From contig NW_003111970.1 in the NCBI RefSeq assembly GCF_000003605.2, positions 351,818 to 415,817 on the forward strand: a stretch of DNA of 64,000 nt, in the 5' to 3' direction. This DNA comes from Saccoglossus kowalevskii (taxonomy: Eukaryota; Hemichordata; Enteropneusta; Harrimaniidae). This document shows, in pieces, positions 1-64,000 of this stretch. The notes beneath the pieces are model-generated. The model made no database searches. It saw only the letters and a program-made list of their open reading frames with translations, and was not told where the DNA came from. The position numbers were made by a program, and so were the translations under genes. Each line of letters starts with the position of its first letter. Position 1 is the stretch's first letter.

Positions 1-2122
1 CTTTCAAAAATCGTGAACTTATTTCTGATTTAGAAAAAAAAATGTATTCAAAGATTCATTAGATGACAAATGTGTGACTATATCAATACAGTTCACGTCG
101 ATTCCAGTTCTAGTTGATTTCTTGCTTCAATTGGTAACGTCACGTTTCAATCATAGTTCAAGCAATTTCAATTTATTTAAATTACCACTTAAAATGACGG
201 CGCCCGGCAGATAATAGTGTCGTTTAACAGCAATATGCCGGACTGGCATGGTCTAAATTGCTCCGTCGATACATGGACATTTATCGCCCCATTTCCATCC
301 TTTACGAGTAGCAGATCCAATCGGATAACCGCCCAACTTGTATATCTCATTTATCTTTTTAGATTGGATATTTTTTTTTCATAAACGTTTTCAACTATGC
401 TAAGGTGTTATACACATGGGATGTACGCCCTGTGTCATATTGAAGACATTTTGCACTTTGTACGCTCTGACATACTGAAAATGTAACCGCACTCGAAGTT
501 GAAAAAAACACATAATCTTTTATCGGAGCTTCTGTGTTTATTAGCGGAAAGTGCTGCCTCGTCTAGTTATATGATCTAGGAGCGGGTCCCCAGGTACTCT
601 TTGATAGAAGCCAACTAAAAGCGTTTATCAGTACCCTTTCCTTCTCTTAGGAACGCCGAGTGTTTCTCATTTTATTACTTAGGCTAAATTATTTAAGATA
701 AGACAGAAATGCATCGTGGCAGTTTATTAAGAAATTCGTTTGTGCTTTAGATCATCCGACACGATTTTACGGTCTCTGGCAGCGGTGTGAAAAATAACGA
801 TTGTCTTAGCATTGCAACGATTGAAATATATTAGAAAGTGAATTGAGTTGATATGTATGTGCTTACGGTTTATGGCCCTGTATCACCCATTTTTACAGAC
901 CTGCTAAGTTTTCGTGAAGAGTTCGTGAACTTACAATTGTTTGTTGATACATTGCAAGTCTTTATTTAGGAGACTTCAAACAGGAGGCCCGGCATTTTCC
1001 ATATTCAATAAAAGAATAGTATGACTCAGAGAAAACGATGGCATATCGCAACGTATTAGAAAACTACCGGAACCGGAAATGAAAATGTACAAGGTGTAAA
1101 TTTCAAGACCGAGCTACATAGACTGATCGATAAAACATCATTGCTTTTTAAATAACTTTCTTAATTGCATCGCAAGGACCTATTAAAAGCTAACCATTAT
1201 TGAAGAGATATACAAAATGAAATTAACGATAGATACTTTTTTTAAAGGTTTAAACTTAAGAAATATATGGGTAGTTGATTTCATTAATTAAGTACGACAT
1301 AAACTCAAGCTCTTTTAATAAAATTTATCAACCTAATTTGTCTATTTGACAATAAACGCATTTCATGTGTATATTAAATTGTTTCGATACTTTTCAAACA
1401 TGTATATGTAGTATGGCGTGGTACTTTGTTGATTTATAATAGCTGAGAACTGAACATCAAATTTTGTTTTTTGTGTACCAGGAGTTATATTAACTTATAA
1501 CGTTATTACGTTTGTATAATTATTAATTTGACATCACCATAATTTATACTAAGAGTGAAAACAAATATTTTAATTAAAGTTGCAGAAAACATTATGATGT
1601 ATTTGTAAGCATGAGTGATACAATAGAATACAACAAAGTGTTATTTTGTCTCGTTTTGATACTTCATAGCAATTTTCTGTTTTTGCATTGCCGAATATTT
1701 CTCCGTCTTTTGTTTTCTACACTTTTTAAAGTTCTCTGTGGATGTATTCTCTGGCGTGGGGCAAGTGTCAGTCTATTGATGTTGTTCCTGACAACACTAG
1801 AATAATGCATTTGTATATTTTTTCTGACTTTCACCTCAAATTCTTGTTGTATACACTAGTTAGTTTAATTACATTTAATTAATGTTTACAAATTCACTAG
1901 AGCTCGTATGTAAAGATTCGAAAGACTTTTTCCTTTAAAAATTGATCTATTGCTCAATTTGGACTGTTTCATTATCTCGAATTTTTTTATTTATCAGGAT
2001 AATTTATTGCTTTGAAAAATATATCAAATATACCATGTATATTGCAATATAAACAACATTTCACGTGAGTTTAATGTAAATCATACATTGACATATTATT
2101 TTTTGTTTTTTTTTACTTACAG
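1..2122. other. non-coding AT-rich stretch upstream of the first exon
   Basis: I see no exon with convincing splice sites and no repeat here. The only ORF (1611-1805) is low-complexity, rich in Leu and Phe, and has no family resemblance. The 3' end (about 2101-2122) is a T-rich tract ending in TTACTTACAG, a good splice acceptor, so at least its right part is probably the intron before the exon at 2123. Confidence 0.5.
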
Positions 2123-4693
2123 GGGTCATTTTTATTTGTGTTTATGTGTATTCTTAATGGCGAAATGGCTATTGCCTTGAGAGATCGAAGAGCACGTCTT
2201 GGTTTAGGAGTAACCGGAACATCATTCTCCAGCAAATACAGCGTTTACAGACGCACGCCAACGTCTCCAAGTACGCAACGACCAAGGCCCGACATCCCAG
2301 ATATAAATACCCCAGGAAGTAGAAATAGTTCATTTTCAGGTAGAGACGAAGAGGGCGTGTTCCAGAAAAGTACCAACCATTTTGTAAGTTAAATTGTTTT
2401 TTTCTGTTTTTCTGTGTAGTAGACTTTCGGAGAAATATGAAGTTATTTAATTTTAGTGTCGCATTTGAAAAAAAAAATCACCATGGCAACACACTGGATT
2501 CTTTCTTCTTCTTTACTGAATCCCCATGACGACTGCATGCCAATTTACTGTTAAAATGCTGATAAAACTCTCCCAAAATTTAATAAAAGTGTTGCCAATG
2601 TGTGGCAACTGCTGTAACCGTAAATGCATTGATGATTCTGAAAATAAACTATTTGTTCAATCGCAGTCGATAAACTGACCACTGATTAGAACGCCCAATG
2701 AACAGTGTCCCCCTGTATGCAAATGAATAAAACGCGCTAAAAAGCTTATGACCCGCGCACACACATAACAAATCTAATGTAATTGCTACATGCGTAGGAT
2801 AAACAAGATATAAAAATTTGTGACTCACGATACCAGATTTATTAAACGCGTGTCACAATTTCCATATATTCCTTGCAAAAAGCTTGAGACATTAGGTAAA
2901 ATTGCTCTTTTAATAAATCTGATATCGAGGGTAGCTTATTGAATGCCCGCTATATAGAATATACACAGGCTAATGAAATATGTGTGAAAATACCACGCCA
3001 GCCAAAGAAAATAAAAGTGAGCAAACGTATTAGTTCTGAGTACAACTTACATTATGTGGAGCATAACAATTGTGTCCTTCTTATATTAGAATATATAACA
3101 TATAAGTCAGCACATTGTACATTAATTCGCAACACTGTAAATATTACATTTATTCTTGCTAATGCAATATGGATGAGAATACGTCATTTTTAATATTATT
3201 GCTTTAATACTACATGTAAATGATTCATTGCATTTTGATTTACCTGAAACTAAAAACGTTGTCCATGCAGCACACGACAAAGTATTCATTAGGTAAAACA
3301 ATAACATGCGCATGTACAGTGCATATTTTGGTACGTACACTAAAATCACCACATATGTTTATTAGTGTTTTCATTTAATATAATACAAATGCAATATATT
3401 TAGTTAAAGTTATATTAGGATAAATCATAATTATTCAAGAACGTGCAGTACAATTTTAAACAAATACATATTTTCGTTTACTATGATATTGCACCTCAGC
3501 GAAAAAAAGAAAAGAATCCTTGCTTGTGATGATGGTTAATTGTACTCCATATCGTCGATTTCACTCGATGAAACAGAAATCCGCTTGCATATGAATATCG
3601 TAACTTAAAATTAGCACGTTTAACTTCTTTGAATGTCTGGCGCATCCCCACTCCTTCACTTTGTGTGATACTAGCTTTCATGTATATACGTTTTTAACTA
3701 ATGCGTTTGAAGTCGGAAAATATATTAGAATATTAACAAATTCCAAGATTATATGAAAATTCCCCCAAATGACTTGAAAATTAAATTCAATACTGAAAAT
3801 GAAAAGCTGATACAATGCAACCTGACATATAATAACACAACTACAAAGATGGCGGGGTATCTCTAAAAAAACTGCTTTGAATACATTTCAATACAGTTGT
3901 AACGTATCACTTCCCAGTGGACTCCGCGGGACAGTGAGAATATTTATTAAAAAAATGAATGTTTATGTATTGGAAAGGTGAGATAATGAAAAGGAATGCA
4001 CATCACGCACGTTTAAATCAATTCACTCTGAACGTTATTTATGCAAAGTGAGATAAGACTCGTGGATATAAATTTCTGACCTTTTCCAGAGAATTGAAAG
4101 CTTCGCTGAAAGATAACGATATCAATGGAGGTGTTAATTTCAATAGTGTAATGTTTTGGTTTCCTGTTATCGCCGTGGCTATACCTGAATTATTCTCATT
4201 CAATACTTTGCCTGTCAACTTTGATAAGAAACGACAGATTTCCAACATTTACTGTCTGCGTTCTTTGAAATTTACGACACGGGAATGGAAACCTGTTAAG
4301 CACGACTGAAATGACAAATATTAGAGTGGCCATGGGAATACATCTATCTCTTGCGCTGCTATTATATGTCCCTAGAGAGTGGGTCTACAAAGACATTTTA
4401 TGCATCTTTTCTCATCAGTAATACTTTGAAATAAGAACACGAATACATAATATGAATTATGACGTTTTTTTAAAACTGCGGCAGCACATCAGCATGGGTG
4501 TTAGGAAAATAAATATCATAATATATCTATAAATGTTTTAGTGTTTACAGTCTGAGTAGATACCCAGTTTTATTTATAGTTTTTTTTTCTATATTCTCGC
4601 ACACAGGAGATGAGATCCCGATCTGCTGCCGCGGCGGAGCCGAATCAGCCGGTCGTTATTGAACTGAGTGAAGAGATCATCACCAGTGTGTAA
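2123..4693 (+). CDS. last two coding exons of an unidentified, possibly membrane-anchored protein with a PDZ-ligand-like C-terminus
   Basis: Two exons read in the same phase. Exon n-1 is 2123-2383 (87 codons), between acceptor TTACTTACAG and donor GTAAGT. The last exon is 4607-4693 (28 codons plus TAA), after acceptor CGCACACAG. Both are phase 0, which supports joining them. The visible protein starts with a short hydrophobic run (GSFLFVFMCIL) that could end a membrane helix, then a basic juxtamembrane RDRRAR, then a Ser/Pro/Thr/Arg-rich tail, and ends EEIITSV. The end fits a class I PDZ ligand (T at -2, V at 0). I do not recognise the family; a tail of a multi-pass protein such as a claudin/TARP-like one is possible but unproven. 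Upstream exons are not visible and may lie outside the window. Poly(A) signals follow at 4929 and 5122. Confidence 0.6.
2384..4606 (+). other. intron between the two terminal exons
   Basis: This 2.2-kb interval is bounded by GTAAGT and a T-rich tract ending ACACAG. ORFs at 2939-3193 and 4094-4309 have no matching splice sites and look random. One YY1-like motif (AAGATGGCGGGG, about 3846-3857) is present. Confidence 0.55.
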
Positions 4694-4928
4694 TGCGAAG
4701 TAATAATAGAAGAACGTTATGAACTATAGCAACGTTTATCACAACGCATATTGAGTTGATTTTTACGTCAGAACTAAATCAAGTGATCACGTCAAATCAC
4801 TCATAAATATGGAGGTGTTTCATTCGGGCTGGTGACTAGCTGAATTGACCCCGAATAGTCTTGAGATTCGTTCTGTTTATCAGTTACTTCATGAGTATCA
4901 AATTCATTTTTCTTGAATCTCCACCAAC

Positions 4929-5127
4929 AATAAAATCAAAAAAGTTGGCATTTTTAAATTAATTTCTTAGTAAAACAATGCATGAAGCTAGTTATTTCTG
5001 TATATGCAAATACGTAGGCTGTGTAGAAGACACTTGTACATACTTACACAATACACTATGCATTCAATCATAAGTTTGTAATTTATTCTTAATACCATAG
5101 TATTTGAGTATTACTTTTGTAAATAAA
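4929..5127 (+). terminator. candidate poly(A) signals for the first gene
   Basis: AATAAA occurs at 4929-4934 and again at 5122-5127, 236 and 429 bases after the TAA stop at 4691-4693. Either could define the 3' end; the sequence does not say which is used. Confidence 0.4.
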
Positions 5128-5784
5128 GCGAAGATCGAAAGAAACTGTGTGAACTCAAACATGGATTATAATTTTGTATAACCTTCAAGATACAATATAG
5201 ACGAGAACAAGTATTTTCCATATCAAAAAATTGGAAAAAAATGTAGTCGTTCTTGGTACCTATACAATACAACCAAATACATTATCTAGCACGCAACGTG
5301 CCTTTTCAGAATGTCTCTTTCCTTGTGGAGACATTTTTATCCCCGTTTAATGTCCAATCGCGGATTGCATTTGGATAAATGAAATATTCTGTCTTTCTTA
5401 TACAAAATATAACCTAAACTTATTCAATATTGAACATTTACAAAGAACTACGATTACCAACTATCATTTTTGATAAAAATACACCCCGTTTTTGATAAAT
5501 CAAAACACCCTTATTTTATTGGAAACAACAATAAGATACGCTGACTTCTCGTTAAAGGGCGAGGCTCGTCTTACTGCGCATGTTAGACATTTGTGTTTAT
5601 AAACGTTGATTTTCCCACAATTCAATGCGCTCTTCTAATGGGAATCACGAGTTTGAAGTTTGACCTGGGGGTGACGTGCACTAATTACCGCCGGTGACTC
5701 CTTCGATATCTTCCAATCACTTAACAAATACAATATTAAAGCTTCGTATCGTCTAAGTTTGTACTTGTTGATTTGCACAACAGT

Positions 5785-5840
5785 TAAAGTCGCCATCTTT
5801 GTTTATATGAGGCCCATATATCTCGCGCATGCGTGGCACG
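5785..5840. promoter_or_regulatory. candidate promoter motifs: YY1-like and NRF1-like
   Basis: GCCATCTTTG (YY1-like, minus orientation) is followed within about 35 bases by CGCGCATGCGTG at 5824-5835, close to the NRF1 palindrome. The surrounding 5560-5880 is richer in CpG than its neighbours. No transcript can be assigned, so this is a motif-level call only. Confidence 0.25.
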
Positions 5841-5988
5841 ACGACTACCACCCTTTAAGTTAGAACGTTCCTGTGCGTTTGATGTGACTGGTTTTGGCAG
5901 AACTTGTAAAACAATTATATATTGATTTACGCCACCAAAACACTTTTCCGTTGTCTTTCTGTTTCAACTTTAAGTTTCTCCATTAAAT

Positions 5989-6035
5989 TCAGAATCCAGA
6001 ATTTAGAATCCAGAATTCAGAATCCAGAATTCAGA
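5989..6035. repeat. short tandem repeat, 14-bp unit
   Basis: About 3.3 copies of AGAATCCAGAATTC with one T/C variant. It is a local slippage repeat with no visible link to a gene. Confidence 0.7.
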
Positions 6036-7729
6036 AGTGTACGTGTTGCTTTAATGTTTGCGACATCAGAACTATTTATTAATGTCCTGTTTAATTAATA
6101 CGAACAACACAAACAATTATGTTTTGCAAGGTGATACACTAAAACTGGGAAGAAAAAAAAAACACTCGATTCCCTGCGTCTAACAGCCATATAACACAAA
6201 GGTTCTATCAAGTTTCAAGTTAGTCATTTATTGTATAAACTATTGCCTTAATAACTTTGAAAGAAGTACACTTTCCTAGCGTAAATCATGCACTCTTTTA
6301 ATTTTATCTTTTAGTTTTAGGGCGTAAAACTGTTATTAAACTTTCTAAAGTAACCGGGTAACTAAGCGCGAAACGTTCTTCGTTGCCATTCCGGGCTGTT
6401 GTCCACAAGCTACTCAGTCTCAGTCGTTACGATCCCCTTCCGGGATCATGGTACTGCTTTCGTGCATACTTTGCGATGTCCTCGTAATAACAAACCTAAA
6501 CCTAATCAATTACATAAAATAAATTTCCTGTCCTCGAGACATTCCCCGCCTCCACAACATTAAACAAATTGTCACCTGCCTTCAAGAGATTAGAAACTGT
6601 TACCCTGCCCTCAAGAACAGAGTTGTTGATGAACAGCTCCGAGCCCACTGACTGCTATTGATGCATCCAAACAACACAACACAACACAGCACACAGAGAA
6701 AGCGGTACCGTACAAACAAAGAGAAACACGGCCAGTTGGGATACCGGAGTGTTGGGATGGTGGAAGCACGTATACCTAGACCATAGCGGGACGGCATGAC
6801 ACTAACACGTTTGTCTCAGTACAGAGTCGCTGAATAGTCGGTATATATTTATACACGGGCGGCGACTCAATCCCACCCGAAGCACGATACCACATGCGAG
6901 CTTTGAAACACACGCACATTACGAGCAAGCAAGTCGTTGCTTTGGTAGGATTTTACGGCGCGCGGTGTGTACGGTGTTGTAGAGCATATGATAACGACGA
7001 ACACCTGTACTGGGTTCATGGTGTTAATTGATGAAAGCAATTAAATAGCGGCGTTCAAGCCTGGCTTGTGATTAATATAAACAAGAAAATTATATGACAT
7101 ACCATTCCATCAAGTTATCTGACAGCAGTATTAAAATGTAATATTAAAATAGTAAAATATGATGATTTATGAGCTGTGTTGGGGATTTAATGTTAAAAGA
7201 AGCTTTATATTACATTTTACTCAATGGATAGTCAATATGATATCTTCAAGTTCAACAATAAAACGACAATTCATCACACAAGAAGCAATCACGTCTCCCT
7301 CGTAAAAGCAAATCAACTGATGATACGACTCAACTGGCGAAGATGAAATATTATATGAACTAAGAAATTTGCCCAGTGACATATAATATTGAGTTACATT
7401 CATACACTCAGGCATATGAATCAATACTGATATTTCGATCTGCTTTGTTTATTATTAATGCAAATCCCATTGCGAATATGGAAATACTATTGTCCCGGCC
7501 TTTCATTTTTAACACCGTCACCCGTAACACAATAATCCTGATCGAGTTTTTTTGTAACTATATACAGTTCCATTACAAATTCTGAATTCAGTGATTATAT
7601 TTCAATTCTATATATCTAACTGATTTAGGAATCCCCACATATTCGACTTTCACAGTGATGTACATTTATTTCACCCTATACTGGGGGTTGTCACGTGACG
7701 TTTTCATTGCTTCAATTGGCGCATACACT

Positions 7730-8003
7730 AGCCCGGGGACCACTCCCATTCAGAAAGCCTATACAGGTTGAGCCTCCGAAATGTTCCTTAGTCACTTAGT
7801 TGTAAACTATACCGGAAATGACACAATTTTTACCGAAATGTTCTTTTCGCGCTGAGAATGGTGAAATTTTTAACATAAAAAGCCTCCTTCGACCTTAAAA
7901 TATAGTTTTCAGACATTTTTTGGTAAAATTTCCCCAGAACAGGGGCGATATTTTTAATTCGACAGCATATCTCTGTCTTTCCCAGTGTCCCCCGGGATTG
8001 GCT
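7730..8003. mobile_element. possible small inverted-repeat element
   Basis: AGCCCGGGGACCACT at the left end is matched imperfectly by the reverse complement of AGTGTCCCCCGGGATTGGCT at the right end, about 270 bases apart in otherwise AT-rich DNA. The match is short and no target-site duplication is clear, so this may be chance. Confidence 0.2.
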
Positions 8004-8159
8004 ATGTCAGACCGTGCGTCTCTCCAATAACTTCAGTTTTTCTCGATGTTTTGTTATTGTGTGATTGGAAGACCACGAATCTGTGTCTCCCAATCTCGCT
8101 CATGCTCTCGCTCTAAACGAGATCTTTGTTGCAATTTGCGCCCACTGTTGGTTAGAATA

Positions 8160-8990
8160 TTCCTCAGAATAACAATAACAATAACAATAACAACGACAAC
8201 AAAGCCTTTTATTTCTGTAGCGCTAAATGTGACATACACAAAGAATTAAAATTACAAGCAGATAGATATAGTTATATAAAAAGGGGACAACAAGAAGCAT
8301 TGCCTTTAAGTGTTGCCACCTTTATTCATTGTGACTATTTTTATTTTTGTATTTTAACTAAACGATAAGATAGGGGATGTGATGATTTTGGCATGGCAAG
8401 GTCCTGGTAAATAATATACAGAGAAATAAGTGAAATAATTGACAAAATAAATTAAACATTACATAGATACTAAGTTACTGCAGTTATTGGATATTGTATT
8501 TATCTAACAGAATCTTTACATAGAGGTGTTTAATTTTTTTTAGACTATTGCAATATTTAATATCATTTTCGATATTATTTTAAAGTTAGACTCCATAACA
8601 TGACATACACATTGACTTGAGAGTAGTTCTTCTATATTTTATACAAAAATCTAAATACTGTCTTGTACTATGGCTGTGTACTTCATGGGTATTTGTAAAG
8701 TACTTCAATATGTTTTCTGAGGCAACACCTCGTATGCCATAATTACATAATTTTTGGACTAGGATTTTGTGATCTATAGTGTCAAACGCCATTTAGGTCG
8801 ATGACAACACCAACTGTATACATATTAGAGTCCATAGAGGACGTGATTTCTTCAGTTAAATTAAATAAAGCCAAAGCAGTTGACATATTGTCTCTAAAAC
8901 CATATTGGCCCTTATGTAGTACATTATGTTTGTTAATAAAACCCATTAATCTATTGTCAAACAATTTTTCAATTCGATATTGATCTGTAG
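8160..8990 (-). mobile_element. 5'-truncated, inactivated non-LTR retrotransposon (LINE) fragment
   Basis: Minus-strand translation gives reverse-transcriptase sequence in two frames. Upstream it reads NRLMGFINKH, then GQYGFRDNMSTALALF and GVVIDL; downstream it reads AFDTIDHKILVQKLCNYGIR. This is the region leading into and through RT motif A, whose Asp lies in the AFD context, as in jockey/CR1-like LINEs. A frameshift at about 8790 separates the halves and stops follow, so it is dead. The 3' side (towards 8160) is AT-rich and ends near an ATTGTT microsatellite, a plausible LINE tail. The 5' end abuts the minisatellite at about 8991. Confidence 0.8.
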
Positions 8991-11826
8991 CTGGAAAACC
9001 ACTTCCTTGAACATCGTACTCTAATAAAACCACTTCCTGCAAATGAGACCACTTCCTTGATTATCGTATCCTAATGAGATCACTTCCTTGGATATCGCAC
9101 TCTAATGAAACCACTTCCTTTGACATCGTACTCATCATATGGAGCCACTTCCTTGAATATCGTACTCTAATGAGACCACTTCCTTGAATAGTGTACTCAA
9201 TGAGACCACTTCACTAAATATCGTACCCTAATGAGACCACTTCCTTGAATAGTGTACTCAATGAGACCACTTCACTAAATATCGTACCCTAATGAGTGCA
9301 CTTCCTTGAATATCGTACCCCAATGAGACCACTTCACTAAATATCGTACCATAATGAGACCACATCCTTGAATATCGTACCCCAATGAGACCACTTCACT
9401 AAATATCGTACCCTAATGAGTGCACTTCCTTGAATATCGTACCCCAATGAGTCCACTTCCTTGAATATCGTATCCTAATGAGACCACTTTCTTGAATATC
9501 GCACTCTAATGAAACCACTTCCTTCAACATCGTACTCATCATATGGAGCCACTTCCTTGAATATCGTACCCTAATGACACCACTTCACTAAATCTCGTAC
9601 CCTAATGAGTCCACTTCCTAGAATATTGTACCCAAATGAGACCACTTCCTTGAATATCGTACTCTTATTTCCTTGGATATCATATATGATTGAAACTACT
9701 TCTCTAATAAACCACTTCCCTAAATACCGTACCCTAATGAGACCACTTCCCTTGAATATTGTACTCTAATGAGATCACTTCCCTAAATACCGTACTCTAA
9801 TCAGATCACTTCCTTGAATATCGTACAATAATGAGACAACATCACTAAATATCGTACTCTAATCAGACCACTTCCTTGAATATCGCACTCTAATGAAACC
9901 ACTTCCTTCAACATCGTACTCATCATATGGAGCCACTTCCCTAAACATCGTACCCAAATGAGACCACTTCCTTGAATATTGTACCCAAATGAGACCACTT
10001 CCTTGATCATTGTACTCAATGAGACCACTTCCTAGAATATCGTACCCCACTAATACCACTTCACTAAATATCGTAACATAGTGAGACCACTTTTTTGAAT
10101 ATTGTACCCTAATAAGACCACTTCCTAGAATATTGTACCCTAATGAGACCACTTCCTTGAATAGTGTACTCAATGAGACCACTTCCTTGAATATCGTACC
10201 CTAATGAGACCACTTCACTAAATATCGTACCCTAATGAGTCCTCTTCCTTGAATATCGTATCCTAATGAGACCACTTCCTTGAATATTGTACCCTAATGA
10301 GATCACTTCCCTAAATACCGTACTCTAATCAGACCATTTCCTTGAATATCGTACACTAATGAGACCACTTTCTTGAATATCGTACCCTAATGAGACCACT
10401 TCCTTGAATATCGTACACTAATGAGACCACTTTCTTGAATATCGTACCCTAATGAGACCACTTCCTTGAATATCGTACACTAATGAGACCACTTCACTAA
10501 ATATCGTACCCTAATGAGTCCACTTTCTTGAATATCGTACCCTAATGAGACCACTTCCTTGAATATCGTACACTAATGAGACAACTTCACTAAATATCGT
10601 ACCCCAATGAGTCCACTTCCTTGAATATCGTACCCTAATGAGATCACTTCCTTGGATATCGCACTCTAATGAAACCACTTCCTTCAACATCGTACTCATC
10701 ATATGGAGCCACTTTCCTAAACATCGTACCCAAATGAGACCACTTCCTTGATCATTGTACTCAATGAGACCACTTCCTAGAATATCGTACCCTACTAAGA
10801 CCACTTCACTAAATATCGTAACATAGTGAGACCACTTTTTTGAATATTGTACCCTAATGAGACCACTTCCTAGAATATTGTACCCTAATGAGACCACTTC
10901 CTTGAATAGTGTACTCAATGAGACCACTTCCTTGAATATCGTACCCTAATGAGACCACTTCACTAAATATCGTACCCTAATGAGTCCACTTCCTTGAATA
11001 TCGTACCTCAATGAGTCCACTTCCTTGAATATCGTACCTCAATGAGTCCACTTCCTTGAATATCGTACCCCAATGAGTCCACTTCCTTGAATATCGCACT
11101 CTAATGAAACCACTTCTTCAACATCGTACTCATCATATGGAGCCACTTCCCTAAATACCGTACTCTAATCAGATCACTTCCTTGAATATCGTACACTAAT
11201 GAGACAACTTCACTAAATATCGTACCCTAATGAGTCCTCTTCCTTGAATATCGTATCCTAATGAGACCACTTCCTTGAATATTGTACCCTAATGAGATCA
11301 CTTCCCTAAATACCGTACTCTAATCAGACCACTTCCTTGAATATTGTACTCAATGAGACCACTTCCTTGAATGTCGTACCCTAATAAGACCACTTTCGTG
11401 AATGTCGTACCTCAATGAGACCACTTCCTTGAATATTGTACTCAATGAGACCACTTCCTTGAATGTCGTACCCTAATAAGACCACTTCTTGAATATCGTA
11501 CCCTAATGAGACCACTTCCTTGAATGTCGTACCCTAATGAGACCACTTCCTTGAATATCGTACCCTAATGAGTCCACTTCCTTGAATATTGTACTCAATG
11601 AGACCACTTCCTTGAATATCGTACCCTAATGAGACGACTTCCGTGAATATTGTACTCAATGGGTCCACTTCCTTGAATATCGTATCCTAATAAGACCACT
11701 TCACTAAATATCGTACCCTAATGAGTCCACTTCCTTGAATATTGTACTCAATGAGACCACTTCCTTGAATATCGTACCCTAATGAGACGACTTCCGTGAA
11801 TATTGTACTCCAATGAGACCACAACA
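8991..11826. repeat. 2.8-kb minisatellite, about 31-bp unit, with higher-order structure
   Basis: Roughly 90 tandem units share the core CACTTCCTTGAATATCG. The period is usually 31 bp, with 30-bp variants ending TACTCAAT. Variant units (ACTTCACTAAATATCG, CTCATCATATGGAGCC, CTTGATCATTG, ACATAGTGAG) recur in the same order, notably at about 9885-10190 and 10660-10925, which shows amplification of multi-unit blocks. Minus-strand ORFs of up to 138 codons across the array are by-products of a 93-bp (3 x 31) reading-frame cycle and are not genes. Confidence 0.97.
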
Positions 11827-12810
11827 CGACCTATAATGAACAACACATTGAATTTGTATTTTGAAAACACTCAATACTATACTGGTTGAAAATGTTTGTT
11901 TTTACACGAGAGAAGTTATTTATACTATATTCCTAATATCCACATAATTCAAATCAATATTGGCAGCATATTTACACGCTATTTAGTAAAAAATGTGAGG
12001 TATGAGCGTAAATGAGACCATAGGATACTGGTGGTTAAGTGAATGATGTTGATGACCCCCTTATGATTGTGCATTACTGGCACCTCGAAATTAACACACC
12101 ATGGACGCCGATGATTGCAAGAGGAAACGCTCGCCACAAAACCCCTAGTTATCTCCGGAAATATCAGCAATTCATAGACTTGGTGTCTCGTTTGGCGCTT
12201 CACACCAGCAGGGAATACTATGAATATGCGAATACTAATTGAATACAATTTTAATCATCCGGACAATACGGCAGGAAAATAATATTATCATTGCTCAATT
12301 CTTCGCGCAGCTGCCAGTGACCTTGGCTAGTCAATTCAATTATGTTTAGTCATATGTTACGCTGACAATCTAAACCAATGACACGCGAAATTAAAAAGTA
12401 ATAAACTTAAGAGCTACATTGATAATTGAAAGAATAGAGGATGCGTTTGGTTAATACCTACAACTTTTCAATTAGATTTTCCGGCTCGTAGAACTGTTTA
12501 GACTCCACTACTCATATATCACCACGCATCGGAGAGGGGAATGTAAACTGATATGCGGAAAATATAGAGAAAAATTCAGTGTCTGTTTTGATTATTGTAT
12601 ATTAGATGGAGTAGAAGTTGCACCCGTAGCATTGCATGTCTTTATGATATTGAAAGCGGCGTGCCACCATAAAACATATTCAATATTGTATTCAATACAG
12701 CGTGTTAGTGTGTGAAGTTGAATGTGATTTATCGTTAACCGCACAACGTTCTTTCGATGGAAGTTCGACGCCAATGCGCAACGGCACAACGGCATTTCGA
12801 TTGTTTACAG
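11827..12810. other. intergenic, nothing recognised
   Basis: AT-rich sequence with only short ORFs on opposite strands (11979-12248) that overlap each other and lack coding character. Confidence 0.5.
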
Positions 12811-13203
12811 NNNNNNNNNNNNNNNNNNNNNNNNNNNNNNNNNNNNNNNNNNNNNNNNNNNNNNNNNNNNNNNNNNNNNNNNNNNNNNNNNNNNNNNNNN
12901 NNNNNNNNNNNNNNNNNNNNNNNNNNNNNNNNNNNNNNNNNNNNNNNNNNNNNNNNNNNNNNNNNNNNNNNNNNNNNNNNNNNNNNNNNNNNNNNNNNNN
13001 NNNNNNNNNNNNNNNNNNNNNNNNNNNNNNNNNNNNNNNNNNNNNNNNNNNNNNNNNNNNNNNNNNNNNNNNNNNNNNNNNNNNNNNNNNNNNNNNNNNN
13101 NNNNNNNNNNNNNNNNNNNNNNNNNNNNNNNNNNNNNNNNNNNNNNNNNNNNNNNNNNNNNNNNNNNNNNNNNNNNNNNNNNNNNNNNNNNNNNNNNNNN
13201 NNN
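12811..13203. other. assembly gap (393 N)
   Basis: A run of N. Any ORF crossing it is an artefact. Confidence 1.
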
Positions 13204-16028
13204 ACATTCGTTTACGTGTTTAACTTCTAAGAAATCTTTTTCCAGTATTTATATTTACATGCACTATCCAAAGAAATTTCCATTACGCTATTATCGAGTC
13301 TGCCAAGCCTGTCTCTTTGATAGAACAGACGCGGCTGTCATTTGATCAAACAAGCGTTGTCAAATGTTATCAACGCTGAACTTTTGCGGCCTGCCGCACG
13401 TTCAGACGTTGTACTTTCGAATTGACACGACCCAATTAGTATATGTATGTGTGCGTGTAGCGTGTCATCCAATGCCATATGATCAGTTCAGGTGTTTCGA
13501 ACGCATGGTCTTACACGATTTTCCCATCTTACTTTTACCCAACCAATCGTTTCTTTGCAATATACCGCGTTCACTACGTAATTACTCTAAATTTCCTATA
13601 CAGGAAGATATACAGACGTTGGTGCCGGTGGTTAAATACTTTATACACTAGTGACCTGTATTTTTTATGAATACATATCGAACCTCAAATTGAATTATGT
13701 GTATTATTTATGAAATACGGAAAGAGAATATGTCAACTAATATGCGTGTGTGCAAAATTCGCGTGTAAAAACCTCAATTAAATTATCCAATTTAGCTAAT
13801 TCGATATAAACGATGCCTACCCGGTTGTATTCTCTCGCATGACAGAATTGATGTTTTTCTCTCTGTATTTCGTGACGTTTGCAACTTTATTAATTCGGCA
13901 ATTTTTTAACTCGTGACGTTGTCATATCGTCAGCGCTACTACGATTTCACTGCCACCCCATGATGCTCTCAGACTGCGTCATTGGAAGTATTCGTCCGAT
14001 AAGAGATTACACTTTGGCTTCTTTTATCTGAGTTATGAATATAATCTTGAACCGTCATGTCTGAGTTCGTGTGTCTATCCTGCCAAAACCGATGACGTCA
14101 ATGAAACAGCCTGTTTTATTTATATCACGTGATAATGATTGCGTTTTAAATGCGAGTCGTTATGAAGATATTAACAATATACATAAACAATCTCGCAGAA
14201 AACTATTGGTTATTGATGGTATTCTTCTACAATCTACTTCTACCTACAAATAAATCATATTATGTCAATAGCCATAGGTGATATAACCGGAAAACGTGGA
14301 TGCAATCGAACAACTTAAGAAAATGAACAATTCGTCATCTATGTAAAAGAGCATGTTGATTTTTGAGTGTGAAGATAAACACTGCCACAGAATCGCTCAG
14401 CTGTAGTCGATACACTTAAATGAAACTTCCTTTTTATTGTAAACATAATTATTTTTATCTGTCATTTATACTTTCTCGAACATGCTGAGCGTTTAGAGGT
14501 TGACTCCGGGGAATTGGCAACGGAGAGAGGAGTGTTGAATTTCAATTCGAAGATGGTAGGCTTTGATACTGCACATACATCCTGAATCTGTTCATCTTGA
14601 CGACAACTCAACAATCTCTGGCAGAATTTAACCTTCCGACCTCGATTAGAGAATCCGTCAAAAAGATGCTGTTATGCTTTGACAGAAATTTGACTTATAA
14701 AAGATTTGATTTCCCGCTAAAGTGGGATGTTTGACCTCGCCGGGTGACCTCGCGTGTCGCCGTGGCTGCACACATCATCCGAACGGCGTATTCATTCTGA
14801 CGTAGAACTGTCACGCTCGAAGGATTCATTTTGACATGTTCATTACACACTGACGCGTTTTCGCAGGGAGTATTTGATTTCAAATAAAAGGCATTAACAA
14901 AAATGTACAGCGTTCTAGATATTTTTAACACCAAATGCATGTTCTGATAAATAACACAAATTCAAACAAGCAATGTATGTTGATGGGGTCCGATATATGG
15001 TGTGATCGAAAAATGTTACGCTCAATTTGTGTTTGGTCAACAAAGTGGCGTGATGAACAATGTAGAGACGATGTATAAGACGATCATCAATTACACACAC
15101 CGCCCACACGACATACATTCATTTATAACATAGCGTTATTTCCATACCTCTTATTAACATGAATTTATTTTCTTCGTGATGAAAAAGAATACCTGCTTGC
15201 ACATTATTTAAGGTTGTTTTATTTTCTGTTGGCGAATTTCGCTCTCCGCTGGATCGACCATCTGCTAATTTTTCAAACGAAATTAATTTACATAAACTGT
15301 CGAGTGACTGAACATCGTCGCACCATTTCTTTACGGCGACATGTCACGCTGATCTCCATCTTCGTACTTGTGGTTACCTAGGCAACCATATTTCCCTTTG
15401 TATAAAAATACCCTAATATACCCCAGAGCAAAGAATAAACTTACTCGTAGAAGACCTGCTAAAGATAACGTAGGTTTTAATTTTCATACATTTTGTTTAA
15501 CGCTGCCTAATAATGGCAGAACAGAATTCTAATCTTGCGGGATTCAATTGATAGTTAATTTCTTTCTCTTTGTATTATTCAAGCATCGGCACGTAATACT
15601 TCACCAGCGATCCCGTATTTGGCATGGTTGCTCAGTATTGTCTAAATGTCACCTGTCAGTCACAAACACAGCCGGCTGCGTAATCAAACACGAAGTCCAT
15701 CATTGGCATTATTCAAACCATATGAAATGCAACATGACAATATCCCAAGTGTCAAATCATATTAATATTACATCAAACTGCGTTGTCAGTGGACTTGGAC
15801 GTATGTTTCAGTTATTTTAGCTGAACGAAGTTTAACGTAAATTGCAGAAATATACATGACATGAGTATTTTCCAGGCAACACATGACAAGAAAACCATAA
15901 CCATTCTCTGTGAACGATAACTATTTATATTGACTTAAAGTACACAAGCTTCAGATTCGTTGCGCCGTGTTCGATATGGGTTCTGTAAAGCGTATAAAAT
16001 ATAGTTTTGTTTATACGAAATGCGAACC
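13204..16028. other. intergenic or intronic, nothing recognised
   Basis: ORFs at 13364-13651, 14695-15118 and 15548-15820 lack supporting splice signals and family features. One perfect TGACGTCA lies at 14093-14100. No tRNA, rRNA or snRNA pattern was seen. Confidence 0.45.
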
Positions 16029-16432
16029 CTCGCTGCGTAGCGTAGCGCGCTGTGCCAGTACACTTTATGTTGCGGAACGACTATTGCGCGCTGTGGCAGT
16101 ACACATGACGCTGCCTAGCGACTATGGCGCGCTGCAGCAGTACTAGTGGCGCTGCGTAGCGACTATGGCGCGCTGCGTAACGACTAAGGCGTGTTGCGTC
16201 AGTACACGTGGCGCTGCTTAGCTACTATGGCGCGCTGGGTAACGACTATGGCACGCTGCGGCGGTACACGTGGCGCTGCGTAACGACTAAGGCGCGCTGC
16301 GTCTGTACACGTGGCGCTGCTTACCGACTATGGCGCGCTGCGTAACAACTGTGGCACGCTGCGGCAGTACACGTGGCGCTGCGTAACGACTAAGGCGCGC
16401 TGCGGCAGTACACGTGGCGCTTCGTGACGATT
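16029..16432. repeat. GC-rich CpG-dense minisatellite, about 20.5-bp subunits
   Basis: Two subunit types alternate: one like CTGCGTAACGACTAAGGCG and one like CTGCGGCAGTACACGTGGCG. They combine into blocks of about 41 bp (two subunits) or 62 bp (three subunits). About 19-20 subunits are present, more diverged on the left. The composition contrasts sharply with the AT-rich flanks. Confidence 0.93.
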
Positions 16433-19400
16433 TCCTATGCTGAACTGTTTGTTTATTTTGCTTGTAAATGTATGCATGAGATACGACTTTGCTGTATTAA
16501 TATGCCATGCTTAGCGTTAATCGTGTCTGGGTTCCACATATTTATATATCATACCGAGAATTTCAAACAGACACGTAAAGAATGCTTAATTCTTGCTCAA
16601 AATGTAAGTCATATGACGCACAGGTACACACAGGGCAGCGAAGTATTGAAATAAAGCGCCGGAAATCAATAGAGATGTTTCCATCCATATACGTGATAAC
16701 ATTTGCCTTAGAATAAACTAACGGAGTCGAAACGTGATCAAGCATTTTAAGACAGGGACGGGCGCAAGACAAACACTCCAATATTAACGCAAAACACGTG
16801 ACACGAGTCGGCTGGTATTCAATTGAAATGCACTGCAGATAACTAATTTTAAAATATTGAAATTAATGCTCACTTGTTACCGGGTACTTATTACATGCGC
16901 ACCGACGCTTTCCGTCAATGTCGTCAAAAATACACCTTGTTGATCAATGTGTATTGCAACTAAACTCGATAATGATTTTAAAATTATGACTTGTTTTTGT
17001 TAAACGTGATCAGTGTCTGATTTAAATAAAGGATATTATATGTTGGCATTTTGGGGAACCCGGGACACTATATAATTGACAATTTATTTTGCGGCGACGT
17101 TGATGAAATTTGGCGCAACATAATGACGAATTAAACATTGTAAATGCTTGTTACAATGAACTCTTGACTTGTTCTTATCTTCTCGATGAAACATGATTAC
17201 TGGAAGACTTTTAATCAAGAGCAGAACAACCTTTTATTAGAGAAGTCAGGTCTATCAGTGACACCCTAAGTCGACGATGATACGCAGGGATGTCCCGAAC
17301 CGGGATCTGTGTTTTTGTGATCAAGCCAGGATGTAATACGATAAGGTACGGCTTTAAACATGCAGCTTTAACGGTGATCCATCGTCAATTCATTATTCAA
17401 TGCTTCATCCATTCGTCGTGGATTAAATATCAGTGGCCTAGGGAGTCCCTCTAGGCAGTCCGTTAATATAAAGAAGATTGAACATAGATCCAACTCGAGT
17501 AATACTATATAATGTCACCTTTGTTTTCTGTTAGCCGATTTAAAACTCGGCTTACCCGTGCTGAGTGCACATACAATAAAACGTGTGCTCCTGTATGTGT
17601 AACGGGTGACCGGGCGAAGACAGAATGTCTGTTTTTGTAGATAATCCCCGACTGACGTACTATCATAAATTTGAATATAAAAACGTCGTAGAAAGAAACG
17701 TCGAATCTCGCATCATTGAAATGTACAAGAAAATTTCATCATTTGATTTTTCATTTTGGTTTCAATATAACTTGAAATCGAAACTAAGGCGTTAAGATAA
17801 TTGTAATACAACTTCAAGTTCACATACTAAATTATTTTGCTCATGATAAGCCGGTCGTTCAGATTTGAGTGTGACAACCGGTTAATGTAAAACAAACGAC
17901 CATGCATCCTGACTCGTCATGAGAATACACAAGGGAGAATAACAGCTGCAATTTCTTGTACTTTGTGATATCAGACAATATGCTTAATTTCAGTTCATTT
18001 GCATAAACAGAAGTTTTTTTTTATTAACTCGAGGCATGAATATTAATGTCGTGATACGAACGTTATATTAATTGCTTCGACGTAGAAACCTTCGGGCATT
18101 ATCATAGGCAGGGAACTGACTCCAATTATCTAAATTACTAATGCTGCACGGAGTCTTACCGGTGAACTTTAACCCCTACAAGAATACTTTATAAAATACG
18201 TATATAACGGGACTCTTGTTAAATGCATCGATGCAATTCAGTGAGTTTATTTACATTTTAGTTGATTAAGATGAGTTGAAACGTGTAATCCAAATTTATT
18301 AGATTCTCCATATCTTCAGATTATCCAGTTTTATTACGGATATTATTGCTACAATACATTATTTGGAATCATGTCAAGTACGCTGTCAACATTCACTGCG
18401 CGAGTTTTATAATTGAAGCCCTAATTAAGAAATAATTCAGTAATATTTGACTATCATTATAGTACCTGCCGATATAGCTGAAATAAAATGAATAAATAAA
18501 TAATTTTCCTGAAATAGACACATGTAACTGAAGAAACTATTATAAGTATTAAGGAACTAGTACAATAACGCACTCGATACGATCTAGCATACATTATTCA
18601 GTAATTGCGTAAGATAAGACACGATAAGCTAATGCAAGCTGGTAATATTTCTACGATCGACCTCTGTACACTCAATAGAAATGAGAATGCATTCTTTCTT
18701 ATTTTGCGAAGTAAACAATCATATTAAAAATGCGTGGTGGAAAAGTGGATAATGAACAGTTTGGCGTTCGTCGGATGTCAGGTGACTAAACGGATGCGTA
18801 ATAATGAACGTGTTGCTGCGCACAATGCAACGTGACGAACAAGAAAAAAAAAAACTAATCGAAAAATGTCAAAATAACCACCGTAATTGATCTACTTGAC
18901 AGTAATGAAATAAAAACACAAATGGTATAACAGTTATTATACATCGACAATACCCGTTCTAACGCGATTTATTCCATAATATCACCGCTATTGATTGACA
19001 ATATCCATCTCGATGGAACGTGGAAAAAAAGACCCGATCAGATTAAATTGACTAAATGTACAGTACAGCCACGCCATTATAGTGGGAATAGGGTATTTTC
19101 CAATTTGTTTCCTTTGAAAACTATGATTCAAATAATACAAACTGTTTGAGTCAGAACAAAAAATGATGCAAATACCCAGTCAATGTATGAGGTTGGAAAA
19201 GACGACAATACTATAGTGTGCGCGCGTGTGCATCTGTGTGTTTGTATTTAGATTGTACACGGTAACACAACTATATGTACAGTGTCAGATTACGTTTCTC
19301 CACGTAATGTAAATCGAATTTCACCTTGTTTCCTTTCTCCGTGTCGCAGGCAGTCACAAAGAAAGAATTTCAACAAAAGCAGCAATCGTGTCACGTGTCT

Positions 19401-20159
19401 CTTCGACATATCCCCCAAAGACATTTAACAAATACACTGTGACTGACTTGACTGCGGACTCAGGACGTCTGTAAAACTATATAACGCAGTATACAGAATT
19501 ATGCAACACAATGTCAACAATCAGACCGAACATGTCTAAATCTATGATAACCATGGCACAGTCATGTGATCTTTCGCAGCTATACATCGATTTACCTTCC
19601 TGAGGTGTAACGTCACACAGCTCATTGACGCTATCACAGCCACAATGCGATTGTTTTTGTATTTTAAGATAGTATGACATGGGTAGCTGAAAGTATGAAA
19701 CGAATGGGATGGATGTGTAGTTTTAAGCGAAACAGATGGCCCATGGTTGCAATGCTATTAATATACAAAATGTATGGCTCTTAGCCAATAACGGTGCTCT
19801 GTTGGAAAAAAATAGCGCCTATAGCCATTTGTGTATAAATGCGTTCACCGAGCTTGAATAATAAGCCACGACATATGTTCGTGAAAATAGTTAAAAAGGT
19901 GGTGTTACTCGTATATTTGGTGAGAAATCTCGATTTAATTCTTACATTTCATTCTGGATATATTTGAGCAGCTATCGGGCGAAGAATAATAGAGGAAACT
20001 TAATTTTGTAAATTATACACGAGTTGACAACTCGCTATAATTAACTGGCTACATCGAACGTGTGCGATAAAACAGTAATGCAACTTAGAACTGACATCTG
20101 TTCGTCTATCTGGTTTGTCAAAATCTATTATTCCACGTCTAACCTACTCACTGAGATAA
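16433..20159. other. non-coding stretch, nothing recognised
   Basis: AT-rich, with stops in all frames and only short random ORFs (16424-16654, 19477-19680). A small hairpin-forming segment lies near 17551-17609, where ACCCGT...CACATAC pairs with GTATGTG...ACGGGT. Confidence 0.45.
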
Positions 20160-20417
20160 TATGATTCCACGGACAAAGCGTCCAATCGGGTGTGAAATTC
20201 TGCTCAGTGCTCGGAGGACGCATGCGCACATGGGTTGCGTTCGAAGAACCCCACGGGACCGTCGTCAATGTATTGTTGGTACTACAGTGAACTGAGAAGA
20301 CGAGTTAGAAATACGCTCAGCGCCACAAGACAGACAGCGAAACCGATTCAATCGCCACCGATGCTCATCACGGCACGGAAATCCATCTGGAGGTGGGATG
20401 TTTAGAGCCGGGGAGAG
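20160..20417 (+). promoter_or_regulatory. candidate promoter and non-coding first exon
   Basis: A CCAAT box-like CCAATCGGG (about 20189) and an NRF1-like GCATGCGCAC (20220-20229) precede a GC-richer stretch that ends at a consensus splice donor, GAG|GTAAG at 20417/20418. The only ATG there is followed by a short frame, so an exon here would be 5' UTR. The next plausible acceptor of a recognised gene on this strand is at 31153, before the zinc-finger CDS, but a 10.7-kb intron linking them is inference. Confidence 0.3.
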
Positions 20418-21826
20418 GTAAGAAATTACACATCATCTTCTTAATCATGGAAATTACGTTGAACGCTGCCGTATTCACGGTTTAACAACGCAGCGTGGAA
20501 TGATACAGCTACAAGCTGCTTATGGTTATATATCGACGCTCACAGTCTCTCAGGTGTAGCATATGCCACTCGCCGTTTCTTTGTTGGTAATTCAACGGCA
20601 AGTGTCCACAGAAATCCACGGTGTACTCATTTCCTCTTTAAAAACATTATACACGTGCTGATTGGCGGTAACCTCCCCCATTCTTGATGGCTATCGATTC
20701 GTGCTTCTTATTTCGGTCGATATTATCTTAACTGTCTGTTATTAATTCTCCATGTGATGTAATGGCGAAGCAGGCACGGCTAGACAAGGCTGGCTTTGTG
20801 TCCATGCACTGTGACACGCTTCTCTTTGTACGCTTTGTATGCCTACTCAATAGTGTACTTATTTCGACAGGACCGACTGGTCCTTCTATTGTGAAACTTA
20901 AATAGCTAACAAGGGGAGGGGACTTCCTACAAGACCGCATTTAATTCGGTACTACGTTTGTTCTTCGCTCGGCCTGATGTCTCAATGGACCACGACGTTT
21001 GAAATTTCCGACCTGGGTTATTTTAATCAGCAGGAAGTCGCAGAGTGATTATCAGAATATATGTACATTATATCTCCGGCTTCCCATAATAGTTGTTTTA
21101 ACGTCGGACAACTTTATCTTAAAAACGTGCAACACGCGCATACGCTTAAATCTAACAATTCCGAACTTCGACTGATATTATTCGCTTGTATAAATATCGC
21201 CCTTCTTCATTGTCAACGAATTAAAATTAATTGTCATCGCCAGTGAACGTTTTGCATCGACTCGTTTATCTATCACCAGCAAACTCTTAACTCTGCATAT
21301 AATTTTACGGGACGGTTTTTTGATTAACTAAACAGCGTAGAGTTTCATTAACTAAATTGTCTCTCGCATGGGCTGAATATTTAACGACGTGGAGTCTTGA
21401 GCCATGCACCATACGTAGTTCTATTCATCCAGGCGTTGAAGCCTCGCCACAAAAGAACTGTTGAAATAATAATGACAACCTGAATTCAGAGCTTAAATAA
21501 TTAATACGTCCATAGTTATCGTGAGCAGTTTAACACTGGGATCTGCATTTCATCAATTTTATTCCGGGATTATGTTGAAAGAATCCAGTCAGGCGACCGA
21601 TTGTATTTAGGGGCATTATTAGAAGAAGCGGGAATCGATTAAAAGACGGTGAGTTGGAGACTGGCTCGGTCGTTTTTGGTCTTTTTTTTATCAGAATTCG
21701 CAGCTAATTGGTAACAACCTTATTAATCCCGTTCGAGTCTGTCTGTCCAGGGTAATATATAAAGGACATTTTTTCTTATTCAATTAGTTACAATCATTAA
21801 CTTATTATGGGTATTTTTTAAATCAT

Positions 21827-21828
<2 letters not shown>

Positions 21829-21857
<29 letters not shown>
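21829..21857. repeat. poly(A) run, 29 bases
   Basis: An uninterrupted A tract. It could be a retroposed tail, but no recognisable retro-element body or target duplication precedes it. Confidence 0.9.
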
Positions 21858-21859
<2 letters not shown>

Positions 21860-23569
21860 ACAACGCTGGGAAGATAGTGCTTGATGTTTTAAGTGCAATT
21901 TGTGCGCAATGAATCGAAAGTAAGTGACTTTTGTATCGGAAAACACCGTGACGAATACTGTAAACGACGGCCTCAACAAACGGTCGTCCCGGAAATGTAT
22001 TACAAACCACCCATTACGCGAGAATGGAAAAAAAATGCGAAATTGAATATTATATATTCCACGTACGGATTATATTTTATATTTCACTGTTATACAAACC
22101 ATGTACACCCGTCTTCTGAGTAATGTAGTACAAAAATAAACTTATTTCAAAATCGCAATATCAAGTCAGTATAGAAGATGCTGGGACATCGACAGTGATA
22201 CCATGTTCCGAAAATTATGATTGACATTATTTAAAATAACCATTGTATTTGTAATTTGCAGAACAACTCGATGTTCATTTCGAATAGCATTTGTAGTCCA
22301 AAATCACATCATGATTTCTTTCCCACTAGGAGAGTTTGATATCTGTTTAAGAAGGATAAGAATGGTTAGGCTGCGATTAGATACGCTGTGGTAGATTCAA
22401 AGTGAATCGGCGAGCGAAATAGAGAGACGAAATAGCGATTTCATCTGAAAAAAACTCTGTAGCTAGTCGGTAGACGAGACATTATGTATTTTTTATTTGC
22501 CTTTTCTATTAAAATTGGGGAAAAATAGCGTCTATGGCGTAATTAAGTAGAAATGCGAGTTTCGTGTATACACAACAAATTAAGTAATGGGTTCTGAGAT
22601 GTTATAAATAAATCCATGTCAAGGTGATTCACAATGTGTGCCGTTTATATGATCTCACGTATACGCGTCGGATAGGAAGAAATCATGTTACCACAACAAC
22701 ACAAGGTGACGTCATCTTCAGCTGCCAACCATGGCCATGAACTGATAAAGTTCAACTGTGGTTCCTAGTAGATTTCATAATGTATTTTATTGTTACGAAT
22801 AATTACTATGTTTTCTGTCAGTGTTTGCTGAAAACCTTACATTTCTTGTTTTAAAACTATTTCCTTTAATTATCTGAGCCATAAATGAACTTAACGTTCC
22901 TTGTAGAGATTCTCACACAGCACCAGGTACATGTACTAGAATTTACATATTTTCTGTTGTACTGCATATACATAACGTCGCCACATCTTCAAGTTGGGCA
23001 CGGGTCCTGGGGTAAGGGATTAAATTATTCAAACATCAAAAATAAGAGATACAAGCAGATATTCAAGCTTGAAATGTACAATTTTGCTTATTTTCTTGGT
23101 ACATCATTTCTCACCGAAAGCCGAAATGTACTACGGGTTTGACGTGGGTATACCATCTCCGTCACGTTGGTTTGACATATTTGGGATTGTATTGAAACTT
23201 TGACATTTAAGACAACAACAGATCAAACACCAACATTTTAACTTACACCGCTAGGAAGAAAAAATAACAAATTACACCAACATCTTATCTTTCTGGTGGC
23301 ACACTTAAAGCTTCCTAAACTATGGAAATAACACTTCTCGGGGATGAATGTGGAAACTTAGTACGGACCGTATATTTTTTATTATATAGAGCTGATGTGT
23401 CACTACTTCACCTTCATTATTTACTTTCATTTACTCATCACGTAGTATAATTAAAAACTTGTCAGCTATTACCGTGACCTGTTTTTTTTTTCATGATTCA
23501 TTTTCCATCCTACCACATCTACTATAAACTTTACAATGGGAATACCATGTGTTACTCTGAAGACTGTGT

Positions 23570-23905
23570 GAGTTTGTTGCGTTGAAATGAACCCTGTGTT
23601 AGCATGACATGTTTCTACTATGTGAACTGTGTTGCGTTCATGACGTGAAATGTATTCTTTAGTGGCATATACCTCTTTTTATGGTCTATGGTATTAGCGA
23701 GACATTTTTCAACATTGTACACTGTGGTGCGTTCAAGCCAGCGTGACTTGAAATAACTCAGTATTAACAGGGAATTTGTCTACCGCGTGTACTGTGTTGC
23801 GTTCAAGGCATGACATCAATATTGCACACTGATGTGTCGCATTCAAGGCGACGTTACTTGAAATGAACCCCGTCTTGTCAAGGCATATGTTCGACATTGA
23901 ACACG
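23570..23905. repeat. degenerate tandem repeat
   Basis: Phrases close to CTGTGTTGCGTTCAAGGC followed by TGACTTGAAATGAACCC recur at about 23575, 23629, 23718, 23788 and 23828, with spacing from 40 to 90 bases. This looks like an old, partly eroded tandem array. Confidence 0.55.
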
Positions 23906-26900
23906 CTCATCAACCCCTATAGATCAATGTCGCTATTCACTTAGCACCTGGTCAAAATCGTACTTTTTACGACCGCAAAATGATTTACTTTCCGTACCGT
24001 CAACGTATGTCTGATTACTGCTGTCGTGCAGCGTGGCTTATATTTCCAAGAATAACGGTGCACGGCTTCTCATTCCGCCCTTCCTCCGTCCTATCAATGC
24101 ATTGAACTTGAGCGGAGTGCATGTGACGTCGTGTCCTGGTTTGCCCCAGGTCATCTCGGAGACACGCTGGAATGAAGAACACAACAGCGACCGATGTCAG
24201 GGCCGAGTACACACGTGCCTGTCGCGTCACGATATGCGCAACACGCTAATGACGTATACTTAGTTTATTTTATAAAAATATATATATTATAAATTAAATC
24301 TATACCAATATAAAATAATAAAACTTGCAAATCAATTAATAAATGAATTGAATTATGCGTATTTGCAATAAAATTGTAAATCGTAGAATAGCATGTATGG
24401 GTATATACTAGTAATCAATATTACCTACCCTAATGTAAATTATGATTGTTGGAAACTACTAGTATGTAAGCATGAGTCTCATATGAATTAATAACAAAAT
24501 AGGACTAATAATTAGTTACGTAATGCATATTGTGTATCTGCCACCACCATGCTTACCAGTGTATGCCGAGGTGTTAACTCCTGTGCTCGCCTCAGCTGTT
24601 TGCTTGAATACTGTGAGACTGTCCAAAAACAAACCGCGGCCCATGCTACACCCGCGATGATAAATTACCCATTCTAACCGTGCTGTTTTAATACGTAGTA
24701 TTCGTACGAGAAACTGGGCTGATTGGAACTTTTTTTGTGGCCGGGTAGGGTAGCTCACTATAATTGAGAACAGAGACGTACGGGCAGGGTACAATGCGCA
24801 CACAGGGAGATTCAACGACATATGGTATTCCAAATACCATTTAAATTATTAGCCTTTACGAGCTATGTGACGTCACAAACTAAATCTATGGAGATTTGCC
24901 ATCAATTCTCTTGTGGGCAGATAAAATGATTAGCCCGGAAAACGCACCTGCTGCACCCCAAACACGTTCGCCAATATTGAGTGCGGAGTTACACTTGCAT
25001 TGAATGCCAAGCAAACACGTATCACCAAACACACTTGCGAACTCGTGAATATTGCTGTAATTGCTGAAATAGTGTTTAAACACATTAAATTTAATAAATA
25101 TAATATTTAATCATTTTATACGGGTGTATAAGTAATAGTAGCCGGATATGATGTTCACAGTGTACACACGCATCTTGAACACGAACAGAAAAAGCTGCTA
25201 TTTCCCAGGAATTGTGTTGTTCGTGTCGTCGGGTCACTAAATATCCGCAGCCTCGTGTTCGGCTCGGAAAACGAAGTGCCTCCAAATTTTGTGTTTTTTT
25301 TATCATGGACCACAGTCCCTCAATAGAGAGGCTGTGCATGAACCTATATCCGGGCCCATCAAAACAATACAAGCAATCAGCAGTGTAAAATCGTGAACAA
25401 ACGAATAACATTTGACGAGAGCGTGGTCAAAGGTCAAGTAGATGTTAAAGTCGTCCTGTAGTGATGGTTAAGAGAGAGTGCTTTTCAACTTGAAAAGGTA
25501 AATTACATTTAATTATCGCTATTGATATCAACATTGTCATCACTGGTGGATGACAATATAGGAAGGTCAACTAGCCAGCTGTCATTCCATTTTTTGGTAT
25601 CCATATCCACTGTAACAATAAATGGCGAAGTCAAACAATGAAAACCACGCTGCTATTAAATAATGGATTTAATTTAACAGAAATGCTTTCCTACACTTTC
25701 TATTGTTATACAGAATACTAACGTTTGTAGAATGACATTTTTCAAGAATGCGCATGAGAATAAGGATACAAATATCCACGAATAAGCAACTGTAACATTA
25801 TGTATATACTCAGTGTGTGGTTTCCTAATCATTTTTCACTTGCTACAAATCTTGAATAAAATTTTATTCAAAAAAATCAATAAATAACTAAAAAAATGAC
25901 GTTCGGAGGGGTAAGCTAAGCTCAGGAAATAATAGTGGGACTCACATTAAAAACAGACACGATTAGTCACACTTAACGCCAACATCGTATAACGCACAAT
26001 TACATTTCCGTATCCGTTTTCCGTATTGTTTGTAGACGGGTTGAACATTCATGTTAATAGAATATGACAACACATGTTTTGTGTCACTCACAAAACAGTT
26101 TAATTTGTTTTTGTAATATCAACGGCATTAGCAATTTTAGCAAAAAAAAATAAAATAAAAAATAACAACACTACTTCATTTGTAGTACTAGTATAATGTT
26201 TGTTGAAACAACAAAATACATCACACGAATCAGGTGTCTGTGAATGTGAGCAATATATAACTGTATTTGCAGACCGGGATATGAAAATTGAACATGGGAA
26301 AAATAAAAGCGATCATGTAAGTCGCTCAAGAGACGTTTAGTGTAATTTTGAGATAAAAAAAAAACTACCTGAGAATACACTCCAACCAGCCTTAGCTATT
26401 AAGTTCTCAGAGATCAGCTCGTCAAAAATAATCATCGCAACTCCACAAACCACAGAATCACGATGTCTCGTATGATGAAGAAGATCAGTTAGTCATTTAT
26501 ACCCTTTCCGTTTAAGCCGCCCCGTTAATTGGAAGGACTAAAATTTCCAAGATATCAAGTGTCTCGTGTCATGTATACATCAAATGCGAGTTAAATTACT
26601 ACCTTTTTACAAGTAAAATAATTTATTCATCAGAAGAGTTTAAAACGCGCATCTGTTACTTAAACGTACAAATATACTAAATGTCACGTATCGAAATACA
26701 TCTACTCCGTGCCTCGGATTAAATATGAAACCCGGGCTGGTGGTTCCGATTTTATAAATACGCATAAATATTTCGTTCTGCAGTAATCCCCGGCCATTAA
26801 ATATACATCGAGTCTTTAATGTGCGTGACATTAATATCTCAAATGTCACCGGTTTTTTTTTTATACAGAAAACATGTTTTTCTCACTAAAATAACAGTAT

Positions 26901-27605
26901 TAAGTATTTTCCCTGTAGATGACAATTACGGAGATACGGAAATATGTCCTATATGTTACTGTAATTTTTGGTCACACGACATTCAGTGTAATCACCTTGA
27001 CATCATTTTACACTGTGACATCACAAAATAAGTCCATGGTTTCTTTGCACACATTAAAAGTTCACCACACGACAAAAGTGTAATGTATTACTATGATACG
27101 AATCACCGACCGCAGAAATGACTTTTATAAAATAGCTTTGACAATATTTTCTCACATATCTATTGTGATAGCTCAACGGCATCAAACATTCTGAGATGTA
27201 CCTACGCACTCAAACTAAAGTTGCGTGCAGGTGCGCGAATAATCTCGAATTCGTCGAATCGCCGTCAATCATTTCTGCAGGCTGCTTCACGATCCTTCAA
27301 GGTGAATTTAATATAAAGAAAGCAATTAAACATCGTTTTCAGAAGGCAGTTGCCAGTTTTTATTTCGAGTTATTTACACAATAAAGTATACCATAATTCA
27401 ATATCAGCCATTTACTCGACAAATGTATGATAAATTTGCGAATAATATCCCTCCTGAGTGGTTGGAAACAACTTGAAATCCTTACTAGCTGCTAGTCGCG
27501 ATAATTTCTTTAAGTGTGCAAACATTCACGCACCATATAGGTAATGTAGGTACATTTCTGTAATGTTAGTCCTTTTGCACAATATTCGCAATAAGTCTAC
27601 GCAAA

Positions 27606-27616
27606 TGCGCATGCGC
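27606..27616. promoter_or_regulatory. NRF1-type palindrome
   Basis: TGCGCATGCGC is a perfect match to the NRF1 core. No exon can be attached to it. Confidence 0.3.
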
Positions 27617-30094
27617 TTATAATTACTAATACGTACTAACAATTAAAAGTACATTTGTATAGTAAATAGTTATATACAAAAATTCATTTATTCAAATATG
27701 TATTTAAAATTCACATTCATATATCGCATACGAATGGAAAATAGCTATGATCTGTGATCTTATATTCGCCGACATATAAATATGTGAATCCTTTGAAACT
27801 CAGCCAACGTTATTCAATGTTGCAATCAGTATCACCTCATCATTCAAGTCACGTGCTTACTATACTAAAGTAATATACAACATCTTCCGTATGTATCACG
27901 AGTTGCCTTTCCCCCGTTTTATCTTTGCCGATAGCATCAGAAAAATGATCAGCAAAGTTGGACGTGATGTGCCATTTCGTATTTTCACTAAGATATATCA
28001 TATTTCCCATCCCTTGAGGGCGCTAAGCTTATCAACACGTGATTATGGATTTTTACTGCCAATATTAGACGGAAAGCCGCGTTCCAGTATTCATTATTAA
28101 ACACGACAATATTCTTCGAATCAACAGTGAATATGTGTTAAGCGTCAACCACGTGCTGACTAGCAGTGAACACACGCCGTCCAGTCTACAGTAATAAAGC
28201 ACGCATAGTGTACATCATGGATTTCAATATCGCCAAATCTACGTAGAAAAAAACATTGTGAAATTATATTAAAATTTGCGATTGTTTTTACTTGTTTAAT
28301 GCTATTTCTAAATGTTGCATGAAAAAATAAACAGAGCGGTGCCACCGAACGTATACGTGGGACGCATTAGCGGCCACACATCTAGGAAACATTATCACAG
28401 GCTCCAAAATTACAATGAAATAATTACTTATTAATGCAAGTGGAGACATGACATCACAAGTATAAGTTTATGGATTATTAGTGTCGACGTGGCGCGAAAT
28501 AACTAAGGTAATGAAACACGGTTTATCGCACGATGTTGTATAATATATGACCAAAAATCATGAATGTTTGATGCGAAGACAAATAAAAGTGATAAACAAA
28601 CACCTCGAGAAAAGAAACCCCGAGACAGCTCATTGTTATAGGCAGAAGTCGTGAAACACTTGGCAATAAAACGGCGCCATTTTACCTCAGCTCAAAACCT
28701 GTTTTTTATCACCTTTTTTTTCTTCAAATGTTCCCTGAAATCCTCAAATATTGATAATGTTTTTAGGGTAATTAGCAATTTTAAGCATTTTAAGTTAGAT
28801 ACGGACGTACAATATACCTGGTCCAGATTTACATCTGCCAACCCACTGGCAGCTCGCTCCACCGTATTGGTACGAAAGCCTCCAAACATTCCCAAATTAT
28901 ATCTAGCAAAAAACAAAACAAAACAAAACACTCTCAAGGCAACCCACAAAATATAACGTAATGAAAACGCACAATGAAAAATATTAGGCAAACAGTTTAG
29001 GCGAGAAACTGCCATGACGATCGCACGAAAAACGGCAGTCGAGACACGACAGATATCATATTGTACATATCGTGTTTTATATTAAATATATACCTATTAA
29101 GTATATAAATTGTGGCAACTTCCTGTGTCTTATGAGAATTACTGTACATTTAAATCACTTAAATAAGACATTTCCGACCAATTAGCAATAACTGGTAACA
29201 GTCACCCTGCATTAAACGGCCATTTTGGAAATGGATTATCGTGCGACGGTACGGAAATACGCGCGGACCGAGTACAGCTAATGGAGCTTGCTATATCGTT
29301 GGTAATTACCCCAAGCAAATGTCGTGATATAATGCAGCGTAGTTGAAAAATTGGCCTGTTAATTTGCTTCGCTCGATAACAAAATTGTAGTATATACACA
29401 ATGATAGGAAACGATCTTTAGATCATTACTCGATCGGGGTAGAAACAACGATAATAGAAGAGTGTAGTTTATTTAGTTACACTGGACAGTCTCAGTGTCT
29501 CCCCATAGATTCATGCATTATACACATGGCTACATTTAAAGTCCATTTTATTGCTTTAATTACTTGTTAATGTATTTCGAATGCTCCCCAAGGATTAATG
29601 CATTGGTTCCGAAATGTACAGTCTGTCTGTATAGTCTGTGTGTCGTCTTCTGAGTGGCCCTTCCATCTGCTCCTTTCCATCTGAGCAGACGTGTTTGTGT
29701 TTTTTTTCTTCTTCTGAAAACTCCTGGCATAAAAATCGCTTTGCCGACTACAGTTAATTCACCACGCGGACGTAAGTGGCACGTGTGTGTGTCGACAGAG
29801 GCGACGTTATGACAAAGTCTGTTTAAGTCATCTAGGCGCTGCCCAATGTCCTACAGTTGATGCTTTGGTGTGCGTTGAAGTTATTCATGTGCAGTTAGTT
29901 CTATTGTGTGGCGTGGGTTTCGAAAAGTAGGTCGTTCGACACATCACTGACTGCGAATGTTACGGAATAGAACATTATGTCAGTTGTCGAACAAATACTA
30001 GGTTGTCTTTCGGTGAAGGCAAGTAACCAATGACATTTTGTTTAATCATTGCAGGAACTGCGCATGTCTGCTCGTATCCACGGCGATGTTTCAG

Positions 30095-30187
30095 TTTATA
30101 TAGAGAGGTGTTCAGTGTAAAACGTTATGCATGGTGATCTAGGGGTGGCACATCGCGCTTAGTATAACACTACGACAGATCCGACAG
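30095..30187 (+). promoter_or_regulatory. candidate promoter and first exon of the zinc-finger gene
   Basis: TTTATATAG at 30095-30103 resembles a TATA box. About 85 bases downstream the sequence ends at a consensus donor, GACAG|GTGAG at 30187/30188. The acceptor before the zinc-finger CDS (TTTATACAG, ending 31153) is 966 bases away, so a short 5' UTR exon spliced to the CDS exon is a simple model. It competes with the candidate exon at 20.2-20.4 kb, and both may be used. Confidence 0.35.
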
Positions 30188-30410
30188 GTGAGTAGTTTGA
30201 CCGACTTGTATGTCATATTTACGTTCGATTAACCGTCGAAAATCTCAACCATTGCAATATGGTAGTCGCATTTCAATTCCATTTCAAATGTACGTGGTCT
30301 AGGAGGCATTTTAATGAATGGTATTTTAACTATTGTGACGAAAACATTATGTAAATATTCAATCAGGGCCATCAACTCGTAATTCCGAATCGTAAACAAG
30401 TAAACGAATA

Positions 30411-30695
30411 AGTGAGTGAGTGAGTGAGTGAGTGAGTGAGTGAGTGAGTGAGTGAGTGAGTGAGTGAGTGAGTGAGTGTGTGAGTGATTGATTGATTGAT
30501 TGATTGATTGAGTGAGTGAGAGAGTGAGTGAGTGAGTGTGTGAGTGAGTGAGTGAGTGAGTGAGTGAGTGAGTGAGTGAGTGAGTGAGTGCATGCGTGAG
30601 TGAGTGAGTGTGTGTGTGAGTGAATAAATAAATAAATAAATAAATAAACAAACAAACAAACAAACAAACAAACAAAAAACAAACAAACAAACAAA

Positions 30696-30782
<87 letters not shown>
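30411..30782. repeat. compound tetranucleotide microsatellite
   Basis: (GTGA)n with a short (GATT)n patch occupies 30411-30623, followed by (AAAT)n, (AAAC)n and (AAAT)n to 30782. Long ORFs in all three minus frames (30229-30902) encode only Leu-Thr-His-Ser and Ile-Tyr-Leu-Phe repeats and are artefacts of the microsatellite. It lies inside the proposed first intron of the zinc-finger gene. Confidence 0.98.
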
Positions 30783-31268
30783 CCACAAAATCAAAAAAGC
30801 ATTTCCGCGAATAGTTTGCATTATTTTGTTTAATGTGTACAGACATAATTGCTCACCGTTATCATGCATCGATATATTTTTGCTTCGTTTAACATGTTTC
30901 ACGAATATAGACTGAATGTTTACAGTTTACTTCGTATGCAAGTGGTTATCATGTGACAGATGGCCTATATCAATGCAGCCTAAGGGCATTGTCTCAAATT
31001 TCCGATCTCAGATAAAAACTATAATGTTGTAAGAAACACATATAAAGATTGCCTCCAGAAATCATTTTCAGTATACACCATCCTTCTTAAAAATCACTGA
31101 TACACGTATAATACATGTCTTCTAATTAAGTTTGTATATTCTTCTTTATACAGATAGTAACTGACGCCCCGGCGTACACTACGTGGTTGAGAGCTCGACG
31201 ACAACGATATTGTCCTGTATAGCACATTCTATAATTATATCGGCTGTAACAAAAGCCCCGGACAGTAT

Positions 31269-31292
31269 ATGGCCAGCGCGATAGAAGGATAA
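31269..31292 (+). promoter_or_regulatory. short upstream ORF before the zinc-finger CDS
   Basis: ATG followed by six codons and TAA ends 36 bases before the main ATG, within the same exon (which starts at 31154 after the acceptor). Such uORFs commonly lower initiation at the main start; here that effect is inferred only. Confidence 0.4.
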
Positions 31293-31328
31293 CAACAAAG
31301 ACTACACTGGTGTCTTCAGCGTGTAACT

Positions 31329-32906
31329 ATGTTGGCAATGCACGGCGTGAAACATGATAAAAGTCGGTTGGACAGGCTTGGAGCTGATATTATGCGTGAA
31401 CGAGAGCATGACATGTGGAGGAGAGATTTACAAATTAGAACAGGTCAGCAAAGCATCAAGACTTCTACGGCAGACATGCCAACACTCTGTTCATTTTATT
31501 CGCAGAGCGCACCGCTGTTTAATAAACGAAAGTTCAGCCTCTTGGGTAGTGACCTGGAATTTGAGGAAGCGAAAATCAAGAGGCGAATCAACGCGTCAAT
31601 GAAGCCCGTACCACCCTTGCTGAGCCTGTACAGATCAAAAAGCGCCTTCGACGAAATCAGGAACACGGTGCGTTATGACTATAGGGAGAACAACAGAGTA
31701 TTGGAAAGTAACTCATTTTATTCTGACCGTAACCGTGTACAGGAAGACAATATTCGTCAACGTTCTTTGAAAACCATTTCCGTGGGTAGGCCTTCGCCGC
31801 CCTCTGCGCGTGAAGATGGAGATAATATGACTTCAGAAAAAATAACAGAAAGCAATATTTTCTCTACGAAAGACACGTTAACAGTAGACGTTGGAAAGAA
31901 ACCAACAGCGAAAAAAATTGTCCGAAATGACTTCAAGTCCATGAGTCGGCTTTTGAGTCTTGACGATGACTCGGACGAGCCTGGACAATCTAAGGACACA
32001 AATCAACGTACTGGCAGCGCATTTCGGGAAGTTTCTCGCAACGTTGATGTACGATCGAATAATCTTGCCCATGGCAGTACCAGTGAGGAAAATGGGAGGA
32101 ATGCAACTGGGTTAAAATACAGTACACCGTTTGGCGATGTCTTGTTGCAGAAACCGGAAGTTACACATAGAGCGTTTCATCGCGAAGCTGCCGATAAGAA
32201 TTCGAACACTGAGCGTCTTCACTCACCGCCGTCAACACCATCATCGCCATCGCACGTCGGTTTTCGCGGTGCTCTATCGCCACCACTGTACGATGCATCG
32301 CCACCAACGGAGTCTCTGAGGCTTGGTATTTATCAAAATTCACTACCTTCTACGACCAAAAGTGCGTTCTCCCCTCCAACTCCTGGCTCAGACTATTTAA
32401 ACGAACGAATAAGAATGATAGAGTATTTGCAAAAAAAGCCCGCCAACCAGTACTACCAAGACAACGCGAGGAGATCTTTTACAAACTCAAAAATGGCGAC
32501 TGATCTGTTTATGCCAAGTGGCGTGGAACCAACGCGTTTCTCTGGAGTACCTGTACCTCCATCACAAGCAGACATAGGGGCGACTGCATCCTTCCCTGGA
32601 TACCCGCCAGTGTTTGAAGGCACTGAACAAACCCCGTTCACAGCCCCGAAACTGTCACCACAAACGCAGGTCATCCTGCCATTGTCATCGTCAGTGGTGA
32701 ATTTCGCTCAGAACTGGTGCGTTAAGTGCAATGCGAGTTTTCGTATGACCAGTGACCTGGTGTATCATATGCGGACACACCATAAGAAGGACCAGATTGA
32801 TCCACACAAGCGGAAACGAGACGAGAAACTAAGATGTAACATATGTGGGGAAACATTTCGTGAGCGTCACCACTTATCCAGACACATGACGTCACATCTC
32901 GGGTAG
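31329..32906 (+). CDS. PRDM8/ZNF488-like C2H2 zinc-finger protein
   Basis: An intact 525-codon ORF in one exon. Two classical C2H2 fingers lie at the extreme C-terminus: C464/C467/H480/H484 in the context WCVKCNASFRMTSDLVYHMR, and C503/C506/H519/H523 in the context CNICGETFRERHHLSRHM. A basic KRKR linker between them may serve nuclear import. Both fingers and their wording are characteristic of the C-terminal pair of vertebrate PRDM8 and ZNF488, nuclear repressors of neural and glial differentiation. The rest is low in predicted order: a charged N-terminus (MREREHDMWRRD), then Ser/Pro-rich sequence with SPPTPG-type motifs. I see no PR/SET domain, so it resembles ZNF488 in layout, though longer. 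The start is the first ATG after the acceptor and the uORF. Role as a DNA-binding repressor is inferred from the family. Confidence 0.92.
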   Translation: MLAMHGVKHDKSRLDRLGADIMREREHDMWRRDLQIRTGQQSIKTSTADMPTLCSFYSQSAPLFNKRKFSLLGSDLEFEEAKIKRRINASMKPVPPLLSLYRSKSAFDEIRNTVRYDYRENNRVLESNSFYSDRNRVQEDNIRQRSLKTISVGRPSPPSAREDGDNMTSEKITESNIFSTKDTLTVDVGKKPTAKKIVRNDFKSMSRLLSLDDDSDEPGQSKDTNQRTGSAFREVSRNVDVRSNNLAHGSTSEENGRNATGLKYSTPFGDVLLQKPEVTHRAFHREAADKNSNTERLHSPPSTPSSPSHVGFRGALSPPLYDASPPTESLRLGIYQNSLPSTTKSAFSPPTPGSDYLNERIRMIEYLQKKPANQYYQDNARRSFTNSKMATDLFMPSGVEPTRFSGVPVPPSQADIGATASFPGYPPVFEGTEQTPFTAPKLSPQTQVILPLSSSVVNFAQNWCVKCNASFRMTSDLVYHMRTHHKKDQIDPHKRKRDEKLRCNICGETFRERHHLSRHMTSHLG

Positions 32907-34974
32907 CATTATTCGACTAGAATATTTATAAAACATTATTTTAATATCATCGCGAACAAAACTAGCGCCCTCATCGGGTAATTTGAAATTTTTCGACGAC
33001 GTCTGTGCATGATTAAATGAACGTTATTGACAATTTGCTCAATTATTATAATTGTACAATATATCAATACCATTGACAGTGAAATTTGATCGATTCTGGA
33101 GTTCCAAAATTATTTCTGGTACTTACATATTTTATGATTGATGTTAATCACTGATATTTTATAGACACATTAAGCGCAATGTCAAGCAATATGTGTTTGT
33201 CTCAAAGACCAATCAATTTCACGTTACTCCAAAATCGGAGTATTTCATTTGTAAAGGATAGGCATGATCATTTCGTTGTTTATCTGTGCCCGTACTACAT
33301 CCGGGACAATAGAGTTAAATGTGTTCCAATGCTTCGAGATCACACATTTACGTTACTATGATCACGCCACCACACGACGAACAGCCTCGCCCGCGAGACT
33401 CAATTGTAATTAAACAACAGTCCCACACGTAAATTCGTTTCTTTTTTTTGCGTCAAATTATTTTAAATGTAAATTATAAAGTCGTCATGATTTATCAGAC
33501 TGAGATGTTATTCACATTATCTTACATACAATTGTGAAACTGTGACAAGCCTTCAGAGTGCAATAAGTTTTTTTTTCAGATACTGGTAATATATTAATAA
33601 TATCAATAAATACCACGTGGAAACTATTTCACTTAAATAATATCCGTGTCATATTCTATAATTCTCATTCCTTGCACCAGTTTTCTTCCGAATCTAACAA
33701 TTCCAGTATTGTGCATATTCTTAGAACTTGTCTTGCACTGTTTACATAATATCCATTGATTTAAAGAAAGTTTAAAGAAAATAAGTTAAAAATGTAAATG
33801 TATTCAAACAATGATTCAATCATCGAAAGAAGCAATATTGTAGGTAAAAATACATTCGATAATGCTCAGATACGTAGCTCGTTGTTGAATACGCAAGCTG
33901 ACAAAGTAACACTCATTCATTAAATCTGATAGTCTCACGTGACGTGTAGAATATCCTATGTATGTGCATTGCATATAAGATGTCCTAGCAGCTAGTAGTC
34001 TAAAATACTACTATAACATATCATAATTTTTTATCATCTCCACGCTGTCTCATACTAAATGACATTCCGAAGTGGCCACATGATACGTGTGTATGTGAAA
34101 CACGCGTTTCCAACAGCCCCTATAACCAATTCAGTAGAAAAAAATATCGCACAATTTGCGAATAATTTCAAATTCGACGATTATTTGTTATTGCATATTA
34201 TCAGATTCAATTTAGATTTAGACCTTCATATCAACACTAGCAACACTGGAATAATTATCTTCCTAATCGCACGGTTTTATTGCGCTCGATGTAAACATAC
34301 TCCTCCACGAACTCGTGTGCGGGATTCTACTGAGAAGTCGCGGAGATCTGATTGGAGGCGCCTCTAGAGGGACTGTGGTTCAACCATTGCTTGGCGGAGT
34401 TGTGGGAGACCGAAGGAAAAACAAATGCAATATCGTTGAGAAACCTATCTATGAGGGCGCTATCATAACTGAACAAAATCTGGCAAAAGCTGTCAAAGAG
34501 GACGGGTATGAACAATAGGATTTAGAGTTTCATTTTAAATTCAGACGTTTTCAAAACACAATAATTGAGGTCTTCAATTATTACAAGTACTGGAAAACTC
34601 TAAAGCTAGTATACCATTCGCACGCATTGGACAGAGCGCAATGCGTTGAATGTCGTGCGTATTGTTGGGTTTCATGCTACTCTGCGTGGTGGACACTTGT
34701 CGTGTTTCTTAGCGTAAATACTTGTTTAGTGAGCGTTGATCGACACACTACATATGACACAGTACGTGATACGCGCTACACTATTAATTAAATTTACAAA
34801 AGCATCTTGCGCCTGGTAATTATTATTTAATCAAACAAATCACTACAGTGAGCCAACACATTATTTTGTAATCATACCCTAATCCATTTACCAAGTTGCA
34901 ATAACATTTATTAATGTAGAAATACCTAAAGATCGACAATCAATTTTTCAAATTAATTCAAATTAATGACGATT
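32907..34974. other. 3' UTR and intergenic DNA after the zinc-finger gene
   Basis: AATAAA at 33605-33610 is a candidate poly(A) signal about 700 bases past the stop. An ORF at 34315-34518 gives a charged, protein-like C-terminal half (KPIYEGAIITEQNLAKAV), but it has no splice acceptor, family match or neighbour to support it. Otherwise nothing is recognised. Confidence 0.4.
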
Positions 34975-36232
34975 CGAGGGGCGTTCAACAAGTAATGCCC
35001 CTGACCCACTTCCAGTTGTCTGATCTAGATGAAATTTTGCATGTGTAATGATTTACATTTCCATGGGTTATGTTGCAAAAACAGCTCTGAACTAATTGTG
35101 GTGTCTGATTTACAAGTGTTTGACTGAGTCAGGTGTGAAATGGAGCCAGTTGAGTGGCGCGCAGTGATCCTAAAGGAGACTTTAGATGAAATGAAAGAAA
35201 CTTATGGGGATGATGCCCCACCATATGACCTTGTAAAACGCTGGCATCGTGAATTCAAACATGGCCAAAAGTCTGTGGAAACAGCTTCCAGACCTGGTCG
35301 TCCTTCTTCTGCCATTGATGGGGCATCTGTCCGTTAAGTTGAGGCAGCCATTTTGGATGATCGACGCATTACTGTTCGCCAAATAGAGGTCAAGATTAGT
35401 ACAGGGTCTGTGGAAACTAACATTCATGGCCATTTGCATAATGCATAAAGTGTCTGCCAGATAGATTCCCAGGTTGCTCACACCTTTCCAGAAACAAGAA
35501 CGCGTTGAGTGCTCCAGGATGAATTTGGAGATGTGCCAAGAAGATGAGTAAAAGTTTTTCAAAAGACTGATTACTGTAACACAGGATGAAACTTGGGTCC
35601 ATCACTATGATCCAGAGACCAAAGCCAAGTCAATGCAGTGGAAGCACTGCGATTCACGACCTCCAAAGAAGGCAAGGGTGCAGCCCTCCGCTGGCAAGGT
35701 CATGCTCACAGTCTTCTGGGACCAGGACGGAGTAGTGATGACAGATTTCCTGGCAAAGGGTACCACAATTACAGGAGCCTATTACGCTTCACTTTTGATG
35801 AAATTACAAGAAGCTATCTAAATCAAGAGGCGGGGAAAGATCGGCAAAGGTATCCTCCTCCTGTAGGACAACGCTCCGGTCCACAACTCGCATGTCGCCA
35901 GATCAGAAGCACGGGCGTGTGGCTATGAAATCCTCCCCCCATCCCCCTTACTCCCCTGACCTTGCACCCTCTGACTTTCATCTCCCAGCCATGAAGTTGT
36001 TTTTGAAAGCGTTTCCCAGATGATGCAGCCTTGATTTCTGAAGTTACAACGTGGTTGGAGGACCAACCTGGGGTGTTCTACAAAAACGGTGTTCAGTGCT
36101 GCATCAAACGATGGGAGAAATGCATAACTCTGGGTGGTTCCTTTGTAGAGAAAGACTAATAACTGTACCAAGTTTCATTAATCTCCTGCTATGGAAAATG
36201 GGTCAGGGGCATTACATATTGAACGCCCCTCG
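34975..36232 (+). mobile_element. full-length, inactivated mariner (Tc1/mariner) transposon
   Basis: About 1258 bp with terminal inverted repeats starting CGAGGGGCGTTCAA and continuing GTAATGCCCCTGACCCA, with few mismatches between ends. The right end is followed by TA (36233-36234), the expected target duplication; the left neighbour is TT, consistent with one mutation from TA. It contains a mariner transposase reading frame in the plus orientation, now broken. Confidence 0.95.
35140..36000 (+). pseudogene. mariner transposase pseudogene
   Basis: The ATG at 35140 opens a frame with the mariner N-terminal helix-turn-helix (WRAVILKE..., YDLVKRWHREFKHG, SRPGRPS), then a TAA at 35335. Past it come ILDDRRITVRQIE, a further stop, and several frame changes. 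The catalytic core is still readable: first Asp in TQDETWVHHYDPE (codon at 35585), the stretch WKHCDSRPPKKARVQPSAGK, second Asp in DNAPVHNSHVA (codon at 35867) and third Asp near 35958. Spacing between the last two is shorter than the D34D norm, so bases were lost. It cannot make an active enzyme. Confidence 0.93.
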
Positions 36233-36845
36233 TATTTATATTTATGACACACATTATATTGACCGAAGCTCATTTACCAGAGTCTTCAACACCACGCATC
36301 ATCTGACAACGATGGCCCTTGCCGGCTCATGCATGAATTATGTGAGCGTTGGCGGCGTGAGATCAGAATGACACGTTAAGCGAGTTTACTTTTTGGTTTA
36401 TGAGCCATAGACATACTCGATGCAGCAGCTGCCTAATACACACTGTTACTCTATCATGGTTAGTTCAGAATTACGTGAAATCTTCGGAATTGTTTAATTT
36501 TGTTTTCGGGCATGCACACGTCGTTCTTGTTACATTATCGGTCATTAAGATACCATTGTTGAGATAACGTTGACTCGCATTACGTTGTAGGTTATCTTTG
36601 TGTAGTAGATTCAATTACAATCTTGACTGTTATTACATTATGTTCTTTATTAGGATAGTATGTAACAATAAGCCGAAAGGGGTGACAAATTCGATTTTTC
36701 AAGAATGAGATGCAATTGTTCAGTTACTTTAGAAAACTGTATTTGCACTGACGGATTAATGTATACTGCCAATATTTGAACAGTTCGATTTGAAGAAACT
36801 CAATTAATTAGTCACGGTGTCGATCACCTTCCCGAGTGAAAATAT

Positions 36846-37202
36846 ACCATTTTTCCTTTCACTACAAGATTCCGCGTTATGCGTGAAATCGAATGAAAAA
36901 TCAGGACAAACAAAATTGAAAGTCGATGCGCCATATTGGCGTCAAAACATTGCGTAAGGATTCGGCAAACGCGAAAGTATGTCCACGCACAATACTAGTA
37001 TGCTACAGGCATTTGATGATGGTCAGTTTTGATGAAGTAATGGCATCTCAACGTCATATTTCCAACTGAGAGATTGACATTTTCATATTTAGTTATAAAC
37101 AAATGAAATTCCAGTTCACAATCAAGTCATTCAATTTTTGCGGCAGACGTTCGGTTCGCACCTTTCACGTACTATGCGAGATCTCGCAATGAACGGAACA
37201 TC
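36846..37202 (+). mobile_element. TIR element, copy 1 (inverted partner at 38906-39280)
   Basis: The reverse complement of this segment aligns colinearly with 38906-39280: shared blocks include CGATTTCACGCATAACGCG, ACGTCTGCCGCAAAAAT and GCGAGATCTCGC. Its own ends are imperfect inverted repeats (TTTTCCTTTCACTACAAGA against the complement of TCTCGCAATGAACGGAA). At about 360 bp with no coding capacity it fits a MITE-like non-autonomous DNA transposon. Confidence 0.75.
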
Positions 37203-37847
37203 ATCCGTTGTCTAATTTGTAGAACATCAATTTTGTATCTGCACGTGTTTTGCATGAATAAAATTTATTTTGAAAACAACTCAAAACAATTTTATATACA
37301 CAACTTTATAACATATTTGTCACATAAGTTTTAATTATGTCTATACATATAAATATTAGTTTCAAAATTCTTCAACCAATTTAAAATGAGTAAATAATAA
37401 TCAACTGCATTAAATCGCAAAACTGTATAAAAATAATTACATGGTTGATATAAACCGTAATACAATATTACAAACACAATATTTTTAACAGTGCTGTTTG
37501 ATACTGCATGATGAGGACCGAACTGGACTGAGTTGCCTTTACTGACCAAACTGTAGTATTCGTTCTCTGATAAATAAAGACGCATATGCAGAGAATTTTT
37601 GTGTACGTACCAAATAAACGGCGAACATGCGTATTAGAAAATGTCAACGTTTCATCGGTCGAATCAGGGGCTGCAATAACAACGTCCATGATGAATCATA
37701 ATTTATTATATTCATCAACATAGACAGTAGCAAACGGCATAATTAAAAATATTATGTTCTCATAGCGTATGTGTGTCTTTAATTATTATTTAATTCAATC
37801 TAGTAGTCTCGGATTTCAATAGTATTGCTCAAGTTGTAAGAGAGTTA
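37203..37847 (-). other. 3' flank and UTR of the minus-strand membrane-protein gene
   Basis: AATAAA on the minus strand at 37702-37707 lies about 140 bases after the stop of the gene to the right and is the likely poly(A) signal. Minus-strand ORFs here (37331-37689) would be in UTR or beyond and are not supported. Confidence 0.4.
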
Positions 37848-38824
37848 TCAAGTCATATATGGGGGAGAATCTCTACTCCAAGCCCACATTTCCTGATCAT
37901 TTTGATGTGAATCGTAATGATTGTCCAGGCGATTACGAGATGATATCAGTTCGTCGTCGATTTCAGCCTGTAACTCTTGTCGCTTTCGTTCTTGCGTCCG
38001 CTTCTCGGTAGACGAATTACACATACAGGAACATAGTGTAATTGCAAGTATAACGAAAACAGCTACGGCAAGTGTTGCTCCGATGATGGACCACACTATG
38101 GTATCGTCGACTGGCTCCAGCCAGGGGTTACCATCTTCCGTTGTGTTTTCAGATGAACGACGACCTCGTTCTAAGATGTGACCGATAGAAAATTCAAGAT
38201 CCTGAGACAAATTAAAACAAGATTAGTATATAATCACAACATCCTATACGTCACGGCGAGAAGAATATAGATCAGGATTAAAACACGGGGGGGGGGGGGG
38301 CGTAGATTTAAAAAAAAAATATACTTAGAGATTGATTTGAAACTAAATCCTACAGAAAAAAGTGACAACATAAATTATTTATTAAAAACGCGGTCCATGT
38401 AAAGGAGGAAAGCGTTCACTACAGCCACACCGTCCTAAGTGAAGACAAACAATAGTATGCGCAGTTTATTTTTGTTATCAATTCCTCTCTCAGAGTTGTT
38501 ATTAGTCAGCCGTAAAACTTGAAATAATATTTCTTTCATCGATATGCCACACGTTTCAACGGAAATCCGGGGCAGTTTTAGACCTTCAACCCGTTGGTTG
38601 CCACACCAAGAGTAAATATCACGTGTCATATTTGCACATGTCACGTGACCCGGTGACTGTCACATGACCATGACAGAAAATGATTCATTTGGTCTATACA
38701 TTTATGTTTGACGAAACTCACTGTGACTGTACAATACGCGTAATGATACAGGGATGACTGTATGATTACATTAAAATACTCAAACTGTTCAGTTCACCAT
38801 TTTAAGTTAGTTAACTACTAACTA

Positions 38825-38861
<37 letters not shown>

Positions 38862-40513
38862 TGTCGGTAGTCTTAATTGCCAAATTTAGTAATTTTAAAT
38901 CATTTTGCATATTTTCCGTACAATTGCGAGATCTCGCGAGATGCATGAAAGACGCGCGTCGAACGTCTGCCGCAAAAATCGAACGATTTGATTTTGAACT
39001 AGAATTTCTTTTTTTCGTAGCTTACATTGACCGGCCGATCTTCGACAGAGGAATATTGCTTCCGAATACCCTTACTTAATCGAAATTGCCTATCATCAAA
39101 TGTGGACAGCACATTATTAAGCATGGAAATGTCCCCGATGGACCCCGAAATAATTTCGCGTTTGTCGAATCCCACGCGATGTTTGACGCGACTACGACAC
39201 TATGACCTTTGTTGTCCTGTTTTTACGTTCGATTTCACGCATAACGCGTGATTCTCGCAGTGAACGGAAAATGGTCTATTACAGAGCAGCTGCGACCTCA
39301 CTTCACTTAACCCGGATCATCGTGTACAATTGAATATCATATTCTCCAGTGTTGACATGTGAACTGGGAACCGCATGGAACTTATTTTCAGTAATCACTT
39401 GTAATGTAACACTAGACCTGTAGCTGTACAACCTGGAATCGGATACGGTTATATAATAATTATTATGAAAAATTATAAATATTTTGAGTAATATCTTATT
39501 CCATATCATACACCAACTGGTTGTGTGTCTACTGTAAAGTACTGACATATTGTTTTCGTCGTATACGAAATAGTATTCCTAAGATCAAATAAGAAACTGC
39601 GCATGCGCACAAAATTATTAATACGTTCTATTATTTACATGTGAATACACAATAGCGTTAGTTTGTTTGTTAGTTTCGGCTCACAAATCATAGTTTAGAG
39701 CAGCTGAATCAAAGGTGTTTATTTTGTCTGTAGAATAACGTGATATCCAACACAAGTACTTGAAGAAGCCCATAAATTAGCCGCATTGATTTGGTTTGTT
39801 CTCGTATACAGTGTACATTGTGTTAGGTGTTGTTTTGGTATCCTATTTACTGATGTTGTGGGAGTGTAAGGGATGTTATCTGACTTGTCTGGATTGTGCG
39901 GGTACACAACACAGACCTATGTAATCCGACATGAACTTTGACCCACATCTGAGACGCAACTTTACTCCATTGATTCTAGGGGGGGGGGGGGTACTTGCCG
40001 GGAATGCTGTACATGAATGGAAGGAAAAGCTACAAATATAGTGGATAGGGTCTATATTCACAAATATACAGACTGTTGACTGCGTGAACTGAGCTTATTC
40101 TGGTTATTCATTATGTAAACATGCCCGCAACACGCATATACTAAAGTAGTGGTGATTTTAACCTCGAATACAAAGATAACGCAGTGGTCATTGTCGATTG
40201 TATACAGGGGCTAGTAAGCAACATATATCGAGATTTAATTGCTGATTATAGACATACACACCTAACACGTCAGATATATGGTAACTGTTCGATAACCTGT
40301 AAAACGCAACAATCATGGCGGACATCATAACAACAGCCAACACCACTTACGGGCTTTATGTACAATTACCTTGATGCTGTGTCTAATTACCTTCTCATCT
40401 CGTCGTCCGTGAGACTCCAAGTCTCCATCAAACGCAGCATCGACTACGTATCCAAGACAAACTACGACAAACAAAATTAGAACACTGTGAATGCTAGCCT
40501 TCGGCAACATCAT
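37848..40513 (-). CDS. small type I membrane protein A (two exons), paralog of the plus-strand gene at 41935
   Basis: Exon 1 is 40513-40391 (41 codons): MMLPKASIHS, then a hydrophobic VLILFVVVCLGYVV signal peptide with likely cleavage near VDA, and a short acidic segment ending DEK before donor GTAATT. A second donor, also GTAATT, at 40370/40369 would add seven codons. Exon 2 is 38201-37848 (117 codons plus stop) after acceptor TTTGTCTCAG. Both junctions are phase 0. The mature protein has an N-glycosylation site (NTT), an NPW motif, one transmembrane helix (WSIIGATLAVAVFVILAIT, about residues 77-96), a Cys-rich juxtamembrane CSCMC and a charged tail ending SPPYMT. Total is about 158 aa. I recognise no known family. 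The in-frame ATG at 40627 would bury the signal peptide, so ATG 40513 is preferred. Confidence 0.75.
38287..38300. repeat. poly(G) run, 14 bases
   Basis: An uninterrupted G tract in the intron of gene A. Similar tracts occur at 39979-39991 (13 G) and 51915-51925 (11 G), and beside the gap at 43424-43431. Confidence 0.9.
38829..38860. repeat. (AT)n microsatellite
   Basis: About 16 AT dinucleotides, just outside the second TIR-element copy. Confidence 0.95.
38906..39280 (-). mobile_element. TIR element, copy 2 (inverted partner at 36846-37202)
   Basis: Ends are ATTTTCCGTACAATTGCGAG on the left and the complement of CTCGCAGTGAACGGAAAAT on the right, a clear terminal inverted repeat. The body matches copy 1 in reverse. 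The left end includes TCTCGCGAGA (38932-38941), identical to the CGCG promoter motif known to bind BANP in vertebrates; copy 1 carries a diverged form. The ORF at 39027-39251 lies within the element and is not a gene. Confidence 0.78.
39598..39609. promoter_or_regulatory. perfect NRF1-type palindrome
   Basis: TGCGCATGCGCA, 12 bases and fully palindromic, inside the intron of gene A. Confidence 0.35.
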
Positions 40514-41236
40514 TTTGTCGACCTGTACACTGTGTTGTCGGATGTCACTGGTTGTCGAGTACACTGTCCGGGTTAAAGTTTTACGTTGTATTTGTTTAAA
40601 GGCATGCGTTATCAACATCATCTGCACGACATTGTGTCCTTCATGAATTCAGTAATCTCCGGGTCATTTCCTTGTAAAATCCACATCCAAAACAGCTCTC
40701 AGAAAACAGCCTTATTGAAAACGAAAAAAAAAAAAATACTAAAATAGTTTTTTTTTTTAAATGGCTTACCGGAGAACCTATAAATAAAATGTATTGCTAC
40801 TTATAACAGTTTCGCGCCAATATTTGATGTCTGCCTGCTGCTACTTGCAGACTATAGATATCACACAAATCACCGTTTGCTGTTGTTTTAATATGATATG
40901 TGAGATTTTTCAAAACATGCGTAGTAATGATGTCACACCAGAAATTACACAATACACCGTGTCCACGTGTTGGTATTGTAAATGATATATTATACACATC
41001 CGGACGCTTAATGCCGAAAAAGTAGCTACATTTTTCAAAGAAGCTCCATTGACATTCATCTATGTCGTGCAAAAATATTGCACCCACTCGACATGTTGTT
41101 TAGAAACTTGAATGTGGAGGTATCGCGCGGTTATGATTATCAGAAATTCATTAAGCATAAATACTACAATTAATCACGCATATCTATCGCATAGATTTAT
41201 TTAAGTTCACCCATCGCTTTTTTAAAATAAAAAAAT

Positions 41237-41252
41237 ATGCAAATATGCAAAT
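41237..41252 (+). promoter_or_regulatory. two perfect tandem POU octamer motifs
   Basis: ATGCAAATATGCAAAT consists of two directly abutting copies of ATGCAAAT, the consensus site of Oct/POU-domain factors. Placement between two divergent paralogs suggests a shared enhancer element; this is inference. Confidence 0.4.
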
Positions 41253-41843
41253 GAAGACTGGAATGATAAATTAGATAATTCACGGTAACAATATCATGAA
41301 TTTAACTGATAAAGAAAAAAAGAGTGTATTTTCAAAGCACATTTTGGAGCCTCGTGGTTCGTGCTTCGGCATCGATGATGAATGCAAAACCAAGTCAAAC
41401 TGGACTGGGTCTAAAATCTTAGGCAGATTATAATAATTATGTTTACTGTAAACTTCGTTTTGCGCCACCAAAACCGCAAACGGGCTGAGTTATTTAACAC
41501 AAGGTCTACTTATTCCTGGCTCACAAATACTACAGAATAATAATGATAGTAAAAACGGCGTGGAAAAACATCTATGAGAAAAATAGTACTAGTACACAGC
41601 CCTCAGCTAAATAACCGCTCTTCCCTCACAGAGGCTATAACACTACACGTGACCTAACTCTTTGTTCTGTGACCGATTGTTCCAGTGCGGTGTAATATAC
41701 ATGTCGTTCGATATCTGACGAATATATTCATAATGACTGAGATGACGGAGATATCAGACAATCTATTAAGGAAGTTTGACGACTATGAGGTCAATGACCT
41801 TTGTTACTAAGTAGACAGGCTTTGACTCCACACGCCACACCAG

Positions 41844-41851
41844 TGACGTCA
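41844..41851. promoter_or_regulatory. perfect CRE palindrome
   Basis: TGACGTCA lies 83 bases before the ATG of gene B, a typical distance for a promoter-proximal CREB/ATF site. Confidence 0.4.
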
Positions 41852-41934
41852 CGTTGTTAAGATGAGTCGATACTGAGGCCAGTGATCAGACATCAAGTAG
41901 TACGCAGTCTAGCTTTGGATCAGATCAATATGAC

Positions 41935-44595
41935 ATGGAGACGAAATCGGGCTTTACGATAAGGAGCTACACACTTCTTGCTTTGGGTGTGGTAGTGTTG
42001 ATGGTCACGAGTGTGGAAAGTTTGAAAGATGGCCTCCAGGAAAATGAAGTTCGCGGCATCTTTGGCGTTAATGTTGGAATGAAGGTAATTATTATATATT
42101 ATGAAAGCAACGGATGATTAGTATAAAAGTTTGCTCTGCTGTTGGAAAAATAATGTATATATGTTTTATGTTAAAATGAAGTATCAAATTTGGAATGTAT
42201 TTACTCTTATCAGGGCCACATTAATGTTTGCAAAGTGTGTACTTGAAGTAGATTCTGATCGACAGACGACAGTCGTATATAGTCGTACATCTCTAGAGTC
42301 ATCTTATTCACACAGTTACGTTTGTCGTTTGTAATCTTAAAATAAACCTATCATTGACGTGAGTATCAATAAAACGAACCAGTTTAACGCATGTTTGTTG
42401 TACTATGAAAGTCACGCGTGGTGGAGAGCAAGGAGTTTTAGTACAATTTAGTCGGTTTTACTCCTATATTAGGCTACAAACTTGCAGACTGAGTTTACGG
42501 AGAGCTGGTCGTTCAACTTTAAAATTAATAACACAGAATACGGAAAGTTGTCCTGATAGGATTCCCTTTTTAGGGCCTCCCAACTTCGAGTTGGTAATAC
42601 TTATCTCCCAGCGAGTGCCACAAATGCAAACAAACACCATTGACTCTAACAGCATCACTGATACGTAACTCTGTTAGAAAGTATTTATCCGCAGGGGTCA
42701 CGTGTAAGCTTAAGGGTATTACGTCACTAGTAATGAACGCATTACGTACCTACCGAAACATACAAGACCATGTCAGCTGACAGAGACTGCTCATTGATGG
42801 ATATAAGTGAGTTCAAACATGTGGATTCCATCAACACGAATGTATTACGCCCTCATCCATAGTTCTGGTTACACACGCAGTGTATATACTCAACATAACT
42901 GTCGATTAAACGTGTTATACTAACAGTTCTCCAACGGTCATTGTTTCCATGAGACTGTGGGTACTATGGTGTGGCGATGTAGTAAAAATTAAATCAAATT
43001 CATAGTGTATTTAATTTTGTTTGTAATGTAATGTAGTTCGAATGGTTGCTTTTCAAACAAAGATATATTATCAATCTGTATAAACTTAAAGCCAAGTTCA
43101 GTGTCGGTGTCACGGTGTCTCACAATCATTCATTTAAAAGGTGACTTATATAGAACCACATCAGAATGACACAGAAAACCACATTTGGAATAACCGGGAC
43201 ATTTTCCGATGAAAGCATTTGTTGAATGGTTGTCATGTATTGTGTTCCCATCTTAATTTGTTTTAGTTGAACGGGTCGAAAATTGATATTATTCATTATT
43301 CAATATTTTTGGAATGTCATAACGCCCTCTTTATAATATATTCAATATACATTTCTAATCAATAATACAATCACAGACATTGCTTTGTGTTCGGGTTTTT
43401 ACCTTGCTCGTGATGTGACTAAAGGGGGGGGNNNNNNNNNNNNNNNNNNNNNNNNNNNNNNNNNNNNNNNNNNNNNNNNNNNNNNNNNNNNNNNNNNNNN
43501 NNNNNNNNNNNNNNNNNNNNNNNNNNNNNNNNNNNNNNNNNNNNNNNNNNNNNNNNNNNNNNNNNNNNNNNNNNNNNNNNNNNNNNNNNNNNNNNNNNNN
43601 NNNNNNNNNNNNNNNNNNNNNNNNNNNNNNNNNNNNNNNNNNNNNNNNNNNNNNNNNNNNNNNNNNNNNNNNNNNNNNNNNNNNNNNNNNNNNNNNNNNN
43701 NNNNNNNNNNNNNNNNNNNNNNNNNNNNNNNNNNNNNNNNNNNNNNNNNNNNNNNNNNNNNNNNNNNNNNNNNNNNNNNNNNNNNNNNNNNNNNNAAGAA
43801 AAAAATATTCTAACCATAAAATTAAATATTTGGGTCACTATTAATATCACAGCCTGATAATTACCGGTGTGATAAACAAATAACCAGTCTGAATTGTTAC
43901 ATGTATTCGTTATTAAATATTAGATTATCAATGGGCAAGTTTGTAATAGTTATGACTTATTCTTAATTACCAATGAATTCTATGGATGGACAAAGTCGCG
44001 CGAGAATAAGTTTTTGAAGATTATTTGTCAATTTCAGTGAATGAATTTTCCAAATACCTCCTATACTATACGTGCGTAACACATATCGTGTTAGTTGTGC
44101 TGTGAATCCACCAGCCTATCCACATGTATGGCATTTAAAATATTGTTTGGGGGCTTATTCAGTAAAATAGCTTATTTGTAGTAAAATTAATTATTTACAA
44201 CGTAGTTTTTATTTTTATCTTGTTGTAATTGTAATTGTAATCACGTGATCCATCGTACTTTTATTAACATCTCCGAATTCACATTGTTTACAGTAATATA
44301 TATTTTGTATTGACAGGACACGAAGTCAGGCCAGACTCGTTCTCGTCAAACCAGGGACGGTGACTACAACCCATGGGACGACGTTTCTTACAGATTCGGC
44401 ATGCTGTGGGCGATACTCGGATCGACGATTGCATTGGCCGTTCTGGTTATCATCGCTATTACTATGTATTCGTACAAACATAACGCCTCGTCAACTTCTC
44501 GGCTCATCGATAGGCGAAGAAGGAGACTTTACGAAGAGTTAGCTCGAAATAGTCTGAATACTTCATTTTATGAGGAAGTGTCCAGTAACTTATGA
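41935..44595 (+). CDS. small type I membrane protein B (two exons), paralog of the minus-strand gene ending at 40513
   Basis: Exon 1 is 41935-42084 (50 codons): a signal peptide with core YTLLALGVVVLMV and likely cleavage near VES, then a short segment ending GMK before donor GTAATT. Exon 2 is 44317-44595 (92 codons plus TGA) after acceptor GTATTGACAG. Phase is 0 and the junction is K|D, exactly as in gene A. The ectodomain carries the DYNPW motif. The helix WAILGSTIALAVLVIIAIT (about residues 81-99) matches that of gene A closely. A basic RRRRR stretch and tail follow, with YEEL (a YxxL-type motif) and an SSNL end that could be a PDZ ligand. Total is 142 aa. The start has G at -3 and +4. Function is unknown; a surface adaptor or receptor-associated role is only a guess. 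Confidence 0.77.
42085..44316 (+). other. intron of membrane-protein gene B, including an assembly gap
   Basis: No further exon is supported in the visible parts. ORFs at 42131-42334 and 42405-42668 lack splice sites in a compatible phase. A missing exon inside the N-run cannot be excluded, although the direct K|D junction matches gene A. Confidence 0.5.
43432..43795. other. assembly gap (364 N)
   Basis: A run of N directly after eight G bases; the poly(G) tract probably caused the break in assembly. Confidence 1.
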
Positions 44596-45387
44596 GCTAG
44601 CACTCGACCCTCCCATATTCATGTTAATGCGAATATCGACGTATACGTAAATATTTGTGAACTATTAACTGTTAATGTTATTCCATACTTGGCAGTACGG
44701 CGATATGTTGACCGAATTTTGACAACGAGGGATAGTATGGTGTTCCAATATGCAGACATTGTTGTGATATTTCACAGACACATCGTATGGCACACGAAAT
44801 CCCCACGTCAACTCGTGGGGGAAATTAACGAGTCATCAAACTTATCTATCTCAACGATACAAGGAATTAGATGCACACATATATGCTCTTACAGTGCAAT
44901 CGACGAGTATTTTAAATGAAGTTGAACTTTTCCCATACACCACTGCTTACTTGTAGCGCGCCCGCAACCTCACACACATGCTAGTTTTATTACCTACCAA
45001 CTGAGGGCGCTGCCACGTCACTGGAAGTGTGTAGTGCACATTTCGCAATAGAAAAAAAGAAGGGGTTGCTAATCAGTCGTACGTAAGACCGTTTGATGTA
45101 GATTTTCAAAAATTGAACCTTTTTCAGAGATATCATGTAGTCCCCACCTCGTCTGTATGTATGAATAAGCAATATGAATCTAATAATTTACGAACATTTT
45201 CTTCGTACAATTACCAATTCGAAACAGTTACCATCTTACCGGAAGTATAGCTTGCGAAGTGAGCACTATTTCGCGCATAGTAGCACAACAACTAGAAACA
45301 CAAAACTCTACTATTCACCATCAATATTTACGAATATTCACAAATGTAATCAGTTTTTGTATTGAAAAGCTACCGCATTCTTCAGGA

Positions 45388-45393
45388 AATAAA
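45388..45393 (+). terminator. candidate poly(A) signal of gene B
   Basis: AATAAA about 790 bases after the stop of gene B. The ORFs between them (44689-45501) would be 3' UTR. Confidence 0.3.
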
Positions 45394-45935
45394 TATATTA
45401 TATATTTTGTACATAGACATTATTGTGAGACTGGACTCTCTGCTATTCTTCATGTAATGTTTCTAAACCAAACCATTTACATTCATTCATTCACTGAATG
45501 AATGGCTGTCTGGGTGACCCTTCTTATTTCGTTGAATCTACCTGGGCTAATTCTCCCGCACATTTACCCATTTTCTATTTTATAAGGAATATAATTGCTG
45601 ATTTTTTTTATTAATACTTGTTCTAAAATGAGGCCAGACTTATTCCAGACTTTGTTAATTTTCATAACATTATTGATATTGTTGAAACATCCTCTAAATG
45701 GACGATATTATAAATTACCCAATCTAAGAGATTCACAATTATCGACTACCAATATATAACTTGGTTCAGGCCATATGGTTGTGTGAATCGCCCGGTGCTT
45801 AAAACATACCCATATGTTAACATTCAATGTTTTTTTCATGGTGAGCGCATATGCGCATAACACTTTAGTCACACCATACGAGTGGTAATGACAAACGCGA
45901 TCCAACTACAATAAAGGTAGACCGAAATGTTTATA

Positions 45936-46146
45936 TACTGTAAAATGACTAATTTTCACTGGGCTTAAATTTCACTGATTCAGCATTTCAGGCATATTCA
46001 GTGGGTTTTAAATTCACGGTTTTATCATTTAGATAATGTGTTCCATGCTAAATTTTACATATTCACTGGGTTTTAATTTAGCGCATTTTCCAGTCAGCGA
46101 AATAAACAAAATTAAAACCCAGTGAATAATTAACCCCTTTACAGTA
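45936..46146. mobile_element. MITE-like element with TACTGTAAA termini
   Basis: The left end TACTGTAAAATGACTAATTT and the right end, read in reverse complement, TACTGTAAAGGGGTTAATTA pair as terminal inverted repeats. Both continue into a TTCACTGGGTTTTAA-like phrase that occurs four times in the 211-bp element, three forward and one reverse. No coding capacity. Confidence 0.75.
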
Positions 46147-48878
46147 CATTTTATTGATAAACATAACAGCCCGAATATTTTAATTCAATAAATAATTGTT
46201 TGATTCAATTGAATAGTTATTTATAAAACAACACAGCGTGTAGTAGTACTGATGTTATATATCATGGTGGATTTAATTTTCACAGGCGAAGTTCTATAAT
46301 GATCAACCAAAGAAAACAGAAAAGTAAGAACCAGAGGCAATGTATACATATACCGACTCACTTTAACGATCTGAGTCTAACGATTTCCAGAGTGCAATCA
46401 CCTATACATAAGCCATTGACACCAACTTTCCGTCAAAGAGCAAACGCCCAACACTTCACTGTACGACGATGTATTACTGAACCTATCTAATACTGCCAAT
46501 ACAAATCCAGGTTACAATAACACATATTGCACATCATAAAGCTAAACATATCAATAACAGGCATATAATTTTATAGTGCAAAATGAGCCGTATTTGTTAT
46601 CCATAGTATCAGACCGTAATACCCCCCCCCATAAACACTGTTATTGTTAATACAACAGCTGCGAAGCATTATTTCATAACGACTGTATATTCCATTTGAT
46701 GTTTCAATTGAATGAAGACAATAATACAAAGAGTCAAGAACTGAATTATAAATATATATACATATATTTAATCTATATTTTAATATAAATGGTTAAGATG
46801 ATATAATATATTCCCATTGATTTTGTGTACCATAATTCAATGCCATATATTCAGTAAAATGATCGGTGGATGTGAAAAACACGGATCTTGTAAATATCAG
46901 GGTATATTTTCCCCACTAGCTAGCATCTATGCCGCAAGTATAACATGTCACTTGTAATATACGACCAACTCAGTGACCCTATAGTAACCAAAGTGTATTT
47001 ATTACATTTACATCCGGGTTTGTTTTATATTATATTTTATATTGTCTCATGTTTCTGATATTCAAACCGATAATTTTATCTGTCAATGATATATTATTTG
47101 TTTTTGCAACTAAACATAAAATAGATCTAATAACTGAGTAAGAACACATACACATTGCGTAAAATAAAATTATAAAAATAACGTTATGCCTAATGTTATT
47201 GACAACATATTTCTTTAGAAATTCCTTAGACATCTCAAACTGTTTTCTCAAACTGAATTGTTGTTATTGTAAACACATGACTGACAGGAGTTTCACTAAG
47301 CATACAAGCACGGTTGAATGTAAATAACGAGGATTTTTTAAAGAGTGATTCTAAAATCATCAATTATTCATACTTACTTTGTAATATATCATCGAATGCA
47401 GCGTTATGGAATGTACACATCGCACCTGTGATGATATTGAACAGCATGTATATATCACGTAATGATTTGACGGTTACCTGGCAACAGTCCAGTTTAACCA
47501 ATATTCGAAGTTGTATGCAAAAGGGAACAGGGAACTTGAAAGCGGCGGTGTTCATGGCAAACAAATGAGAACGTTTTGAATGTATTTTTTAATTACTTAA
47601 TCACTAGAAACTTCATCAGAAATAATTTGAGGACGCTCTGAGATGCTGAAAACTCAATCACAACTCCTGTGAATATTATATTTAGCAAACGGCACACAGT
47701 GCTTTATACGCCAAATACTACAAACAAATAATACAACTTTAATACAAATAGAAAAAGCTGATAAACCTGGAATGGAATATGACATACACCAAGAAATGCA
47801 GAATACATGAAACAAAAAGTTTCTAATAACAATTGAACTGAATTAAAAAATAAATTGGACACGGCTGGCGATACAACGGATCGTGATGTCACGTGGTAGC
47901 AGGTGCATCAGAAGTAGATGCGAGGGGAATTACATCGACATGTTGGCTGTTTGTTGAAACAAACTCGCATTGGACAGTTATAGTTTCTGAACCAATTACT
48001 CACATGGTATATAACGTAAACCATAAGAAGTGGCATCGAGTTAATTAATATCACAATGTATCGCCTAAGGAAATGTACTTGTAATGTTACGATTAAATCC
48101 ACGATGTTCCCGTCACAGGTTAACATCTAATGATGTAATCTGAAATCTGCCTTCAATCATAAAAATGTTCTTTTGGTTAATAATACTGATTATTTCAGTG
48201 TGTTGTGCGCCACTCGGAGACTTTCTAAATAAAGACACACTATTTGATTGTAAATGCACATCCAACCTCAATTTTGTGAATACCATCTGACTTAGCATGA
48301 GCGCATGGCGCATTCAGTGTAGCTTATACGTTCGCAATCGGAGAGAAATCTCAGAAAGTCGGACGATCTATCATCGGTTTGAAGATCTCAGTAACAAAAC
48401 GATGAAACTTTGACAATTGCCATCGTTGATGCTACCCACAAGTTAATAGGGACGTTACCCCGGTTACAGGTTAGTTTCTGTTCACGTAGTGTACTCTAAT
48501 AGATGTAACAGGTATACACGTCAGTGTAGTTTATAGCTCAAGTGGATCTTCAACCATAGATTGTTACCTGATAGAGTATACTGTGCGCTGTTGGTATTTG
48601 CATCATATATGCAATGTTTTGTCGATGTTATGAGAAGCTCAGACACGTTGTATTCAGCTGTTGGCCCAAGATGTAGGTAAACCGTACGAAAACGTCATTG
48701 GCCAAACGTGCGTTAGGAGAGAGTGGATGGACTTCCTTCCTTGTTAATAATAAACAAACAATATACAAATACTTCAACAGGTTGTTAAAAACATAAATTC
48801 TGAGAAATATCGCACTGTTCACACAAGTTCTGTCACAGACAAACTATATTGCGTCTACATTGCGAATTAACTTTATTT
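46147..48878. other. intergenic, nothing recognised
   Basis: AT-rich. A possible acceptor before 46286 opens only short frames (46299-46490) with no family resemblance. A nine-C run is at 46622-46630. ORFs at 47030-47251, 47314-47568 and 47704-48313 look random. Confidence 0.45.
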
Positions 48879-48890
48879 TTAAACTTTATT
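48872..48890 (-). terminator. poly(A) signals overlapping the GPCR stop codon
   Basis: On the minus strand AATAAA occurs at 48890-48885, inside the last codons, and at 48877-48872, just past TAA (48881-48879). This supports the exon at 49025 as the terminal one. Confidence 0.45.
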
Positions 48891-51800
48891 CTCACTCACC
48901 TGCAGATGTTGGTTCGGTTCACTACCGCTGATCACTCGTGGCCCATCTCCGATTGGGACTGGACCAACCCTGGGTGTTATTTTGTTCAGTTTAAAGACCT
49001 TTCGGTATTCTTTTTTGAAGTTGTCCTGTATGTGGGAAAAGTAGTTTCAAATTCGACAAAGGATTGTGCAAATTGCGTGATATTTTAATAACCGAATAAT
49101 GTTCAAGTAATTCGTTAAAGCTAATACAAAATCCCAGGAAGAAAGATATAATTATTGGACATATTTGCTGGAATGGGATCTGCAATTACAAAATATATTA
49201 TTGAAATTATAATGTAATCCCCAATAATTATTATGAAATGTTGTTCAAGAAGTGAATTTTTACATGTCTGGGACGGGATATAGGTCTGAAACAACTGGGG
49301 AGAACTACGGTCAGTTTTACAGAGTAATGCTCCTTTACGCTACTCTGGGTACCAGGAACAATATGTGAACTAATTATCCAAACTGTTCTAATTTTATTTT
49401 CAGTACAGATTATATTTAATATTTACTTATAATTAAACAATTTTACATCTTAAATATTTCATTTGAAAATTGTTATTATGTAGCTACTAAACAATAACAC
49501 GTTAAAACAAACAAACAAACAAACAAACAAACAAAGTAACAGACAAGCAAACAAGCAAGAACACAAACAAAACAACGAAATATATTTTATATAAATCAAA
49601 GTGCATTGTAACTATGATAAGATCAACTAACGAAATAATACGAATCATCCAATTAAATAATCAAACAATAATCACTAAATTGAGGATTACGCTGATTTAA
49701 TCGAAAACGAAAGTTGTTTTGCAAATAGATTGTCCAACGCTTAGAAATAAGCTCAATCCCCGTTTTTTTTGTCAGGACATTTCTCATATGATGTTTAATT
49801 CAAGAGTGATATGATATGTCACGGTTGTTAAATGTGTCAAATAGTGAAAAATATATTTTCTTTAGGCGATATATTTATTATAATAGCAGATTCAACAATG
49901 TTCCTACTGAACTTCAGTTTGGAAAAGCAATACCACTCAAGACTTATAATTGCCACGCCAGAAGTACCTTACTTTAATCTTACCCAATTTACATCGTGCA
50001 TGCGAACTCCTCACTTATTCTCCCATTTTTGAACTCTAGAACCACACTGCTTTCAAATGATCAAATGAATATTAGTTGTTAAGTTATTCGATATCCCCTA
50101 AAGGGTTAGCACTCTGTCTAATTAGTTTTCTGAATCAATGTTTTGCCTAAATGGATAGTTATAAGATATGATTTATATATGACTGTAAATGTATAAATGA
50201 GAATTTATCGCCTCTAGTGTACACTTACGTTCAGTAATCCATAAACGAAGGGATTGCACGCAGCGTTGCTCATTGCTAGCCAGTTGCTGCAAAACCATAT
50301 AATGCTAATATGCTCGTACCTAGAAATGGGCAAACGAGAAAAACCCGATGTGAATAATAAGAAACTGCATATTATATTCATATCATATTTGAAATAGTTG
50401 CAATTGTCGTAAAATATTGAGTACTATATTAAAAGGTTGAGTCAGATATAAAAACAATGGTTAGCCGTATTGTATTGATTATTGCATTCGAGTTTAACCA
50501 TTAAATTTAATGATTGTTTCCATAGCTGGGACAATTACCAGATTTATGAAAGATACACGACCCATGGTTTGGGGGGAATTACCCAATAATGATTCGCTCG
50601 CCTGGCGAAGTTAGCGTCAATTGGGAAATGATATTGAATCGTTATTTCTTACAACACACACATGATTGACTTATCTGTGCTACGGTGGTTTACCGAAAGA
50701 TTAATGGATTGTTTTTAGTAACTCACCTCAAAATGTCTGGTGTAACGTATTTCAAGAAATCGTACAGTTGAAGCGGCAACCAACACAATGCAAATAGAAC
50801 GACTAACACCATTCCCATTGTGATTACCTACAGCCAAAAACGCCATATGTACTATTGATCGATAGTGTATAACTCATTCACACACGTGATGATGACATAC
50901 GTACTGATAATCACAGGATTTATGTGCATTTTTTTCAAATATTTGTTTTTCCTCTTTCAAATTCATGGTAAAAATCTCAGAACCAATATTGAACATTTCA
51001 TAACATGAAAAAAACAAAAAAAGTTTATAACAACATACTATTCAAAGAAGAAAGAGCTTTAAATCTGGCCAATCTAGCGTGATAGCCAGGCTAGGACGTG
51101 ATGACACATAATTCAGTACGTCATTTACGCGAACAAATAAAAAAGGAACGACAACAAGTTATAGGAAATCGAATGGAACGAGCGGGAAATCAAATGCTCT
51201 AGTGTCATATAAAATCCATTAGCAGAGATGAATATATTTAACGTTTTGTTTTGTCATGCGTGAAATGTTCGCCAGTAAACCTCGTGAGAAAAATAAGTTC
51301 AAAGTACTTTCAAGATAATTTTGTTCATGAAACATATCTGAATTCTGTCGAAATACAGATGATATTGGATGCTGCTTTGTCTATGTTTGACGAGGGACAA
51401 CGTGGGTTTATAACAAACACTGTCCGTTAAACAGACGTTTGACTCTTGTGGTATCGATTGACCAATGAGACCGTGTCGTTTTTGTTTTACCGAATCCACG
51501 CTATGCGAGCAGTTTACACACCGGTCCAGGATTCTGGCTTCATTTGTGTAAGTACAATTGATGTATAACAATGCACAAAGCACTTGATGCATCAACAAAG
51601 ACGTCGTATAACTAATTGTGCGACGTTCACTTTTCAATCATAGAATCGTCTTTTATTGATTGCTCGGCATTCACTATCATCATTATTGCCCTGTCAGAGA
51701 GAACAGCTATTGCCTACTAGTAAAAGTGAAACAGATGTGTGGCTATTTGTATAGGGCATAGATACTTGCGGAAAAAGATAATCCCGGCATAAAATGTGGG

Positions 51801-52713
51801 ATAAATAATAAAACGTTAATACGCTGATTTTAATTTCCAGATGTGGATCTTGAACTGAAGGCCAAAAATGCTAAGTTTACTAAAGCGATCAATTGCATGC
51901 AAACGCTACCTTGAGGGGGGGGGGGAGGTTATGTACCAATACTTTAATAGCGACTACATTACTTTGAAATGTTAATAATATCAACCCATATACTGAATTT
52001 TAAGCTATATTTACCTTCTTTTTGTTCTTAGCAATGTTTTTGTCTCTAGCATTGTTACTCTCCCCTGGTGTTTTGGATAAATACATCTTCTTTACAATCA
52101 AGCTGTACGCAACGGTGATAACAAATAACGGCACAGCATAAGACGTGACAAAGATATACAGATGATAAATATTTCGACTTTTTTCACTCGACCATACTGG
52201 CGCGCAAAACACCCGTCCGTCAGGAAACCCATAATCAAGTATTCGCAGGTTCAGCAACTGCGGAATCGATGTACATATACCATTTATCCATATTATGCTC
52301 ATGGTGATAACCGCAGAATATGGTGTTAGTCTTCTACGTAACGGGTGACACACCGCAAAGTACCTGTCCACGGATATAACAGTCAAGGTACCAATGCTAA
52401 CTAATATGGAAAGCGTTTTGACGAACGGTACAAATGGACACATAAAATCACCAAACGGCCATCTGAACAGAATCGCAGGAGCGAATTGGAATGGTGTAGC
52501 GAACAGTCCTTGAATAATGTCACTTATGGCTAGGTTAACTAGGAATGAGTTCGTAATCGTTCTCAGTTTCTTGTTCCGCAAAACTACGAATATAACGAGA
52601 GCATTTCCAAGAACAGACATCAAAGAGATGACACCATAGAGAAGAGACAAAACTACAGTAATCGTCAACGAAGGACTGGAATTGAACACTGCAACAGTGC
52701 CGTTGCTAGCCAT
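48879..52713 (-). CDS. class A (rhodopsin-like) G protein-coupled receptor, neuropeptide-receptor type
   Basis: Four exons join in phase: 52713-52015 (233 codons), 50827-50727, 50319-50229 and 49025-48879, all with GT-AG sites; total 345 aa. ATG 52713 gives a 16-residue N-terminus with N-glycosylation sites NGT and NSS; the frame stays open upstream but begins at a GTG. Landmarks: GNALVIFVV (TM1, N37), LAISD (TM2, D65), C92 and C170 (the TM3-loop disulfide pair), DRYFAVCHPL (TM3, DRY 116-118), W142 (TM4), P195 (TM5), FALCWLP (TM6, 245-251), NPFVY (TM7, 289-293), then helix 8 DNFKKEYRKVF. The WLAMSNAACNPFVYGLLN region resembles NPFF/QRFP-type receptors, but the ligand cannot be fixed from sequence. 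It is expected in the plasma membrane, coupling to G proteins. GTGAGT at 48899 could be a donor to a further exon instead of the TAA stop. Confidence 0.93.
49026..50228 (-). other. third intron of the GPCR gene
   Basis: Bounded by donor GTAAGT (50228) and acceptor CCCACATACAG (ending 49026). It holds an (AAAC)n run at 49504-49535 and no exon. The ORF at 49832-50032 lies on the other strand and looks random. Confidence 0.7.
49504..49535. repeat. (AAAC)n microsatellite
   Basis: About eight AAAC units, degenerating to the right. Confidence 0.9.
50320..50726 (-). other. second intron of the GPCR gene
   Basis: Bounded by donor GTGAGT and acceptor GCCCATTTCTAG. It splits an Arg codon (AG|G) between TM6 and TM7. 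Confidence 0.85.
50828..52014 (-). other. first coding-region intron of the GPCR gene
   Basis: Bounded by donor GTAAAT and acceptor TTTTTGGCTGTAG, phase 0, in the third intracellular loop after KNKKK. A 112-codon minus-strand ORF (51299-51637) has no splice support. An 11-G run is at 51915-51925. Confidence 0.8.
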
Positions 52714-52749
52714 TTCAATGGATGATGTACTCGAAGTATCAACTTCAGG

Positions 52750-55720
52750 CTCACTTACGAATATATTAATATAAATCCTGGCATGGACAGAGCAATCAGA
52801 AATAAATAAACAATTTAGCATCCATTGTGAATCAACACCACTTATATTGTGTTGTCCCGAAGGTCTTCGATACTTCACGTTCTCATTCGACCATCGCTAA
52901 TAGATAGGGTCGCTATAGTCACAGCCAGTTTATATATATTTAAACATTCGAAAATCCTGAAAGAAAAAAACAAACAAACAATTAACCAACATCGTGAGAA
53001 CAACGAATTGTTTCATTTTGTCTGACGTAAACATACAATCAAATGAAGTCAAGCAGAAATCTGTTCCGTATATTGTGTGGCTTCAATTGCGAAATCTATA
53101 CATTGGTGAATTGACTTCTCATGAAACACATACATTGAAAGCATCAAGAAAGCTAGTCTAGCTGTATGATGACGTGTTATAGTAGATTTTGAGTAGGCGT
53201 CTGAAACCAGAAAACAACATAGTAATACACGACAAAAGTACATGACGTTCTCCAGTGATTGATGAGTCGTACATATAACAGGACAACTTTAAGATGAATT
53301 GGTTTCAAATGTATCATCACACGATAGCAACTTTACCAGTAATACATTTAATAAACGGAAATTAATCGTCGCTTATTTGACGCCGGCAAGACACATATCA
53401 ATCTGTTTTAGAGACTACGTATTGTTTTTTCCTTCCTGGTGCCACAAACTGAGACAGAAGGTAACTAAGATATGTTCATCATATTGGAGACCACCACTGT
53501 ATTATCCCTCAACTGAACACCGCACGCACGTATCAATCATTCACACCGATGACACTCACTGCGCAACTAAACTATTCAAATCTATGATATCCATATTATT
53601 CTAATTACGATCGCAAACTATGTAAATTTAAATTTAAATCCAGATCAGACCAGACAGTTTCTTAAGTTATACGAAATGATGATATAACCATGGTAACGGT
53701 GGTTAACTAGTTTAACCGTAGTAGATGCGATTAGTGAACACATTTCCTGATATTAATCTGCGTGAATGCTTGCATAATCGCAATCATACATCTGGAAATG
53801 AAGCACTGTTAGTTTCTAAGTTACTGAGATTATCTCGCCATGCAGTCGTGTTTTCGTACAAAAACAATCACGGTAACTATAGTTTCAGAAATATACTGAT
53901 TATACCATTGGAGTGTAATAATAATTGGATTTCATTACGTCTATATTGCGTGGCTATTACTGCATGCTTTGTGTGTTGTATTTTACAGGAATAAACCCGA
54001 AATTGTTTGATATCGATCACAGATGAATAGGTTTGCGTGTTTTGAAGAAGCGAATGATAATAGTGGCCTTGTGAGACATGTATCATAATAACCACATTTC
54101 TATATAGGCAGATTTTTTAAACTCAGCAGGTAATATGACCTTTTACATGCAGCAACGTTTGTTTAGGCGTGACGAAACGAGCAGAGCAATAAATAGAGGA
54201 AATAAGAGCCGATTAGTACCATGCTGTCTTGTTGATTGCGACTGATTCAAAGTAGCATGTAATAATATATTGCTGAGCCTGTGTCGTGGGGCAATAGAAA
54301 CCCCGTAATTCATTTCAATCGCGCCAATATACGGATTTGTTACGAAAAACGAACAATTACAAGTTCATACTGTTGTTTGGAACAACAAATGTGTGATGTA
54401 AGTAGAAATAACATAATGTGTATTATTATACATCTGTCACCGTAACGCCATAAGTTACAGCGTGCCGTAATCATGCGGTATTTCATCCTACCATATTAGG
54501 AAATGCGAATTCCAAATCTGGAATGATTACGCGCGTAAGCGTCCTCTAATAATAAAAAACAAACATGGCTGCCACCAAGGTTTGACCGGACTCAACACAG
54601 AGAAGTTCGCTGACTCCACACAAAGAAGTTCGCTGATTTTGTTCTAAACTTTTTGGATTTCAGCATTCCCATGATGTATACTTGGAAGGAGAGGATGTAT
54701 AATAATAAGGTTATTACGAGAATACCTCAAAGTATGCGCTCAGACAGTACGCCGTTGCATCGAAACTCCCGCTGTACTGTCTTCGTGCAATATATAATCT
54801 TTACACTTAAAATAATGGAATATATATGTTGTATAATTTATCGATATTACGATATTGATATTTTGATCACGATGAAATAGTTTGCAATAATGTACATGAC
54901 ACACAATAAATAATCGAAGCCATAAAATGAATTATATTCATGAATTATTCGTAGAGTTTATGAATGTTATGAATGTATTTTGGAAATAAATCCATTTTCC
55001 CCAGTTGAAACTTCAAATGAATGAGTGAAACATGCCAATAATTGCATAGGCCGACAGCCAACGGTAATATCAACGGATAAATTACTATATGTAACTGATA
55101 CCAATAATAACATTTAGATGAATAAAGCATAAAATACGTATTGACATAAAAATCAATTCATAGAAGAAGTCACTTTTCACGCTAAGTCAATATATTTTAG
55201 ATAAACATAACTATTTATGAAAGACTGAAAATTCTACACGAGTTGCGCAAAGATGAAATTGACACCATACAACTATACACATATTTAGTGGAATATTTCT
55301 ACTACAGACACATTTTACTTTCAACGTGATACAGAGTTGATTTCAGCGATATTTATTGCAAATCAAAGTACACAGTCAAAGACTGAACACAATTATTCCT
55401 GGCTAAAAATTAAAATATTTATATTTTTTAAGTGAATTGCAAGTGAGGGATTTATTCAGTTATCACTTACCAAGGTCAGATAGGTCATCGACTAGATTGA
55501 ATTCATTTTGATACAATATTTGTGACAGCACGACACGGACAACTGCGTTAACGTTGTTAAATATAGTTAAGAATATAAACGGAGTAACGGTTGCCAACAC
55601 ATGTAGTAGACGCTAAAAACGTTGAATCAATGGTACTTATTCCAGCTTCTATGACCAACGACGTCAACGTTTAAAACTGTTTACAATAAAACCGGATAAA
55701 GTATTTTATGACAATATACG
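52750..55720 (-). repeat. GPCR upstream region, copy 1 of a dispersed duplication
   Basis: Segments at about 52750-52850, 52942-53040, 53129-53270, 55445-55490 and 55630-55720 each match, in the same order and orientation, segments in 58568-63790. Shared phrases include AAACATTCGAAAATCCT, GATTGATGAG/GATTGATTACG contexts, and TTTAAAACTGTTTACA. The block at 55471 carries a splice donor on the minus strand (CCTTG|GTAAGTGATAA) and is a candidate 5' UTR exon of the GPCR. An acceptor-like CCATGCCAG at 52778 could receive it, leaving 64 bases of UTR before the ATG. Confidence 0.65.
54590..54635. repeat. two-copy 23-bp tandem duplication
   Basis: Two adjacent copies contain CACAGAGAAGTTCGCTG and CACAAAGAAGTTCGCTG, two mismatches in 23 bases. 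Confidence 0.85.
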
Positions 55721-57650
55721 TATGCATAGATCATTGCATTTCAATAAAGGGGTGGGTGAACATCGCAACAGCATGTTGTGGGCAATTATTCGTTATTACA
55801 ATATCATCGCGCCATGGGAACCTTATGAATATTGTGACACCAGAAATTGTGAACGTTTAAACTAGGAGTGAATTTAAAATCTCATGACTGTCGTTATTAA
55901 TTAGGATATTTATTATAGTATATCGCACGTTTATAATAGATTACAAATTATGGTTGCAGCCCGCAAATAAGGCACTGTGTGAATACAGAGAGACAGCAGA
56001 ACAGTTGGTTTATATTCCCAGCTTCACGACGCTTGGGTGGTCAGCAGTCATAATTCCAATTTATTGCCATCAATGTAGCACGGCTTGCAGGCAATGAATC
56101 ATTGACCAGCCAGTGACTTAAATCAATTCAAGTATATTCTGACTGACCGCGGGGACTTATTATTTTAACTGAAATGAAATAAATCTATCGAAATATAGAA
56201 AAATTTTATGTTTTTAAATAGTGAATAGTAGACTATGCCATATAAAACTGCGCCTATACGTCAAGAATCAGAAATAATTGCGCAGATAAAAACGTAATGG
56301 CATTGTGTTATCACATATATACTTTTACTGTATGACTATATTTACTAATATTGTTTTTAAATTGGAAGCTATAAAATATAAAAACGGGTTCAACGCAGTG
56401 TGGCATCGCATAAATACGGTATTATTACATGCACAAAGTTATTCCCCTTTGAACGTAAAATAAGGCTTTTATGATCAGGTCGTGTTACGTCCTTGAAAGT
56501 CGTGGCGATGTTATTACTTCTGCGCAGACGGAATTATATTCACCACGTTTAAGTTCTCGAAATAAACAGATAAATGGAAATTTTGCTTTTAAACGTAATG
56601 ACAGAAAATTATAAAACGAATAAATTGGATTACAAAATATTTTTAATACAAATAATATATATGAATGAATCGCCGCTGTACTCTAACAGCGCGTGATTAA
56701 CATGTCAAGCCATTAAAACAGACGAACGAAAATCATCGTGATTCCAGAAAGCATATTCTTAGCACGACCATCTATAGCTATTTTTGAACACTATATTACC
56801 ATCCACGTGAAGCCATAGCATTTATTCACTCAGAATGGTCGAAGATCACACGTTTCGTGACGCCAATCGCAGGGAAGGGGCGTTCGAATCGTCAAATTCT
56901 GAACGCAGAGACTACATGTATTCAAAACAAGCTCCCAAAGAAATTAAGAAGAAGAAAACAAACAAGAAACCCACAACTTTCTTTGTGAATTTGATAATAA
57001 GTATTATCTCGTCTTATTCTTGCAGCAAGTGAGTGCCTTGGTGTCAATGCACTGCTCAATCAAGTGCAGGTGTGTACCAATTTAATGTCAATAATTAAAG
57101 ATACTGTCGACACACGGAAAATTTAGTGCTGTAATATAATTTGGCTAAAACCGTCATACACTGGTAATCGCAACTTATTGCCTACGACATCTGTGTTCAT
57201 TATCGCTCAGTATTACATTCTGTTCACCTAAAAAGGATCAGATCATTTGCTAAATAAAAATTAATGTCATTGTCACTATAGGCAATTCAATATGAATATT
57301 CAGCAAAAATTAGCAGGTAGACATAGCTTTATACATATCCCCGTTTTTCCTTAATACGATAAGTTAAACTCGATATAGGTTGCGTGGATAGTAAATATAA
57401 GATACAATGGTCACTAAGTAAAAGAAAAACAAATATTTAGGTGTTCATGAAGTAACGCATAACCTGGTTATTTTCTTAGGTTAATACAATTTATTCGATC
57501 GCAAATTTATTAAGGTTGCAGGTCCGACAAGAATGTTTATTGTTGAAATCGTCAGTTTATGGGAATCTTATTTTAAACGTAGTTTTACATTTTTTCATTA
57601 TTTATTAATACTACACGAACACGCTGAAAAAGTATTTCTTCTATCCATAT
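55721..57650. other. intergenic, nothing recognised
   Basis: AT-rich; the ORF at 56835-57032 is Lys-rich and low-complexity. No repeat or RNA gene was seen. Confidence 0.45.
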
Positions 57651-57784
57651 ACTTGCATACAGTCTATTGCTTGTTTGTTGGTGTTTAGTAATCAGACTTT
57701 CGCTATTTACACACTCACATAATACTTTTGATATAATTTTATTGAAGAAACAAACACCAACAAACTGAAAGCCTGTATGCAAGT
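57651..57784. repeat. 134-bp inverted repeat (hairpin or small MITE)
   Basis: Left arm 57651-57686 begins ACTTGCATACAG and ends TTGTTGGTGTTT; right arm 57752-57784 is its reverse complement with a few mismatches. The loop is about 65 bases. Confidence 0.75.
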
Positions 57785-58567
57785 CTACCCCCCGAAAAAC
57801 TGTGGCAATGTAATCGAAGGAAACAATAGTTAAGTTATCGGATTATTATTATTACAACTACACATAAAGCCAGTAACTTACTATACGATGTGAAACAACA
57901 AATAAGATTACGAATACCTAATTGATTAAAAACTGTTTATACATTCAGCATCCCCGTAAGCAACGTTTACTAACAATTGTCTAAATGATCATCAACCTAA
58001 TATACAATTGTCAACTTACTTAAATTATCTGAAAGGCGATCAGCAAAGGTCTGTGGTTAGTAACTACAAATATACCTGTCAACGATTTCTATATCTTGAC
58101 TCTGCACGCGTTCTCGCATACATGATGCACGCTATAATTTTAGCAAGATTTCTTCCTCTGTTCCTTTTACACTCACATGGATCCTTAAAAATAATTGTCA
58201 GATTAATTTGGTTACAACATTCGGCATCTTCCACAGAGACTCACGATTGACGACAAGCACGCTTTTAATCCCAGCACATTGAACTATAGCTCACACGAAA
58301 GCGTCCCTTGTCAGAACGAACGATATGAGTGTCTCTTGGAACGGAAATACTACAGAAGGCGACGGCGCCCTCACATAGGTATATGGCAATATTTGTTTAC
58401 ATTATTTTATTATTTTTGTTCTCTCTTCATTTTTGTACACGCTGTAATCGAAAACCGCGCGTATAGAGGTTAAGGGGAATTCCACGAGTCACAGTGTTTG
58501 ATAAATCTCTTTCCTCTTACATTTTGAGAATATGCAAAGAATGCGATTTTTAAATCAAACTTCCTCT
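57785..58567. other. intergenic, nothing recognised
   Basis: If the second copy of the GPCR upstream region had kept a receptor exon, it would lie here on the minus strand. I see no TM motif (no DRY, LAxxD or CWxP) in translation. Confidence 0.5.
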
Positions 58568-61500
58568 TGCGAATGTATTTAATATACCTCCCGGACTTCA
58601 TTAAATCCAGACATGGAAATGTACTCTCATAGAATGATCAGAACTAAACATTCCCACACCCACTGTAATTCAACACCAATTATTTATATATTACAAGAAT
58701 AATACAGATATATAATACATATATATACATATATAAATGTGAAGACCCAAAGTTCTACGAAAATAATCCACACAAACTGTTGTTATTTGGCAATCACTGA
58801 TGGACATTCAGTTTATAAGCACTGAAACATTCGAAAATCCTAAAAGAAAACCATTTTGGCTGACATAAAACAGACAGCATGAAGTTTCATAATATTGCGT
58901 AAAATTGTACGTGTTGTGGAAAATACTTATAAAACGTTCCCCTGGCGTGTTGATGAAAATGTACACATGTTTGATACTGTGGTCAACCCCTTGTTTATTT
59001 TTAGATAGTCGAGTCAATGTGGCGTGTTAGCATAACTTGAGAACTAAACATCCTGACCCCGTGTGGCATTATGACATGCCCCAATGCAGTTACATGGTTA
59101 TTGTGAAATACTATACAATACACTGGTCAGCGCTTTGTAATCGTGACATCGTTGGCCTGGTGTCCCAATTTTAAATTACCATAGCTCTGATAAAACGTGA
59201 TCTATCCCACTAAAAAAATACCGTTCCTGTATACTTTGATTTGTCCCGTCATTTTGAGATGATCAATCATTAGTTAGTCAGGAACTCAATCTGAATAGAA
59301 TCTGTAATACATGAACGCTGATTCCTGGCTATAGGGACTCACGCGTTAAGGCGTGGAGTAGGGATATTCATGTAATTCTTAAAGCTAACTGATGCAATCT
59401 AACATAGAAACAGAAAAGAGACGCGGCGCCGATACTAACCCACACAGCCACCAATTTATATTGTAGTTCAGCTGTTTCATCAGTATTGTTCACCGGAGAA
59501 TCGAGATTTCCTTTTGATTATTTTGATTGCATATTTATACCCCAGTCCCAACTGGTCTGGATGTGTAGCACCCTCTGGTGTTCATTTATCTTATGTATTA
59601 AATTTTTGTGAAATATTGTATTTATTACTATGTACATTTTGCTATACACACCGCGATTTCTACGCCGTGACAATATCAGAGACGAAGACTTATTATTTTA
59701 ACTGTACAGAAGATAAACTCACAGTTCACAAATACGGATTCAGGGTAATGTGCGTAACAGACAACATGCAGCTTAAGTTGTCATTCAGCGAATTGTGTTC
59801 TCATAAAATAGATACATCAACAGCATAAATAAAGTTAGTCTGGCTGTATAATGAAATGTAGTGATAGGTTTTGATGTGGCTTCTAAAATACCGACGACGT
59901 TATCAAGTGATTGATTACGCCATATGTATTAGTTCTTTTGACTACAGTTTGATTACCATGTCTTAAACAAAGCCGTACCATCAATGTAATACGAGCCTCT
60001 AGCTTGGTACTATAAACTTAATGAATGCAATATGGAATAGATAAACAAGCCGTGTATTACTTCCACCAGTTGGCTCCTTACATCATCAAATCAATGTAAT
60101 GTATTTACGTTATTGCTTTAAATCGTTAAACAGCACATATATCTCTGGTGGTAATCACACGTATCTGCTGACGTCAATCTAAGAGAAAATATGGCGGAAA
60201 TTTATATAATTTATATCTTTTCTAGCTGTTCATAAAATATTGTTTTATTTAGTTATGTGGAATATCACATAACTGGTGTTTTTCTACTTACGCTAGTGTT
60301 ATCATCACTTCATAACATTTCATTGCTACTAGGGTATTGGGGCAAAAAACAATGCAGCATATTACCCAAACCAAATTTCGTTGTAGACAGTAAAAGGTTT
60401 CACATTCGAATTTATATTATCATTGTCCAAAACAGATTGCAGACGAATATTTGACAGTTTTTTTTGATAACCCCTTGAATAATTCATTATTGTGGAGTTT
60501 TCATTCACAAAAAGTCAGTTGAGCCATACAACTAAATAAACACAGTACACTAATTTCGAAAATATCCATTTCCCATGTCACGTAACTATCCGATCATCAC
60601 ACCGTTTTCCATGTCGATTTATGTCCAATGTTACATGCTAGGTGCGTACTCTGTACTTTGTTGTTTAATTTTAATAACTGAACTACATAAAGTAGTAATA
60701 TTGGAATTTGAAGTGTCCTAATAGATGACATTGACAAACATAAAACTTTGACTGACAAGCAATAATGTGAGTAATTAAGTAAATTACTAGTATATATGAA
60801 TCGACATTTTTCACGAAATGCTGGTTGTACAACTTATCACCATACATTAACATGAAATTAAAATTGAGATAGGATGAAACTGATCCAAAGCCATCAGAAT
60901 ATTGTATAAATGCTTTTTATTTCTGATATTAATCTTCTAATCTGCTTGATAATAATATATTGTGTTCTCCCATTCAATGTAATTGATTAATACTATTTGT
61001 TAAGGGTAATTTATTTTTCTTGTATACTACATTAAATATTCTTAACACGTATTTGTAATTTTTTTCCACATATATTTGATTTTGACGGGTACCTTCTGAT
61101 ATGTGACATGCTGAATATGCAGTTGTCAGGGGGGAATCCGTCAATGTCATTTAGATAATTAAAGTAGCTATGAAGCACGTATCTTAACGCATTATAGAAG
61201 TTCTCCATTTTATCCACTAAATTATTTATACATTGTCTATAACATCAGTCAAAATATAATCCAATTAATCTAATTTATTGGTTGCTGCACGAGTATACTT
61301 TATCAGAGCTAATTGACAAGCTACTTAATTAGTACATCAGTAGTGACACGTATATTATGTCATTCAATAATGCAACAAAGACCAAATGCTACATCCTTCT
61401 TATTATATAAAACTGTAGGGTGAAATACAGCGATGAAGCAAATTTTTTTTATAGAAAAACGACCTGCCATTAATTAGGCTTCTGTCCATTTCAATCTGTC

Positions 61501-63790
61501 TTCGTTTTTTGTAACGTATCTTAATAATCTGAAACAGGTTATGTAGAATGAACAGATTTTTAGATTGTTGTTGATTGTATATGAAAATATGAATGTAATA
61601 TGTTGAGCTAAATATATTATATTTTTTTAATTGCTTGTCTTGAGATTATTCATCTCCCATTATATGTTCACACCCAGTCAAATCCTTTACTGTCGTTGCC
61701 TTATTTTTTCAAACACCAAGACAGCAGCAATGGCAGCTAATTCTCTGACTGGCTTGCTGTTCGTGTTTGGAGATTGTTGCAAGATCGAAACAAGGTGGGT
61801 AAAACCAAATTCACGAGAAGACGTCGAACTAATAGTGAGGGACTCGGACACGAGCATACAACACAATTAGCTATCAATTTATTCCATTCACATAGATTGC
61901 TAAATAATAAATGTTATAAATGTGTATACTGAAATGTGAGGACAGAGCTCTGGTGTATATGGTGTGTGTCATGACGCTCGTAAATCCGCATTTAGCCGAA
62001 CGGCGCACCCTCGTAATAAATGGTTTTGTCTAATAAGTTCTAATCACATAACCGTCCAGAGAGGCACATATCAAGCCGCTAACTTAGCTGGCCACGTTGG
62101 TGTTTTGATGTCCTGAACAATATAACGGTGACAGTAAATGTCATGCTGCGGTTGCACCAAAAGTAGTGCAAACATCATCAGATTATCTTCATGCATTAAT
62201 TGCCTAAGGTAGTATTAGTTAAGCATAAATAAATAACATATGCGACGTTTTCTCTTATCATGAAATGGGAAATACAGTTTGAGAAGTGTCGGTATAGTTT
62301 AATAAAGGTATCAAATGTCAAATGTGAAACTAATCTTCGTGGTGTGTAGAATTAACAAGAAAACAAAACCACATATCGTCCAATTATGTGCGATCAGTTG
62401 ACGTTTTAGATGCCATTATTGCTAACGATCTGCATTACCAATATGTCCATAAGCCATAGCTCTTTCTGAAATACTAACAATTGTTAGACCAGATGCTTTT
62501 TTAACAAAAACATTTACGTTTCCCGAAAGCAAGGCAACTTACCAAAATAGCAGATCGCATTCAGTAAGGTCGCTGCTATTTTCCTAACTATACGCGTTTT
62601 TTTCTATAGTAAAACAAGTGATACCCATAAGCTTAACTTGATGATTACTTACTGTATATAATAGTATATTCGAGGAAGTATTTATGATTCATCCTTTTTA
62701 AAATTACTCCATCTTTCCCGGTTGAAGCACGAGTGGATAATTTAGATATACGATTATGCCGACAGCCCGCGAGCATACAGTATAACATGTACATTATAGA
62801 AATATTGACCGGAGCGTTTTATAAAAGGCTGCATTGAAAGATGTATTCTCCTCAAGTTTCCAATGACAACATTCAGAATATTCTTCATTCACAAGTAGCT
62901 GTTTTATCACGCTTATGGTTTTATATTCCATAATCCCTTTCAAAATTAATGTCACATTTCAGATTGTTTGAGATAACAACTAGCCAAGGACGACTGTCTG
63001 AAATTTCAGAAGACGCAGTGTTTATATATGATGCGCGCACAAAAACAGAAAACAGAACGCTTTACTTGAGGTCACTGATCGGTCCTAAACAAACACGCAA
63101 TACACCACATATTTAATGAAACCCACATGTATGTACGACACACAACGAGTAATTAAAGTGTCTGCGTTGGTATACGACGTATACTCTTGGGATGCCTGGC
63201 GAAATTCAAGCGATCAGCGCGTGCATAGTACGTGGTGCGACGAGTACGGTGGAACGACCGCTTTAATCGTGTTCAATCGTTCAATGATTAATTTCTAGTT
63301 GCAAGTACTCGAACATAACCGTGTTGAACCGAAAATGCGGCGGCGACCTGTTCATAAATTACAGGTGATTCTCTGAGAATTACATCTATGACCGATGAGA
63401 AGTCAGTAGCCAAATATATCGACCGCCAGATGCACGAATCTGATTGGCTGTTAGTGCTATGACGTATAATAATATAGCATATATATATCAACGCACACTG
63501 TATATATACGTTGCAAAGTTTGAAAAGATGTTTGTTTAGGACTATATCTATACGAATATAACGAAGTGGTGGATTTAGTCATTTATCACTTACCAAGGTA
63601 TAGTTTGGTTCAAGTTCAGCGCATCGATGAGAGAGTGTAAAGAGGCTTGTCCTTTAGGTTCTGAAGTAAGAATTATACACGCTATAAATATTGAATTATT
63701 ATTAAGGAAATATGAATTCCAGCTTCAATGAACTATGGCGTGTTTAAAACTGTTTACATTATAATTGGAGAAGGTTTTTATAAGGGTTGG
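58568..63790 (-). repeat. copy 2 of the GPCR upstream region
   Basis: Matching blocks are at about 58568-58690, 58822-58890, 59810-59930, 63570-63605 and 63715-63790, expanded relative to copy 1 by unrelated DNA. The putative splice donor is preserved at 63594 (CCTTG|GTAAGTGATAA on the minus strand). The equivalent of the acceptor-like CCAG in copy 1 has changed. No receptor coding exon accompanies this copy within the window. Confidence 0.6.
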
Positions 63791-64000
63791 ACCATTTGAT
63801 TTTTGAGGGGAGGGGAGGTCAGAAACGAAAAAAAAAATGTGCAAAGTGAAGGGTTCTTCAAAAAAAAAATTGCTGCTTCACCAGTGTAAAAAAAAAATAT
63901 TTGTCACTATATGACTTAGGGAAAAATATGGCAATTATTCCTGCCAAGATAAGAGGACACCGAGTACAAGAAGAAACTAGGTCATATATAAATGAATGTC
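63791..64000. other. non-coding right end of the window
   Basis: Several A-runs in AT-rich sequence; nothing else is seen. Confidence 0.5.

Follow-up and report, generated by a model that had tools for sequence, protein, structure and literature searches.

An old pair of divergent paralogues

Two small genes, A and B, lying head to head in the window (the whole 64,000-nucleotide stretch of Saccoglossus kowalevskii DNA analyzed here), are a real, old and divergent paralogous pair, and the earlier note that reported them was sound in this observation. Their paralogy, claimed there from inspection, is upheld by alignment: the local score of the whole proteins is 128, reached by 0/10,000 whole shuffles (mean 27.5, maximum 64) and by 0/10,000 shuffles that preserve segments (mean 35.4, maximum 86), and with the signal peptides removed the score is 122 against a shuffle maximum of 78. 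With A as query, tblastn on the window hits B exon 2 at E 1.8e-10; with the roles exchanged, E is 1.0e-10.

The similarity is unevenly spread. Exon 2 of A and B aligns with a score of 122 and the helix alone with a score of 73, each reached by 0/10,000 shuffles; the exon-2 ectodomain scores 33 (69/10,000), the tail 38 (116/10,000) and exon 1, the least similar part, 31 (448/10,000). Judged by these scores, no other part comes close to the helix in conservation, and it forms the conserved core of the pair; all twelve helix residues that had been named as shared are indeed identical in A and B. Helix likeness can be partly compositional; the helix-only shuffles argue against composition as its whole cause. 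The tails have diverged as described, A ending in SPPYMT and B carrying five Arg, YEEL and an SNL end.

Codon comparison suggests both constraint and age. Over 117 aligned codons (44 identical residues) the differences at positions 1/2/3 number 57/43/81, and over a 32-codon block around the helix 13/5/22; a simple chi-square on these unequal counts gives p 0.002 and 0.004, respectively. Among the 15 identical residues of the block, 10 are written with different codons, which together with the codon-position counts suggests that selection has kept the helix residues. By NG86, dN is 0.66, and dS was not computable and is taken as saturated, so that, with the third-position excess, A and B look constrained and their duplication old; the 58% nucleotide identity of the helix block likewise points to an old duplication. 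That the paralogues lie in inverted orientation, as had been proposed, is upheld, and we infer that the pair arose by an old inverted tandem duplication. Neither tblastn nor an A/B profile found a third family member in the window, the next match of the profile having E 0.33. A 12-residue tail-like match at 46450-46485 was rejected as a third member (E 6.5, with stops around it).

Gene models and the region between the genes

Gene A runs on the minus strand from 40513 to 37848 and gene B on the plus strand from 41935 to 44595, each with two exons; the coordinates of both divergent models were reproduced. Exon 1 of A (40370..40513, minus strand) encodes the start Met, a hydrophobic, signal-peptide-like stretch and the first part of the ectodomain, and exon 2 (37848..38201, minus strand) encodes RGRR, the sequon NTT, NPW, one transmembrane helix with GxxxA, CSCMC and the SPPYMT end before the stop, for a predicted 165 aa. 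Exon 1 of B (41935..42084, plus strand) also provides the start Met, a signal-peptide-like stretch and the first ectodomain part, ending at an AAG/GTAATT donor, and exon 2 (44317..44595, plus strand) encodes RQTR, NPW, one transmembrane helix with GxxxA, five Arg, YEEL-x9-YEEV and the SNL end before the stop, for a predicted 142 aa. As had been claimed, the intron of each gene is in phase 0 and has a K/D junction; both introns have GT-AG ends. The AAG/GTAATT donors were also found in both genes, but A has two of them rather than one: they are in frame and 21 bp apart, after K41 (exon ending at 40391) and K48 (ending at 40370), so that A exon 1 has two possible ends 7 residues apart, for a protein of 165 or 158 aa; a 7-residue alternative splice is possible. 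On the two strands of the window the nonamer AAGGTAATT is present at three places, all of them these donors: the one of B and the two of A.

In each gene, exon 2 is stop-free in one of the six frames. A 364-base run of N (43432-43795) lies inside the B intron and could hold a further B exon. The gene pair as such is almost certainly real. That the models are artefacts or pseudogenes, mere chance ORFs, is most improbable: they were built from sequence alone and the B intron contains that gap, but against this stand the protein similarity with its third-position excess and saturated dS, the single open frame of exon 2 in both genes, and the matching phase-0 introns and donors.

The start codons are separated by 1,421 bp (40514..41934) of 37% GC, with 52 CpG versus 48.6 expected; CpG observed/expected for the whole window is 1.10. 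Self-comparison of the window revealed no inverted repeat with one arm on the A side and the other on the B side. GC and CpG content are ordinary here, and the single control region that had been inferred for the pair is unsupported, though the divergent layout may allow A and B to be driven from one region. Inverted repeat-like copies at 36841-37201 and 38911-39280 (pieces 79% and 82% identical) flank A exon 2, one downstream of the stop codon and one in the intron; they may be a MITE pair.

Features of the predicted proteins

Hydropathy shows two hydrophobic peaks in each protein, at the N terminus and in exon 2, as expected for a signal peptide plus one helix, and we infer that A and B are type I membrane proteins. 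The signal peptide that had been placed in exon 1 is predicted from hydropathy, as a hydrophobic N-terminal stretch. The description of the A ectodomain as Cys-rich failed: it contains no Cys. Instead, the signal-peptide stretch of A has one, and the inner membrane face has three (105, 107, 109), which form CSCMC. NPW does occur in exon 2 of both proteins (NPWLEP in A, NPWDDV in B), but is not telling alone, with two further sites in the six-frame translation.

Outside the membrane, A has a single R-x-x-R (RGRR) and the sequon, and B has RQTR; in both ectodomains R-x-x-R sits shortly before NPW. Shuffling the ectodomain yields this pattern in 48% of cases for A and 26% for B. GxxxA falls at the same aligned place in the two helices; about 15% of shuffles of each helix contain GxxxA or GxxxG. 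The 23-residue helix stretch has no D, E, K or R in either protein. On the inner side, A has no Y-x-x-phi, and its YMT end does not fit the class I PDZ-ligand pattern; the SNL end of B does, at a chance level of about 3% of random tails. The loose YxxL-x9-YxxV of B arises in 0.6% of B-tail shuffles and 0.4% of random 39-mers and does not satisfy the strict ITAM pattern; the tyrosine pair is mildly unusual, for a motif picked after the sequence was seen.

Family searches

The pair had been said to belong to no recognized family, which held for the libraries searched, Pfam-A and PDB sequences: no match reached its cut-off in the former and none in the latter was convincing. With Pfam-A at E up to 10 (search filters drop most matches with E above 0.1), A had 8 matches and B had 3, each under its cut-off. 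The best for A was a bacteriocin-like model (E 0.0072, 17.8 bits, cut-off 40) and the best for B had E 0.026 (15 bits, cut-off 26.4); an Eph receptor transmembrane model also matched A below cut-off (E 0.037). Among PDB sequences, A had 10 matches (best E 0.21, none convincing), B had none and an exon-2 profile had 3 (best E 0.36). In prokaryote genome contigs 103 stretches fit a search pattern and none was confirmed, and in viral contigs the same was true of 8 and 57 pattern matches, results that are expected for an animal gene and uninformative. Among the listed titles and abstracts retrieved with broad terms such a pair was not found described, from which its absence from print does not follow. 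The further step from an old divergent paralogous pair to an undescribed system, taken in the earlier note, is unsupported.

Proposed function and alternatives

Most likely, A and B are small type I proteins, an unnamed pair in which the helix interface is common and the tails differ. Our best explanation, to which we give a probability of about 0.35, is that they are paralogous accessory subunits that share one membrane interface and have rewired tails. The two subunits would keep the interface through a small-xxx-small face, G-[AS]-T-[LI]-A, packing A with B or each with the same larger partner; the B tail might be phosphorylated or sorted via its two YEE-phi motifs and tethered via its C-terminal SNL, and the three juxtamembrane Cys of A would anchor its tail, which lacks B's motifs, to the membrane. 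The helix would recognize, and the differing tails would set what follows. The concentration of constraint in the helix suggests that it does the recognizing, of the other paralogue or of a common partner. Paralogy, helix conservation, GxxxA at the same place, the B tyrosine pattern and the fit of SNL all favor this explanation, and against it count the chance levels of the motifs and a tyrosine motif that is post hoc, non-strict and missing from A.

ITAM adaptor chains such as DAP12 and FcR gamma offer a partial parallel; their tails carry YxxL/I-x6-12-YxxL/I and a charged helix residue pairs with receptors. As in those chains, the proteins are short and type I, and the tyrosine motifs of B are spaced as in an ITAM, but the second motif ends in V rather than L/I, A has no motif, and neither helix has a charged residue. 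A stronger version of the subunit idea, in which A and B constitute a family absent from the libraries and form an obligate heterodimer through the helix, B signalling in ITAM-like fashion and A being a membrane-anchored, non-signalling partner, with one divergent locus fixing their ratio, is very unlikely.

Quite possibly, though we would not bet on it, A and B instead belong, as divergent members, to an animal single-helix family that is already known but lies outside the libraries searched or has a profile too loose to be matched from two sequences. The searches spanned Pfam-A and PDB sequences only, and short single-helix proteins easily escape profile searches; on the other side, neither protein reached a Pfam-A cut-off, and the best PDB match was the E 0.21 of A, with none for B. 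An invertebrate branch of a transporter-regulator family, for example FXYD or MAP17/PDZK1IP1, is a separate alternative, and we consider it quite unlikely even though the layout is the same, a short ectodomain being followed by a motif at the membrane, one helix and a tail that is also short. FXYD proteins (presumably Pfam PF02038) are regulators of the Na,K-ATPase, and they share with A and B the small type I form, signal peptide, short motif just outside one helix and, in the CSCMC of A, inner-face Cys; they differ in having the PFxYD signature where A and B have NPW, and in a shorter ectodomain. MAP17/PDZK1IP1 (which we take to be PF15807), a partner of SGLT2, likewise has a signal peptide and PW just before one helix; its PDZ-ligand-like C-terminus is paralleled in B only, A being without a class I PDZ end, and there is no convincing sequence match. 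What speaks for this reading is an hhalign probability of 37% against three FXYD sequences (E 0.00035 for a single comparison, 32 helix and inner-face columns), the 101/3000 and 113/3000 shuffles that reach the score of A against FXYD1 and FXYD6, the 405/10,000 for the A helix against MAP17, and an hhalign probability of 10% for MAP17 (E 0.0032 for a single comparison, 16 columns at PW). Yet the scores of B against FXYD1 and FXYD6 are reached by as many as 1676/3000 and 2343/3000 shuffles, those of the whole proteins against MAP17 by 639/3000 (A) and 560/3000 (B), that of the B helix against MAP17 by 832/10,000, and those of the A and B helices against FXYD1 and FXYD6 by 1200 to 3923/10,000; the lowest rate among these twelve shuffle comparisons is 3%, and since values near 4% are expected by chance in twelve, they are hints at most. 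Neither family appears in the Pfam output for A or B at E up to 10. FXYD membership was set aside for its missing PFxYD, although a weak helix-level signal is left, and MAP17/PDZK1IP1 membership was set aside on the shuffle rates, the hhalign probability and the lack of a Pfam match.

It is unlikely, if less so than a place among those regulators, that A and B are membrane-tethered precursors from which a furin-type cut at R-x-x-R frees an N-terminal small signalling peptide. The placement of that site shortly before NPW in both proteins would suit such a role, as would the two occurrences in A of GRR, presumably an amidation-like pattern, but the shuffled ectodomains yield R-x-x-R at the high rates given above, and exon 1, which would supply most of the peptide, is the least similar part, conservation lying in the helix. 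A furin-released peptide was therefore rejected as the main function, its sites being within chance.

As it stands, the pair of A and B represents one small, unnamed gene duplicated locally. With confirmation from orthologues, it would add one more unnamed family to the short single-helix membrane proteins of animals, which are often overlooked in automated annotation, and the two proteins, with one helix and two tails, offer a natural comparison for asking which part carries function.

Other features of the window

A and B lie between two larger ORFs, whose content suggests animal DNA. One is a plus-strand ORF of 537 codons (31293-32906) with two C2H2 fingers at its end by Pfam, which may resemble the fingers of PRDM8/ZNF488. 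The other, a minus-strand ORF (52000-52896), encodes the beginning of a peptide receptor of the rhodopsin type (7tm_1 positions 1-194 of 260), the remainder of which presumably lies on a different exon. In PDB its best match is to neuropeptide FF receptor 1 (E 9.7e-34), with tachykinin receptors also near. Of the 41 ORFs listed for the window, ten more gave one match against Pfam at E up to 0.1, below cut-off. Besides the gap in the B intron, the window has a second assembly gap, a 393-base N run at 12811-13203. A minisatellite of about 2.8 kb (8998-11823) has a 31-bp unit, with a period of 93 as well, and contains two minus-strand ORFs of 113 and 144 codons, and a tandem array at 16045-16430, its unit rich in G+C, shows periods of 41, 62 and 103 bp.
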